From: Acidobacteriota bacterium
GTDB taxonomy: Bacteria; Acidobacteriota; Terriglobia; Terriglobales; Acidobacteriaceae
Length of the DNA stretch: 64,000 bases
Direction of reading: 5' to 3'
Assembly: GCA_021800255.1 (NCBI GenBank)
Contig: JAJYZC010000006.1
Location: forward strand, 43,624 to 107,623
Positions 1 through 64,000 of the stretch are shown piece by piece (positions within the stretch are counted from its first letter, which is position 1; every line of letters starts with the position of its first letter). The notes beneath the pieces are model-generated. The model saw only the letters and a list, made by a program, of their open reading frames with translations, was not told the DNA's origin and ran no database searches. The translations under genes were made by a program, and so were the position numbers.

Positions 1-4
1 AGAC

Positions 5-439
5 GTGACAGGATTGATCCGCAATCCTGCGGTAACCGATGCCGCCTCGCAGGTCAGCGTTCATCCTCGCATTCGCGCCTGGATGGTCGGCTTGCAGCAG
101 CAACTAGGCGCCGCCGGCGGCGTGGTCATGGAGGGCCGCGACATCGGCACCATCGTCTTTCCTAACGCCGAGGTCAAGATCTTCCTGGATGCGGCTCCCG
201 AGGTGCGCGGCCTGCGCCGTTTCGACCAGCTTGGCCCCGCGCACAACGCGCAGCCCGAGGAGGTCATCCGCGACCTGCGCGCCCGCGACGAGCGCGACCG
301 CAATCGCCCCGATTCCCCCCTCCACCCAGCGCCTAACGCCGTTCTTTTGGATTCCACCCACATGACTCTGGAAGAGGCGGTCGCGGCTGCGCAGGCCATT
401 GTGATAGCAAAGCTGGGCTCGGCCGGTTCCCAACCCTGA
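5..439 (+). CDS. cmk: Cytidylate kinase, C-terminal part (5' end outside or near window edge)
   Basis: Protein contains GGVVMEGRDIGTIVFPNAEVKIFLDA and a RDxRDxxR-like region (RDERDRNRPDSPL...LDSTHMTLEEAV), typical of Cmk. Confidence 0.88.
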   Translation: MTGLIRNPAVTDAASQVSVHPRIRAWMVGLQQQLGAAGGVVMEGRDIGTIVFPNAEVKIFLDAAPEVRGLRRFDQLGPAHNAQPEEVIRDLRARDERDRNRPDSPLHPAPNAVLLDSTHMTLEEAVAAAQAIVIAKLGSAGSQP

Positions 440-652
440 TCCGGGCAACTGCTCCCCGCAGACACTCGAAGCCCGGTTCCGGCTCCCGATTGCGTCCCCG
501 CAGAGAGGGTTGCGCCCACGCGAAGATATTTCCCGCCGATTGATTCGAATCAATTCTTTTTGATATATTTATATACGAATAAAGTCGCATACTATCTGTT
601 TTACGGCCTTCTAAACAGCTTTTCCATGCGGCTGCATACCGGGGAGATTCTC

Positions 653-3600
653 ATGAGCTATTGTGCGCTCCGGAACGGCCGCGTTCTTCTGCGTTCTCTT
701 TGCGCGCGTTCAGTTCTCTTGGCGCTCGTCAACCTGGCTCTTGTGCTCGCCTGGGCTCCCGGCGCCGCAGCGCAATCGGCGAGCCTGAGCGGGGTGGTGA
801 CCGACCCCGCCGGCGCGGCGGTAGCCGGCGCACAGGTAGCCGTAAAAAACGTGAATACCGGCGAGGAGCGCATCACGGTCAGCAGCCGTGATGGCCGCTA
901 CCAGGTTCTCTCGCTGCCCGTGGGCGAGTACGAAGTCGCCGCCAAAAAGCCGGGGTTTTCCCAGGTCATCCGCACGGGAATCCAGCTTGCCGTGGGTCAA
1001 GAAGCCGCGGCCAATCTGCGCCTCAGCGTGGGCGGAGTGCGGCAGCAGGTAACGGTAAATGCGAATGCGGCGGAGGTGAACCTGACCACCGCCGATGTCT
1101 CCGGCTTGGTGGGCGAGCAGCAAGTAAACGGCCTGCCGCTGAACGGGCGCAGCTATGACGAGCTGCTGACGCTGAATCCGGGGATCGTAAATTTCACGGC
1201 GGAAAAAGTGGGCGGAATCGGGGTTTCCAACTCCACAGTAGGCAACGATTTTGCCGTCTCCGGCAATCGCCCGCAACAAAATTTGTTTCTGCTGAACGGC
1301 GTGGAGTTTACCGGCGCGGCGGAGAACAACATGCAGCCGGGCGGAACGAGCGGTGAGTTGCTGGGCGTCGATGCGGTCGAGGAGTTCAACGTGCTGCGCT
1401 CAAGCTACGGCGCCGGGTACGGCAAGCGGTCCGGAGCGCAGGTGCTCATTGTCACGCGCAGCGGAACCAATCAACTGCACGGCTCGCTCTACGAATTTGT
1501 GCGCAACAACATCTTCGATGCGCGCAACTACTTTGACCGCAGCGCCGCGCCGCCGTTTCAGCGCAATCAGTTCGGTGCCGCGCTCGGCGGACCCATCCAG
1601 AGGAACAAGACCTTCCTCTTCGGCAACTTCGAGGGCTTTGAGCAGCACCTGCACCAGACCGGCGTGGCGCTGGTTCCGGACGCCGAAGCGCGCAAGGGCT
1701 ACCTGCCCTGCTCGCTCTACACTCCGCCGCCGGGACAGCCAAGCCAGTGCCCCAATCCTTCCGGCATGGCGGATGTGGGCGTGGCGCCGGGCGTGGCGCC
1801 GCTGCTCAACCTGTGGCCCACGCAAAGCCCCGGCGCGCCTGATTTTGGCGGGATCGCGGAGGCGTTCAACAGCCCGCTGCAGACCATCCGCGACGACTTT
1901 GGCACGGCGCGCCTGGACCGCGTATTTTCAAGCCAGGACACGTTCACCGGCGTCTACACCATCGACGACAGCGCCGACGTGACGCCCACCGCCGCCAATC
2001 TCTTGAGCACCGACCTCGAAAATCTGCGCGAGCAGGTGCTCAGCTTGCGGGAGACGCACATCTTTTCTCCCGCGCTGCTGAACACCGCGACCATCGGCTT
2101 TTCTCGCGCCGCCTACTTTTATACGGGCGAGCCTACGCCGGACACGCCGGCGGCCGCGGTTCCGGGCTTTGTGGCCGGCAAGCCTGTGGGCACAGTGGTG
2201 GTGGGCGGAAGCGCGGCCGCCAATCCCGCGGCCCAGGTGAGCCAGGCAGGCAGCAACACCGGCAGCGATCTGCACATCGCCCGCAACCTTTTCACCTATG
2301 AGGATCGAGTCATCCTGACGCGCGGGCTGCACAACCTGAGCGCGGGCGTTTGGCTGCAGCCGCTCCAATCCAACGAGGATCTGGCCCTGACCCAGTTCGG
2401 GCAGGCAACGTTCACCGGCTTGCAGCAGTTCTTACAGGGCACAGTGGGCACGTTTCTCTACGATCCCGCGCCCACGGAAATGAACTGGCGTTCGTTCCTG
2501 GGCGCCTGGTACGTCGAGGATACCTATCGCGCCATGCCCAAGCTGACGTTCACGCTGGGCTTGCGCACGGAATTCACGACCGGGTGGAACGAGGCGCACG
2601 GACGGGCGGCGAACTTTGTCTTCACCAACGGAATCATCCAGACGCAGCCGCGCATCGCGGACTCGGCGTTCACGGTGAACCACGCCAAATTTCTGCCCCA
2701 GCCGCGCCTCGGACTGGCGTGGAGCCCGGTCAGCGGAAAGACAGTGGTTCGCGCCGGCTTCGGCATCTACAACGACTTGCAGGACGCGCTCGGCTACCGC
2801 ATGGACCAGAATGCGCCCTTCAACCCGTCGTACAGCATCGCCAACCTGTCCGCCGCCAACCTGCCGCTGCCGGTTTCCCCGGCGCCGGCTGACGCGAAGA
2901 TCACGCCCGGCGGCGTGCAGCCCGACATGCGCACACCCACGCTCATCTCCTACTCATTGCGGCTTGAGCAGGAACTCACGCCCAACACGGCTCTGACGGT
3001 GGGCTTTGTGGGCTCGCACGGCTACCATGAGATCGTCAGCCTGGATGACAACGAGCCCACGCCCACAGCCTGCCCGGAGGCTCCTTGCTTGGCCAATTAT
3101 CCGGCGGATTTCCCCGCGCCGCTTGCTGGCAAGCCGGTTCCGGCGGGCGCGTATTACATCGCTCCGGGAACGCCGCTGGCCAACCCGGCGCTGGGCCCCG
3201 CGTGGGCTTGGTTCTCGGTGGGAACCAGCTCCTACAACGCGCTGGAAGTGGACGCCAACCACCGCATGAGCAACGGCCTGCTGCTGCGCGGAGTGTATAC
3301 CTGGTCCAAGGCGCTGGACGACGGCGATTCGCTGAATGGCACGGCCGCGGGCAACGCGCCGGGGCTGGTCTCCAATCCATTTCACGTGAAGGCGGACTGG
3401 GGGCCTGCGACCTACGACGTGAGAAACGCCGCGACCTTCGACGGAATCTACCAGTTGCCCTTCGGGCCGAACCGGCGCTTTCTCAACCAACTGAGCGGCC
3501 TTCCCAAGGCGATGGCAAGCGGCTGGACGGCGACTTCCATTGTCACCTTGCAGTCCGGGTTTCCATTCACTCCCCAGCTCAGCTACAACCCCTCGAATAA

Positions 3601-3988
3601 CGGCGACAACAAGAACCCGGTGCGCCCGTTTGCGAACCCCGATTTCCGAGGCTCAGTGATGGTTGGCAAACCAGGCGAGTGGTTCAACCCGCAGGCGTTC
3701 CTGGCGCCGCCCCCCGGCAGCGGATTCTACGGCAACCTTAGCCGCGACAGCTTGACGGGACCGGGCGCGGCGGAGTGGGACTTCTCCACGCTCAAAGACA
3801 CGGCCGTTCATGAGAGCCTCAATCTCCAGTTCCGCGCGGAGTTCTTCAACATCCTGAATCACGCCAACTTCAACACCCCCAATCTGATCGTCTTCACGCC
3901 CTCCGGCATTTCGCCCACGGCTGGTGTCATCACCAGCACCGCAACCACATCGCGGCAGGTGCAATTTGCTCTAAAGCTGCTGTGGTAG
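653..3988 (+). CDS. TonB-dependent receptor with N-terminal carboxypeptidase-regulatory-like domain (Oar-like)
   Basis: Signal peptide, then SGVVTDPAGAAVAGAQVAVKNVNTGEERITVSSRDGRYQVLSLPVGEYEV, a plug-like region and a long beta-barrel. ATG at 653 is preceded by GGGGAG; the track ORF starts at 560. Confidence 0.9.
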   Translation: MSYCALRNGRVLLRSLCARSVLLALVNLALVLAWAPGAAAQSASLSGVVTDPAGAAVAGAQVAVKNVNTGEERITVSSRDGRYQVLSLPVGEYEVAAKKPGFSQVIRTGIQLAVGQEAAANLRLSVGGVRQQVTVNANAAEVNLTTADVSGLVGEQQVNGLPLNGRSYDELLTLNPGIVNFTAEKVGGIGVSNSTVGNDFAVSGNRPQQNLFLLNGVEFTGAAENNMQPGGTSGELLGVDAVEEFNVLRSSYGAGYGKRSGAQVLIVTRSGTNQLHGSLYEFVRNNIFDARNYFDRSAAPPFQRNQFGAALGGPIQRNKTFLFGNFEGFEQHLHQTGVALVPDAEARKGYLPCSLYTPPPGQPSQCPNPSGMADVGVAPGVAPLLNLWPTQSPGAPDFGGIAEAFNSPLQTIRDDFGTARLDRVFSSQDTFTGVYTIDDSADVTPTAANLLSTDLENLREQVLSLRETHIFSPALLNTATIGFSRAAYFYTGEPTPDTPAAAVPGFVAGKPVGTVVVGGSAAANPAAQVSQAGSNTGSDLHIARNLFTYEDRVILTRGLHNLSAGVWLQPLQSNEDLALTQFGQATFTGLQQFLQGTVGTFLYDPAPTEMNWRSFLGAWYVEDTYRAMPKLTFTLGLRTEFTTGWNEAHGRAANFVFTNGIIQTQPRIADSAFTVNHAKFLPQPRLGLAWSPVSGKTVVRAGFGIYNDLQDALGYRMDQNAPFNPSYSIANLSAANLPLPVSPAPADAKITPGGVQPDMRTPTLISYSLRLEQELTPNTALTVGFVGSHGYHEIVSLDDNEPTPTACPEAPCLANYPADFPAPLAGKPVPAGAYYIAPGTPLANPALGPAWAWFSVGTSSYNALEVDANHRMSNGLLLRGVYTWSKALDDGDSLNGTAAGNAPGLVSNPFHVKADWGPATYDVRNAATFDGIYQLPFGPNRRFLNQLSGLPKAMASGWTATSIVTLQSGFPFTPQLSYNPSNNGDNKNPVRPFANPDFRGSVMVGKPGEWFNPQAFLAPPPGSGFYGNLSRDSLTGPGAAEWDFSTLKDTAVHESLNLQFRAEFFNILNHANFNTPNLIVFTPSGISPTAGVITSTATTSRQVQFALKLLW

Positions 3989-4090
3989 GGCGCACGGCGC
4001 CGGCTGTCGTGCGCTCGCAGTACCGGACCATATTGGCTGCACCGTCTGCCTGCCGCGTCTAACCGGCAGGCAGTATTCTTTTGGGTAGCT

Positions 4091-4885
4091 ATGAAGGTGC
4101 GCGTGATTGCGTTCGGAGTGCTGAAAGAGTGGCTGGGCGCAGCCGCGACGGTCGAGCTGCCGCCGGGGGCCACGGTTGCGGAGCTGCTGGAGCATTTGCG
4201 CGCGAGTGCGCCGGCGGATTCACCCGCAGGCGCGCTCGCAGCCAGCCTGCGCGGCATCGCCGTCGGCGTGAATGCCGAGTTCGCCACGGCTACCCAGGCG
4301 CTGCGCGACGGCGATGAGGTGGGTTTGCTGCCGCCCGTCTCCGGCGGGACTGCGCCTCCAGGTCCTGCGCAGACGGCGAACCTTCTGGATGAGAGCAGCG
4401 TGCGCGAGAATGTCTTTGCCGGATTGACGTGGGAGACGATCGACGCCGAAAAGCTGGTGGCTGAGGCCAAGCGCGGCGAGGATGGCGCGGTGGTGGTCTT
4501 TGACGGCATCGTGCGCAACCACTCGCGCGGTAGACCCACGCTGCACCTGGACTACGAAGCCTACGAGGAGATGGCCCTGCGCCAAATGCGGGAGCTCGGG
4601 CGCCAGGCGCGGGATCGCTTCGGCGTGCGCCAGGTGACTATGGTGCATCGCCTGGGGCGGCTGGAGATCGGCATGACCAGCGTGCTGATTGTGGTGGCTT
4701 CGGCGCACCGGGCGCAGGCCTTCGAGGCTTGCCGCTGGCTCATCGACACGCTCAAGCAGACCGTGCCCATCTGGAAGAAGGAGACCTTCACGGATGGAGC
4801 GGTGTGGGCGCCAGGCGAGCCGTTTCCGCCGACGCTGGCCGTAGATGCCGCGGAGGCCCCTCATGAGGCCCGGCATGAAGAGTGA
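4091..4885 (+). CDS. Molybdopterin synthase, fused MoaD (N-terminal) and MoaE (C-terminal)
   Basis: N-terminal MoaD-like fold ending in PPVSGG; C-terminal MoaE signatures (DGIVRNHSRGRPTLHLDYEAYEEMA, HRLGRLEIGMTSVLIVVASAHRAQAFEACRWLID, PIWKKETFTDGAVW). Confidence 0.92.
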   Translation: MKVRVIAFGVLKEWLGAAATVELPPGATVAELLEHLRASAPADSPAGALAASLRGIAVGVNAEFATATQALRDGDEVGLLPPVSGGTAPPGPAQTANLLDESSVRENVFAGLTWETIDAEKLVAEAKRGEDGAVVVFDGIVRNHSRGRPTLHLDYEAYEEMALRQMRELGRQARDRFGVRQVTMVHRLGRLEIGMTSVLIVVASAHRAQAFEACRWLIDTLKQTVPIWKKETFTDGAVWAPGEPFPPTLAVDAAEAPHEARHEE

Positions 4886-5831
4886 TCGCGCCGGCCGCTC
4901 GCGGGCGCCGGAATGGTTGGGCGTCATTCGCCGCTGCATCTGCCTCGCGCTGCCGGCGCTCGCGCCCTGGGCCGCGGCCGCGCCGCAGACCACCCTGCGC
5001 GTGAATGTGAAGCTGGTCAGCGTCTTTGTCAACGTGACGGATAAGAACGGCGCCATCGTGGGCGGGCTGACGCGCAACGATTTTGCGCTCTTCGAGGATG
5101 GCCGGCCGCAGAAGATCGCGATCTTCGAAAGGCAGTCGGAGCTGCCGCTGCATCTGGTTTTGGCCATCGACACCAGCGGCAGCGTGGGGAAGGATTTGCA
5201 CGCCGAGGCTGCCGCGGCGCACCGCTTTGCGAGCGACATTCTGCGGCCGCAAGACCAGATGAGCGTTTACCGGTTTGCCACCTATGTGCATCAGTTGACG
5301 CCCTTCACCAATCGCCTGAAAGTGATCGACCGCGGGCTGGGCAATTTGCACGGCGGTGGAGGGACGGAGCTCTACAAAGCCATCTGCAGGGGTTCGGAGA
5401 GCCTGGGCCAGACGCAAGGACGGAAGGTGCTGGTGGTGATCTCTGACGGCGACGACATAGCGGATGACGCGACCTACCCGCAGGCCCTGGAAGCGGCCCT
5501 GCGCAACGATGTGATGATCTACTCGCTGATCGATGTGCCCATCGAGGCCAGCGCCGGCCGCGACATTGGCGGCGAACACGCACTGATTACGCTTTCCGGG
5601 CAGACCGGAGGCAAGCATTTTTACGTGAATCAGGGCGGCCTGGATGCGGCATTTAAAAAAGTGAGCGAAGATCTGCGCACGCAATACCTGCTCGGCTACT
5701 ATCCGCAGCACCAGTTGCCGGGGGCCAATTTCCATAGCATCCAGGTCACCATTCCGCGCGCCGCGTCCGGCCAATTCGAGATCAGCCACCGTGCCGGCTA
5801 CTACTCCAACCAGCCGGTTGGGGCGCAGTGA
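4875..5831 (+). CDS. VWFA-related domain protein, secreted
   Basis: VKLVSVFVNVTDKNGAIVGGLTRNDFALFEDGRPQKI and a MIDAS-like AIDTSGSVGKD. Track ORF 4845..5831; start uncertain and overlapping the moaDE end. Confidence 0.8.
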   Translation: MKSDRAGRSRAPEWLGVIRRCICLALPALAPWAAAAPQTTLRVNVKLVSVFVNVTDKNGAIVGGLTRNDFALFEDGRPQKIAIFERQSELPLHLVLAIDTSGSVGKDLHAEAAAAHRFASDILRPQDQMSVYRFATYVHQLTPFTNRLKVIDRGLGNLHGGGGTELYKAICRGSESLGQTQGRKVLVVISDGDDIADDATYPQALEAALRNDVMIYSLIDVPIEASAGRDIGGEHALITLSGQTGGKHFYVNQGGLDAAFKKVSEDLRTQYLLGYYPQHQLPGANFHSIQVTIPRAASGQFEISHRAGYYSNQPVGAQ

Positions 5832-5909
5832 TCTCAAAGTAAAAACGTGGTAGGGTGAAGTTGGCTCCGCGGATGGTCCGGGATCCAGTCACGGGAGCGG
5901 TCGTACCGT

Positions 5910-7016
5910 ATGGCGGCCCTGAAAGAAATTCTCGACGAGCGCGTTGGCGAGGCGGCTCAGGACTTATACGAAAGGCTGGACCGCAAGCGGGTGCGCTGCT
6001 ATGCCTGCGGACATCGCTGCCCCATCGCCGATGGTAAGGCGGGGGTTTGCAAGGTGCGTTGGAACCGCGGCGGAACGCTCTATGTTCCCTGGGGATACGT
6101 GGGCGGCGTGCAGTGCGATCCCATCGAAAAGAAGCCGTTTTTTCACGCTTATAGCGGCGCGCTGGCTTATAGCTTCGGCATGTTGGGCTGCGATCTTCAT
6201 TGCGCCTACTGCCAGAATTGGGTTACCTCGCAGGCGCTGCGCGACCCCGAAGCGGGGGTGCGGCCGGCGGCGGCCACGCCGGAAGAGCTGGTCCGAGACG
6301 CGCTCCGGCAGGGCGCCCGCGCCGTGGTGAGCACCTACAATGAGCCACTGATTACCGCCGAATGGGCGGTGGCGATCTTCAAGCAAGCCAAGGCCGCCGG
6401 CCTGGCGACGGCCTTCGTCTCCAACGGCAACGCCACGCCGCAGGCGCTCCAGTATCTGCACCCTTGGGTGGATTTGTACAAGGTTGATCTGAAGAGCTTT
6501 AACGAGCAGCATTATCACCAGCTCGGCGGCCGGCTGGGGCCCATCTTGGAGACCATTCGCGCGCTCCATGCGATGGGCTTCTGGGTAGAAGTCGTCACGC
6601 TGGTCATCAAGGGCTTCAACGATTCCGACGGAGAGCTGAACGGCATGGCGGAGTTTCTGGCCGGCGTATCGGCTGATATTCCCTGGCACGTTACGGCCTT
6701 CCACAAGGATTACAAGATGACGGACCCGGACTCGACCGGCCCGGAGACGCTGCTGCGCGCGGCGCGGATCGGCAAGCAGGCCGGGCTGCGCTATGTCTAT
6801 GCCGGAAACCTGCCCGGCCGCGCCGGCGACCTTGAAAACACTCGCTGTCCCGGCTGCCAGGAACTGCTGGTGGAGCGTTTCGGGTACCGGATCACCAGCT
6901 ACCGCTTGACCGCGGACGGACGTTGCCCGAAGTGCGGAGCCGTCATTCCAGGGCGTTGGGAAACCTCCTTTCGCGGTCAGATTACAGCCTTCCCCTTCGT
7001 TCCGCGGTTTCGCTAA
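5910..7016 (+). CDS. amrS: AmmeMemoRadiSam-system-type radical SAM enzyme (pyruvate-formate-lyase-activating-like)
   Basis: CxxxCxxC-type motif GCDLHCAYCQNW, N-terminal CYACGHRCPI, C-terminal Cys pairs RCPGC and RCPKC. Confidence 0.85.
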   Translation: MAALKEILDERVGEAAQDLYERLDRKRVRCYACGHRCPIADGKAGVCKVRWNRGGTLYVPWGYVGGVQCDPIEKKPFFHAYSGALAYSFGMLGCDLHCAYCQNWVTSQALRDPEAGVRPAAATPEELVRDALRQGARAVVSTYNEPLITAEWAVAIFKQAKAAGLATAFVSNGNATPQALQYLHPWVDLYKVDLKSFNEQHYHQLGGRLGPILETIRALHAMGFWVEVVTLVIKGFNDSDGELNGMAEFLAGVSADIPWHVTAFHKDYKMTDPDSTGPETLLRAARIGKQAGLRYVYAGNLPGRAGDLENTRCPGCQELLVERFGYRITSYRLTADGRCPKCGAVIPGRWETSFRGQITAFPFVPRFR

Positions 7017-7017
7017 T

Positions 7018-7128
7018 GCATCTTCGGAAAAGGTGTAGACCGGAGGCGCATACTCGATTCGCCGCTACTTCAAGGAGTGGCGGCTCCCGAATCCATCTCA
7101 ACCGGACCTGCACCCTTTCCGAAAATGC
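7018..7128. repeat. Intergenic inverted-repeat element, copy A
   Basis: Left arm gcatcttcggaaaaggtgtagaccgg (7018-7043); right arm ccggacctgcaccctttccgaaaatgc (7102-7128); inner hairpin gccgctact...agtggcggc. Confidence 0.75.
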
Positions 7129-7217
7129 CGTAGCCAGTCCCGCAGGACGCCATGAGCATGAGCGGCGGGTTGATGAACAGTTGGGTGAGCAGGCTGCGGT
7201 CTATCATCAGCCGGACT

Positions 7218-10200
7218 TCAAGCGTCTTGCTGGGCCTCGCCGGCGGCGCGATGGCGGGTGAGCAGGTAATAGACCAGCGGTGTAATGACCAGCGAGAGAA
7301 CCATGGAGATAGTAAGGCCGCCGATGACGGCGATGGCCAGGGGCTGGAGCATCTCCGAGCCGGCGCCGAAGGCGAAGGCTAATGGCAACATGCCGCAGAT
7401 GGCGGCGATGGCGGTCATGACAATGGGCCGCAGGCGGCGCTGGGCGGCGTGGAGCATGGCGTCGCGCGCAGAGGCGCCCGCGGCGCGGTAGCGCTCGTCG
7501 GCGTCGAGCAGCAGGATGCCATTCTTGGCCACGATGCCGATGACCATGATGAGTCCCATGAACGAGGCCACGTTGAAGGTGATGCCGGTGATGAGCAGGG
7601 CAGCGATCACGCCAGAGATGGAGAGCACCGAGGACGCGAGAATGGCGATGGGCGCGGGGAAGTTGCGGAACTCGGCGAGGAGCACGCCGAAGACCAGCAC
7701 CAAAGCCAGGAGCAGGACGCGCAACAGATCGTGAAAGGATTGCTGCTGCTGCTGGTAGGTGCCGCCGTAGTCCACGCGCACCGTGGGCGGCAGATGGAGG
7801 GCCCCGACCGCCTGCTCCACCTTGGCCATCACGCCGCCCAGGTTCGAGCCTTCAAGGTCGGCGGTCACCTCCACCATCTGCTGGAGATTTTCCGTGGTGA
7901 TTTCGGTTTGCGGCGGCAACTGCTGGACATTGGCCAGGGAGCCGAGCGTAGCCGTGTGGCCGGAGGCGCTGTTGAAGACGGTATTTTCAATGGCGGAGAG
8001 AGATCTGCGGTGTTCCGGCCCCAGGCGGATGCGGATAGCGTAGGCGCGGCCGTTGGCGATCAGCGGACTGGTGGGAATCCCGTCCAGGATTGAAGTTGCA
8101 TCGTCGATGACCTCGGCAGGCGTAAAGCCCAGGCGGGAGGCGACGGTGGGATCGACCTGGAAGTTGGTGGCCGGGCCGCTGATGGTGTTGTCGATTCCAT
8201 TTTCGAGGTCAACCACGCCGGGAATGTTGCTGATGGCGCCGGCCACGCGCGGACCCAGTTGGCCGAGCAGAGCGGCATTGTCTGAGAAGATTTTGATTTG
8301 AATCGCCGATGGGGCGTTGGACAGATCGTTGATGTTGTCCTGAAGAACCTGGGTAAGCTCGATGTCGAGTTGGGGATCGGCGGCGTTGACGCGGTTGCGC
8401 ACCTCGTCCATCACCTGCCACACCGAGCGGCGGCGCTTGCGCTTGAGCTGCACGGTAAAGTCGCCGGTGTTGGCCTCAGTGACGGCCGCCAGGCCCAACT
8501 GCAAGCCGGTGCGCCGCGAGGTGTTTTCGACTTCGGGAATGGAGTGCAGGATACGGGTGACGTTTTCAAGCACGCGGTTGGTCTCCTGGAGCGAGCTGCC
8601 CGCGGGCATGATGTAGTCGAGAATGAAGCCGCCCTCGTCCATCAAGGGCAGGAGATTGGTGCCCAGGAGCTGAAAGCCGCCCCAGGTGCCGATGACGAGG
8701 AGCAGGCAGATTCCGCCGGTCCAGATGGGGTTAGCCAGAGCCCACTCCAGGGCGAGCTTGTGTACGCGCAAGGCGCGGCTGAGGATGGGGCCGGGGCCGG
8801 CGTGGCGCTTGCGCTCGTGATCTTCATGCAGCAAGACATAGCTGAGGCCGGGCGTCCAGGTGAGGGCCAGGGCCAGCGAGGTGATGAGCGCCGCGGCCAT
8901 GGTGATGGCCAGGGCGCGGAAGAAGATGCCGGTGACGCCGCTGACCGCAACCAAAGGCAAAAAGACCACCACGGGGGTAAAGGTGGACCCCAGCAGGGGT
9001 ACGGTGAGTTCGTGAAGGGATTTGCGCACGGCTTGGGCGCGGGATTCCCCGTGGTCACGGTGCATGACGATGTTTTCCACCACCACAATGGCATCGTCGA
9101 TGACCAATCCGATGGCCGCGGCCAGACCGCCCAGCGTCATGAGGTTGAAGCTGGCGTGAATGAGCCAGAGGGTCACGATGGTGATGGCGACGGTGACCGG
9201 AATCACCAGGCCCGCGATGAGCGATGAGGTCCAGTCGCGCAGGAAGAGGAAGAGGATGACGCAGGCCAAGACGAGGCCGAGGCTGATGGCGTCGCGCACG
9301 CTGGAGATCGAATCGCGCACCAGTTGCGACTGGTCGTAAAAAAGTTGGAGCTTGGCGCCCGGCGGGAGGCTGCGCTGGAGCGTGGCGGCTTCCTTGGCTA
9401 TGCCGTCGGCAACGGCTACGGTATTGCTGCCGGGCTGCCGCGAGATCCACATCTGGACCGCGTTTTTACCGTTGTCAGTAACGATGGTGTAGACCGGCTC
9501 GATGGAGGGTTCGACGGTGGCCACGTCGCTGAGGTGGACGGGAGCGCCATCGGGAGTGGTTTTCACCACCAGGCGGCGCAGCTCGGCGATGCTGTGAACC
9601 TGCGCGCCTACCAAGCCCAGGATCAACTGATGATGGGCCGAGTAGAGGCCCGGCGATTCCACTAGGTTGGAAGCGTTGATGGCGTTGGCGAGATCGGTAA
9701 TGGTGACGCCGGCCGCCTGAAGCTGGGCCAGGTTAGGCACGACGTGAAACTCCGGCACCTGCCCGCCCTGCACCAGCACGTTGCGCACGCCCTGTACGCG
9801 GTTCAGCAGCGGCTTGAGGTCGTAAGTAGCCGTCTCCCAGAGCTGCGTGAGCGGGACGGTGCTGGAGGAGAGGCTATAGCCGAGAATGGGAAAGCTGGCG
9901 AAGGTAAGCCGGTTGGTGGTGATGGTGGCCGTGGCCGGCAGCGTCTGCCGGATTTGTTGCAGGGCCGAGTTCACCCGTTCAAGGGTAAGTACCATGTCCA
10001 CGTTCCAGTTGAAGAACAGGTCGATCTCGGCCTGGCCGCGGCTGGTGATGGAGCTGACGCTCACAAGCCCAGGAACGTAGTTGACGGCGTTCTCGATGGG
10101 GCGGGTGATGGTGACCTGCATCTGCTCGACAGGCATGACGCCGTTGTCCACACCGATGATGACGCGCGGGAAGTTGGCCGGGGGAAAGACGGAGATGGGC

Positions 10201-10340
10201 ACCTTGGTGGCCAGGTAGATGCCGGCTGCCGAGAGCACGACGGCGCAGAAGAAGATGGTGCGCGTGGCGTTCGCCAGCCAGAAAGACTTCTGGCCGCCGC
10301 CTGTGCCGGAGGTGAATTGAATCTCCGGGGGCGCGGCCAT
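7218..10340 (-). CDS. RND efflux transporter permease (AcrB/HAE1-like)
   Basis: 1040 aa RND architecture: FPPANFPRVIIGVDNGVMPVEQMQ, GLVIDDAIVVVENI, GIVAKNGILLLDADERYRAAG. Confidence 0.93.
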   Translation of the reverse strand: MAAPPEIQFTSGTGGGQKSFWLANATRTIFFCAVVLSAAGIYLATKVPISVFPPANFPRVIIGVDNGVMPVEQMQVTITRPIENAVNYVPGLVSVSSITSRGQAEIDLFFNWNVDMVLTLERVNSALQQIRQTLPATATITTNRLTFASFPILGYSLSSSTVPLTQLWETATYDLKPLLNRVQGVRNVLVQGGQVPEFHVVPNLAQLQAAGVTITDLANAINASNLVESPGLYSAHHQLILGLVGAQVHSIAELRRLVVKTTPDGAPVHLSDVATVEPSIEPVYTIVTDNGKNAVQMWISRQPGSNTVAVADGIAKEAATLQRSLPPGAKLQLFYDQSQLVRDSISSVRDAISLGLVLACVILFLFLRDWTSSLIAGLVIPVTVAITIVTLWLIHASFNLMTLGGLAAAIGLVIDDAIVVVENIVMHRDHGESRAQAVRKSLHELTVPLLGSTFTPVVVFLPLVAVSGVTGIFFRALAITMAAALITSLALALTWTPGLSYVLLHEDHERKRHAGPGPILSRALRVHKLALEWALANPIWTGGICLLLVIGTWGGFQLLGTNLLPLMDEGGFILDYIMPAGSSLQETNRVLENVTRILHSIPEVENTSRRTGLQLGLAAVTEANTGDFTVQLKRKRRRSVWQVMDEVRNRVNAADPQLDIELTQVLQDNINDLSNAPSAIQIKIFSDNAALLGQLGPRVAGAISNIPGVVDLENGIDNTISGPATNFQVDPTVASRLGFTPAEVIDDATSILDGIPTSPLIANGRAYAIRIRLGPEHRRSLSAIENTVFNSASGHTATLGSLANVQQLPPQTEITTENLQQMVEVTADLEGSNLGGVMAKVEQAVGALHLPPTVRVDYGGTYQQQQQSFHDLLRVLLLALVLVFGVLLAEFRNFPAPIAILASSVLSISGVIAALLITGITFNVASFMGLIMVIGIVAKNGILLLDADERYRAAGASARDAMLHAAQRRLRPIVMTAIAAICGMLPLAFAFGAGSEMLQPLAIAVIGGLTISMVLSLVITPLVYYLLTRHRAAGEAQQDA

Positions 10341-11665
10341 CAGTTACCCTCCTCGCCATTGGCGCCGGCCCCGCTATCGGTTTTGGCCGGGCTGATTTTT
10401 ACTTTTGTGCCTGGATCAAGCCCATAAGAACCGCTGGTAATCACGAGATCGGAGGGTGCGAGGCCGGAGAGCACCTGTACGTCGTGACCATCGTTGATGC
10501 CCAAGGTTACCGGCCTTGGCTGGGCCGCGCCGTTTGCGACCACCATCACAGATTTGCTGCCGTCTTGCGCGGTGAGGACCGCGGAGAGTGGGATCGTCAT
10601 GGTGTGTGCGACGGTGCGCCCAGTGATGGAAGCATGGACGGGAGATCCCGCCACGAGCACTCCCGCACGGTTGTCGATTCTGAGCCAGACTTCGACCGTG
10701 GTGCTGCCAGGGTCGAGAGCGGGGCTGATGAGCGCAACCTTGGCGGAGACCGGTTTGGCGATTCCTGGAACTTGCACCGTGGCTTCATTGCCTACCTTCA
10801 ACTCCTGCGCCTCCTGTTGCGCGATGTGAGCCTTGGCGATGAGCGTGGAAGTGTCCATGACCGTGAGCAACGGCGTGCCCGGTGACGCCGTTTCGCCGGC
10901 GAACAAAGGCCGCGCCGTCACAACTCCGTCGATGGGGCTGCGAATCTCGGAGTAGGCTATCTGGGCCTCCGCGCCCTCGTATCGTCCCTTGGCGGAGATC
11001 AACTGGCCCTGCGCCTGTTGGATGCCGGCTGCTTGATTCACTTTGCGCACCGCATCGAGCTTCTTCACGGCTGTCTCGTAAGCGCCCTGCGCCTGAACCA
11101 GGGCCGCTCTGGATGTATCCAGAAGCTGGCCGGGAATCGCGCCCTCCGCAAACAGCGCCGTGCGGCTCTTCACCAACTGCTGGTTCATGGTGAGATTGGC
11201 CTTGGCCTGCGCGACGGCCACCTCGGCGGCTTGCACCTCCTGCGGAATCTGCGCGCCGGTAGCTAAGGCGTATGCTCCCTGGGCGGCCTCATAGGCTCCC
11301 TTGTTGTCCAGCGCCGCGGCCTTCAAATCCCTGTTATCGAGCACGGCCAGCAACTCGCCGGCATGGACCACCGAGCCGCGCTGCACGTAGAACTGCTTTA
11401 CCGGCGCCGTAATTTTGGGAACGATGGCCGCCTGCGCCACCGGGGCGAGCACCGCGTCAGCCTGGATGTGCTCGGCGACCGGCCCCTGCTGGGGATGCTC
11501 TGCCTGCACAGTCACCCCGGTCTGGGGCGCGGCTTGCTTCTTGCAGCCGGAAAGCAAAAGCGCCGCCAGGGCTATCGCGCACATGGCCATCCGGCGCGGC
11601 TTCAGCCCGGTTGTAGATGTGGCGTTACTGCAAAACGCGGTCATCGTTCTCCTCCTGATCGTCAC
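10340..11665 (-). CDS. RND efflux periplasmic adaptor (membrane fusion protein)
   Basis: Lipoprotein-like LLLSGC; YSEIRSPIDGVVTARPLFAGETASPGTPLLTVMDTSTL. Overlaps the RND gene start at 10340. Confidence 0.92.
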   Translation of the reverse strand: MTIRRRTMTAFCSNATSTTGLKPRRMAMCAIALAALLLSGCKKQAAPQTGVTVQAEHPQQGPVAEHIQADAVLAPVAQAAIVPKITAPVKQFYVQRGSVVHAGELLAVLDNRDLKAAALDNKGAYEAAQGAYALATGAQIPQEVQAAEVAVAQAKANLTMNQQLVKSRTALFAEGAIPGQLLDTSRAALVQAQGAYETAVKKLDAVRKVNQAAGIQQAQGQLISAKGRYEGAEAQIAYSEIRSPIDGVVTARPLFAGETASPGTPLLTVMDTSTLIAKAHIAQQEAQELKVGNEATVQVPGIAKPVSAKVALISPALDPGSTTVEVWLRIDNRAGVLVAGSPVHASITGRTVAHTMTIPLSAVLTAQDGSKSVMVVANGAAQPRPVTLGINDGHDVQVLSGLAPSDLVITSGSYGLDPGTKVKISPAKTDSGAGANGEEGN

Positions 11666-11669
11666 CGGC

Positions 11670-13118
11670 TCACATGACCCCGGTCAGGGTTTGCAGTTGG
11701 GCGAGCGCAGTCTCATAGCGGACGCGCCCGTCATCGCGCGCGTACTCAGCCGCAACATAAGCGTCTTGCGCAGCAACGACGTCGAGCACCGTAGCGTCGC
11801 CGCCGGTGTACGCCAGCCGGGTCAGGCGCAGGCTCTCGGCCGCAGTAGAGACGCTTTGATCCAGAGAGGCCAGCTCATCGCGCGCCACCTTGGCGGCGGC
11901 ATAGTACTGATCCAGTTCCGCGATCAGTTGACGCTCGGTGGCGTCGAGCGCCACTTGGGCGGCATTGCGAAGGATCTTGCTCTGCTTGACCTTGTGCTGG
12001 GTGGCCAGCCAGTCCCAGACGGGGAGGTTCATGGTCACGCTGGCGGAGTAACCGAGATTGCGCGGCTGAATGCCGGCAAAAGCGCCAGTGGTGACGATGG
12101 GGGCATTGACGGCGAACTGGTTGGCGTCGATGCCGTAGATCACATTGAGCAGGAGGTTGGGCATGTAGGCAGCCCGCGCCGCCATCACATCGGCGTTGCT
12201 CGCCTGCAGCGCCGCCAGGGCGCTCTTCAGTTGGGGATTGTTCTTGGCCGCGGCCGCAGCCACGTCCTCGCGCGAGGCCAGCGGCGGCGGCATCGACGGA
12301 GCTTTGAGGATATAGGGGGTTTCCGGATTGGGGAACAGCAGCACGCCCAGATTGAGGCGCGCCGTTTCATCCGCTAGTTGCGTGTCCTCAAGTGCGCGCC
12401 GGCTCTGCTGCTCAGTGAGCTGCGCTTTGACTACATCGGCGTATGCCGACTCGCGCTTCCGCTCGCGCTCCACGGTCAGCTTGGTAAAGCCGCTGGCGTA
12501 CTGGAGGGCGCGCTTGGCAACGGCAACTTTGTTGTCGTCGGCCAGCGCGGTATAGAACAAGTTGGTGACTGCGACCACCAGCCCGCGGCGCGCAATCTCC
12601 AATTGCGCCTCGGCCAGTGCCGACGCGGCATCGGCCCGGCGCACGGCCGCTGGTCCGGCAAAGCCGAGCGGCTGCTCGAAGATGCCCTGGGCCATGTACT
12701 CCCACGGACGCGAGTCGTTGGCGACGAAGCGGGGCAAAGGCGCCCGAGGCTGGCCGGCATCGCCCTCGGTGTAGACTCCGTTGGGCTGGGTGTAGATGTC
12801 GTTGCTCAAAAAGCGCGCCGTGGGCAGTAGGCCGGCGCGGGCGATGGAGCGGTCGAGGGACGCCGACTGGCTGGCGGCCTCGGCCGCAGCATAGCCTGGC
12901 ACGCTGGCTTCGGCGCGGCGAATGGCCTCCTGCAAAGTGATGACGGCCGGCTTGGCCGCAGGCTGAGCGCCTGCGGCGGCGTTGCCCGGAGCCTGGCTGA
13001 ACGCGGCCTGGACTGCTGCTCCTATCGAAAATAAAGAGAGAAAAGCGGAAGAGCGAATTGCGCTGGATATGGAACCGAAGCGCAGCCGTCTCCGCTTACC
13101 CCGGAAGTTATTCTGCAT
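11670..13118 (-). CDS. TolC-family outer membrane efflux protein
   Basis: Signal peptide, ITLQEAIRRAEASVPGY, coiled-coil repeats. First gene of the minus-strand efflux operon; track ORF begins 13136. Confidence 0.87.
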   Translation of the reverse strand: MQNNFRGKRRRLRFGSISSAIRSSAFLSLFSIGAAVQAAFSQAPGNAAAGAQPAAKPAVITLQEAIRRAEASVPGYAAAEAASQSASLDRSIARAGLLPTARFLSNDIYTQPNGVYTEGDAGQPRAPLPRFVANDSRPWEYMAQGIFEQPLGFAGPAAVRRADAASALAEAQLEIARRGLVVAVTNLFYTALADDNKVAVAKRALQYASGFTKLTVERERKRESAYADVVKAQLTEQQSRRALEDTQLADETARLNLGVLLFPNPETPYILKAPSMPPPLASREDVAAAAAKNNPQLKSALAALQASNADVMAARAAYMPNLLLNVIYGIDANQFAVNAPIVTTGAFAGIQPRNLGYSASVTMNLPVWDWLATQHKVKQSKILRNAAQVALDATERQLIAELDQYYAAAKVARDELASLDQSVSTAAESLRLTRLAYTGGDATVLDVVAAQDAYVAAEYARDDGRVRYETALAQLQTLTGVM

Positions 13119-13406
13119 GGTCACACCCAGAAGCATACAATCCCGTTTCAGATCAATCTGGAATTCGTATGATCATCGCCAGCGCCGCCCGGGTATGGCT
13201 TCATCTATTCGGCGCCCTTGCGACACTGAGATAAAGCTTATGACGCCCGGAGAGGCGCAAGCAAACGTTGCCGCGGGGAATGAAACGTGTCGAAATGCGG
13301 TAAACGCAAACCAGGGGCATGGAAACGCGGGCAGCGAGCGGATGAGCAGCTCCGCTTGGCGCTGGGTCTTTGACCGCATGAATTCGTTTCTTCGAGATCG
13401 TGCTTT

Positions 13407-13430
13407 CCCAGGTCCCAAAGGGGACCTGGG
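13407..13430. other. Perfect 10-bp-stem hairpin, 4-nt loop
   Basis: cccaggtccc-aaag-gggacctggg. Confidence 0.8.
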
Positions 13431-13468
13431 GCACCCCAGGATGGTGCAAAATCAAGCGGTCAGAGGCG

Positions 13469-14332
13469 CTAGCCGGGCGGAAGCGCGGAAGGGGCGACTG
13501 CTACGGGGAGCGGCCGCGCCGCGAGCACGGGGTGTACGAGTTCGGCGGGCCAGATGTAAACCGCGAGGCGGCGGGAATAATGCAGAACCGGCGGCTGGTT
13601 CGGCAACTCAAGACCGGCGGCCGCGGCCAAGCCGTTGTGCTCGATCTCCGCCTCGGCTTCTTCGAGCGGCCAGGGAACGTAGTGTAGATAGGCGCGAACG
13701 GGGTCGCCCGCACGATTGGCGCTGAACAGGCAGGAGCGGTCGTTGAGGAAGGACTCGAGCGTGCCGGTGCGCATTTCGGCAAGCTTCTGGGTAGGCCCCA
13801 AGCCGCGGTAACGGGCTTTGAAGATCACCGGCCGGGCGGCGAAACGCCTCCGGCTGTAAAAGGAAAACTCGCGTTCCGTTCGTTGTTCAAAGCGCATCTC
13901 GGCCCAGTAGTAGGGTAGGTAGTAGAAGGAACGCGCTACGGCGATGGCCAGCAGGTTGCTTGCGTCGAAGGAAAAGCAATAGACGCCCGGCGTGCCCGTG
14001 TGTTGATCGCGGACATAGGTGCGCAGATTGAGATCAGGAAAGCCGCGCGCGCCGAGGATGGCAGGTATGCCGCGGAATTTGATGCGGTCAAGCCAGAATG
14101 GCACCACGCCGAGCCAAGCAGAGCCTTGAAAAGTGTCTACCTCCAGCCAGGGGGGCAAGAGCGCAGCAATCGAAGCTGGCGGAAGCGGCCAGTGAGCGAA
14201 GAGCAGGTCGTTCCATCGCTGGGTGATCGCCCAGCGCCCCGCCGGCAATGGCCGCGGTTTTTGCGATGTGCGTAACCGATACTCCCGCACGCGCTCCTCG
14301 CCCGTTTCCATTGATCTCCGCCCAGCCCACAC
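13469..14332 (-). CDS. DUF2071 / YqjF family protein
   Basis: WNDLLFAHWPLPPASIAALLPPWLEVDTFQGSAWLGVVPFWLDRIKFRG...FPDLNLRTYV...GVYCFSFDAS. Confidence 0.85.
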   Translation of the reverse strand: MWAGRRSMETGEERVREYRLRTSQKPRPLPAGRWAITQRWNDLLFAHWPLPPASIAALLPPWLEVDTFQGSAWLGVVPFWLDRIKFRGIPAILGARGFPDLNLRTYVRDQHTGTPGVYCFSFDASNLLAIAVARSFYYLPYYWAEMRFEQRTEREFSFYSRRRFAARPVIFKARYRGLGPTQKLAEMRTGTLESFLNDRSCLFSANRAGDPVRAYLHYVPWPLEEAEAEIEHNGLAAAAGLELPNQPPVLHYSRRLAVYIWPAELVHPVLAARPLPVAVAPSALPPG

Positions 14333-14522
14333 CCTGGCGCCCGGAGGACCGCGAAACGCCGCAGATCCGCCCTCTCCCGAGCCGTTCCACCACTACAGTA
14401 CCTCGAAAACGGCGGCGCGTAAAAGAGATTTCGCGTAAAAAGTGCAGTCCGGCCCCCTGCGCACAACAGATCGAATCCGTGGAAGGGATCTTATGCCGTA
14501 TTCTGATGGCGAGATTTAGCCT

Positions 14523-16136
14523 ATGTCCAGCGCATCTTTCGCCCGCCCCGCCGCCCGCAACCAGACTGAAGTATTCGCCGTCCACGGCGCCGACCCGGAG
14601 ATATTGGCCTTCGCTATGGCCAAGTACTCGCGTTCGGCGCTTTCCATGCGCGAGTCGCTGGCCGAGATCAGCGCCCAGCGCGCCGAACAGTTTCTGAACA
14701 CCTTTTACTTTCAATACGGCCACCGCTCCATCGCCGACCTGGCGCATATCGCCTTCGCGGTAGAGCGGCTCAGCCTGATGGCGGCCATCGTGCTGGTGGA
14801 CGAGCCGCGCTGGGATGGGCAGGAACGTTCGACGCGCTACCAGAACTTTCTCAAATCAGGGTGGTATCTGCCTGATTTTGAGGAGGATGCTGGTTCGGCC
14901 GCAGTGTATTGCCGGACCATCGAGAGCCTTTTCGCGGTTTACCAAAGCACAACCGCGGCCGTCCTCGACGTGCTGCGCAGCCGGGTGGTCCGGCCGGAGG
15001 CGTTGAAGCCGGAAAGCTACGAGCGCACCCTCAAGGCGCGAGCCTTCGATGTGGCCCGCTATTTGCTCCCGCTGGCCACCAACACCTCGCTCGGCCAGAT
15101 CGTAAGCGCGCGCACGCTGGAGGGCCAGGTTGCGCGCCTGCTCTCGCACCCCGCCGCCGAGGTGCGCGACCTGGGCGCCAAGCTGCGCGACGCCGCCACG
15201 GGACCCGCCTGGAACGTGAACGCGCAGTCCGCGCAAGCGTTCGTGGAAAAGCTGGGCGCGCTCAAGGACGATTCCCGGGCCGATCTGGCCGCCGAAGCGG
15301 CCGCGCTTTTCACGCGCGCGGTGCGCAGTGCGCCTACGCTCGTCAAATACACCCAGCCCAACCCCTACCAGATGGAAACCCGCGCCGCGCTGACGCAGGC
15401 GGCGCAGGAGTTCTTGCGGGAGTTGCCGCTGGCCGAGGCTCCGCGGGTCGATCTGGTGGAGCGGACCGAGAGCCTGGAGGTGGAGTTGGCCGCTACGCTG
15501 CTCTACTCGGCCAGTCATCATCCTTACCGGCAAATCCGCGACCTGGTGGCGGGCCTTCCAGGCTCCCGCATTTCTCAGATCATCCAGTTGGGGATACAGC
15601 GCCGCGGCACGCACGACGAGACGGTACGCGCCTTTCACGCCGGGGCCGCGCTGCGCTTCGACATTCTGATGGACATCGGCGGCTTCCGCGACATGCACCG
15701 GCACCGGCGCGTGACGCAGATCATCCAGGGCTTTACCGCAGAGCACGGCTACGAGACGCCGGGTTCGGGCGATCTGCCGGCAGGCCCACACGGCGATTTC
15801 GACATTCTAGCCGAGGCCGGCGTAGAGGGCGATTACCGCTCCGCCATCGAGTCCGCGCACCAGGCCAGCGCGCAGATCGCTGCGGGCCGGGCGCCCGAGG
15901 CCGCGCAGTCCGCCCTCTACCTGCTGCCGCTGGCCACGCGCATCCGGGCGCTCTTCAAGATGGACTTTGCCGAGGCGCAGTACATCATCGAACTGCGCTC
16001 GGCCCCGGCCGGCCACTTCAGCTACCGGCGCGTGGCCTGGGAGATGTTCTTAGCCCTCCAGCGCCAGCATCCGGAGCTGGCAAGGCATATCCGGGTGACC
16101 GACTTTACCAAACCAATCGACATGCTCCAGCGGTGA
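14523..16136 (+). CDS. ThyX-like FAD-dependent thymidylate synthase homolog, tandem two-domain form (537 aa)
   Basis: First half FQYGHRSIADLAH...QERSTRYQNF and RYLLPLATNTSLGQIVSARTLE; second half FRDMHRHRRVTQIIQGF and LYLLPLATRIRALFKMDFAEAQYIIELRSAPAGH. Confidence 0.82.
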   Translation: MSSASFARPAARNQTEVFAVHGADPEILAFAMAKYSRSALSMRESLAEISAQRAEQFLNTFYFQYGHRSIADLAHIAFAVERLSLMAAIVLVDEPRWDGQERSTRYQNFLKSGWYLPDFEEDAGSAAVYCRTIESLFAVYQSTTAAVLDVLRSRVVRPEALKPESYERTLKARAFDVARYLLPLATNTSLGQIVSARTLEGQVARLLSHPAAEVRDLGAKLRDAATGPAWNVNAQSAQAFVEKLGALKDDSRADLAAEAAALFTRAVRSAPTLVKYTQPNPYQMETRAALTQAAQEFLRELPLAEAPRVDLVERTESLEVELAATLLYSASHHPYRQIRDLVAGLPGSRISQIIQLGIQRRGTHDETVRAFHAGAALRFDILMDIGGFRDMHRHRRVTQIIQGFTAEHGYETPGSGDLPAGPHGDFDILAEAGVEGDYRSAIESAHQASAQIAAGRAPEAAQSALYLLPLATRIRALFKMDFAEAQYIIELRSAPAGHFSYRRVAWEMFLALQRQHPELARHIRVTDFTKPIDMLQR

Positions 16137-16226
16137 GTAGTTGACCGTGCGCCACGCGGGCCGATCCGTGATGCACGGCGCGTCAACACCTGACGAGCAC
16201 ACCTTCCTCTGTGCGAAAATCAAAGT

Positions 16227-17300
16227 TTGCAAACACAGGCCAAGTTCCGCCTGCTAGTGGTGCGCCTGGGCGCCATGGGCGATATTCTGCACGCCCTGCC
16301 GGCGGTGACCGCGCTGCGGCTCGCCCATCCTGATTGGGAGATCGGATGGGTGGTGGAACCGCGCTGGCGGGCGCTGCTAAAAGCAGGGACTGAGGGACTA
16401 GGGACTAGGGACTCCGCGCAGCCGCTGATTGACCGGCTGCACTTTGCGGCGGCGAAGGAGTGGAAGCGAAGGCCGTTGAGCGCGGAGACGGCCAGGGAGA
16501 TCAAGGCGCTGCGCGGAGAGATGCGCGGCTCGGGCTATGACGCCGTGATCGACTTCCAGGGGGCGGTGCGGTCGGCGGCGATCGCACGGATGGCCGGATG
16601 CGGGCGGGTGATCGGCGAATCGCATCCCCGCGAATGGGCCGCGCGCTGGCTGTTTAGCGAGCGGGTGGCGACGCGCGGGAAGCATGTGATCGAGCAGGAC
16701 GTGGAGCTGGCGTCGGCGGTAGCCGGCGACGCGCTGAGCGCGGCCAGGCCCTTGCTGCCCGTGGACCCGGCAGCGGAGGCGTGGTGCGACGGGCTGCTCC
16801 GGGGCGGCGGCGGCTGGCCGGCGGCGCTGATCGCGCCGGGCGCCGGCTGGGGCGCAAAACGATGGCCGCCGGGGCGCTACGCGGCCCTGGCTAAGGGACT
16901 GGCGGAGAGGGGATTTCGCGTGCTGGTGAACGCCGGACCCGGCGAAGAGGCGCTGGCCGGGGAGATTGTGGGGGGAAGCGGCGGCGCGGCGGAGGAGCTG
17001 CGCGCGTCATTGGAGCAGCTAATCGCCCTCGCGCGGCGGATTGCGCTGTGCGTGGGCGGAGATACGGGGCCGCTGCACCTGGCCTGTGCGCTGGGCCGTC
17101 CGGTGGTAGGCATTTACGGTCCCACCGACCCCGGCCGTAATGGTCCGTTCCGCTCGCACGCACGTGTGCTGCGCAGCCCGGCAAGCCGCCGCGACCACAG
17201 CCGCCGCGCCGCGCCAGAGGCGGGTCTGCTGACCATCGCGCCCGAGGACGTGCTGCGCGCCGCCGGCGAACTGCTGACGGAGGGAGCGGAGTATGAATGA
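16227..17300 (+). CDS. Glycosyltransferase family 9 / lipopolysaccharide heptosyltransferase I-like
   Basis: LLVVRLGAMGDILHALPAVTALRLAHPDWEIGWVVEPRW...LCVGGDTGPLHLACALGRPVVGIYGPTDPGRNGPF. TTG start. Confidence 0.88.
   Translation: MQTQAKFRLLVVRLGAMGDILHALPAVTALRLAHPDWEIGWVVEPRWRALLKAGTEGLGTRDSAQPLIDRLHFAAAKEWKRRPLSAETAREIKALRGEMRGSGYDAVIDFQGAVRSAAIARMAGCGRVIGESHPREWAARWLFSERVATRGKHVIEQDVELASAVAGDALSAARPLLPVDPAAEAWCDGLLRGGGGWPAALIAPGAGWGAKRWPPGRYAALAKGLAERGFRVLVNAGPGEEALAGEIVGGSGGAAEELRASLEQLIALARRIALCVGGDTGPLHLACALGRPVVGIYGPTDPGRNGPFRSHARVLRSPASRRDHSRRAAPEAGLLTIAPEDVLRAAGELLTEGAEYE
16387..16414 (+). repeat. Heptameric tandem repeat, four AGGGACT-type units, inside a CDS
   Basis: gggactgagggactagggactagggact read directly. 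Confidence 0.9.
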
Positions 17301-17964
17301 GCGCAGCGCCTCCCCGGCGCGCGGTACCGCGCAGCGGCGCTGGATGCAACAGTGGCAGCGCGCAGCGCGGCGGATTCGCGTGCCGCTGGGCTTTCTGACG
17401 GCCGGATTTTATCTCTACGAGCTATGGCGGCAGGCGCCGCATCCGGCAGCCATTGCGTGGAGCGCGGCGCTGGTGGCGCCCGGTCTGGCGCTGCGCGGCT
17501 ACGCCTCAGGCTGCGTGAAGAAGGACCGCGCGCTGACCATGACCGGGCCCTACGCGCACACGCGCAATCCCCTCTACCTGGGGTCGATGCTGGTGGCTGC
17601 GGGCTTTGCCCTGGCCCTTGAGAGCTGGCTGGTGGCGGCGGTGCTGGCGGCCGGGTTCGCGGTGATTTACGTGCCGGTGATCGCCGCGGAAGAGCGGTTT
17701 TTGCGCAGCATATTTCCAGAGTATGAAGCCTATTGCCGAAGCGTGCCGCGGCTGATTCCACGATTCAGGCCGGCGCGGCCGCAAAGCGGAGACGGCGGCA
17801 CCAAGGTAACCGCAGTGGCTACAGAAGGAGTTGCCGGGGGATTCTCGCCGGCGCTCTACATGCGGCACCGCGAGTACAATGCTGCCATAGGGGCCGCATT
17901 GCTCTACCTCAGCCTGCTCTTTCTGCGCCCGGTGCTGGCAGCCATCCTGCGCGGGGCGCGATGA
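17293..17964 (+). CDS. Isoprenylcysteine carboxyl methyltransferase / PEMT-like membrane methyltransferase
   Basis: GPYAHTRNPLYLGSMLVAAGFAL...EERFLRSIFPEYEAYCRSVPRLIP. Confidence 0.83.
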   Translation: MNERSASPARGTAQRRWMQQWQRAARRIRVPLGFLTAGFYLYELWRQAPHPAAIAWSAALVAPGLALRGYASGCVKKDRALTMTGPYAHTRNPLYLGSMLVAAGFALALESWLVAAVLAAGFAVIYVPVIAAEERFLRSIFPEYEAYCRSVPRLIPRFRPARPQSGDGGTKVTAVATEGVAGGFSPALYMRHREYNAAIGAALLYLSLLFLRPVLAAILRGAR

Positions 17965-18003
17965 ATATTTTCCCGGCCGAAGCGGTCAACTTTTAAGGAG
18001 CCA

Positions 18004-18783
18004 TTGCCAACGTTGAAGATACGCGCGCAGGCAGCGATCTTATTTTGCGCTTTTGCACTGGGAGCAGGGGCTCGAAGCCAGCAGGGTGACCCGCTGCCGC
18101 CGCCGCGCGCCGGGTTCAGCTTTCCCGACAACCAGACCCTCAACTATTCCGTGGACTGGCGCGTTTTCCCCGCCGGCGTGGCTGCGATTCACTTCGATGC
18201 CGAGGGCGCCCGCGAGCAGATCACCGCCTCGGCCGAGACCATTGGGGCCATCAATCTGCTTTTCCATGTGGGCGATCACTTCGAATCCACGGTAAACCGC
18301 ACGCAAGGGTGCACCTACGAGTTCGATAAGCAGACGGTGGAGGGCCGCCGGCAGGTGAACTCGACGCTCACCGTGAACTACGGCAAAGGGACGGTCGTTC
18401 TGGACCAGCAAAACCTGGTCAAGCACCAGACAAAACACCTGGAAACCTCCGTGCACGGCTGCGTGACGGATTTACTGTCAGGGATTTTTTACGCGGCGTC
18501 GCAACCCTTGGAGCTAGGGCATAGCTTTGTGCTGCCTGTCGCCGACGCCGCGCACACCGTGCCGGTGACCATGAAGGTGGAAAGCCAAGAGATCGTAAAG
18601 ACGCCCATGGGCACCTTCAAAACCCTGCGCGTGCAGCCTACGGCGTCGGCGGGGGTGGTGAAGAATCGCGGCGACATATGGATCTGGTATACGGACGACC
18701 AGCGTCACCTGCCTGTGCAGATGCGGGCGCGGCTATTCTGGGGCACCATCACCTTCCGGCTGACGGGCATTGAGAACAAGTGA
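18004..18783 (+). CDS. DUF3108-domain secreted protein
   Basis: Signal peptide; NQTLNYSVDWRVFPAGVAAIHF ... IWIWYTDDQRHLPVQMRARLFWGTITFRLTGI. Confidence 0.75.
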   Translation: MPTLKIRAQAAILFCAFALGAGARSQQGDPLPPPRAGFSFPDNQTLNYSVDWRVFPAGVAAIHFDAEGAREQITASAETIGAINLLFHVGDHFESTVNRTQGCTYEFDKQTVEGRRQVNSTLTVNYGKGTVVLDQQNLVKHQTKHLETSVHGCVTDLLSGIFYAASQPLELGHSFVLPVADAAHTVPVTMKVESQEIVKTPMGTFKTLRVQPTASAGVVKNRGDIWIWYTDDQRHLPVQMRARLFWGTITFRLTGIENK

Positions 18784-18952
18784 GCGCGGCGGGATGCAGT
18801 TGGCCGGGCGGCCTGCGGCACAATAGCTAAAGCCGGCTGCAAAATGAATGGGCGGCAGCTAAGAAGGAACAAGCGGCCGCCGCTGTGGCCTTCGCTCCGT
18901 GATGACAGCGCCCCATTTTTTTGCAGAAGCCGATAAGGAGGATCGCTTCCCT

Positions 18953-20149
18953 ATGGTTGAAATCCTGGCCCAACAGTCGGCCGCCGCGGCGGTTTCGCGG
19001 CTGGCCCTGAGCGATCTGGCGCCTTCCACCTACCAATCGGAGATTCGCGCCATGACCACGGAGTGCAACCGCATGGGCGGCATCAACCTGGCCCAGGGGG
19101 TGTGCGACACGCCGGTTCCGGCGGTGGTGGAGGCGGCGGCGGTCGAGGCCATCCGCGAGGGGCAGAACACTTACACGCGCTGCGATGGAATCGAGCGTCT
19201 GCGCGCGGCCATCGCCGTCAAGCAGCGCCGCGATTACGGGTTGGAGTATGACCCGGAGCGCGAGACGATGGCCTGCTCGGGCGCAAGCGCAGGACTGCAC
19301 GTAGCGGCCATGGCGCTGCTCAATCCTGGCGACGAAGTGATTCTCTTCGAGCCCTTCTACGGCTACCACGTGAACACGCTCCAGTCGCAGCGCGTGAAGC
19401 CGGTGCTGGTGGCGCTGGCGGAGCCGGACTGGCAGCTCGACGTGGACGCGCTGTATGCCGCCGTAACCCCGCGCACGCGCGCCATCCTGCTCAACACGCC
19501 CGCCAACCCCAGCGGAAAGATCTTCACGCGGCTGGAGCTGGAGGCGGTGGCGAAGCTGGCCATTGAGCGCGGCCTGTTCGTGATTACCGACGAGATTTAC
19601 GAGTACTTTGTCTACGATGGGGCGCAGCACATCTGTATAGCGGCGCTCGAAGGGATGCGCGAGCGGACGATTGTGGTTTCAGGGTTCAGCAAGACGTATT
19701 CCGTGACCGGCTGGCGGGTGGGCTACGCAGTGGCGGGCGCGCGCTGGATGGCGGCCATGGCGCACTTCCACGATTTGATCTACGTGTGCTCGCCCGCGCC
19801 GTTGCAGGTGGGCGTGGCTGCGGGGCTGGAGCAGTTGCCGCCCGCGTTTTACGCGCAGTTGGCTGCCGATTACCAAGGCAAACGCGAGCGGCTGGCAATC
19901 GCGCTAAAGGCGGCGGGCATGGACCCGCTGATCCCTCCCGGCGCCTATTACATCCTGGCCCGCGCGGCGCACCTGCCCGGCAAGACAGGCGCGGAAAAGG
20001 CGCGCAACCTGATGAAGGCGACGGGCGTGGCCTCCGTGGCCGGTTCGGCGTTCTTCCGTGCGGGGCGCGGCGAAGACTTGCTGCGGTTCTGCTTCGCCAA
20101 GCGGGATGCGGAGCTGGATGAGGCGTGCGAGCGGCTGAAGCGGCTGTAA
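18953..20149 (+). CDS. Pyridoxal-phosphate aminotransferase class I/II
   Basis: GGINLAQGVCDTPVP, NTPANPSGKIFTRLELEAV, VVSGFSKTYSVTGWRVGYAV (PLP lysine). RBS aaggagg at ~18936; track ORF begins 18899. Confidence 0.92.
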   Translation: MVEILAQQSAAAAVSRLALSDLAPSTYQSEIRAMTTECNRMGGINLAQGVCDTPVPAVVEAAAVEAIREGQNTYTRCDGIERLRAAIAVKQRRDYGLEYDPERETMACSGASAGLHVAAMALLNPGDEVILFEPFYGYHVNTLQSQRVKPVLVALAEPDWQLDVDALYAAVTPRTRAILLNTPANPSGKIFTRLELEAVAKLAIERGLFVITDEIYEYFVYDGAQHICIAALEGMRERTIVVSGFSKTYSVTGWRVGYAVAGARWMAAMAHFHDLIYVCSPAPLQVGVAAGLEQLPPAFYAQLAADYQGKRERLAIALKAAGMDPLIPPGAYYILARAAHLPGKTGAEKARNLMKATGVASVAGSAFFRAGRGEDLLRFCFAKRDAELDEACERLKRL

Positions 20150-20446
20150 CGGCGCGGGATTTCGCGCTCGCGCCTCACCGCGCGCCATGAATGAGGCGCC
20201 GGGCAGGGACGAAGACGCGCCAAAGAGGCCGCCAAAAAATGAGATGGGTCCTGGCTTTTGAGGGCCGGGAATCAGGCGGAATGGCCATCGCTGGACTCCC
20301 GGCCGCCGGCAGGAAATCTTGAAGAAATCTGCCGCCCGTAAGACGATCGAGGGTAAACTAGCCTTGAACCGGGATGCCAAAATGGAAATCCCGGCCTGTA
20401 CGCCTTTTCCCCTTCATCCCGGCGTACTTCACTCAGGAATGCTGAA

Positions 20447-23400
20447 ATGATTTTTCCGGCGGACGTGTTCTTGCGGCGGATGGCGATTGTTGCTTCCAGC
20501 TTGGCGGTTGCCGCGGCTGCGGCCGGAGCGCAGACGAACTTCGGCATGGTGAAGATCGGCACGAGCGCGACGGAAACGGTGACGGTGACGATTCCGGCAG
20601 CGGCAACGCTGGGCAGCATTGCCGTCGTGACGCAGGGCGCACCGGGACTGGACTTTACGAACGGCGGCGGGGGAAGCTGCACCGCGGGGACGAGCTATGA
20701 GGCCGGCCAAAGTTGCACGGTTCAAGTGATGTTCAAGCCGGCGTATGCGGGAGAACGCTACGGAGCGGCCCTGCTGATCGATGGATCGGGAGATGTGATC
20801 GCCACCGCGCTGCTTGAAGGCGACGGCGTGGGACCACAGATTGCCTTTGGGCCGGGCGAGGCGATTGCCCTGGCGCCGATCGTGAATGGCGCCGGGTTCA
20901 ATGACCCCTTCGACGTTGCGGTCGACGGCAAAGGGGATGTGTTCATCGCAGATAGCCAGGGCGGACGGGTGGTGGAGTTGCCGGCCGGCGGCGCGCCGAT
21001 GGTGATTGATCCGGCGGTAGGCGGGGAGGGATTGGTGCATCCCGGCGGCGTGGCGGTGGATGGGGCGGGAAATCTGTACATATCGGATTTGGATCGGGAT
21101 GTTGTGGTGGAGGTGCCGGCCAACGGCGCCGCGGCGACAGTGATCGATCCGATGGTGGATGGGATCGGGCTGGCCTATCCCTGCGGCATGGTGATCGACG
21201 CCGAGGGCGACCTGTACATCGCGGATGTGGACAATGCGCGCGTGATGGAGGTGCCTGCGGACGGTGGACCGGCGGTGGCGATCGATCCGTCCGTGGATGG
21301 CGAGGCGCTGTCCTATCCAGTGACCCTGGCGATGGATAGCACCGGGGATCTGTTTATCGCGGATATGTTCGCCAACCGCGTGGTGGAGGTTCCGGCCGGA
21401 GGCGGAGCGGCCACGGCCATCGACCCCAGCGTGAATGGGCAAAGCCTGAATTATCCCTACGGCATTGCGGTTGATAGCGCGGGAGATTTGTATATTGCCG
21501 ATGCCAACAACCGCGTGGTGGAAGTGCCGCCCAATGGCGGAACTGCAACCGCGATTACACCCACGGCCAATGGCGAGGGGCTGGATGATCCCATCGGCAT
21601 CGGGCTGGACGCCGGGGGTGACTTGTTTATCGCGGATTCAAAGAACAATCGCGTGGTCGAGGTGGATCGCTCGCAGCCGCCGGCGGTCAACTTTGCCGCC
21701 ACGGCGGCCGGGGAGGTGAGCAGCGACAGCCCGAAGACGGCCGAGGTCCAGAACATAGGCAACGCGGCGTTGACGTTCCCGGCGCCAAGCGCGGGCGCGA
21801 ATCCGGAGATTTCTTCAAATTTTACGCTCGACACCAGCGCAGCATCGGACTGCCCGCTTCTCACGCCCGGTTCTTCGCAGCCGGCAACGCTGGCCATGGG
21901 CGCAACGTGCGCGTTGCCGGTCAGCTTCCAGCCAGCCTTGGCGGGGACGGTCTACGGCACGCTGACGCTGACAGACAACAACTTGAATGCGGCGGCGCCG
22001 GCCTACGCGACGCAGACGATTGCGCTCAGCGGCGATGCGCCGGTAGCGGCGGCCTCGGCTTCGATGTTATCGTTTGGGCCGCAGCAGATAGAGACCGTCA
22101 GCGCTGCGCAGCAAGTAACGCTAACCAACACGGGCAGCGCGGCGCTGACCATCACGAATATCGCTGTGAACGGGACGAATGCTTCGGCATTCGCGTTCCC
22201 AGATACCTGCGCAGCGAGTTTGGCGGCAGGAGCGAGTTGCGCCATCAACGGTCAGTTCACGCCGGCGCGCGCGGGGGCAATGACGGCTCAGCTCACGATT
22301 ACGGATAACGCCAGCGGGTCGCCGCAAACGGTCGCCCTGTGGGGCGTGGGAGTGTTTCCGGCGGCAGTCACGGTGACGCCTTCGGCATCAAGCATCAGCA
22401 CGGCGCAGGCTTTGACGGTGGCGGTGGCGGTGAGCGGAGTGAGCGGCGAGCCTACGCCGACGGGATCCGTTGCGGTGAGCGTTGACGGCCATAACTGGGG
22501 GTCAGCGGCTTTGTCCGGCGGCAGCGCCGCAATCGACATTCCTTCCGGTTCGCTGGCCGCCGGGACCGCCAACATCGTAGCTGCGTACACGCCGGATAAC
22601 GCCAGCGTAGACATCTACGCGAGCGCGACAGGCGAGAGCTCAGTGACCGTGACAGCCTCGTCCACGTCCGCGGCGCCGGCGGTTGTGACCGGCGCAGCGA
22701 CGGCGATCACGGCCAGCACAGCGACGCTGGCGGGCACGGTGAATCCGAACGGAGCCGACACCCAGGCATGGTTCCTGTGGGGCACGAGCAGCACGCTGGC
22801 CGGAGCCAGCCAAACGGCACCTGTAGACGTGGGATCGGCGGCGGGCAGCGATGCGATGAACTCTGGAATCTCCGGATTGAGCGCGAACACGGCCTATTAT
22901 TACCAGGCCGTGGCCGAGAACAGCTCGGGCACGGCAAGCGGCGCCATCCTTTCGTTCACCACGACGCCAACGGCGTATTTTTCTCTGCTGCCTGGAGCGC
23001 CGATCTCCGTGGCGCCAGGCGCAACCAGTGGGAACACCTCGACGTTCTCCGTATCGCCGTGGTACGGATTTACGGGAACGGTGAGCTTGAGCTGCGCGAT
23101 CACTCCTGCCGCGGCAAGCGATCCGCCAACGTGCAGCGTACCGGCGACGGTAACGATTAGCGGCACGACGGCGCAGACTTTCACGCTGACCGTGAATACG
23201 ACCGCGGCGAGCGCGATGAATCAGCCGTTGCGGCTGCCGTGGCCGGGAGAGGGTGGAGCGGTGCTGGCCTGCCTGGCGCTCTGGTTTTTGCCGGCGCGGC
23301 GGCGCCGCTGGCTGGCGATGCTGAGTGGGGTGGTGTTGCTCTGCGCAGTGGCTGGAATGGGATGCGGAGGCAGCGGGAGCGCGGGCGGCGGGCAGACGAA

Positions 23401-23494
23401 TTCAGGGACAGCGCCAGGAACTTACACGGTGACGGTCACCGCCGTTTCAGGAACGATGACGCAGAAGGGAACAGTGGCGCTGACGGTGCAGTGA
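20447..23494 (+). CDS. Secreted NHL-repeat / choice-of-anchor-D / Ig-like domain protein
   Basis: Repeated DxxGDLYIADxxNxRVVEVPAxGG units, then FxPALAGTVYGTLTLTDNN anchor-like repeats, C-terminal TM segment and a Gly-rich tail. Confidence 0.85.
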   Translation: MIFPADVFLRRMAIVASSLAVAAAAAGAQTNFGMVKIGTSATETVTVTIPAAATLGSIAVVTQGAPGLDFTNGGGGSCTAGTSYEAGQSCTVQVMFKPAYAGERYGAALLIDGSGDVIATALLEGDGVGPQIAFGPGEAIALAPIVNGAGFNDPFDVAVDGKGDVFIADSQGGRVVELPAGGAPMVIDPAVGGEGLVHPGGVAVDGAGNLYISDLDRDVVVEVPANGAAATVIDPMVDGIGLAYPCGMVIDAEGDLYIADVDNARVMEVPADGGPAVAIDPSVDGEALSYPVTLAMDSTGDLFIADMFANRVVEVPAGGGAATAIDPSVNGQSLNYPYGIAVDSAGDLYIADANNRVVEVPPNGGTATAITPTANGEGLDDPIGIGLDAGGDLFIADSKNNRVVEVDRSQPPAVNFAATAAGEVSSDSPKTAEVQNIGNAALTFPAPSAGANPEISSNFTLDTSAASDCPLLTPGSSQPATLAMGATCALPVSFQPALAGTVYGTLTLTDNNLNAAAPAYATQTIALSGDAPVAAASASMLSFGPQQIETVSAAQQVTLTNTGSAALTITNIAVNGTNASAFAFPDTCAASLAAGASCAINGQFTPARAGAMTAQLTITDNASGSPQTVALWGVGVFPAAVTVTPSASSISTAQALTVAVAVSGVSGEPTPTGSVAVSVDGHNWGSAALSGGSAAIDIPSGSLAAGTANIVAAYTPDNASVDIYASATGESSVTVTASSTSAAPAVVTGAATAITASTATLAGTVNPNGADTQAWFLWGTSSTLAGASQTAPVDVGSAAGSDAMNSGISGLSANTAYYYQAVAENSSGTASGAILSFTTTPTAYFSLLPGAPISVAPGATSGNTSTFSVSPWYGFTGTVSLSCAITPAAASDPPTCSVPATVTISGTTAQTFTLTVNTTAASAMNQPLRLPWPGEGGAVLACLALWFLPARRRRWLAMLSGVVLLCAVAGMGCGGSGSAGGGQTNSGTAPGTYTVTVTAVSGTMTQKGTVALTVQ

Positions 23495-23542
23495 GGCAGT
23501 GGATCGTGATCCGGCGCCGGGAACGGCTTCAAGCGGCGCGTG

Positions 23543-23620
23543 CGGCGAAGACTTGCTGCGGTCCTGCTTCGCCAAGCGGGATGCGAAGCTGGACGAGGCA
23601 TGCGAGCGGCTGAGGCGGCT
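23543..23620 (+). pseudogene. Fragment duplicating the 3' end of the aminotransferase gene at 20068-20145
   Basis: 73 of 78 positions identical by eye to 20068-20145; all 5 differences are transitions. Confidence 0.8.
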
Positions 23621-23923
23621 CTCCAGCAATTCTGGAACCGCTGTAGCGGGAAGCCCGTTCGCGGGGATCGATCTTGTTGCGGCTGCCCGGCCGCGGTCGA
23701 AGACCACCTGCCCGTCCCGCGCCGCCCGCTCATCGCAAAGAACGCCAGAAACAAGGCACAAGACATATCTTTCCGTAACAGATCCTTCTGACTCTGTGCA
23801 GCCCTTCGCAGCCGTTGACCGGGCCGCCTGCGTCTGGCAACAGCGAATCGCGGGCATATACTTGCTGTGGCCGGGAAACCAGAATGGAAATCCTGGTTTA
23901 CCGGATCGAGTGATGGAGAACTT

Positions 23924-24427
23924 ATGCGGGGAGCTTTGTATCAATATCTGGCAGGCGATCATGAGAGGCTTGACTCATTGTTTCAACGGGCCATCGCGAC
24001 GCCCGGTGAGATTGATGCGGAGTCATACCACGAATTTCGTAAAGGCCTTCTGCGGCATATTGCCATGGAGGAGAAGATCGTATTACCTGCCATCGCCAGG
24101 TGGCAGGGCGGCAAGAAAGCAGACATAGCAGAACGGCTTCGGCTTGATCACGGAGCACTGGTCGCGCTGTTGGCCCCTCCACCAACGCCGTCCATCCTGC
24201 TGACAATCCGGTCGATCCTCGAAGTTCACAACGAACTCGAAGAGCGGGAAGGCGGTTTTTACGAATTGTTCGAGGGTCTGGCGGGAGATGAAGTTGAGCG
24301 CATGCTCGCTCAACTCAAGTCCGCACCGCCCGTTGCCGTGTTGCCGAACAACGATAAACCAGAGGTTCTGGATGCGGCGAAGAAGGTCGTGGCAAGAGCC
24401 GGTCACGAATTCAAGGTGGCATCGTAA
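23924..24427 (+). CDS. Hemerythrin HHE cation-binding domain protein
   Basis: LAGDHERLDSLF...HEFRKGLLRHIAMEEKIVLPAI...LDHGALVALL...EVHNELEEREGGFYELFE. ATG at 23924 within track ORF 23867..24427. Confidence 0.85.
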   Translation: MRGALYQYLAGDHERLDSLFQRAIATPGEIDAESYHEFRKGLLRHIAMEEKIVLPAIARWQGGKKADIAERLRLDHGALVALLAPPPTPSILLTIRSILEVHNELEEREGGFYELFEGLAGDEVERMLAQLKSAPPVAVLPNNDKPEVLDAAKKVVARAGHEFKVAS

Positions 24428-24670
24428 GTTGCCAAGGCGCCTATGGTTCACCCATCTGAATTTTGATTTTCACCGAGCCATCATCTTCCCCTGAAGCAAC
24501 CAAACGAACCCTTGCAAAACGTTGTTCTGCGCGGGTAGGAACTTTACTGTGACAAAAGTCGCTGCTGGTGTTGCGTCCCGTCAAGTCAACTGCTGTGTGG
24601 CCCTGAAATCACCGGATCACAGGAATGAAATGAGTTGCGATCGTGCTTGCGGATCGCAGTCTCGGGACGA

Positions 24671-24784
24671 TTTACGGCATTTTTCGGAAATACTGGGAAC
24701 GATTGAGAGCCTCGAAAGTGGATTTTTTTGAGGAAAACCCACTCAGCAGGAACGGTTTCGGTCTACACCTTTTCCGAAAATGCA
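24671..24784 (-). repeat. Intergenic inverted-repeat element, copy B
   Basis: tttacggcatttttcggaaatactgggaacg ... ccgtttcggtctacaccttttccgaaaatgca type ends; homologous to the reverse complement of copies C and D. Confidence 0.85.
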
Positions 24785-24815
24785 TAGAGCAGGATGTAAG
24801 GAATGGAGGAGTAAT

Positions 24816-27110
24816 ATGGCCCGTGCGTCTGCTGATGGTACAAGCCTTTCTCCGTGGTGGAGACATTCGGTCATCCTCGTAATGATCGCTGGCTTTTCGG
24901 TTTTATCCCTGGTCACAGTCCTCACTTACACAAACGCTCCGCCTATACCCGTACAGGCCGTGGATGCGAAGGGTACTGTGGTGTTTACCGGGGCCGACAT
25001 TGAAGCGGGCCAGGAAGTATTCTTCAAGTACGACCTCATGGAGCATGGAACCCTGTGGGGTCATGGAGCTTACCTCGGTCCAGATTACAGCGCGGAGTAC
25101 CTGCACCGGCTCTGCGAGATCACTCGGGATACGATCGCCACTGAAAAGTATGGCAAGCTGTTCGCTCAGCTTTCTCCGGATCAGCAAAGCGCAGTAGCTG
25201 CGCAGACGATTGTCCAGCTCAAGGACAACCGGTACGACCCGGCTTCCCACACCCTACTGCTCTCGCCAGGCGAGGTTGCGGCCTACCATACGGAATTTGG
25301 CGAGTGGAGCGACTACTTTACCCGGAAAGACGCGGCTCCCGGCCTGCCGGCCAACTATATTCACAACCCAACGGAGCTGAAAAACCTGACCGCTTATTTT
25401 GCCTGGGCGGCCTGGGCAGCAACGGCGCGCCGCCCTGGAAAGGATTACTCCTATACCAACAACTTCCCCTACGAGCCGATGGCGGGAAATCGACCTTCCG
25501 CCGATGCCTACGTTTGGAGCGCCATGAGTCTGATCACACTCCTTGGGGGGCTGGGTTTGATCCTCTTCGTTGTTGGCAAATTTGACTACCTGGGCTGGAA
25601 AACCGAGGGCCCTGACTCCCATTTTTTGCACTCCGTTCCTTTTGATTTGAAACTGACGCCCAGCCAGTGGGCTACAGGGTGGTTCTTCGCGGTAGTGGCC
25701 CTGCTCTTCCTGGTCCAAACATTTCTTGGGGGACTGCTTGCGCACTATCGTGTGGAACCAAGCGCCTTTTATGGATTCGATATCGCCCGTTGGCTGCCCT
25801 ACACCCTGGCGCGCACCTGGCACCTTCAACTTGCCATCTTCTGGATCGCAACCTCTTGGGTAGCCGGCGGCTTATTTCTTGCGTCATGGGTAAGCGGCGA
25901 AGAGCCTAACCACCAGAAGGCCGGCGCATACGCGCTCCTCGGGGCGCTGGCGGTTGTGGTCTTCGGCAGCCTGGCTGGCGAAGCCCTCGGCATCAACGAC
26001 AAACTGGGGAAGCTCTGGTTCTGGTTCGGTGACCAAGGCTCCGAATACCTGGACTTGGGACGCTTCTGGCAATGTCTGCTGATAGCCGGCCTGCTTTTCT
26101 GGCTGTTCTTGATGTTCCGCGCGCTCCGGCCGACCTTCAAAAAACCTGAAAAACGCGAGCTGGCCTCGCTCTTTCTGTACACCGCCGTAGCCATCCCTGT
26201 TTTTTATCTGCCCGCCCTCTTCTATGGTCCTAAAACCAACTTTGCGGTCATCGACAACTGGCGCTTTTGGATCATCCATCTGTGGGTGGAGGGATTCTTT
26301 GAACTCTTCGCAACCGTGCTGGTGGCCATCATGTTCTACCAGTTGGGCGTGGTCAGCGTCAGGACCGCCACGCGCCTGATCTATCTGGATGCCATCCTGT
26401 ATCTCGCCGGCGGCATCATCGGCACCGGCCACCATTGGTATTTCACGGGGCAGGGAGTGCTCAACATGGGCCTGGCCTCGTGCTTCTCCGCTCTGGAGGT
26501 TGTGCCTCTCACGCTTCTAACTCTGGACGCATGGGATTTCATCAAGCTGAGAAAAGCAAAATGCGCTGAGTGCGGCAAGGACACAGCCTGGAGCCAGAAG
26601 TGGGCCATCTATTTCCTCATGGCCGTGGGCGTCTGGAACTTTGTCGGCGCGGGGATCTTCGGTTTCCTGATTAACTTGCCGATCGTCTCCTACTTCGAGA
26701 TAGGCACGTCGCTCACCGCCAATCACGCGCACGCCGCAATGTTCGGCGTCTTCGGCATGTTGGCCCTGGCTGTCATGGTCTTCTGTCTAAGGGCCATGCA
26801 ATCGGACGAAGTGTGGAAGGGAACGGAGAAATTCGTCCGCTTTGGCTTTTGGGGCCTGAATATAGGCCTCGCGCTGATGATTCTCCTGGATCTGTTTCCC
26901 GGGGGTGTCCTCCAACTCTGGGATTCGGTGGCCAATGGGTATTGGCACGCACGCCGCCTGAGCTTCATCATGGGCGGAACTTTCCATAAGCTGGAATGGC
27001 TGCGGATTGTGGGTGATATGACCTTCCTCCTCGCCGGCGCCTTGCCCATCACACTCGGAGCGTTACGCAGCATTTGGAGGAGAGATCTGCCACCGGCAGC
27101 GGCCAAATAA
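24816..27110 (+). CDS. norB: Quinol-dependent nitric oxide reductase (qNor, NorZ-type NorB)
   Basis: Extended N-terminus (FFKYDLMEHGTLWGHGAYLGPDYSAEYLHR) and heme-copper core GTGHHWYFTGQG, TANHAHAAMFGVFGMLAL. RBS ggaggagtaat before ATG 24816. Confidence 0.93.
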   Translation: MARASADGTSLSPWWRHSVILVMIAGFSVLSLVTVLTYTNAPPIPVQAVDAKGTVVFTGADIEAGQEVFFKYDLMEHGTLWGHGAYLGPDYSAEYLHRLCEITRDTIATEKYGKLFAQLSPDQQSAVAAQTIVQLKDNRYDPASHTLLLSPGEVAAYHTEFGEWSDYFTRKDAAPGLPANYIHNPTELKNLTAYFAWAAWAATARRPGKDYSYTNNFPYEPMAGNRPSADAYVWSAMSLITLLGGLGLILFVVGKFDYLGWKTEGPDSHFLHSVPFDLKLTPSQWATGWFFAVVALLFLVQTFLGGLLAHYRVEPSAFYGFDIARWLPYTLARTWHLQLAIFWIATSWVAGGLFLASWVSGEEPNHQKAGAYALLGALAVVVFGSLAGEALGINDKLGKLWFWFGDQGSEYLDLGRFWQCLLIAGLLFWLFLMFRALRPTFKKPEKRELASLFLYTAVAIPVFYLPALFYGPKTNFAVIDNWRFWIIHLWVEGFFELFATVLVAIMFYQLGVVSVRTATRLIYLDAILYLAGGIIGTGHHWYFTGQGVLNMGLASCFSALEVVPLTLLTLDAWDFIKLRKAKCAECGKDTAWSQKWAIYFLMAVGVWNFVGAGIFGFLINLPIVSYFEIGTSLTANHAHAAMFGVFGMLALAVMVFCLRAMQSDEVWKGTEKFVRFGFWGLNIGLALMILLDLFPGGVLQLWDSVANGYWHARRLSFIMGGTFHKLEWLRIVGDMTFLLAGALPITLGALRSIWRRDLPPAAAK

Positions 27111-27508
27111 GGCACAGAGGGAATAATTAAAAGCAGAAAGACAAGTTTACATTCAGGACAATGCCTCCTGCCATAAGGGCCCGAGGTTTGGGGCAGTTGG
27201 CTCGCTCAAAAGCCGTAGAGAGAAGAAAGAAGCGAGAAGAAGTTGCGCTCCGTTCCTCGCGTTCTTTTAGATGAGCGGGCCTGTGACTCATCCTCGCATT
27301 CCTCCCACGTCCGCCAGTGACGGTCCCCGCCCCATCCTTTTCGCGATTCCGTCCGAGAGAATGGGAAAGCGGACCAGCGGCCAACCAAACCTCCAGACGC
27401 CGGCGGGTCACGCGCACGCTCCGCGAGCTTCAAAGCCTTGGATACCAGATTGATTCACCAGCCTTTCAACCCAGCCAGGCGTGAGGTCTTTCGACTCAGC
27501 TCGCTATA

Positions 27509-27620
27509 GCATTTTCGGAAAAGGTGCAGACCGGAACCGCTTCTGCTGAGTGGATTTTTCCTCAAAAAAATTCCCTTTCACGGCTCTCAATCGTTCCCGG
27601 TATTTCCGAAAATGCCGTAA
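27509..27620 (+). repeat. Intergenic inverted-repeat element, copy C
   Basis: gcattttcggaaaaggtgcagaccggaaccgcttctgctgagtgg ... cgttcccggtatttccgaaaatgccgtaa. Confidence 0.87.
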
Positions 27621-27712
27621 GCCTTCCGCCCGTGTGCGGGATTTGATGTTGTCGCCGATTATCCGAATCACCTTGCAGTTCCCGGCTCCGGGACCGCACA
27701 CTGGAAGGAAGG

Positions 27713-28450
27713 ATGCTCACTCCATTGCATTCACAATTCTCCGCCGGGCTTGGCGCGGCAGCCGGGCTGGGCCTGGCGGCGGGCGCCTGCGCCTACGCCG
27801 CGCTGTGGCCCAATTCGCATATCTTTGGCGCGGCGCTCATCGCGCCCCAGCGGCCGGGCGAGTTGGCGCTCACCTTCGACGACGGACCGAACCCTGCCTG
27901 GACGCCGCGCCTGCTCGATATTCTAGCCCGGAACAGCGTGCGAGCAACTTTCTTCCTATTGGGCAGCCACGCCCAGGCAGAGCCGGAGCTGGCCCGCTGC
28001 ATTGCCGCGGCAGGCCACCTCATCGGGAACCATTCCTGGTCCCATCCCAATCTGGCGCTGTGCGGGCGCAAGCGCATCCAGGAGGAGCTGTCCCGGACCC
28101 GCGATGAGCTGGAACAGATCGCCGGTGCGCCGGTAAAATTTTTTCGTCCGCCCTTCGGCGCCAGGCGGCCCGCGGTGCTGAGCCTGGCCCGCGAGCTGGG
28201 GATGGTTCCTGTGCTTTGGAATGCCATGACCTCGGACTGGCGCGAGCCAGCAGCCGCGCGCATCGCGCAGCGGCTCACGGCAAAGATCGATCAGCTTACG
28301 CATCAGAACCGGGCGGCCAACATCGTGCTCCACGACGGCGGCCACCTCGACTCGGCCGCTTACCGCGAGCCGTCTATCGCCGCCGCCGGTCTGCTGATCG
28401 CGCGCTGCAAGCAGACGCACCGGTTTGTGACCCTGGATGCGTGGACGTGA
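27713..28450 (+). CDS. Polysaccharide deacetylase (NodB homology domain)
   Basis: LALTFDDGPNPAWTPRLLDIL...IGNHSWSHPNL...FFRPPFGARRPAV. Confidence 0.92.
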   Translation: MLTPLHSQFSAGLGAAAGLGLAAGACAYAALWPNSHIFGAALIAPQRPGELALTFDDGPNPAWTPRLLDILARNSVRATFFLLGSHAQAEPELARCIAAAGHLIGNHSWSHPNLALCGRKRIQEELSRTRDELEQIAGAPVKFFRPPFGARRPAVLSLARELGMVPVLWNAMTSDWREPAAARIAQRLTAKIDQLTHQNRAANIVLHDGGHLDSAAYREPSIAAAGLLIARCKQTHRFVTLDAWT

Positions 28451-28465
28451 AGACGGAGCGAGCGG

Positions 28466-29884
28466 CTAGAAAAGATCGGGAACGCCGTGGAAGGCGATGC
28501 GAGTAGGCGCTGCCTTGTAAGCGGCCAACATGGTGGCCGGAGCCAGTGTGCTCATGCCGTATTTGTTGTTCAGTTCGTCCATGGTCTTCATCAGGCGCGC
28601 ATGGCTCTGTTCGCCGTCGAGCGCCTCGAACAGATTCAGCGAGTGCAGGCGATTGGGAACCAGACAATCCAGATGCACGCCGATGAAGTAGGGGTGGTCG
28701 AACTCCGGCCCCGAGGGCCGCGACTCCCACAAGCGCCGCAACGCCGCGATGAGCGCCGGGTTGTCCTGGCATTCGCTTAGGCGCTGCTCGCCTCGCCACC
28801 CGCGCGCGGGCACGCCGAAGCTGCTCACCGGAGTTGCCGGCGACGGGTCTTCAGCGCCAGCGTGCTTGGCAGGGTTTTTTTTGCGGCGCGGAACTGCAAA
28901 ACCAATCGTCAACACCAAGCCCCCTGCCCATAGGCCGTTCGAGCGCAAACGCATAGCGGCCTTGTGCAGCAGTTTATGGGCCACCGCCCAGGCCTTTTCC
29001 GGCGTGCGCATCTCGGGCGCCAGCACGTGCTGGTGGCTGATCGACTTCAGGTGCTCGGTCTCCGCCATATCGAAGTCTTCGCCGCGCAGCCAGTGCCACA
29101 GCCGCTCACCCCACACCGATCCCCAAACCTCGCCGGCCTGCTCGCAACTGAGCGCCAGAAGATCGTCCATGGTGCGGATGCCTTTCCCGTTCAGCCGCGT
29201 TTCCGTGCGCGCCCCGACGCCAGGCAGGTCGCGCAGGCTGAGCCGGCTGAGAGCCTCGGGCAGAATGTCGAGTGGCAACGCCACCAGGCCATCGGGCTTT
29301 TCCATGTCGCTGGCTACCTTAGCCAGATAGCGGTTGGTGGCTAGGCCTACTGAGCTGCGCAGCATCTCCCCAACGCGCTCCCGAATGCGTGCCTTCACGC
29401 GCCGGCCCAGCTCCAGCGCATTCACCAGCGGCCGCTCGCGGCCCATCAGCCGGCAGGCCATCTCGTCGATGGAGAGCACCGCCGTCACCGGCAGGCAGCC
29501 TTCCACGGCTTCCACGATGCGGTGGTGGAACTCCACATACAGCTCATGCCGGGCCTCCACCAGCACCAGCTCCGGGCACATGCGTTTGGCGTCAGCCACC
29601 ATGGCGCCTGTCTTGACCCCGTAGGCCTTGGCCTCGTAACTGGCTGCGATACAACAGGTTGTATCGGCCATCATGGGGACCACGCCTACCGGTCGTCCGC
29701 GCAGCTCAGGCCGCACCTGCTGCTCCACCGAGGCGAAATAAGAGTTCAAATCTACAAACAGCCAGTTCACAACGGAGCCGGCAACTGTCTCACCCGCGCT
29801 GGATCCAGACGGAGGCTGGTTTCGGCGCTCCTCCGCCCGATTCACCGAGGCGGGAACCAGCTCCCGGATTGGATCTATAGCCAT
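28466..29884 (-). CDS. Y-family DNA polymerase (DinB/UmuC-like)
   Basis: WLFVDLNSYFASVEQQVRPELRGRPVGVVP, AVLSIDEMACRL, SVGLATNRYLAKVASDMEKPDGL, LRDLPGVGARTETRL. Confidence 0.88.
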   Translation of the reverse strand: MAIDPIRELVPASVNRAEERRNQPPSGSSAGETVAGSVVNWLFVDLNSYFASVEQQVRPELRGRPVGVVPMMADTTCCIAASYEAKAYGVKTGAMVADAKRMCPELVLVEARHELYVEFHHRIVEAVEGCLPVTAVLSIDEMACRLMGRERPLVNALELGRRVKARIRERVGEMLRSSVGLATNRYLAKVASDMEKPDGLVALPLDILPEALSRLSLRDLPGVGARTETRLNGKGIRTMDDLLALSCEQAGEVWGSVWGERLWHWLRGEDFDMAETEHLKSISHQHVLAPEMRTPEKAWAVAHKLLHKAAMRLRSNGLWAGGLVLTIGFAVPRRKKNPAKHAGAEDPSPATPVSSFGVPARGWRGEQRLSECQDNPALIAALRRLWESRPSGPEFDHPYFIGVHLDCLVPNRLHSLNLFEALDGEQSHARLMKTMDELNNKYGMSTLAPATMLAAYKAAPTRIAFHGVPDLF

Positions 29885-29907
29885 TTTGGATTCATCTTCG
29901 TCTTTTA

Positions 29908-29927
29908 TTCGCTTAAATGCAAGCGAA
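29908..29927. promoter_or_regulatory. 20 bp dyad upstream of the Y-family polymerase; candidate SOS/LexA-type operator
   Basis: TTCGCTT-aaatgc-AAGCGAA, perfect 7-bp arms, ~24 bp upstream of the likely start codon. Regulator assignment is inference. Confidence 0.4.
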
Positions 29928-30345
29928 AAATGGGACCCCCCGGCAAAAATCGCAGTAAAATTCGTCCAACAGAGTAGCACCAGATGCTGCGGTTCCTGGC
30001 GCTCTGCGGGCTCACGAGCCTGGGTGTGGAGTGTAGGATCGCTGCACGAGTTGGTAGCTGAATATGAATAGTCTCACACACTGGCTGACGGTCCATGCAG
30101 GTGTTCTCGCCGTCCTGGTCACGGCGGGTGTGGCCATATTGGTCTTTTGCTGCGTGGAGTGCCTGGACTGCTCAAAAAGGAACGAGGATAATCTCTTCCA
30201 TCGCCACGAACTCTAATGTAAGCGCCGGCGCCATCACTGGAGCCGCGCTTTACAAAGAAGCCTGAGCGGCCCTCTGCAGGTCCGCCGCTTCCGCATCGGG
30301 AGTTTTCCAGCGGCCGCGCCAAGCGGCCGCGAGCCGGGAACCGGC

Positions 30346-30981
30346 TTAGAGCACGCGCAGAACCGCAAGCTCGCGCCTGAGCGCCGCAGCGCCCTGAAAG
30401 CGGATGGCCTTGATCCCCGCCGCCGCGGCCCCGGCAACATTTTCCTCACGGTCGTCGATAAACAGAATCCGCTCCGGCGGGCGGCCCAGAATGTCGATTG
30501 CACGCCGGTACATGGCCGGCTCCGGTTTGCGCAGGCCCACGTAGCAGGAGCTCAGGGCCACGTCGAAGATCGCGCGCAGGCCGAATTTGCAGAAGCGGTG
30601 CTCGTTGGTGGCCCGCGCCTCGTTGTTGAGCGCGCCCACAAGGTATCGGCCGGCCGCCGCGATCTCCTGCAAGATCTCCATCGCGCCACCAGGCAACAGC
30701 TTCGACTGCGCCAGCATGAAGGCGAAGAATTCCTCGCGGGAGAATGTGCGCGGCTGGTTGAAGACCACCGCGTCCAGATAGGCGTCCAGGGTGATCTGGT
30801 CCCGCTCCCAGGCGTCGAAGGCCGCCATGTGCCTGGCCGTGAGCGCCTCTGCGTCCAAGTTGAACTGGCGGACCGCAGCCGCGCGCTCAGCATGATCCCA
30901 GCCGTTGGTCAGCAGGACTCCGCCCACATCGAAGAGGATTACGTCAAAGGGAAACATTGGCTCGCCGGCAGAGGTCTTCAC
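30346..30981 (-). CDS. HAD-superfamily hydrolase (HAD-IA)
   Basis: VILFDVGGVLLTNGWDHAER...SSCYVGLRKPEPAMYRRAID...ILFIDDREENVAGAAAAG. Start GTG 30981 or ATG 30957. Confidence 0.86.
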   Translation of the reverse strand: MKTSAGEPMFPFDVILFDVGGVLLTNGWDHAERAAAVRQFNLDAEALTARHMAAFDAWERDQITLDAYLDAVVFNQPRTFSREEFFAFMLAQSKLLPGGAMEILQEIAAAGRYLVGALNNEARATNEHRFCKFGLRAIFDVALSSCYVGLRKPEPAMYRRAIDILGRPPERILFIDDREENVAGAAAAGIKAIRFQGAAALRRELAVLRVL

Positions 30982-31461
30982 TCAAGCCTGGTTTGCGGAG
31001 CCGCCGCGCTGGTACCGGGTTTCGATGGCCCGCACCTTGTTGAATCGCCGCAGGAACCGTTCCTCCTTGACCGCAAAGCTGGCATGGACGAAGGTATGGG
31101 CGAGCTCGAAGGCCAGCGCCGGCCCGATGATCCGCGCCCCCAGCACCAGCACGTTCATGTCGTCGTGCTCCACGCCCTGATGGGCCGAGTAGGTGTCGTG
31201 GCAGATGCCGGCGCGAATCCCCGGAATCTTGTTGGCGGCGATGCATACGCCCACGCCCGAGCCGCAGATCACAATTCCGCGCGGCGCTACGCCCGCCTTG
31301 ATGGCCTCGCCGGCCTTCTCGGCAAAGTCAGGGTAGTCATCCTGTGGATCGCAGGTGTAAGCGCCCAGGTCGATCACCTCGTGCCCGGCCTGGGCGAGGT
31401 TGGCGCGCACTTCTTCCTTCAGCTCCAATCCTGCGTGATCCGATGCAATGACAAGCTTCAC
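30982..31461 (-). CDS. rpiB: Ribose-5-phosphate isomerase B
   Basis: MKLVIASDHAGLELKEEV...GIVICGSGVGVCIAANKIPGIRAGICHDTYSAHQGVEHDDMNVLVLGARIIG. Confidence 0.93.
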   Translation of the reverse strand: MKLVIASDHAGLELKEEVRANLAQAGHEVIDLGAYTCDPQDDYPDFAEKAGEAIKAGVAPRGIVICGSGVGVCIAANKIPGIRAGICHDTYSAHQGVEHDDMNVLVLGARIIGPALAFELAHTFVHASFAVKEERFLRRFNKVRAIETRYQRGGSANQA

Positions 31462-31479
31462 GTTTCACTCCTCCGGAGT

Positions 31480-31499
31480 TAGGGACTAGGGGCTAGGGA
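31480..31499 (+). repeat. Heptameric GGGACTA-type array (short, inverted relative to 31591-31636)
   Basis: tagggactaggggctaggga. Confidence 0.8.
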
Positions 31500-31590
31500 T
31501 GGCTTGACCACGCAGATGTTTTTCTCCAACTTGCGGCGAGGCCAATGCGACAGTTGAAAAGACACACACTGGTTGTTCCCACGGCGTTTT

Positions 31591-31619
31591 CCTAATCCCT
31601 AGTCCCTAGCCCCTAGTCC

Positions 31620-31636
<17 letters not shown>
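31591..31636 (-). repeat. Heptameric TAGTCCC array overlapping the transketolase stop codon
   Basis: cctaatccctagtccctagcccctagtccctagtccctagtccctg. Confidence 0.9.
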
Positions 31637-33632
<1,996 letters not shown>

Positions 33633-33809
33633 AAAAGCCTAAGTGTGTCCTTTCTATAGACGTGCAATGAACGTTGAGCACCGCTTGAGCGGCTTGCGCG
33701 TTACCCTTCACATTGTAACGAAGCCAAGCGTCTAGCTCCCCTGTGCGCAGCATCCTTTCCATATCCGCGGCGCCCATGCCGGCAGCTCAGCAGCATCGCC
33801 TTGGTTGGT

Positions 33810-33829
33810 CCTTTCCGGTACCGGAAAGG
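33810..33829. other. 20-bp perfect palindrome
   Basis: CCTTTCCGGTACCGGAAAGG is identical to its reverse complement. Confidence 0.85.
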
Positions 33830-34008
33830 GCAGCCGCACAGCGCACTCTCTGCCTGGCTGCGATGCCGGGGGATCGTGCGCGTTCCGTTTACTTGCAAAT
33901 CCACCTTCGCCGGCCGGTCTTCCAGACAAACGGGCCAGAATCGCCCGCACGGCCGGCTGACCTTGGACGCGGTAAAGGAAGCACTTGCATTGAGAGAACC
34001 CCCCGAAA

Positions 34009-34044
34009 TGAACTGATGCCGCTGTTGAGAGCGGCATCAGTTCA
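34009..34044. other. Perfect 15-bp-stem hairpin with 6-nt loop
   Basis: tgaactgatgccgct-gttgag-agcggcatcagttca. Confidence 0.85.
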
Positions 34045-34389
34045 CATCGTTACCCGAATCGCTGTTCAGCCGATTGTATGGGGAAACCGCGTTAACTCTA
34101 ATCATCGAATATATGTCACTCTCTTCTATAAGAAGCCGGCAGATAGGTGCGCCCATCAGTTCAATTGGACGCGCCCGTGCTTTGTAAGGATGCCCGCGCG
34201 TCCGCGAATGTGTTCATCCTGCTTTCTCCCCGTTTTTCCGCACCCTCCCGCCTTTGTCCGCATCCATCTTGCAGGCGGCTCTTTTGCCGCACCGGCAGCG
34301 CGGCCAATCCGCCATCTTTACGCCTTGCCGTTGCCGCTATGCGCAGGGCCGGACCGTCAATTTACAATCCCAACGAAGGAGATTCCTCT

Positions 34390-35013
34390 ATGGCATACGA
34401 ATTACCACCGCTTCCCTACGACTACGCCGCGCTGGAGCCGTTCATTGACACCGAAACCATGCATCTGCACCACGATAAGCACCACCAGGCTTACATCAAC
34501 AATGTGAACGCCGCACTGGCCAACCACCCCGATCTGGCCGGCAAATCGGTCGACGACCTGCTGCGCGCCCTGGCCACGGTGCCTGAAGACATTCGCGCCA
34601 CGGTGCGCAACAATGGCGGCGGCCACTCCAACCACTCCATGTATTGGACCATCATGGGTTCGCCCAAGAGCGCAGGGGTCGGCGGAGCGCCCACCGGCGC
34701 CATCGCCGCCCAGATCGCCGCGGATTTTGGCGACTTTGAGGGCTTCAAGAAGACCTTCAACGACGCCGCAGCCAAGCAGTTCGGCTCCGGCTGGGGCTGG
34801 CTGGTCTTCCAGGGCGGCAAGCTCAAAGTAGTCACCACCGCCAACCAGGACTCCCCCCTATCGCAAGGGCTCTATCCGATCCTCGGCAACGACGTCTGGG
34901 AGCACGCCTACTACCTCAAGTACCAGAACCGCCGCCCAGAGTATCTGGCCGCGTGGTGGAACGTCGTCAACTGGGCCGAGGTCAACAAACGCTTCGCCAC
35001 AGCCAAAGGCTGA
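34390..35013 (+). CDS. Superoxide dismutase, Fe/Mn family
   Basis: [40 protein letters not shown] ... [33 protein letters not shown] aaggag before ATG 34390. Confidence 0.95.
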
Positions 35014-35156
35014 TAACGGCGGTTGCCCGCGGCCGGTTGATCGCAGAAAGAGGGGCGAAAGGGATTTGAATCGTTCCGCCCCTCCGGGGTTGGTTTTCTT
35101 TTTTGTGGACGCTCTCCAGGAGTGCACCCGCTGCCGCAGACTTCTGCCGGGCTCTA

Positions 35157-35270
35157 GCATTTTCGGAAAAGGTGTAGACCGGAACCGTACCTGCTGAGTG
35201 GATTTTTCCCTCAAGAAAAATCCCCTTTCGCGGCTCTCCATCGTTCCCAGTATCCCCGAAAACGCCGTAA
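35157..35270 (+). repeat. Intergenic inverted-repeat element, copy D
   Basis: gcattttcggaaaaggtgtagaccggaaccgtacctgctgagtggatttttccctcaagaaaaatcc ... ccagtatccccgaaaacgccgtaa. Confidence 0.87.
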
Positions 35271-35454
35271 TCACCCCAAGCTATTCATAGAAGATGCGAT
35301 AGTGGAGATCTGAATGAATTCAGGTCTCCACCAAAGACAACAACTTCACTCTTAATAGGGTCTGAACTTCAAGCTTATGGGGTTCAACTTCAACCTTATG
35401 CGTAAACCGGCAGCGTAAACCGGCACAAGGAGCCACCTCACTTCTGGAACCGCA

Positions 35455-38901
<3,447 letters not shown>

Positions 38902-39096
38902 GGGATCCTCCGAGGGTCAAATTCGGTGAAATATCCCCTTTCCCAGCCCTCGCCGGCCTGGGTGCAGGGCACGAACCAACCTCTCAAACAAACGGGAAAC
39001 GGGGATAAGAAAATGCCGCGAGCGTGTTCTCTCAGCGGCCCCCTGAGGATGCTTACGCCAGGGTTCCTTTACAGTCCGTTTACAGCCGCAGATGAA

Positions 39097-39125
39097 AAAA
39101 TACCGCCGTCCGTGGTGCCTGTCAA
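39097..39125 (-). promoter_or_regulatory. Sigma70-type promoter for nrdJ
   Basis: Minus strand TTGACA - 17 bp (ggcaccacggacggcgg) - TATTTT. Confidence 0.6.
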
Positions 39126-39132
39126 CTGGAAA

Positions 39133-39148
39133 CCACAATATCTTGTGT
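39133..39148 (-). promoter_or_regulatory. NrdR-box-like site upstream of the nrdJ promoter
   Basis: ccacaatatcttgtgt on +, acacaagatattgtgg on -. Fits the published NrdR-box pattern aCACwAtATaTwGtgt at all but about two positions. Confidence 0.6.
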
Positions 39149-39506
39149 TTATTTGCCGTTTCGGGCATCCGGTTCCTAAACCCGGCTCTTTGCCTGTGGA
39201 AAGCTCCAAACAGCCTTGAGGAGTGCGGAGTTGGCGGCTTGATCTTGCCCAAAGGCCATGCAGATTGGGGCTCTTCCGCCCATGCCCTCCGGTTTTACGC
39301 TCATTCTCGCCCTAATCTGTGAGCGTAGACCCGTCCGCTGCGGCAAACAAGACGCAGAAACGGTGCAGTTTACCGGCAGGATGGTGCAAGTTGTGGAGAT
39401 TCGGGATCCAATTTGGGCCGCAGTGACGCCGCCCGCATGACCCAACACGGTCCATAAGAGAATCCCTGGCGCACTGCGCAAGCGCGTCTGCGGTACACTT
39501 GGAGCG

Positions 39507-40016
39507 ATGCGGGTCTTCGGAGTCGATTGCGGTACCGGGATCACCGGGTTCGGCGTCGTGGAATCTGACAGCAGCGCGCGGGAGCCTCGTCTGGTGGCGC
39601 GGGCGATGGGCGCCATCCGGCTGATGAAAACGCAGGCCCTCCCCGAGCGCCTGAACCAAGTCTTTCTTGGGCTCACGGCGGAGTTGGAGCGATGGCAGCC
39701 CGATGTGGTGGCTGTCGAAGAGGTTTTCTACTCGGTGAACGCCAAGTCCGCGCTCAAGCTGGGGCAGGTGCGCGGTGTGGCGCTGCTGGCGGCGGCCCGC
39801 CAGGCAATTCCAGTAGCGGAGTATGCTCCGCTCAAGGTCAAATCCAGCGTCGTAGGCTATGGGCTCGCGGAAAAGCGTCAGGTGCAGTTCATGGTAGCCC
39901 GGTTGCTGAACCTGGATGCGCCTCCCGAGCCGGCAGACGTCGCTGACGCCCTGGCCATCGCCATCTGTCACATTCATTCGGTCCAGACTCTGGCTTTGCA
40001 GGGGGCGGTGCAATGA
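39507..40016 (+). CDS. ruvC: Crossover junction endodeoxyribonuclease RuvC
   Basis: MRVFGVDCGTGITGFGVVE...VAVEEVFYSVNAKSALKLGQVRGVALLAA...EYAPLKVKSSVVGYGLAEKRQVQFMV...DVADALAIAICH. Confidence 0.95.
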   Translation: MRVFGVDCGTGITGFGVVESDSSAREPRLVARAMGAIRLMKTQALPERLNQVFLGLTAELERWQPDVVAVEEVFYSVNAKSALKLGQVRGVALLAAARQAIPVAEYAPLKVKSSVVGYGLAEKRQVQFMVARLLNLDAPPEPADVADALAIAICHIHSVQTLALQGAVQ

Positions 40017-40666
40017 GGCCGGCCTGGCTGGCTTTGGCTACCCTGCTGGCCGCGGGCGCGCACGCCTTCGCGCAGACTCCGGTCGTGCGCTTGGATTTTA
40101 CCGATCAGCAAGCCAATCCTTGGCGCTGGACGCTCACCCTCCACCCCGACGGCAGCGGCCACTTTACGTCGCAAAGGAATACGGCTCCCATCAGCCCGGG
40201 GCAGGAGCTGGAGGCGCCGGACATCAACCGCGACATCCAGGTAACCCCGCAGTTTGCCCAGCGCGTCTTCCTGACCGCGCAGCGTGAACACTGGTTCAAC
40301 GAGCCCTGCGCAAGCCATCTCAAGGTCGCCTTCCAGGGCTGGAAGAAGCTCAGCTATCAAGGGCCGCAGGGCGCCGGCTCCTGCACCTTCAACTACTCGA
40401 AGATCAAGGACGTTCAGGCGCTCAGCGATTCGCTGCTCGCGGTCGAGCAGACCATCCTCGAAGGAGCGCGTCTGGAGATGTTTTTAGAACACGATCCGCT
40501 GGGCCTGAACAAGGAGATGCAGTTCTTGACCCAGGCTGCCCAGAACGGTGAGGCGCAACAAATCTGTACCATCCGGGGTATCCTTCAGCGGCTGGCCCAG
40601 GACGATCAAGTGATGGATCTGGTCCGGAAGCAGGCCCGAAAACTTTTGGCGCGCCAGGGTACTTAA
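40013..40666 (+). CDS. Uncharacterised secreted protein
   Basis: Signal peptide MRPAWLALATLLAAGAHAFAQ. ATGA overlap with ruvC stop (40013-40016). Confidence 0.65.
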   Translation: MRPAWLALATLLAAGAHAFAQTPVVRLDFTDQQANPWRWTLTLHPDGSGHFTSQRNTAPISPGQELEAPDINRDIQVTPQFAQRVFLTAQREHWFNEPCASHLKVAFQGWKKLSYQGPQGAGSCTFNYSKIKDVQALSDSLLAVEQTILEGARLEMFLEHDPLGLNKEMQFLTQAAQNGEAQQICTIRGILQRLAQDDQVMDLVRKQARKLLARQGT

Positions 40667-40783
40667 ATTAGCGTCTAAGGGCGATAAAACGCGACTTTCT
40701 TCAACCTGCCGGTGTTCAATCAGGGCGGCAGGGGAAAGACTGGACTGCGGTCGCGGATGAAACGGCCGGAAAGGTGGGGTGCC

Positions 40784-42457
40784 ATGAAGCAGAGGGGAAA
40801 TCGCAAAGAGTTCGCCGGGCGCCTTTCAGGAGTTAGGTTTCTGGAGATAGCGGCGCTCGCCGTAGGAATGCTTTGGTTGCCGCCGGCTCTGGCGGCGCAG
40901 GAAGCGAGTGCGGCGCAAGGTACGGGGCAACCAGCGCGCGCGGTGCGGTTGAGCTATGTCTATGGAAATGTTGTTCTTTCTCAGAACGGCCAGGTGCTCG
41001 CCGATCCCGCCGTGGCCAACACGCCGCTCCTCGAGGGGATGACCCTCGCCACCGGCGGCACGGGCCGGGCATCGGTTCAGTTTGAAGACGGCAGCGTGGC
41101 TCGCCTGGCGCCCGACAGCGAGCTCACGCTCAACGTCCTGCGCGGCGAGGGCCCCTCCGGCGATGCGGAATTGGCGCTCAACTACGGACTGGCCTACTTT
41201 GAGTTACAGGACAACCCCCACATCGGCCAAATCTCCGTCCACTTCGGAGATAGCGTAGTTACTGCAAGCGGCTTCACCGTCTTGCGCATTACCATGGACA
41301 AACCCCCGGGCTCGCTGGCCGTCTTTTCCGGCAATGCCCACCTCAATCGCGCTGACGGCGCCACGTCCGTGGACCTGCACAGCGGCCAAAACATCGCCTT
41401 AACCGCCGGCAATCCCAGCGATTACCAACTCTCCGATTCCATCCCTCCCAACTCCTGGGATGCCTGGAACTCCGACCGCGACCAGGCGCAGGAAGCCGCA
41501 GCCGCCAATCAAAACCAGCCCCCCCAGAACCTCGGCGAAGGCAACAACAATCCCGACATGAACAGCAACCCGGCCTGGGACGACCTGGATAATTACGGAT
41601 CCTGGTATGACGTTCCCGGCCAAGGATATGTCTGGTCTCCGTATGCCGCCGAAAACCCTGGGTTCGATCCCTACGCCGACGGCAATTGGACCTGGATGCC
41701 CGGCTTCGGCTATATCTGGGCCTCGGGCTATCCCTGGGGTTACATACCCTTCTCGTGCGGAACCTGGAATTTCTATAGCGGCTTCGGTTGGGGGTGGGCG
41801 CCGGGAATGGGCGGCAGCGAGCCCTGGTGGACGACCGGCTTTTATGGCGGTCCCAACATCGGATTCGCTCCCCCAGGCTACTTCCCCATCCGCCGGCCGC
41901 CGCCGCGCCGGCATCAGCCCATCGGCCGCATACCCCATCCCGTCATCGGCGTCCACCGCACTCCCAACGTCCTGAATGCCGGGCTGCCCTCGCGCAGAAC
42001 GAGTGCTCCCGTCAACATCAATGGGGATATGGTCCGGGCGCTGCGCCCGCTGCCGTCGTCGCGGCCGGGCTATGCAAATGCCTTCTTGGGCGCCGGCAGC
42101 CGGACAGCGCCGGTTTACACCCGCCCTACGGTCAACAGATCAACCGCTATGCGCGGCAATGCCTTTGCCGGCAACCGTCCTGGCTACATGCCGGTGTTCA
42201 GCAACATGCCGAGGCCGGTTTACGTGTCGCCGCGCGCTGGTTCTTCGCTCCGCGGCTCCGCGTTTTCAAATCGCGGCTTTTTCGCGCCCAGCCAGCGCCG
42301 GTTCGGAAGCAGTTCCCTAGCCCGTCCAGCCAGTTCACCACGCGTTGGCGGCTTTCATGGCGGGGGCGGATTCCACCCTAGCGGCGGAGGCTTCCACGGC
42401 GGCGGTTCGCATGGCGGCGGCGGCAGCTTCCACGGCGGAGGCGGAGGACAGCGCTGA
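40784..42457 (+). CDS. FecR-domain protein with Trp/Tyr/Pro/Gly-rich middle and Gly/His-rich tail
   Basis: FEDGSVARLAPDSELTLNVL, LAVFSGNAHLNRADGATSVDLHSGQNIAL, then DNYGSWYDVPGQGYVWSPYAA and a GGFHGGGGFHPSGGGFHGGGSHGGGG C-terminus. Track ORF begins 40712. Confidence 0.78.
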   Translation: MKQRGNRKEFAGRLSGVRFLEIAALAVGMLWLPPALAAQEASAAQGTGQPARAVRLSYVYGNVVLSQNGQVLADPAVANTPLLEGMTLATGGTGRASVQFEDGSVARLAPDSELTLNVLRGEGPSGDAELALNYGLAYFELQDNPHIGQISVHFGDSVVTASGFTVLRITMDKPPGSLAVFSGNAHLNRADGATSVDLHSGQNIALTAGNPSDYQLSDSIPPNSWDAWNSDRDQAQEAAAANQNQPPQNLGEGNNNPDMNSNPAWDDLDNYGSWYDVPGQGYVWSPYAAENPGFDPYADGNWTWMPGFGYIWASGYPWGYIPFSCGTWNFYSGFGWGWAPGMGGSEPWWTTGFYGGPNIGFAPPGYFPIRRPPPRRHQPIGRIPHPVIGVHRTPNVLNAGLPSRRTSAPVNINGDMVRALRPLPSSRPGYANAFLGAGSRTAPVYTRPTVNRSTAMRGNAFAGNRPGYMPVFSNMPRPVYVSPRAGSSLRGSAFSNRGFFAPSQRRFGSSSLARPASSPRVGGFHGGGGFHPSGGGFHGGGSHGGGGSFHGGGGGQR

Positions 42458-42660
42458 GGCAAAGCCAGCGCAGGTGTATCCCGCATGGAAGCCCGTTGGC
42501 GCCGCTGATTCAGATAGCCCCCACGGATGAGTCTTCGTCCGTGAGAGCAAGAAAACTCTACTGGGAATGAACAACGCAGCTCTTAGCTCTGTAACTGGAG
42601 AAAGGATCTCCGTTTTCTATATCGCGTCTGGGCCAACGAGGCGATTACAGCGGTTCCAGA

Positions 42661-42730
42661 ATTGCTATACCCGGAAAGAACACTGCCGAGGGGCATTTCC
42701 CTTAAGAAAATGCCCCTTCGCACAAACCTC
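42661..42730 (+). repeat. Degenerate copy E of the intergenic repeat
   Basis: cccggaaagaacactgccgaggggcatttcccttaagaaaatgccccttcgcacaaacctc tracks the central part of copy D (ccggaaccgtacctgctgagtggatttttccctcaagaaaaatcccctttcgcggctctcc). Confidence 0.5.
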
Positions 42731-42758
42731 AAAATGACACGTAGATTCTGAGACCGCT

Positions 42759-43448
42759 CTAGGCGCCGCTGGCGGTTCCCACACTACCCGTCTCCGCACT
42801 GTTGTGGTGATGGCTGGCGCTACGCGCCGCAATCGCTAACGAAATCTGCTCGCCCGCGGGCAAGTTCACATCATCTTTCTTTTTGGTTACAAAGACGGCT
42901 GAATTTTTGCTGGCGATGGAGCTGTGCATGTTGACTCCCGATTCGGCGCTTATTTGATCGATTCGGAGGGTTTTGTCAGTCCAGTAGGTTGCGGCAGGAT
43001 AGCTCATCCACGAGGAATAAGGATTTGACGGCTGGGCGACTTCGACGATCGTCGCCTTAATAGGCACCACCTTGCCATTCTTCAACTTAGCCTGAGTAAA
43101 GCGCAGCGCCAAGGTCGAGGTGCCATCCGCTTGCATCTTGTCGGTGGCGACGGTGCCTATAAGTGCAGTGCCGTACGGCAGCTTGAGGCCGTTCTTCAAA
43201 TGCACGGTGGCGGCAAGAGTAGCCTGAAACTTATCGCCAACATTTAGTTTGCGGGCGTTAATCCTGTCTTTGAGAACAGCTTGCGCCACAACCATCCGCC
43301 TGGCTTCGCGTTGCGCAAGAACCGTGGTGGCGGAATTTGCCGAGACTTGCGCCTTGGTAGTCATGGTGCGAGCTTGAGAAGACGCCGGGCAAAACAACAT
43401 GAACGCGACGATAGCGATCAACGAGGAAAATAAGACTTCACGCTTCAT
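42759..43448 (-). CDS. Uncharacterised secreted protein
   Basis: Signal peptide (LFSSLIAIVAFMLFCPASSQA), then a 229-aa uninterrupted ORF in a region without competing genes. Confidence 0.6.
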   Translation of the reverse strand: MKREVLFSSLIAIVAFMLFCPASSQARTMTTKAQVSANSATTVLAQREARRMVVAQAVLKDRINARKLNVGDKFQATLAATVHLKNGLKLPYGTALIGTVATDKMQADGTSTLALRFTQAKLKNGKVVPIKATIVEVAQPSNPYSSWMSYPAATYWTDKTLRIDQISAESGVNMHSSIASKNSAVFVTKKKDDVNLPAGEQISLAIAARSASHHHNSAETGSVGTASGA

Positions 43449-43794
43449 ACATAAACTCCTTAAGATAAAGTTACTTACACCTCTATAACAAAGGTCCTTC
43501 AGCGGCCCATGTCATTTAGTTAGACGCAGCGATAGGGCATTCGGTTATCGTCATGAGCGCAGCGAGACTCATTACATTCCCGCAATGCGCAGTAAGTATA
43601 TGTTATGGAGAGGAGTAGCGTAGAAGCAGAAATCATCCGGATAAGCCTGTGCCTGGGCGCGACAGGCCGTCCATCGATTCCATCGCTGATTGCAATCAGC
43701 CGCCGTCCGAAAGCAATCGCGCGCAGCGTAAGAAGCGAATGAGAAAGCGTTCCTTCCACTTCTCCGGCTGCGCGCTACTGAACTGAAGCAGCAG

Positions 43795-44565
43795 TTAGTT
43801 TCTGCTATTCAGTTTGGAGAGCAGCCGCAGCATCTCCAGATAGAGCCATACCAGAGTGACCATGATGCCGAAGGCTGCGTACCACTCCATGTACTTGGGC
43901 ACGCCATAAGTCACGCCCTGCTCCACGAAGTCGAAATCGAGAACCAGGTTGAGCGCGGCGATGGCGACCACAAAGAGGCTGAAGAGAATGCCGATGGGAC
44001 CGGCGCCGTTGATGGTGGTGAACTGGATGCCGAAGAATCCGAGCAGCATCTCAGCGAAGTAGAAGATCATGATGCCGCCGGTGGCCGCGATCACGCCCAG
44101 GCGAAACTTCTGCGTCACGCGAATCAGGCCGGAGCGATAAGCCAGCAGGAGCACGAAGAGGGTGCCGAAGGTGAGGCCGACGGCCTCCATGGCGATGCCC
44201 GGATAGCGCAGATCGACGGCTGCCGACAATCCGCCCAGAACGAGCCCTTCGAGCAGCGCATACATGGGCGCGGTGACCGGCGACCACTGCTTCTTAAAGA
44301 TGGTGACGAAGGCCACGATCAGCCCGCCAAAGCCGCCCAGCGCCAGCAGCGGCCCCACTGCGGCCATACTGTGCGCTTGCATAAAAAGATGCCAGACCCA
44401 GCTCGCCGTAGCCAGCGCGCAGAGCAGCAGGATGCCGGTTTTGTTGACGGTGCCGCTCAGAGTCATGCGCGCGGCGGCATCGATGGCGCCGCCGTACTGG
44501 CTGCTTGCGAGGTCTTGAAACGTGTTCTGGCCCAGGGCCGGATTCGATGTCTTCATCAGTGCCAT
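43795..44565 (-). CDS. Bax inhibitor-1 / YccA family membrane protein
   Basis: NKTGILLLCALATASWVW, PLLALGGFGGLIVAFVTIFKKQWSPVTAPMYALLEGLVLGGLSAAVDLRYPGIAMEAV. Start chosen at MALMKTSNPALG. Confidence 0.86.
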   Translation of the reverse strand: MALMKTSNPALGQNTFQDLASSQYGGAIDAAARMTLSGTVNKTGILLLCALATASWVWHLFMQAHSMAAVGPLLALGGFGGLIVAFVTIFKKQWSPVTAPMYALLEGLVLGGLSAAVDLRYPGIAMEAVGLTFGTLFVLLLAYRSGLIRVTQKFRLGVIAATGGIMIFYFAEMLLGFFGIQFTTINGAGPIGILFSLFVVAIAALNLVLDFDFVEQGVTYGVPKYMEWYAAFGIMVTLVWLYLEMLRLLSKLNSRN

Positions 44566-44688
44566 ACATTTACTCCGTGTTACACAGGGACAATGGGGAA
44601 TCTCCGGCGTTAGCGCCGGAGCCATACACCACTCTATTGATTCTAAATCTACCGGCCAGGATTCAACCTTGGCCGCGCACTCATCTGC

Positions 44689-45660
44689 TTACCGCACGGT
44701 TTCGTGCACTTCCCGGCGCCGCGATGGCGCCTTGTGGTCCGCCGGATAGCGCGCGGCCGTGGCCATTAGCTTTTCAATGGCCTCGACGGGTTGAATGCCG
44801 CCGCGCGCGCCTTGGGCCATGCAGTTCATGGCTGCCGCGGCGCAGGAAAAGTCGAGCTGCTGTTGGAGCGGCCAGCCGCGCAGCAGCCCATAGATGAACC
44901 CGGCGTGAAATATGTCGCCGGCTCCGGTGGTATCTACGGCGGGAACGCGATAGGCCGCGCGCGCGAGGAATTGCTCGCCATCCCAGGCCAGGACGCCGCC
45001 TATGCCCAGTGTGGCCGCCGTCAGGCGGCAACCGTAGCGGAGCTGCATCCGCCGCAGAGCACGCTCCAGGCTGGAGTCGTCCATCAGCCGGCAGGGAAAA
45101 TCGCGGCTTGCGATCAGGTAGTCGATGTTGGCGATGAGATCCTCCACGCCGGGATAAATTTCATCCAGATCGGCAACCACCGCAACCCCGGCGGCGCGCG
45201 CCCATGCGGCAGCCTGCGTAGCGGCGGCCGTGTCGTGGCCGTCCACCAGCAGGGCGCGGGCATTCTCAATCCACGCGCGGTCAAGCTCCTGCGGCTGCAA
45301 GGCCATGCGCTCATCGCGCCGGCAGAGCACCGTACGCTCGCCGCCGCCATCCACCAGAATCAGCGATTGTGGGCTCACGCCTCCCGCGACCGTAATCAGC
45401 CGCGCCTCGACGCCGGCGCCGGCGAAGGCTTCGCGGTGCAGGCGGGCGGCGTCATCGTCGCCCAGCTTGCCCACATAACGAGTGCTGAGTCCCCAACTCT
45501 GGCAGGCGACCACGGCCGTGGCCACCTGGCCTCCCGGCATCACACTGGCGGCGGAGTACTCCATCTTGGACCCGCGCGCAGGGTAGTCGCGGAGAGGAAT
45601 GAGCGTGTCGGTGGCGTTCAATCCCACGCCCACGAGGTCGACTTTGGGCAATCCGGCCAT
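44689..45660 (-). CDS. PfkB-family carbohydrate kinase
   Basis: VDLVGVGLNATDTLIPLRDYPARGSKMEYSAASVMPGGQVATA ... VDTTGAGDIFHAGFIYGLL. Confidence 0.87.
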   Translation of the reverse strand: MAGLPKVDLVGVGLNATDTLIPLRDYPARGSKMEYSAASVMPGGQVATAVVACQSWGLSTRYVGKLGDDDAARLHREAFAGAGVEARLITVAGGVSPQSLILVDGGGERTVLCRRDERMALQPQELDRAWIENARALLVDGHDTAAATQAAAWARAAGVAVVADLDEIYPGVEDLIANIDYLIASRDFPCRLMDDSSLERALRRMQLRYGCRLTAATLGIGGVLAWDGEQFLARAAYRVPAVDTTGAGDIFHAGFIYGLLRGWPLQQQLDFSCAAAAMNCMAQGARGGIQPVEAIEKLMATAARYPADHKAPSRRREVHETVR

Positions 45661-45748
45661 TGGCTCATTGTAATGGCCGCGCAAAAACGCGCCCGGAGCG
45701 GCCCTATGCTGTACGCTCAAAGGAGAATTTTTCTTTGGGACTGAACCC

Positions 45749-47110
45749 GTGGCTCAGCACTCATCAGCGCGCCCGTTTCATCATCCACAGCCCGGCAGCG
45801 CGCTCGCTTGCGGCGCAGTTTCGCTGGAAGCCCTGGCGCGGCGCTACGGCACGCCGCTTTACGTCTACTCAGCCGATCATATGGTTGAGCGTTTGGCGTT
45901 GTTTCAGCAGGCGCTCGCAGGCCGCGAGCATCTGGTTTGCTACGCGGTGAAGGCCAACTCTGCGCTGGCGATTCTCAACCTGCTCGCCGGCCGCGGCGCG
46001 GGGTTCGACATCGTATCCGGTGGCGAGTTGGAGCGGGTGCTGGCCGCAGCGCCCGAGGCGGCGGGGCGTGTGGTCTTCTCCGGGGTGGGCAAGACGGCGG
46101 CGGAGATCGATCGGGCGCTCACGGCGGGCATTCTGGAGTTCAACGTCGAGAGCGAGGCGGAACTGGACCTGCTGGCCGCGCGGGCGCGCAAACTGAAGAT
46201 GCGGGCGCGCTTTGCGCTGCGCGTCAATCCCGACGTATTCGCTGAGACGCACCCGTATATCTCCACCGGCCTGCGTGAGCACAAGTTCGGCATCGGCATT
46301 CGCCGCGCGCCGGCGATTTATAAGCGCGCGGCTCGCAACCGCTGGCTTGAGGCGCACGGGGTCAGCGTACACATCGGCTCGCAGATTCGCTCCGCGGAGC
46401 CGTTCGGCGCGGCCCTGGAGCGCGTGAACAAGCTGGTGCAGCAGCTCCGGCGGCAGGGCATCGTATTGAAAACTGTGGATGCCGGCGGCGGCCTCGGCAT
46501 CGACTACCACGATGGCAGCTTCGATGCGGAAGCCAAAGCAGCCGAGTATGCGGCCGCGCTCGAGCGCGCGCTCAGCGGCTTCGAGGGCCGGCTGCTGCTC
46601 GAGCCGGGCCGGTTCCTCGTGGCCCAGGCCGGGGCGCTGGTGACGCGCGTGCTCTACGTGAAGCAGAACGGCAAGAAGACCTTTGTCGTGACCGATGCGG
46701 CCATGAACGACCTGATCCGGCCGGCGCTCTACCAGGCCTGGCACGAAATTGTGCCCGTGCGGCCGAGGGCAGGGAAGGCGCGCATCGTCGATGTCGTCGG
46801 CCCGGTATGCGAATCCGGCGATTTCTTCGCCCGCGACCGCAAGCTCCAGCCCGTTGAGCCCGGCGATCTGCTGGCGCTGCTCGACGCCGGCGCTTACGGC
46901 ATGGCGCAGAGCTCGAACTACAACACGCGCCCGCGCCCGGCCGAGGTGCTGGTGGAGGGCGCGAAGCCGCGGCTGATCCGCCGCCGCGAGACGCTCGCCG
47001 ATCTGCTGGCGCCGGAGTGGATGCCGGCAAAGGCTGATTCTGCTGCGATAGAGCGCCGAAGGCTTTCCGCTTTGGCTTTATCCGCGCGGCGCCGGCCTCT
47101 CGGCGTCTGA
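45749..47110 (+). CDS. lysA: Diaminopimelate decarboxylase
   Basis: YGTPLYVYSADHM, VCYAVKANSALAILNLLAGRGAGFDIVSGGELERVLAA, GPVCESGDFFARDRKL, LDAGAYGMAQSSNYNTRPRPAEVLV. GTG start. Confidence 0.93.
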   Translation: MAQHSSARPFHHPQPGSALACGAVSLEALARRYGTPLYVYSADHMVERLALFQQALAGREHLVCYAVKANSALAILNLLAGRGAGFDIVSGGELERVLAAAPEAAGRVVFSGVGKTAAEIDRALTAGILEFNVESEAELDLLAARARKLKMRARFALRVNPDVFAETHPYISTGLREHKFGIGIRRAPAIYKRAARNRWLEAHGVSVHIGSQIRSAEPFGAALERVNKLVQQLRRQGIVLKTVDAGGGLGIDYHDGSFDAEAKAAEYAAALERALSGFEGRLLLEPGRFLVAQAGALVTRVLYVKQNGKKTFVVTDAAMNDLIRPALYQAWHEIVPVRPRAGKARIVDVVGPVCESGDFFARDRKLQPVEPGDLLALLDAGAYGMAQSSNYNTRPRPAEVLVEGAKPRLIRRRETLADLLAPEWMPAKADSAAIERRRLSALALSARRRPLGV

Positions 47111-47343
47111 GTCAACTCCGGTTACTCAGGTCCTGTGGCAACGTCCGGCTTTGTTTTGTAAGCAGGCTGTGGCACGGGAATGTGAGCAGACTCAAAGCGG
47201 TTATCTCCTATTCGCAGAATGGGACGCAAATCCTCCGCGTGACTAGAATCACAAGCGCAAAACATAGCGGGTGGCTATAATCACCTATAGGCACAGAAGA
47301 GTCGTCGCCGTTTTTTGAATCTTTCGGAAGGGAATCCCGCCAG

Positions 47344-49185
47344 ATGGCGACAGGAAACTTAACCCTGGGCCAAGAACAGGGTACACTGAGCGCGCGCCAG
47401 CGCATCGTGAATGATTTCAGCATCATCGTAGCCACGGTGAACGGCTCCGGCTCGCAATCCTCCAACAGCGTGCTGCTGAAAAGCATCTTCGGAATGGGAG
47501 TTCCGGTTAGCGGCAAGAATCTCTTTCCATCCAACATCGCCGGACTTCCCACCTGGTACACCATCCGCGCCAGCAAGGACGGGTACGTCGCCCGCAAGCG
47601 GGACTCGGAGGTTCTGGTATCGCTGAATCCTGAAACCGCGCGCGAGGATGTTCTGGCCTTGCCCGCCGGCGGCGTCGCCATCTACGAGGAAAAGCTCAAC
47701 CTCAAGCAATATCGCGACGACGTGGTCTTCTATCCGGTTCCCATCGACAAGATCACGGCCGAGGTTTGCCCCACCGCCAAGCTGCGCAAGCTGGTCAGGA
47801 ACATGGTCTACGTGGGCGCGGTAGCCCAGATTTTGCGCATTGAGCTGGGCGTGGTGGAGGGCGGCCTGCGCAAGCAGTTCGCCAGCAAGCAGAAGGTCTT
47901 CGACTCGAACTTCGGCGCCGTCAAGGCCGGCTTCGACTACGCCCAGCAGAACCTTCCCAAGCAGGATCCGTTCTTCATCGAGCGATCCAATCAAACCACG
48001 GGCCAGATCGTCATCGACGGCAACGCGGCCTGCGCCATGGGCGCGGTGTTTGGCGGGGTGACAGTGGTCGCGTGGTATCCGATCACGCCCTCTACCTCGC
48101 TGGTCGAAGCTACCATCGACCTGCTCAAGAAGCTGCGTATGACCCCGGATGGCAAGGCCACCTATGCCGTGGTGCAGGCCGAGGACGAGCTGGCGGCCAT
48201 CGGCATGGTGCTGGGTGCAGGATGGGCCGGAGCGCGCTCCATGACCTCGACCTCCGGGCCGGGCATCTCGCTCATGGCCGAGTTCTCCGGCCTTGGCTAC
48301 TACGCGGAGCTTCCTGGCGTAATCTTCGATGTGGAGCGCAGCGGGCCTTCCACCGGCATGCCGACGCGCACCCAGCAGGCGGATCTGCTCTCAACAGCGT
48401 TCCTTTCCCATGGCGACACCAAGCATCCTATCCTGCTTCCGGGCAATGTGAAGGAGTGCTTCGAGATGGCCGGCGCCGCCTTCGATCTGGCGGAACGGCT
48501 GCAAACGCCGGTCTTTGTATTCACCGATCTTGACCTGGGCATGAATAACTGGATGTCGGAGCCCTTCGAGTATCCCGCCAAGCCGCAGGACCGCGGCAAG
48601 GTGCTCACCGCCGAGGACCTCGACCGGCTGGGCGGATTCGCGCGCTACCGCGATGTGGATGGCGACGGCATCGGTTGGCGCACGCTGCCCGGAACCGACC
48701 ATCCCAAGGCCGCGTACTTCACTCGCGGCTCAGGCCACAACGACGCGGCCGGCTACACCGAGAAGCCGGGCGAGTATCAGGCCATTATGGACCGGCTGGC
48801 GCGTAAATTCGACTACGCCCGCAAGCTGGTGCCCGCGCCCGTGACGGTGAGGGACGGCAGATCGAAGATCGGCTTCCTGGCCTTCGGCACCACCGATTTC
48901 GCGCTGCGTGAAAGCCTGGACCAGATCGAAAAGGAATACGGCAAAAAAGTGGATTACATGCGCATCCGCGCCTTCCCGTTTACGCACGCGATTCACGACT
49001 TCGTGGCCTCGCACGAGCGCGTGTACGTGGTGGAACAAAACCGCGACGGGCAAATGGCCAGCCTGCTGAAGCTGGACTTGCCTGCCGATCAGGTAGCCAA
49101 GCTGCGCAGCATCCTGTTTTACAACGGATTGCCCATTGACGCCCGCACCATCACGGAAGAATTCGCCGCCAAGGAGGGTCTCTAA
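47344..49185 (+). CDS. korA: 2-oxoacid:acceptor oxidoreductase, fused gamma-alpha subunit (KorA-like)
   Basis: N-terminal gamma-like region (NDFSIIVATVNGSGSQSSNSVLLKSIF), then GNAACAMGAVFGGVTVVAWYPITPSTSLVEA and TSTSGPGISLMAEFSGL. Confidence 0.9.
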   Translation: MATGNLTLGQEQGTLSARQRIVNDFSIIVATVNGSGSQSSNSVLLKSIFGMGVPVSGKNLFPSNIAGLPTWYTIRASKDGYVARKRDSEVLVSLNPETAREDVLALPAGGVAIYEEKLNLKQYRDDVVFYPVPIDKITAEVCPTAKLRKLVRNMVYVGAVAQILRIELGVVEGGLRKQFASKQKVFDSNFGAVKAGFDYAQQNLPKQDPFFIERSNQTTGQIVIDGNAACAMGAVFGGVTVVAWYPITPSTSLVEATIDLLKKLRMTPDGKATYAVVQAEDELAAIGMVLGAGWAGARSMTSTSGPGISLMAEFSGLGYYAELPGVIFDVERSGPSTGMPTRTQQADLLSTAFLSHGDTKHPILLPGNVKECFEMAGAAFDLAERLQTPVFVFTDLDLGMNNWMSEPFEYPAKPQDRGKVLTAEDLDRLGGFARYRDVDGDGIGWRTLPGTDHPKAAYFTRGSGHNDAAGYTEKPGEYQAIMDRLARKFDYARKLVPAPVTVRDGRSKIGFLAFGTTDFALRESLDQIEKEYGKKVDYMRIRAFPFTHAIHDFVASHERVYVVEQNRDGQMASLLKLDLPADQVAKLRSILFYNGLPIDARTITEEFAAKEGL

Positions 49186-50234
49186 TGGCCACCGCAACCG
49201 CCAACGCAACGCCCGGTCCTAAAGTCAATCAGATCGGGCTGCCGATCCTTGAGTACCGCGGAGGCAAGTCCACGCTCTGCGCCGGCTGCGGCCACAACGC
49301 CATCTCCGAGCGCATTATCGACGCCATGTTCGAGATGGGCGTGCAGCCGGAACGGGTCGTCAAGATGAGCGGCATCGGCTGTTCTTCGAAGAGCCCGGCG
49401 TATTTCATGAGCCGTTCGCACAGCTTCAACAGCGTGCACGGACGCATGCCTTCGGTGACTACCGGCGCAGTTTTGGCCAATCACACCTTGACCGCCCTGG
49501 GCGTCTCCGGCGACGGCGATACAGCGTCTATCGGCATCGGCCAGTTCGTTCACCTCATGCGCCGCAACCTGCCCATGATTTACATCATCGAAGACAACGG
49601 CGTCTATGGATTGACCAAGGGCCAATTTTCAGCCACGGCCGACATCGGATCCGTGCTCAAGCATGGGGTCATCAACGATCTGCCGCCCATCGACACCTGC
49701 GCCCTGGCCATTCAGTTGGGGGCCACCTTTGTGGGCCGCTCCTTCTCCGGCGACAAAAAGCAGTTGCTGGCTATGCTCAAGGCGGCCATCGCGCACAAGG
49801 GAACGGTGATGCTGGATGTGTTGAGTCCCTGCGTGACCTTTAACGATCACGAGGGTTCGACCAAAAGCTACAAGTTTCTGCAGGAACACGATGACCCTAT
49901 CAACGAAGTCGGGTTTATCGACGACTTTGAAGAGATCGACGTCGATTACGGCTCTGGCCAGATATTTGACGTGCCCATGCACGACGGCTCAACCCTGCGG
50001 CTGCGCAAGCTGCACGAGGACTACGACCCGTCCGACAAGGCGAACGCCGTGCGCACCCTGATGGAGGCCCACGAGAACAACGAAATCCTCACCGGCGTCT
50101 TCTACATCGAATCGCAGAAACCGACCTTCATCGATCAATTGAACATTGTGGACGAGCCGCTGGCCACACTGCCCCAGTCGCTTACGCGCCCTCCCCAGCA
50201 TGCGCTCGACAGCCTGATGGCGAGCTTGCAGTAG
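49185..50234 (+). CDS. korB: 2-oxoacid:acceptor oxidoreductase, beta subunit (KorB-like, TPP-binding)
   Basis: STLCAGCGHNAISERIIDAMFEMG...KMSGIGCSSKSPAYFMS...GDGDTASIGIGQFVHLMRRN. Start overlaps korA stop. Confidence 0.92.
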   Translation: MATATANATPGPKVNQIGLPILEYRGGKSTLCAGCGHNAISERIIDAMFEMGVQPERVVKMSGIGCSSKSPAYFMSRSHSFNSVHGRMPSVTTGAVLANHTLTALGVSGDGDTASIGIGQFVHLMRRNLPMIYIIEDNGVYGLTKGQFSATADIGSVLKHGVINDLPPIDTCALAIQLGATFVGRSFSGDKKQLLAMLKAAIAHKGTVMLDVLSPCVTFNDHEGSTKSYKFLQEHDDPINEVGFIDDFEEIDVDYGSGQIFDVPMHDGSTLRLRKLHEDYDPSDKANAVRTLMEAHENNEILTGVFYIESQKPTFIDQLNIVDEPLATLPQSLTRPPQHALDSLMASLQ

Positions 50235-50316
50235 AACCGGCCCATCCTTGCGGTGAACCAAGCCGCAAGGATGCGGCGCTCCTGCGCTGTGAGCCGGGAT
50301 TGCGTCCCGTTCAACT

Positions 50317-53300
50317 CTAAATTTCCCACCAATCCAGCCGCAGCATGAGCGGATAATAAAGACCCGCGAAGATGGGCGCATCGCCGCCGTGCAGGCCGCG
50401 CAAAACCTGCGCATAGGCCTCAAGCTGCGGCGCAAAGACCTCCCTTAGCGCGGGCAGGGCTGCATCCGGATCAAGACCCTCCGCGTGCGCAGTCTTATAG
50501 TCGATGATCCACCACGCTTCGTCGCCCGCCCACCGCGGCCGAATCCCGGCGCGGAAGACACGATCCGCCTGAACCGTGTGCAGGCTTCCGGCAACGGCGC
50601 CGGTCCAGCGAACCTCGCTGCCCGCGGCAGCGTGCGGCGAAAGAATCCATTCCCCCACGGGATCGGCAGCAGCTTCGAGCGCGATGTGAAGCGCCTGCGC
50701 GGCAATGCGGGCGGCCTGGGCTTGCTCCACGCCCGCGGCGCGAATCTCGGCGGCGATGCGCGGCTGCATGCGCCCCAGAGCCGTGCGCGCCGCTTCCCAG
50801 GGCTGCGTCGCAAGAAGCTGCGCCAATTGCTGGAGGAGCGCATGCACGGCCTTGCCCAGCGCGCGCGCGAGCAAGCCGCCCTCGTGCCGCTCGTAAAGCT
50901 GCCCAGCGCTCATTCCATCGCTGGCCGGGCCTGCTGCCCCAGCCCAGTCCTGGCCCTGCGCAGTCTGGTAATCCAGCGGCAGGCGGCGCAGGCGCGCCGG
51001 ATGCGCCGCCGAAGGCATCGGATGCAAACTGTCCTCTGCCGCGGCCGCCAGCTTTTCCAGGGTGGAAGGCGCGGCGGATGTGCGCCACGCATCAAAGCGC
51101 GCGCGAACCTCAGCTTCAAGAGCCGGCCATGCCGTCTTGAGCAGGCTGTTTCGCGGTTCGGCAAGATCCAGCGAGCCGTCCTGCGAGGTTCTGTAGGATG
51201 GCCGCGCGAACAGGTGCAGCTCTTCTCGGGCGCGCGTCGAGGCCACGTAAAGAAGGCGCCGCGTCTCCTGCCTTTCGCGCTCGCTCCGAATCGCATCCAC
51301 CCACTTCTTTGCCTCGCCGCGTTCAGAGCCTTTGGGCTGCAGCGGCGCGACCAGAAATTCCGTAATCTCCCCGGAATCGTCTGGCTCGCCGTCACCGGCT
51401 TCCGGCGCCACACCGCGCTCCAGCCAGGAGAGCAAATTGCCTTTGTCCTGCTTGGCGCCGGCCTGCAACTCGGGCACGATCACCACCTCGAACTCCAGCC
51501 CCTTCGCTTTGTGGATGGTCATCAACTGCACGCCGCAGGCGCTATCCGCAGCCGGATCGGGCGCGGCCTTGAGATCGTGGAGGGCCGTCTCAAGCGCGGA
51601 ACTGAGCAGGTCGGGTTCGCCTTGCGGCAAATTGTCCAGAGTTTGCCAAAGCAGATCGAGGTTGCCGCGCGCCTCCGCATCCACGCATTGCGCCCCGCCC
51701 AGCCGCAGCCAGACTTGCTCCAGCCAGGTTCCAAGCGTCTGGGTAGGCTGCGTAGCGCGCAAACGCCCGGCGAATTCCATGGCGCGCAGCACGCGCCCGG
51801 CTGCCGCGCGTCCTTCTTGACTGAGAAGATGGAGGCGCCCGGCGAGCAGCTCTGGAACTGCTCGCGCGAGCAGCTCCGCATCGTCGCCGCCGGCAAGCAT
51901 GTGCAAATCGGCGAGCGAAAGCCCGCACCACGGCGCGCGCAGTACGCCCAGCCAGGCCACGCGGTCCTGCGGATTCAAAAGCGCGCGCGCCAGCGCCAAC
52001 GCATCGATGATCTCCGCACGCTGCTTCAGTTCCTCAAGCTCCACAGCGCGAAAAGGAATGCCTGACTTGCGCAGCGCCGTTGCCACCGGCGCCAGCGCAT
52101 TGCGCGCCCGGCCCAGCACGGCAACGCGGTATTTTTTCTTTTCTCCATGGCCCGGCTTGGTCTTGTCATTTTCAGAGCAGACCTGTTCGACTTGCGGCAA
52201 ATGGCCGCGGATGAGATGGACGATCTCATCAATCTGCTTTTGCTGTGCCGCCTCGCGCTGCCCTTGAATCTCCTTATTTTGCTCCGGTGTGATGCCGCGC
52301 GAGTTGCTGCGCAGCGTTTCCGGCATGAATTCGAGATGAAGGCTCACGCGAGACTCTGATCCCACAACAAGACGCGGGCCGGACGGCTCCGCATCTCCGC
52401 GCGCAGCCTCGGCTTTGGTGTATCGCACCCCGCTGCCGTCATCGGCGGAGAAGACCGGTTCGAATATGCCGTTGATCTGATCCACGAGCGGCGGCGCGGA
52501 ACGGAAATTAGCCGTAAGCAGCACGGGATCGAGACAGAGCGGCTGGTCTCCGGGAATTTCCAGGCCGAGCTGCTCGACGCGCGGAAACAGCTCGGCGTCG
52601 GCCTCGCGGAAGAAATAGATCGACTGCATGGGGTCGCCGACCACGAAGCAGGTGCGGCCCTCGCGGCTGGGCCAGGCGGCGATGAGATGCGCGAGCAGCT
52701 TATGCTGGCGGCGGCTCGTGTCCTGGAACTCGTCAACGAGCAGGTGACGGATGTTGTCGATTTGAGCCAGCGCGGTCTCCGTGGGCAGCGCATCCTCGCC
52801 TTTGAGCACATTGAGCGCGATCTGCGCAACCTCAATAAAGTCCGCCGCGCCGGCCTCGGCAAAAGCTACCCGCAGTTCGCCGGCCGCATAGCGCAGCAGC
52901 GTGAAACAGGCTTTGACGATCTCCCAATCTTCGTCGGGGTAGCGGGCGGGAGGCAGCGCGCGCACGGAAGCAAGGGCGGATTCGAGGCCTGGGATAGCGG
53001 CGAGGCTCGCGATCAAACCTGCGATGCGGTCTTTCTCAGCTTTGCTCTCCCTGGGAAAACCGTGACTGACATTGACTTGCTTACGGAAACCGCCGTCGTT
53101 GGTAAGGAGCAGCGACGCCAGGCGCGCGTGCGCCAAGCGCGCGTCTTCCAGTTCTTCACCGGATTGGAACGGCGCCGCAGGAAATTCGGCGAGTTCCGCC
53201 AGCTCCGCATGAACCCGTCCGCCGCTCTGCTCGCACGCAAAACGCGCCAGTTCGAGCGCCTCCCGACGCGCGCCGGAAACTTGATCGAGAAGCTCGCTCA

Positions 53301-54018
53301 GCATCGTAAGATGGCTTCGCACCTGGCGCGCAAATGGCCGTTCCAGCTCTTTCCGCAGCGCATCCCAGTCAGGATCATGATCGAGGACAAAGCCGTGCAT
53401 CCACTGATCGCGTTTCTTCAGCATCGCGACGAGCTGCGCCTCCAGGTCCTGCCAACTGTTATCGCGCCAGAGAAGGAGGGTCTCAATGGCCGCGATCAAA
53501 GCCGCATCGCGCCTCCCGATCTGTTCCAGCGTCCTCCGCGCGGCGCGGCGATATAACTCTGTGGGCTGCTCGTGGATGCCGAGGCCGCCGCCCAGACCGG
53601 AGAGCAGCGGCTGCTGCAAGGCGATCTCACGGCAGAAAGAGTCGATGGTGGAGATGCGCAGTTGCGCGGGCAGATCGAGCAGGTTCCAGCCTAGCGCCTG
53701 CGAATGCGCCAAGGCCCGCGCCGCGATCGCCTGCATGGAAAACTCGTCTGCGCCCGGCTCCGGCCCACCGGCGGCGGCTTCTTCAAGCTGAGACAGAATC
53801 CGGTGGCGCATCTCGGCCGCGGCGGCTTTGGTAAAAGTGATGGCGACGATCTCGCCAGGATCGTCCACTTCGCTGAGCAGGCGCAGAAAGCGCCGCGTGA
53901 GCAGGTCGGTCTTGCCTGAGCCGGCCGGGGCGCGCACCAGAATGGAGCGGCGCGAGTCCAGCGCCTTCATGCGCTGCGCCTGATCGGGAGGCGGATTCTT
54001 GCGCGGCGCGCTAGGCAT
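50317..54018 (-). CDS. UvrD/Rep-family helicase with C-terminal PD-(D/E)XK nuclease (AddA-like)
   Basis: Walker A APAGSGKTDLLTRRFL, LLVDEFQDTSRRQHKLL, QLMTIHKAKGLEFEVVIVPEL, C-terminal WIIDYKTAHAEG...FAPQLEAYAQVL. ATG 54018 overlaps the upstream gene stop; track ORF begins 54186. Confidence 0.9.
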   Translation of the reverse strand: MPSAPRKNPPPDQAQRMKALDSRRSILVRAPAGSGKTDLLTRRFLRLLSEVDDPGEIVAITFTKAAAAEMRHRILSQLEEAAAGGPEPGADEFSMQAIAARALAHSQALGWNLLDLPAQLRISTIDSFCREIALQQPLLSGLGGGLGIHEQPTELYRRAARRTLEQIGRRDAALIAAIETLLLWRDNSWQDLEAQLVAMLKKRDQWMHGFVLDHDPDWDALRKELERPFARQVRSHLTMLSELLDQVSGARREALELARFACEQSGGRVHAELAELAEFPAAPFQSGEELEDARLAHARLASLLLTNDGGFRKQVNVSHGFPRESKAEKDRIAGLIASLAAIPGLESALASVRALPPARYPDEDWEIVKACFTLLRYAAGELRVAFAEAGAADFIEVAQIALNVLKGEDALPTETALAQIDNIRHLLVDEFQDTSRRQHKLLAHLIAAWPSREGRTCFVVGDPMQSIYFFREADAELFPRVEQLGLEIPGDQPLCLDPVLLTANFRSAPPLVDQINGIFEPVFSADDGSGVRYTKAEAARGDAEPSGPRLVVGSESRVSLHLEFMPETLRSNSRGITPEQNKEIQGQREAAQQKQIDEIVHLIRGHLPQVEQVCSENDKTKPGHGEKKKYRVAVLGRARNALAPVATALRKSGIPFRAVELEELKQRAEIIDALALARALLNPQDRVAWLGVLRAPWCGLSLADLHMLAGGDDAELLARAVPELLAGRLHLLSQEGRAAAGRVLRAMEFAGRLRATQPTQTLGTWLEQVWLRLGGAQCVDAEARGNLDLLWQTLDNLPQGEPDLLSSALETALHDLKAAPDPAADSACGVQLMTIHKAKGLEFEVVIVPELQAGAKQDKGNLLSWLERGVAPEAGDGEPDDSGEITEFLVAPLQPKGSERGEAKKWVDAIRSERERQETRRLLYVASTRAREELHLFARPSYRTSQDGSLDLAEPRNSLLKTAWPALEAEVRARFDAWRTSAAPSTLEKLAAAAEDSLHPMPSAAHPARLRRLPLDYQTAQGQDWAGAAGPASDGMSAGQLYERHEGGLLARALGKAVHALLQQLAQLLATQPWEAARTALGRMQPRIAAEIRAAGVEQAQAARIAAQALHIALEAAADPVGEWILSPHAAAGSEVRWTGAVAGSLHTVQADRVFRAGIRPRWAGDEAWWIIDYKTAHAEGLDPDAALPALREVFAPQLEAYAQVLRGLHGGDAPIFAGLYYPLMLRLDWWEI

Positions 54019-56725
54019 CAGCAGCCTCCTCACCGTCATCGCCGGCTTCATCTGCGTCTTGCGGCGGGTCCTCCTGAATGCGGCACAGCGCCTGCAATCC
54101 GCAGCGCTCGCAGGTTTTGGGATACTCGCGCGGGTCCACGCCGGCGCGCCCGGCGAGGAAGTCGCGTGCAAGCTGCTCGATCGCATTGCGCCACGCCTCC
54201 AAATCCGCGTCCGTCAACTTCTTCTTCACGAGGCCGTGGTTGCTGGTGACGTTTGGAAGCAGCCCAGTCTTGGCGTCGCGCACGCGCCCGGCAAATTCCA
54301 TTTTCCCGGCGTGCACCTTGGCAAAGACGAGGCCGCCGAGGGTTGCGTCCTGCGGGAGTGCGAAACCGGCGTAAAGCGGCAATTGCACGTCGTCGGGGCG
54401 CGGCAGATCCCAGGCGCTCGGCTTCACATCGCCGGATTTGTAGTCGATCACCAGCAGCGAATTGTCGATCAGGCGGTCGATGCGGTCAAGGCGCAGGTGG
54501 AGATCGAGACCAGAGATGGCGGCGTCAGATTCGTGCTCTGTTTCGAGCACGGTAAATGGCGCGCGCGCGGCCTCATAGCGGAGCCATTCCGTCACGAGAT
54601 CAGTCAGCCGTCTCTCTTCGAGTGCGATATATCTTTGAGGCATCGATGCGCGTGCGCGCGAGGGCATCTCCCGTTGTAGTGTGCTGCGCACATGGCCGGC
54701 AACGAAGGCGCTCAGGTTTTGCGACTCTATCTGCTGTTCGAGCTCCGTATGCGTGCGCATGCCGTGGGGAGGGCCGCCCCAAACGGAGTGCAGCACCGCG
54801 TGCAGCAGCAGCCCGCGCTCTTTGGCTGTGAGTCCGGCCTCAGCCGGCTCCCAACCCTGCGCGCCCAGGCGCGCCGTGGCGAAGGCCTTGAAGGGGCATT
54901 GCGACTGGAGCGTAAGAACGCTCGACCCGCCCTCCACTCGACCCGCAGGGAAGGGAATGCGGCTGCAATCCTCAAAATCGACGGTGAGCGGAGCTGAAAT
55001 CGCCGCCGGCGGCATGGCAGCGGTTAAGGGTTGCGGCGGGCCGGCGAGCTGCACGATGAGCCGCGACGGACGCGCATCCACGCCCTCGCTTTGCCGCGCG
55101 TAACTGAAGTGAACTTCCGGCGCGGAGGCGAGCAAGCGGCGGGTGATGGCTGCGGCGAGGTCCCAATCGAGCTGCGCCGTAGCGTGCGGCATTCCCGCTT
55201 CACGCTGCACGGCCAGCGGAAGGAACGGATGCGTAGAGCCGCCCGCCGGCCACGCATCTTCATCCGCACTGAGGAACCACACGGCGTCGGCGCTGAGGCC
55301 CGCCGATTCAGCCGCGCCGGCGATCAAAATCGGCGCGTCCTGCGATTCGGGCGCGAACAGCGTTGCGTCCACGGCGCGGTCCAGCGACGCGAGGAATTCC
55401 TTCCACGTGCCCCGCCGGCCATCGAAGCCCAGAGACGCGCAGCCCTCCACCGTCTGCCGCCAGCGGCGAAGAGCCTGAAACTCTGCGCTTGCAAGCGGGC
55501 GAACTCCTGGCCAGCCGGCAATCTCCAGCAGGCGCGGCGCAAGCTCGCTCCAAACCATCGGCGGCTGTGCGTGGCGCGCGGTTTCGCGGAGCTGCCGCTG
55601 CGCTTGCATCATGCGTGCGGCCCAGGCCGCAGGAAGCGCCGTTTCGCCGGGCGTTTGGCCGGCAAAATCCTCCACTCCCCAGCGCGTGCGCTGCCGGCCG
55701 CGCCGGCGCAGCGCGCGCATGAAGCCAGTGAGCGCGGCGGATTCCTCGGGCGAAACTGCGGTTTGTCCGCTCGCAAGAAGCCAGTCGAGTTCGTTCTCTG
55801 CGATGGAGCCATCGAGCCAGTGGAGCAGCAGGTTCGCGCCGCGCGCCAGCCCGATCTGGCTGAGCGGAACGCCCAGCGAAAACTCGAAGAGCGCCGCGCC
55901 GCCGCGCGCATTCCCATCCTCAGCCGCGAAGCGCAAAAACGCGCGCTCCATCTCGCCGCGGTGCTCGGACACATCTTGTGTGACCACCAGCAAACGCGCG
56001 CGGGGATTTGCGGCGAGCCGCTGCCGGCACCAGTGAGCGCAGGCGGCCAGCTCAGAAGCAGGATCGGCGGCTTGATGAAATTCCATCCGCGCGGCTTCTT
56101 CGTCAAGGGAGACTGGACGCACTGATCCATCGCCGCCCCAAACGGAGAACAGCCGTTGCTGCGTAGGCGGGATGCGGTCAAAGCCGGCCAGCAGCAGCGG
56201 CGGGCGCTCAGAGGAATCGGCCTTCAACGCTTCGATCAGTTCCAGAGGCAGGCGGGCGGAGCTCATCAGGCCGCGCTCCCGGCAAGCCGCGTCAAAATCC
56301 GTCAGCCACGCGCTGAAGACCTCCGCGTCACGCTGCCATGCGCCGCGCGCAGCTTGACTCAAAAATTGCGGCGCGTAGGTGCAGAGCAATCCATGCGCCT
56401 CCATAGCCATGTCCGCCAAGCAATAGCGCGGGCCTTCGAGCAGCCCGGCGCTCTGCCCGCTCGCGGCAACAATCTGTGCCCAAAGCGATTGTTCTTGCAG
56501 CGGATTCAGAACGAGGCGCCCTTCAAAGCTGCGCTGGTTCCACGCGCTGCGGACAAAGGTTTGCCAATCCTGAATGTTGGGTGCGGGCCAGGCGGCAAGC
56601 CCTTCACTGCGGCGGGCGCGATGAAACGCCAATTCAAGAAACCGCGCCGCGCGCTCGCTGGCCGTAACCACCAGCCCGCCGCCGCGCAGCCACGCATCGA
56701 TCTCAGCCGCAGAGCCTGTCCCCAT
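54011..56725 (-). CDS. AddB-like protein: inactive-helicase-like region plus PD-(D/E)XK nuclease with Cys cluster
   Basis: LDLHLRLDRIDRLIDNSLLVIDYKSGDVKPSAWDLPRPDDVQLPLYAGFAL, terminal YPKTCERCGLQALCRI. Operonic with the AddA-like gene. Confidence 0.83.
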   Translation of the reverse strand: MGTGSAAEIDAWLRGGGLVVTASERAARFLELAFHRARRSEGLAAWPAPNIQDWQTFVRSAWNQRSFEGRLVLNPLQEQSLWAQIVAASGQSAGLLEGPRYCLADMAMEAHGLLCTYAPQFLSQAARGAWQRDAEVFSAWLTDFDAACRERGLMSSARLPLELIEALKADSSERPPLLLAGFDRIPPTQQRLFSVWGGDGSVRPVSLDEEAARMEFHQAADPASELAACAHWCRQRLAANPRARLLVVTQDVSEHRGEMERAFLRFAAEDGNARGGAALFEFSLGVPLSQIGLARGANLLLHWLDGSIAENELDWLLASGQTAVSPEESAALTGFMRALRRRGRQRTRWGVEDFAGQTPGETALPAAWAARMMQAQRQLRETARHAQPPMVWSELAPRLLEIAGWPGVRPLASAEFQALRRWRQTVEGCASLGFDGRRGTWKEFLASLDRAVDATLFAPESQDAPILIAGAAESAGLSADAVWFLSADEDAWPAGGSTHPFLPLAVQREAGMPHATAQLDWDLAAAITRRLLASAPEVHFSYARQSEGVDARPSRLIVQLAGPPQPLTAAMPPAAISAPLTVDFEDCSRIPFPAGRVEGGSSVLTLQSQCPFKAFATARLGAQGWEPAEAGLTAKERGLLLHAVLHSVWGGPPHGMRTHTELEQQIESQNLSAFVAGHVRSTLQREMPSRARASMPQRYIALEERRLTDLVTEWLRYEAARAPFTVLETEHESDAAISGLDLHLRLDRIDRLIDNSLLVIDYKSGDVKPSAWDLPRPDDVQLPLYAGFALPQDATLGGLVFAKVHAGKMEFAGRVRDAKTGLLPNVTSNHGLVKKKLTDADLEAWRNAIEQLARDFLAGRAGVDPREYPKTCERCGLQALCRIQEDPPQDADEAGDDGEEAADA

Positions 56726-56858
56726 GCCTGCGTTATACGCTTTCTGGCAGAGGAGTGTCACAGAGCGCGGCTTGTGTGGAAAGGCTCTGCTGCGTGCCGG
56801 CCGCCGTCGCCGGAATGCGCACCTGCGTGGTCAGTCCACTGGATGTACACTAAGTTGG

Positions 56859-57215
56859 ATGAATCTCCAGTTCATTGCCAGCGTCACGCTCGCCCTGGCT
56901 TTGCTGACGGGGTGCCAGGCGGGCCGCCGTTCTGCGGCGCAGGCCAGCGCCGGCGCGGCTGGCGTGCAGGTGTACCACCTGCGCGGCAAGGTGGTTTCTA
57001 TCGATGCCGCGCATGGAATCTTGTTGGTGGACTCCGAGGCAATTCCCGGCTTTATGGCGGCCATGACCATGCCCTACCAGCTCAAGAACCCCGGCGTCGC
57101 CGCCACGCTCCACCCAGGAGATGAGATTACCGCCGACTTGCTGGTGACAAAGAGCTCGGAAGATACCATGCAACTGGAGCACATTGCAGTGGCCGCACAA
57201 GCCAAGCCAAAGTAG
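56859..57215 (+). CDS. CusF-like copper-binding lipoprotein
   Basis: Lipobox LALLTGC; YHLRGKVVSIDAAHGILLVDSEAIPGFMAAMTMPYQLKNPGVAATLHPGDEITADLLV. Start by homology-like reading inside track ORF 56724..57215. Confidence 0.8.
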   Translation: MNLQFIASVTLALALLTGCQAGRRSAAQASAGAAGVQVYHLRGKVVSIDAAHGILLVDSEAIPGFMAAMTMPYQLKNPGVAATLHPGDEITADLLVTKSSEDTMQLEHIAVAAQAKPK

Positions 57216-57322
57216 CGGCGCAGGGGTTTTCCCTGGCGCCGCGCCGGCGCGCGGGGGCGTTCGGAGTTGCGCCATTCGAGATTTCGCGCGAATGGCATAT
57301 CACAAAAAATATGGAGCCAAAG

Positions 57323-58405
57323 ATGAGTTACGGTTTGAATTTCCGCAAAGATGCGGAGCTGGATTTTCTGGCGCTGGGAGGATTGGTTCACCGGCTCGAT
57401 CCGGGCATCATTCCCTTCCGTAAGGCCACGGAGTGCAAAATTCACGTAAGCGGCGGCGAGTTCAACGTGGCCGCAAATCTCTCCGACTGCTTTCGCATGA
57501 AGACGGCCATCGTCTCGGCGATGGTCGATTATCCCATCGGCGACCTGATCGCCGAGCGCGTGCGCGCCATGGGCGTGCGGCCCATCTACAAGCACTTTGA
57601 GCACAACGGCGCCACCGGTCCCAACATGGCCGCCGTCTACAGCGATCGCGGAGCGGGCGTGCGCCCGCCGGTGGTCTTTTATAACCGCGCCAACGAGGCC
57701 GCGGCACAGCTCAAGCCGGGCGACTTCGATTGGAAGGCCATCTTTGCCGGCGGCGTGCGCTGGGTCCATTGCGGCGGATTGTTCGCCGCGCTCTCGCCCA
57801 CCACGGCCGCGCTGGCCGCGGAGATGATGCGCGCAGCCAAGGCCGCGGGCGCGGTCACCTCCTTCGACCTCAACTTCCGCGAGAAGCTGTGGAAGATCTC
57901 GGGCGGCATCGATCATGCCGTCGAGACCCTCGGCAAAATCGTCGAAAACGTGGACGTGCTGGTGGGCAACGAAGAGGACCTGCAAAAAGGCCTGGGCATT
58001 CCGGGGCCGGAGATCGCGGCCAAGTCCAAGCTCGACCCCAGCGCCTTCTTCGCCATGATCGAGCTGGTAGTCAAGAAGCATCCGCAGGCTAAAGTGGTCG
58101 CCACCACGCTGCGCGAGGTGCACTCCACCAACCGCCATAGCTGGAGCGCCGTGGCCTGGGTGGACGGCAAAACCTACACTGCGCCCACAACGGAGCTGGA
58201 GGTGGTGGATCGCGTAGGCGGCGGCGACGGCTTTGCGGCCGGATTCTTTTATGGCCTGCTCGCCGGCGAAACGCCTGCGGAAGCCCTGAAGCTGGGCTGG
58301 GCGCACGGCGCGCTGCTCACCACCTTCCCCGGCGACACCACCATGGCCACCGTGGAGCAGGTGCGGGCCTTCGCCAAAGGCGGCTCGGCGCGCATCCAGC
58401 GGTAA
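57323..58405 (+). CDS. PfkB-family carbohydrate kinase (2-keto-3-deoxygluconate kinase-like)
   Basis: ALGGLVHRLDPGIIPFRKATECKIHVSGGEFNVAANLSDCF...FDLNFREKLW...VDRVGGGDGFAAGFFYGLLAGE. Confidence 0.86.
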   Translation: MSYGLNFRKDAELDFLALGGLVHRLDPGIIPFRKATECKIHVSGGEFNVAANLSDCFRMKTAIVSAMVDYPIGDLIAERVRAMGVRPIYKHFEHNGATGPNMAAVYSDRGAGVRPPVVFYNRANEAAAQLKPGDFDWKAIFAGGVRWVHCGGLFAALSPTTAALAAEMMRAAKAAGAVTSFDLNFREKLWKISGGIDHAVETLGKIVENVDVLVGNEEDLQKGLGIPGPEIAAKSKLDPSAFFAMIELVVKKHPQAKVVATTLREVHSTNRHSWSAVAWVDGKTYTAPTTELEVVDRVGGGDGFAAGFFYGLLAGETPAEALKLGWAHGALLTTFPGDTTMATVEQVRAFAKGGSARIQR

Positions 58406-58414
58406 CAAGCGAAG

Positions 58415-58493
58415 AACAGGTTGCAGGGGTCAGAGGGTTGGAAGCTCCGTGAGCCGCAAGGTCGAGACTGACCCCTGATCCCTCGCAACTGTT
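58415..58493. other. Imperfect inverted repeat between a PfkB kinase gene and a small membrane protein gene
   Basis: aacaggttgcaggggtcag (58415-58433) versus ctgacccctgatccctcgcaactgtt (58468-58493). Confidence 0.6.
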
Positions 58494-58525
58494 ATTCTTG
58501 CCATGAAACGAGACGGAGGTCGCGC

Positions 58526-58906
58526 ATGGCGAAAGTGACACTGGTTTTTGGCGCTCTGCTGGTTGCCGTGGGCCTGGTGGGTTATCTGGGCACGGGGAGC
58601 ATGCATCCGACGGCGCTGATCCCCGCATGGTTTGGTTTGGCGCTGGGGGTCTTCGGCTTCCTAGCCATCAGCCCCAGCGAAAAACGCCGCAAGCTCTTCA
58701 TGCACGTCAATGTGACGATCGGGCTGGTGGGCCTGATCGGCGCCATCGCCTCGGCCATGCACGAGTACGGGCACGCCCGGTCGCTGGGGATCACTCCGGA
58801 TGGCAAGGCGCTGGCGGCGCAGTTGACCATGGCGGGACTGTTGCTCATTTACGTCAACCTCTGCGTGCGCTCCTTCCTCAACGCGCGGCGCTCGAGACAG
58901 GAATAA
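58526..58906 (+). CDS. Small integral membrane protein, uncharacterised
   Basis: 126 aa with several hydrophobic segments; short gap to the ABC exporter. Confidence 0.7.
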   Translation: MAKVTLVFGALLVAVGLVGYLGTGSMHPTALIPAWFGLALGVFGFLAISPSEKRRKLFMHVNVTIGLVGLIGAIASAMHEYGHARSLGITPDGKALAAQLTMAGLLLIYVNLCVRSFLNARRSRQE

Positions 58907-58909
58907 TTT

Positions 58910-60808
58910 GTGGGCGGATTTCGCGGCGCCGGGATGGGCTTTGGGATGCGCGCCGAGGGCGGCCACGGCCGCAGTATGCGCGCCGGCGCGGGCGATCTGC
59001 CCAAGGCCAAGCCCAATCTGAAGAAGGTAGGCCCGCAGGTTTGGCGCCTGATCGCTCCGCGCAAGGGGCTGATCGCCGGCGGTCTGGCGCTGATGGCCGT
59101 CAACCGCGTGGCCAGCCTGGTGATGCCCTACGTGTCCAAGCAGCTCCTTGACAGCGTGCTCACGCCGCTGCATCCGCATCCCGAGCTTCTGCCCCGCATC
59201 ATCGCAGCCGTGCTGATCGCCACGCTGGTGCAGGCCATCACCTCCTACTCGCTCACGCAACTGCTCTCCATCGCCGGCCAGCGCCTGATCGCCCAGATGC
59301 GCCGCGAGGTGCAGCGCCACGTGGGCCTGCTCTCCGTGGCTTTTTACGACGAGAATCGCGCCGGCGCCCTGGTGGCGCGCATCATGACCGACGTGGAGGG
59401 CGTGCGCAATCTCATCGGCACCGGCCTCGTGCAGTTCGTAGGCGGACTCTTCACCGCGGCCCTGGTCTTCTTCTTCCTGCTCTATCGCAGCGTTTCGGTT
59501 ACACTCACCATCTTCGCGGTGGTGGGCGCGTTCGTTCTTATTCTGCGCTATGGCTTCAAAGTCATTCGCCCCATCTTCCGCGAGCGGGGACGAGTCAACG
59601 CTGAAGTCACAGGCCGGCTCACCGAGTCGCTGGGCGGCGTGCGCGTGGTCAAGGGCTATAACGCCGAGGAGCGCGAGCATAAGGTCTTTTCTGCCGGCGT
59701 AGAGCGTCTGCTGGCCAATGTCATGAAATCGCTGACCATGATCAGCGTGCTCGGTTCGGCGTCCACCACGGCGCTGGGCGTCATCTCCGCGCTGCTCATG
59801 TGGCTGGGCGGCCAGCTTGTGCTGCGCGGCGCTCACGCCGGAGGCTGGACGGTCGGCGATTACTTCCAATACAACATGTTCCTGGCCTTCATGATCGCGC
59901 CCGTCTTCCAGCTCGTGAACGTGGGCACGCAGTTGACTGAGGCCTTCGCCGGCCTGGACCGCACCAACGAGCTGCTGGCCGAACTCGAGGAGAACCAGGT
60001 CCCCGGCCGCACCATCCAGATGCCGCCCATCCACGGCGAGGTGCGATTTGAGAACGTGGAGTTTGCCTACCAGCCCGGCAAGACGGTGCTGCACGGCGTC
60101 AGCTTTGAGGCCCATCCGGGCATGGTGACCGCGCTGGTGGGATCGTCGGGATCGGGCAAATCCACCATCATCAGCCTGCTCTGCGCCTTTCACAGCCCTG
60201 CGAAAGGCAAGGTCCTGGTAGACGGATTCGATCTGTCGAAGGTGGACCTGAACACCTTCCGCTCGCAGTTGGGCGTGGTCCTGCAGGACTCGTTCCTGTT
60301 CGACGGCGCCATCCGCGAGAACGTAATGTTCTCGCGGCCCCAAGCCAGCCAAGAGCAGTTTCTCTTCGCCTGCCGCACCGCCCGCGTGGATGAGTTTGCC
60401 GAACGCTTCCCGGATGGTTACGAAACGCTGGTAGGCGAGCGCGGCGTCAAGCTCTCCGGCGGCCAGCGCCAGCGCCTGTCGATTGCGCGGGCTTTGCTGG
60501 CCGAGCCGCGTCTTCTCATCCTCGATGAAGCTACCAGCTCGCTGGATTCCGAATCGGAAGCCATGATTCAGGCCGGACTCGCCGAGCTGATGCAAGGCCG
60601 CACCACCTTCGTCATCGCTCACCGGCTTTCCACCATCCGCCGCGCCGATCAGATTCTGGTGGTGGAAGAAGGCCGCATCGTCGAACGCGGCAATCACGCG
60701 CAGCTCTTTGCCCTGGGCGGGCGCTACTACGACCTCTATACCCGCCAGCATGGTCTGGAGGCCAATCTCTTCCTTGCTCCCGGCGAAGGGGATTCGGTGC
60801 CGGCATGA
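58910..60808 (+). CDS. ABC transporter, fused permease and ATP-binding (MsbA-like exporter)
   Basis: Six-TM region, Walker A VGSSGSGKSTIISLL, signature VKLSGGQRQRLSIARALL, Walker B LLILDEATSSLD. GTG start. Confidence 0.94.
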   Translation: MGGFRGAGMGFGMRAEGGHGRSMRAGAGDLPKAKPNLKKVGPQVWRLIAPRKGLIAGGLALMAVNRVASLVMPYVSKQLLDSVLTPLHPHPELLPRIIAAVLIATLVQAITSYSLTQLLSIAGQRLIAQMRREVQRHVGLLSVAFYDENRAGALVARIMTDVEGVRNLIGTGLVQFVGGLFTAALVFFFLLYRSVSVTLTIFAVVGAFVLILRYGFKVIRPIFRERGRVNAEVTGRLTESLGGVRVVKGYNAEEREHKVFSAGVERLLANVMKSLTMISVLGSASTTALGVISALLMWLGGQLVLRGAHAGGWTVGDYFQYNMFLAFMIAPVFQLVNVGTQLTEAFAGLDRTNELLAELEENQVPGRTIQMPPIHGEVRFENVEFAYQPGKTVLHGVSFEAHPGMVTALVGSSGSGKSTIISLLCAFHSPAKGKVLVDGFDLSKVDLNTFRSQLGVVLQDSFLFDGAIRENVMFSRPQASQEQFLFACRTARVDEFAERFPDGYETLVGERGVKLSGGQRQRLSIARALLAEPRLLILDEATSSLDSESEAMIQAGLAELMQGRTTFVIAHRLSTIRRADQILVVEEGRIVERGNHAQLFALGGRYYDLYTRQHGLEANLFLAPGEGDSVPA

Positions 60809-60959
60809 ACGTGGCGAGCCTCCCGTGGAGAGGGATTACGGCGTTTCATCGGCCTCGCAAAAAGAATGGAACGCTGTCATCCTGAGCGAAGCCCTGGGCC
60901 CCGAGGCGGAGTCGAAGTAGCAAGCGCAGAGCGATCGTCTCTTGCTGCCGCGGTTCACG

Positions 60960-61979
60960 CTAGCTTGCGCGCAGACTCGATGCGCGCACCACCAGGTGCG
61001 GCGGAATCAGCTCTTTTTTGGGCCGCCGCGCGGTTTTGTTGTGCGCCAATTTCAGCGCCATGGCCGCGGCCGCCTTGCCGATCTTCTTGCTGCCTTGGTC
61101 GACCGAGGACAAGGGCACGCGCAGAAAATCGGAATAAGAAAGATTGCCGCATCCGACCACGGCCACGTCTTCGGGAATGCGCAGACCGGCGTCAAGAAGG
61201 GCGCGCATGGCGCCCAGCGCCACCGGATCGTTAAAGCAGAAGATGCCATCAGGGCGTTGCGGGCTCGACAGAAGTTTCACCGTGGCCTCATATCCACCGC
61301 GCTCGCCGCGATGATCCCCTGAGGTGCCGATGGATACAATATGCCCGGGCAGCGGCGTCATCTGCGCGCCTGCCAGCGCCTGCCGGTAACCCTCTAGGCG
61401 GCCTACGGCGGTGCTGATCTCAGGACCGCGCACATGGGCGATGCGGCGGCAGCCCTGCTCGATGAGGTGCCTGGTTGCCAGCAGGCCCACCGCCCGGTCG
61501 TCTACACCCACAAAGTTCGATTCGAAGCCCGCAAACTGACGGTCGAGAAGGATGTACGGGATATTCTCCTCCTCGATGCGGCGGAATCCTTCCACGGTCC
61601 ACTGCGAGGAGGCGATCACCAGCACATCGACACGCCGGGCGACCAGTTGCGCAATCTCCTGCTGCTCCAGCGCCGGATCCTCGTCGGAAGACGAGATGAA
61701 AAGACTGTAACCCTTCTTGCGAACCTCGGCCGAGAGCTCCTTGGCAATTTGCGCAAAGAATGGGTGCAGAAGGTCGGGAACCACCAGCCCGATGGTCCAG
61801 GTGCGGCCGGTAATAAGGGAACGCGCTGCCAGGTTAGGCTGATAATTCAGCTCTTTGGCGCGCTTCAAAACCCGTTTGCGCGTCTCCTCGCCAATATCAG
61901 GGTGATCGCGCAGGACCTTGGAAACTGTAACCACCGATAAGCCCAGGTCCTGGGCAATATCCTTCAACCGTACGGCCAT
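60960..61979 (-). CDS. LacI-family transcriptional regulator
   Basis: MAVRLKDIAQDLGLSVVTVSKVLRDHPDIGEETRKRVLKRAKELNYQPNLAARSL, periplasmic-binding-like C-terminus. Start at 61979; track ORF extends to 62258. Confidence 0.92.
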   Translation of the reverse strand: MAVRLKDIAQDLGLSVVTVSKVLRDHPDIGEETRKRVLKRAKELNYQPNLAARSLITGRTWTIGLVVPDLLHPFFAQIAKELSAEVRKKGYSLFISSSDEDPALEQQEIAQLVARRVDVLVIASSQWTVEGFRRIEEENIPYILLDRQFAGFESNFVGVDDRAVGLLATRHLIEQGCRRIAHVRGPEISTAVGRLEGYRQALAGAQMTPLPGHIVSIGTSGDHRGERGGYEATVKLLSSPQRPDGIFCFNDPVALGAMRALLDAGLRIPEDVAVVGCGNLSYSDFLRVPLSSVDQGSKKIGKAAAAMALKLAHNKTARRPKKELIPPHLVVRASSLRAS

Positions 61980-62167
61980 CGTTGCGCCTGCCTCCAGCCC
62001 AGCGGCTCGCGTCTTCCCCGTCGCATCCGGCGCCCAGAGGAGTCCCTCTAGTTTACAGTAAAGGAATCGCTTACGATACTGCGGAAACCGCCCAAGTGCA
62101 GCCCTCGGAAGCGGCCTGTCCTCCAGGCAAAAAGCCACCAGCCGGGATCGCTCCCGCCAAGGAAAAC

Positions 62168-62197
62168 TTGACAGTTCTGTGGCCTTAGCCGTACATT
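62168..62197 (+). promoter_or_regulatory. Candidate sigma70-type promoter for the zinc dehydrogenase
   Basis: TTGACA - 18 bp - TACATT. Confidence 0.4.
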
Positions 62198-62269
62198 CTA
62201 GCGCGTTACAGTTATCGTTATAGTAAGGCGGCCGCAGAGCGGCCGGAAATGGAAGCACGAGGTCCAGCC

Positions 62270-63343
62270 ATGAGCAAGACCATGATGGCGGCGTACCTGC
62301 CGGGCAACAGCACGGTTGAGATGCGGCCGGCGCCGGTTCCCGCGCCCGGACACGGCGAAGTTCTCATTCAGGTCGAAGCCTCCACCATCTGCGGCTCCGA
62401 TATTCGCTGTATCTATCACGAGCATCTGGGCAAAGGGCCGGAACGCTACCAGGGTGTGATTGCCGGCCATGAACCGGCGGGGCTGATTGTGGAAGCCGGG
62501 CCCGGGTGCCGGCGCTTCAAGTGCGGCGACCGCGTGATCGTCTATCACATCTCCGGATGCGGCGTGTGCGCGGATTGCCGCCGCGGCTACATGATCTCCT
62601 GCACCAGCTCCAAATGGCGCCGCGCCTACGGCTGGCAGCGCGATGGGGGCATGGCCCGGTTCATGCTCGCCGAGGAGAAAGATCTCATCCCCCTGCCAGA
62701 GCCTTTGACCTATGTGGACGGCGCGCAAGTGGCGTGCGGGTTCGGCACCGTCTATGAGGCCTTGGAGAAGATCGGCGTCAGCGGCAACGACGCCGTGCTC
62801 ATCACCGGCCTCGGCCCGGTGGGCTTAGCTGCGGCCGCGCTGTGCCGCAAGCTCGGTGCGCAACAGATCATCGGCATCGACATCTCCCCGGAGCGCATGG
62901 ATCTGGCCCTCGGCCTGGGCCTTTGCGATTCTGTATTAGCCTCCGGCCCTGACAATGTTGCCCAAGTGCGGGAGCTGACCTCGGGCGGCGGCGTGGAGCG
63001 CGCCCTCGACTGTTCGGCCAACGCCGAAGCCCGCGCAACCGCCATCCGCGCCACCCGCAAGTGGGGAAAAATTGCGCTGGTCGGCGAGGGCGGCTCTGTC
63101 TCCTTCAACCCCTCACCCGACCTCATCCACGATCAGAAGGCGGTCTACGGTTCATGGGTCACCTCGACGTGGCGGATGGAGGAGCTCGTCGAGCGCCTCA
63201 TTCGCTGGCAGCTTCATCCTGAAGTCATCGTCACTCATCGTTTTCCGCTCCATCGCGCCGGCGAGGCGTATGCGCTGATGGCCTCCGGCCGCTGCGGCAA
63301 AGTCGCGGTCTGCCCCGGTGACGATTTGGGCGCGGCTTCGTGA
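62270..63343 (+). CDS. Zinc-dependent medium-chain alcohol/polyol dehydrogenase
   Basis: ICGSDIRCIYHEHLG, GHEPAGLIVEAGPGCRRFKCGDRVIVYHISGCGVCADCRRGYMISC, ITGLGPVGLAAAALCRKLGAQQIIGID. Confidence 0.92.
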   Translation: MSKTMMAAYLPGNSTVEMRPAPVPAPGHGEVLIQVEASTICGSDIRCIYHEHLGKGPERYQGVIAGHEPAGLIVEAGPGCRRFKCGDRVIVYHISGCGVCADCRRGYMISCTSSKWRRAYGWQRDGGMARFMLAEEKDLIPLPEPLTYVDGAQVACGFGTVYEALEKIGVSGNDAVLITGLGPVGLAAAALCRKLGAQQIIGIDISPERMDLALGLGLCDSVLASGPDNVAQVRELTSGGGVERALDCSANAEARATAIRATRKWGKIALVGEGGSVSFNPSPDLIHDQKAVYGSWVTSTWRMEELVERLIRWQLHPEVIVTHRFPLHRAGEAYALMASGRCGKVAVCPGDDLGAAS

Positions 63344-63441
63344 ACCGGGCGCCGCGCCCCAAGCAGAGCAGCGCCCAATCTCTTGTATCTCTCAAAAGCC
63401 TGCCGGCCTCTATGGCGGCCGCGAACGGATAGGGAAGCAGG

Positions 63442-64000
63442 ATGAGAAACGATCAGAAACCGCAGCCGCAACTCCTTTGGGAACGGGAATTCAAACGGCG
63501 ATTGCCGCTCTTCGGCCATCGCAACTGGATCGTCATTGCCGACGCGGCTTACCCGGCGCATTCGCGCCCCGGCGTCGAAACCCTCGTCAGCGGCGCCGGG
63601 CATCTGGATGTGCTGCAGCTCGTCCTCCATGGCATTGCAGCCTCCCAGCACGTTCGCCCGCTGTTTTACACCGATCTTCAGTTGAAGTTCGTTGCCGAGG
63701 AGGATGCGCCGGGAATCTCGCAGTACCGCAAGCAGCTTGGGAAGATCCTCAACGGCGCCCAGGTCCGCCGCTTACCGCACAGCCAAATCATCGCCATGCT
63801 CGATGATGCGGCTTTGATCTTCCAGGTCCTCGTCATTAAGACTCGCTTGCTTCTTCCTTACACCTCCGTATTCGTTGAGCTCGACTGCGGCTACTGGCGC
63901 GCCGAGGCCGAACAACGATTGCGCAAAGCAATGCTCCTTCGGCCGCACTCATCGCCCCACACACGCCCATCGCCTTCGCCCTCACTCCGTTCTCCGGCCA
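63442..64000 (+). CDS. RbsD/FucU-like sugar-binding/mutarotase-family protein, 3' end outside window
   Basis: My own translation from ATG 63442 is open to the window edge and missing from the ORF track: MRNDQKPQPQLLWEREFKRRLPLFGHRNWIVIADAAYPAHSRPGVETLVSGAGHLDVLQLVLHGIAAS... The HRNWIVIADAAYPAHS motif resembles RbsD/FucU. Confidence 0.6.
   Translation, partial: MRNDQKPQPQLLWEREFKRRLPLFGHRNWIVIADAAYPAHSRPGVETLVSGAGHLDVLQLVLHGIAASQHVRPLFYTDLQLKFVAEEDAPGISQYRKQLGKILNGAQVRRLPHSQIIAMLDDAALIFQVLVIKTRLLLPYTSVFVELDCGYWRAEAEQRLRKAMLLRPHSSPHTRPSPSPSLRSPA

What the first reader, a model, noticed from the sequence alone, without database searches (positions are those of the whole stretch)
14523..16136. 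Tandem ThyX-like protein with apparently complementary motif loss in its halves
Canonical ThyX carries RHRxxSxNExSxRY. The first half has PRWDGQERSTRYQNF (the xRY part kept, RHR lost). The second half has DMHRHRRVTQI (RHR kept, S..NE..S.RY lost). Both halves keep a YLLPLAT-type helix. This suggests intramolecular active sites assembled from both halves, or a repurposed flavoenzyme.
Basis: partly seen in the sequence, partly recalled or inferred. Interest (0 to 1): 0.62.

Follow-up and report, generated by a model that had tools for sequence, protein, structure and literature searches.

The report
Double ThyX with split active site
This gene encodes two fused copies of the flavin-dependent enzyme that makes the DNA building block thymidylate; each copy has kept only half of the active-site residues, in the same pattern across about 150 Acidobacteriota genomes (none of which has the other, classical thymidylate synthase) and in some phages and other bacteria, so the working sites are most likely assembled from both copies.

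Summary
In detail: ORF 14523-16136 (+, 537 aa) is two ThyX/Thy1 domains in tandem. The N-half keeps E-x-S-x-R-Y plus Arg179 and lost RHR; the C-half keeps RHR plus Arg492 and lost S-x-R-Y. All 139 tandem proteins examined (132 distinct; many Acidobacteriota lineages, Actinomycetota and Bacteroidota plasmids, several phages) show this split. Across 31 of them, most only 18-27% identical to the window protein, 8 of only 12 invariant residues are these catalytic positions. The split fits published ThyX geometry, where one subunit supplies RHR/Arg174 and others supply Ser88/Arg90/Tyr91 and the His53/Ser55 loop. Of 297 Acidobacteriota genomes, 151 carry the tandem form; none of these has full-length ThyA and one has DHFR. 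One closed genome lacks ThyA, DHFR and two thymidine-kinase families, so the protein should be its working thymidylate synthase. Best model: a tandem dimer forming a pseudo-tetramer with two complete sites (one C-half plus two N-halves each) and two dead ones. 'Repurposed flavoenzyme' is not supported; purely 'intramolecular' sites are unlikely. Chemistry and quaternary structure were not tested. I found no published description; databases name it FAD-dependent thymidylate synthase. New variant of a known kind.

The parts
14523..16136 (+). tandem ThyX-like gene, 537 aa (P0001)
14523..15428 (+). N-half (residues 1-302), Thy1 domain 1; supplies the dUMP-side residues
15429..16133 (+). C-half (residues 303-537), Thy1 domain 2; supplies the FAD/RHR-side residues; its model matches only ThyX-family structures among the top 50 PDB hits
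14721..14729 (+). His67-Arg68-Ser69, equivalent of the T. maritima H53/T55 loop (role B)
   Evidence: H in 42 of 45, S/T in 45 of 45 N-halves; lost in C-halves
14799..14813 (+). degenerate RHR position of the N-half (DEPRW, residues 93-97; R78/H79/R80 replaced by D/E/P)
   Evidence: D93, E94, R96, W97 invariant in 61 close homologues
14820..14840 (+). Gln100-Tyr106 (QERSTRY), equivalent of N85-Y91: E86, S88, R90, Y91 kept (role C)
15057..15059 (+). Arg179, equivalent of R147
   Evidence: N-half 45 of 45; absent from C-half; invariant in 31 diverse tandem proteins
15627..15629 (+). Arg369, C-half position equivalent to T55, turned into a conserved Arg (41 of 45)
   Evidence: invariant in 61 close homologues
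15690..15707 (+). Asp390-Met-His-Arg393-His394-Arg395: Q75-equivalent plus RHR (role A)
15717..15740 (+). degenerate S-x-R-Y position of the C-half (about residues 399-406, QIIQGFTA)
15996..15998 (+). Arg492, equivalent of R174 (role A)
   Evidence: C-half 45 of 45; invariant in 31 diverse tandem proteins

Best explanation
This is the cell's thymidylate synthase: a two-domain, flavin-dependent ThyX in which a duplicated and fused gene has divided the active site between its copies. Shown: two homologous Thy1 domains; RHR kept only in the C-half, with the Q75 and R174 equivalents invariably present there; Glu/Gln86, Ser88, Arg90, Tyr91, Arg147 and the His53/Ser55 loop kept in the N-half; the RHR / S-x-R-Y split present in every tandem protein examined; no full-length ThyA in the own genome or in any other Acidobacteriota genome classified as tandem. 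Inferred: two chains pair into a pseudo-tetramer that imitates the ThyX homotetramer. Each of two live sites takes RHR and Arg492 from one C-half, Ser103/Arg105/Tyr106/Arg179 from one N-half and His67/Ser69 from the other N-half, binds FAD, dUMP and CH2-THF, and methylates dUMP as canonical ThyX does, releasing THF so that no DHFR is needed. The other two sites are dead, having lost the corresponding groups of residues. So a live site takes residues from both halves and, because ThyX sites span three subunits, from two chains.
For: Both halves pass Pfam Thy1. Published geometry: subunit A gives RHR and R199 (=Tm R174), subunit C gives R87, S105, R107, Y108 (the last three = S88, R90, Y91), subunit B gives S71 and R190 (PMC6514825); PBCV-1 ThyX has Q75 and R182 from monomer A, S88 from monomer B (PMC3498832); H53 is on 'monomer-3' (PMC11940539). 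Partition in 45 diverse tandem proteins: RHR and R174 45/45 in the C-half; S88, R90, Y91, R147, E/Q86 and S/T55 45/45 and H53 42/45 in the N-half; S88 and R90 are replaced in C-halves and T55 is kept in 1 of 45. 139 of 139 follow the motif split. Of 12 invariant residues in 31 tandem proteins, 8 are these. 151 of 297 genomes carry the tandem form, none with full-length ThyA, 1 with DHFR, against 67 of 70 ThyA genomes with DHFR. Closed genome G210 and also G163, G094 and G139 have tandem ThyX and Tmk but no ThyA, DHFR, TK or dNK match. Jumbo phage Tunturi_5 carries the tandem gene near dUTPase and dCMP deaminase; the Euzebya plasmid has it near dCTP deaminase. The top 50 PDB fold hits for the full model and for the C-half model are all ThyX-family entries.
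Against: No FAD binding, activity or oligomeric state was measured. The R165 (Mtb R190) position, a role-B residue, does not follow the split: R in 24/45 N-halves and 18/45 C-halves. N-halves carry an aligned Arg at the R174 position in 26/45, usually behind a one-residue gap, and C-halves an aligned Tyr at the Y91 position in 18/45. Foldseek superpositions have high RMSD (about 13 A) and TM-scores of about 0.4-0.58, so the models do not fix the packing, and no coordinates were available to measure distances. If linked residues are counted as one event, the partition alone is about a 1-in-10 coincidence by my own estimate; the weight comes from its fixation across the family. The own genome has a thymidine kinase match, weaker than usual (E=6e-23), so absence of salvage is shown only for relatives. 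The genome counts are not corrected for shared ancestry.
Confidence: 0.8

Rival explanations
1. The tandem protein is a thymidylate synthase, but the second domain has mainly a structural role and one half holds a complete site through unrecognised substitutes.
For: Each half is a recognisable Thy1 domain, and N-halves of some clades retain an Arg near the R174 position (26 of 45).
Against: RHR and R174 are invariant in C-halves of proteins mostly about 20-27% identical to the window protein, and RHR is absent from every N-half. A merely structural domain would not be expected to keep exactly the catalytic residues that the other half lacks.
Confidence: 0.08
2. It is a repurposed flavoenzyme (for example a nucleotide methylase of another pathway), and thymidylate comes from elsewhere.
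For: Precedents exist in the family: PolB, a UMP/dUMP methylase (4p5b), and C. glutamicum ThyX, described in its PDB title as not required for thymidylate biosynthesis. The window gene scores below the NCBIfam thyX equivalog cut-off (37.4 against 87.9 bits).
Against: None of 151 tandem genomes has full-length ThyA, and several nearly complete ones have no thymidine kinase match either. Other tandem clades pass the thyX cut-off (L125 146.6, L122 138.0, L135 91.6 bits).
Confidence: 0.05
3. Same division of residues, but the arrangement differs: for example one chain folds into a closed pseudo-dimer whose single site is built within the chain, or the pairing of halves differs from the pseudo-222 model.
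For: The AF2 monomer has pTM 0.84, but its packing could not be inspected, and R165 does not follow the split.
Against: Published ThyX sites are built from three subunits (PMC6514825, PMC11940539), and residues of all three roles are kept, which a two-domain site would not need. Active-site loops 54-74 and 95-103 have pLDDT below 50 in the single chain, which may mean that they order only against a partner chain (inference).
Confidence: 0.07

Closest known systems
Canonical ThyX / flavin-dependent thymidylate synthase (PF02511, TIGR02170; T. maritima TM0449, M. tuberculosis ThyX)
   Same: Homologous domains; nearly all mapped FAD- and dUMP-site residues are present once per tandem chain; takes the place of ThyA, and DHFR is almost always absent.
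   Different: Two fused copies instead of one; no half holds the contiguous RHR...S-x-R-Y motif; predicted two live and two dead sites instead of four identical ones.
Tandem proteins annotated as thymidylate synthase, or left as hypothetical, in Microcystis phage Ma-LMM01 (phrog_36506), Tunturiibacter phage Tunturi_5, Vibrio jumbo phages, and Euzebya, Miltoncostaea and Parabacteroides plasmids
   Same: Same two-domain layout and same division of motifs.
   Different: 21-47% identical to the window protein; as far as my searches show, not described as split-site enzymes.
ThyA (PF00303) with DHFR
   Same: Same product, dTMP.
   Different: Unrelated enzyme and chemistry; full-length form absent from all 151 tandem genomes.

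Membership tests
Thy1/ThyX superfamily (Pfam PF02511) | Score above the curated Pfam cut-off | tested here: met
   95.8 bits against 24.8; each half over the cut-off separately
Canonical ThyX (TIGR02170 equivalog) | Score above the NCBIfam equivalog cut-off | tested here: not met
   Window protein 37.4 against 87.9 bits; tandem relatives L125, L122 and L135 do pass
Canonical ThyX | Contiguous RHR...S-x-R-Y motif in one subunit | tested here: not met
   Motif divided between the halves in 139 of 139 tandem proteins
Canonical ThyX | Full set of FAD and dUMP ligands available in the oligomer | tested here: met
   R78, H79, R80, R174 and Q75-equivalent (Asp here) in the C-half; E86, S88, R90, Y91, R147, H53, T55 equivalents in the N-half
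Canonical ThyX | Replaces ThyA, with DHFR dispensable | tested here: met
   Own genome has neither; 0 of 151 tandem genomes with full-length ThyA, 1 with DHFR
Canonical ThyX | ThyX fold | tested here: inconclusive
   Top 50 PDB hits are all ThyX-family for the full model and for the C-half model, but TM-scores are about 0.4-0.58 and RMSD about 13 A
Canonical ThyX | Homotetramer with FAD-dependent dTMP synthesis | not testable with these tools
   Needs purified protein and complementation

The most novel reading that the evidence does not exclude
A widespread and so far undescribed class of thymidylate synthase in which an old ThyX duplication-fusion broke the symmetry of the homotetramer, leaving two live and two dead sites, with the dead sites remodelled (for example the conserved Arg369 where canonical ThyX has Thr/Ser55) into a structural plug or a regulatory pocket.
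Probability: 0.35. Interest if true: 0.65.

Novelty: new variant of a known kind. Interest (0 to 1): 0.5.

Why it matters
ThyX is an essential enzyme and an antibiotic target, treated in the papers found here only as a homotetramer with four identical sites. A natural form that separates the FAD-side and dUMP-side residues into two halves of one chain allows each contribution to be mutated alone, which a homotetramer does not allow, and gives a clear case of an essential enzyme becoming asymmetric after gene fusion. It is also the only full-length thymidylate synthase detected in roughly half of the Acidobacteriota genomes sampled.

Tried and rejected
First count of tandem genomes (two Pfam matches) included three that are not scored as tandem: G097 and G190 carry an intein-like insert inside a canonical ThyX and G045 has a fragment at a contig end and only a weak tandem-profile score; the count was redone with a full-length tandem profile. 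Leduc et al. 2004, the key paper on the three-monomer site, is not held, so subunit roles come from three later papers; the subunit of R147 was not found in them. Distance measurements on the AF2 model were impossible because coordinates are not provided. A profile search of viral contigs failed for lack of conserved stretches; single-protein searches gave 24 near-identical Ma-LMM01-type loci and one Parabacteroides-like locus, and none for the window protein or L125. An attempt to survey another phylum was not accepted. Sequence search of the PDB with the whole window protein found no ThyX.

Full report
What is there. The ORF at 14523-16136 (+) encodes 537 residues. The ATG at 14523 agrees with the starts of close relatives, many of which begin MSSES. 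Pfam Thy1 matches twice, and the genome-wide search finds two Thy1 matches in this frame and no other in a genome rated 100% complete.

It is a family trait. More distant tandem proteins come from other Acidobacteriota families, a Tunturiibacter jumbo phage, Microcystis phages, Vibrio jumbo phages, and plasmids of Euzebya, Miltoncostaea and Parabacteroides. All 139 tandem proteins tested (132 distinct) carry E/Q-x-S-x-R-Y early and RHR 213-334 residues later, with no contiguous canonical motif. In an alignment of 31 of them only 12 residues are invariant: A33, G66, S103, R105, Y106, Y140, R179, R393, H394, R395, Y466 and R492; eight are the catalytic positions named above. On a quick tree the C-halves form one side of a branch (support 88); N-halves and canonical ThyX each need two changes of label, so one old duplication is compatible but not proved.

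Why the split makes sense. In canonical ThyX each of four sites is built by three subunits (PMC11940539). One subunit gives RHR and R174; another gives S88, R90 and Y91; a third gives S/T55 and R165 (PMC6514825; PMC3498832). In the tandem family the first group is kept in C-halves and the second in N-halves; of the third group the S/T55 position and H53 are kept in N-halves (45/45 and 42/45), while R165 is variable in both. Grouping roles by half gives one consistent assignment: two C-halves and two N-halves in a pseudo-tetramer, two sites complete and two lacking all three groups. This assignment is inference. A conserved Arg (Arg369) replaces S/T55 in 41 of 45 C-halves, which suggests that the dead sites were remodelled rather than left to drift.

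It is most likely the working thymidylate synthase. With a full-length tandem profile, 151 of 297 Acidobacteriota genomes have the tandem form. None has full-length ThyA, and one (G033) has DHFR; of 70 genomes with ThyA, 67 have DHFR. Eight genomes with the tandem form have short or weak matches to the ThyA family, which are not full-length ThyA. The counts are not corrected for kinship, but the pattern spans many families. The closed genome G210 and the genomes G163, G094 and G139 have tandem ThyX and thymidylate kinase but no ThyA, DHFR, TK or dNK match. The window's own genome has a TK match weaker than usual. Gene neighbours in phage Tunturi_5 (dUTPase, dCMP deaminase) and in the Euzebya plasmid (dCTP deaminase) fit dTMP synthesis. 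A published table had already counted ThyX in 6 of 6 and ThyA in 0 of 6 Acidobacteria genomes (PMC5954106), in a paper that does not use the word tandem.

Structure. The AF2 model of the whole chain has pTM 0.84; loops 54-74 and 95-103, in or next to the N-half site residues, are below pLDDT 50. Its top 50 PDB matches are all ThyX-family entries, and the best viral match is the tandem Ma-LMM01 protein over 527 columns. The C-half alone, modelled with pTM 0.67, also matches ThyX (E=1.6e-6).

Novelty. Eight literature searches found no description of the tandem form or its split site; the library is limited to openly licensed papers, so an earlier report may exist elsewhere. Databases already name such proteins FAD-dependent thymidylate synthase. 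The protein is best filed as a two-domain, split-site variant of the ThyX superfamily, not as canonical ThyX.

Noticed in passing
L145 (G190:C34:102000-105500) and L133 (G097:C1:4376000-4378500): Canonical single ThyX interrupted by an intein-like insert with an HNH-like region, inside the stretch between the RHR-type motif and SEFNEISGRY; a kind already reported for a bacterial ThyX (Liu and Yang 2004, cited in PMC6514825).
   Followed up: partly
13469-14332 (-): A DUF2071 gene (Pfam E=9.8e-65) sits next to tandem thyX, divergently transcribed, and a homologue is present in 70 of 80 loci of close relatives (40 of the 43 longest), whereas the other neighbours are found in far fewer.
   Followed up: partly
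Acidobacteriota genomes G037, G085, G113, G122, G179, G180, G211, G250, G258, G274, G282, G296: Twelve genomes with no ThyX match and only a weak ThyA-family match (about 1e-6 to 1e-12); their source of thymidylate is not clear. Similar weak matches occur in eight tandem genomes.
   Followed up: no
C-half residue Arg369 (15627-15629) and its equivalents: The position of T55 in canonical ThyX has become a conserved Arg in 41 of 45 C-halves, possibly a filled or remodelled dead site.
   Followed up: partly
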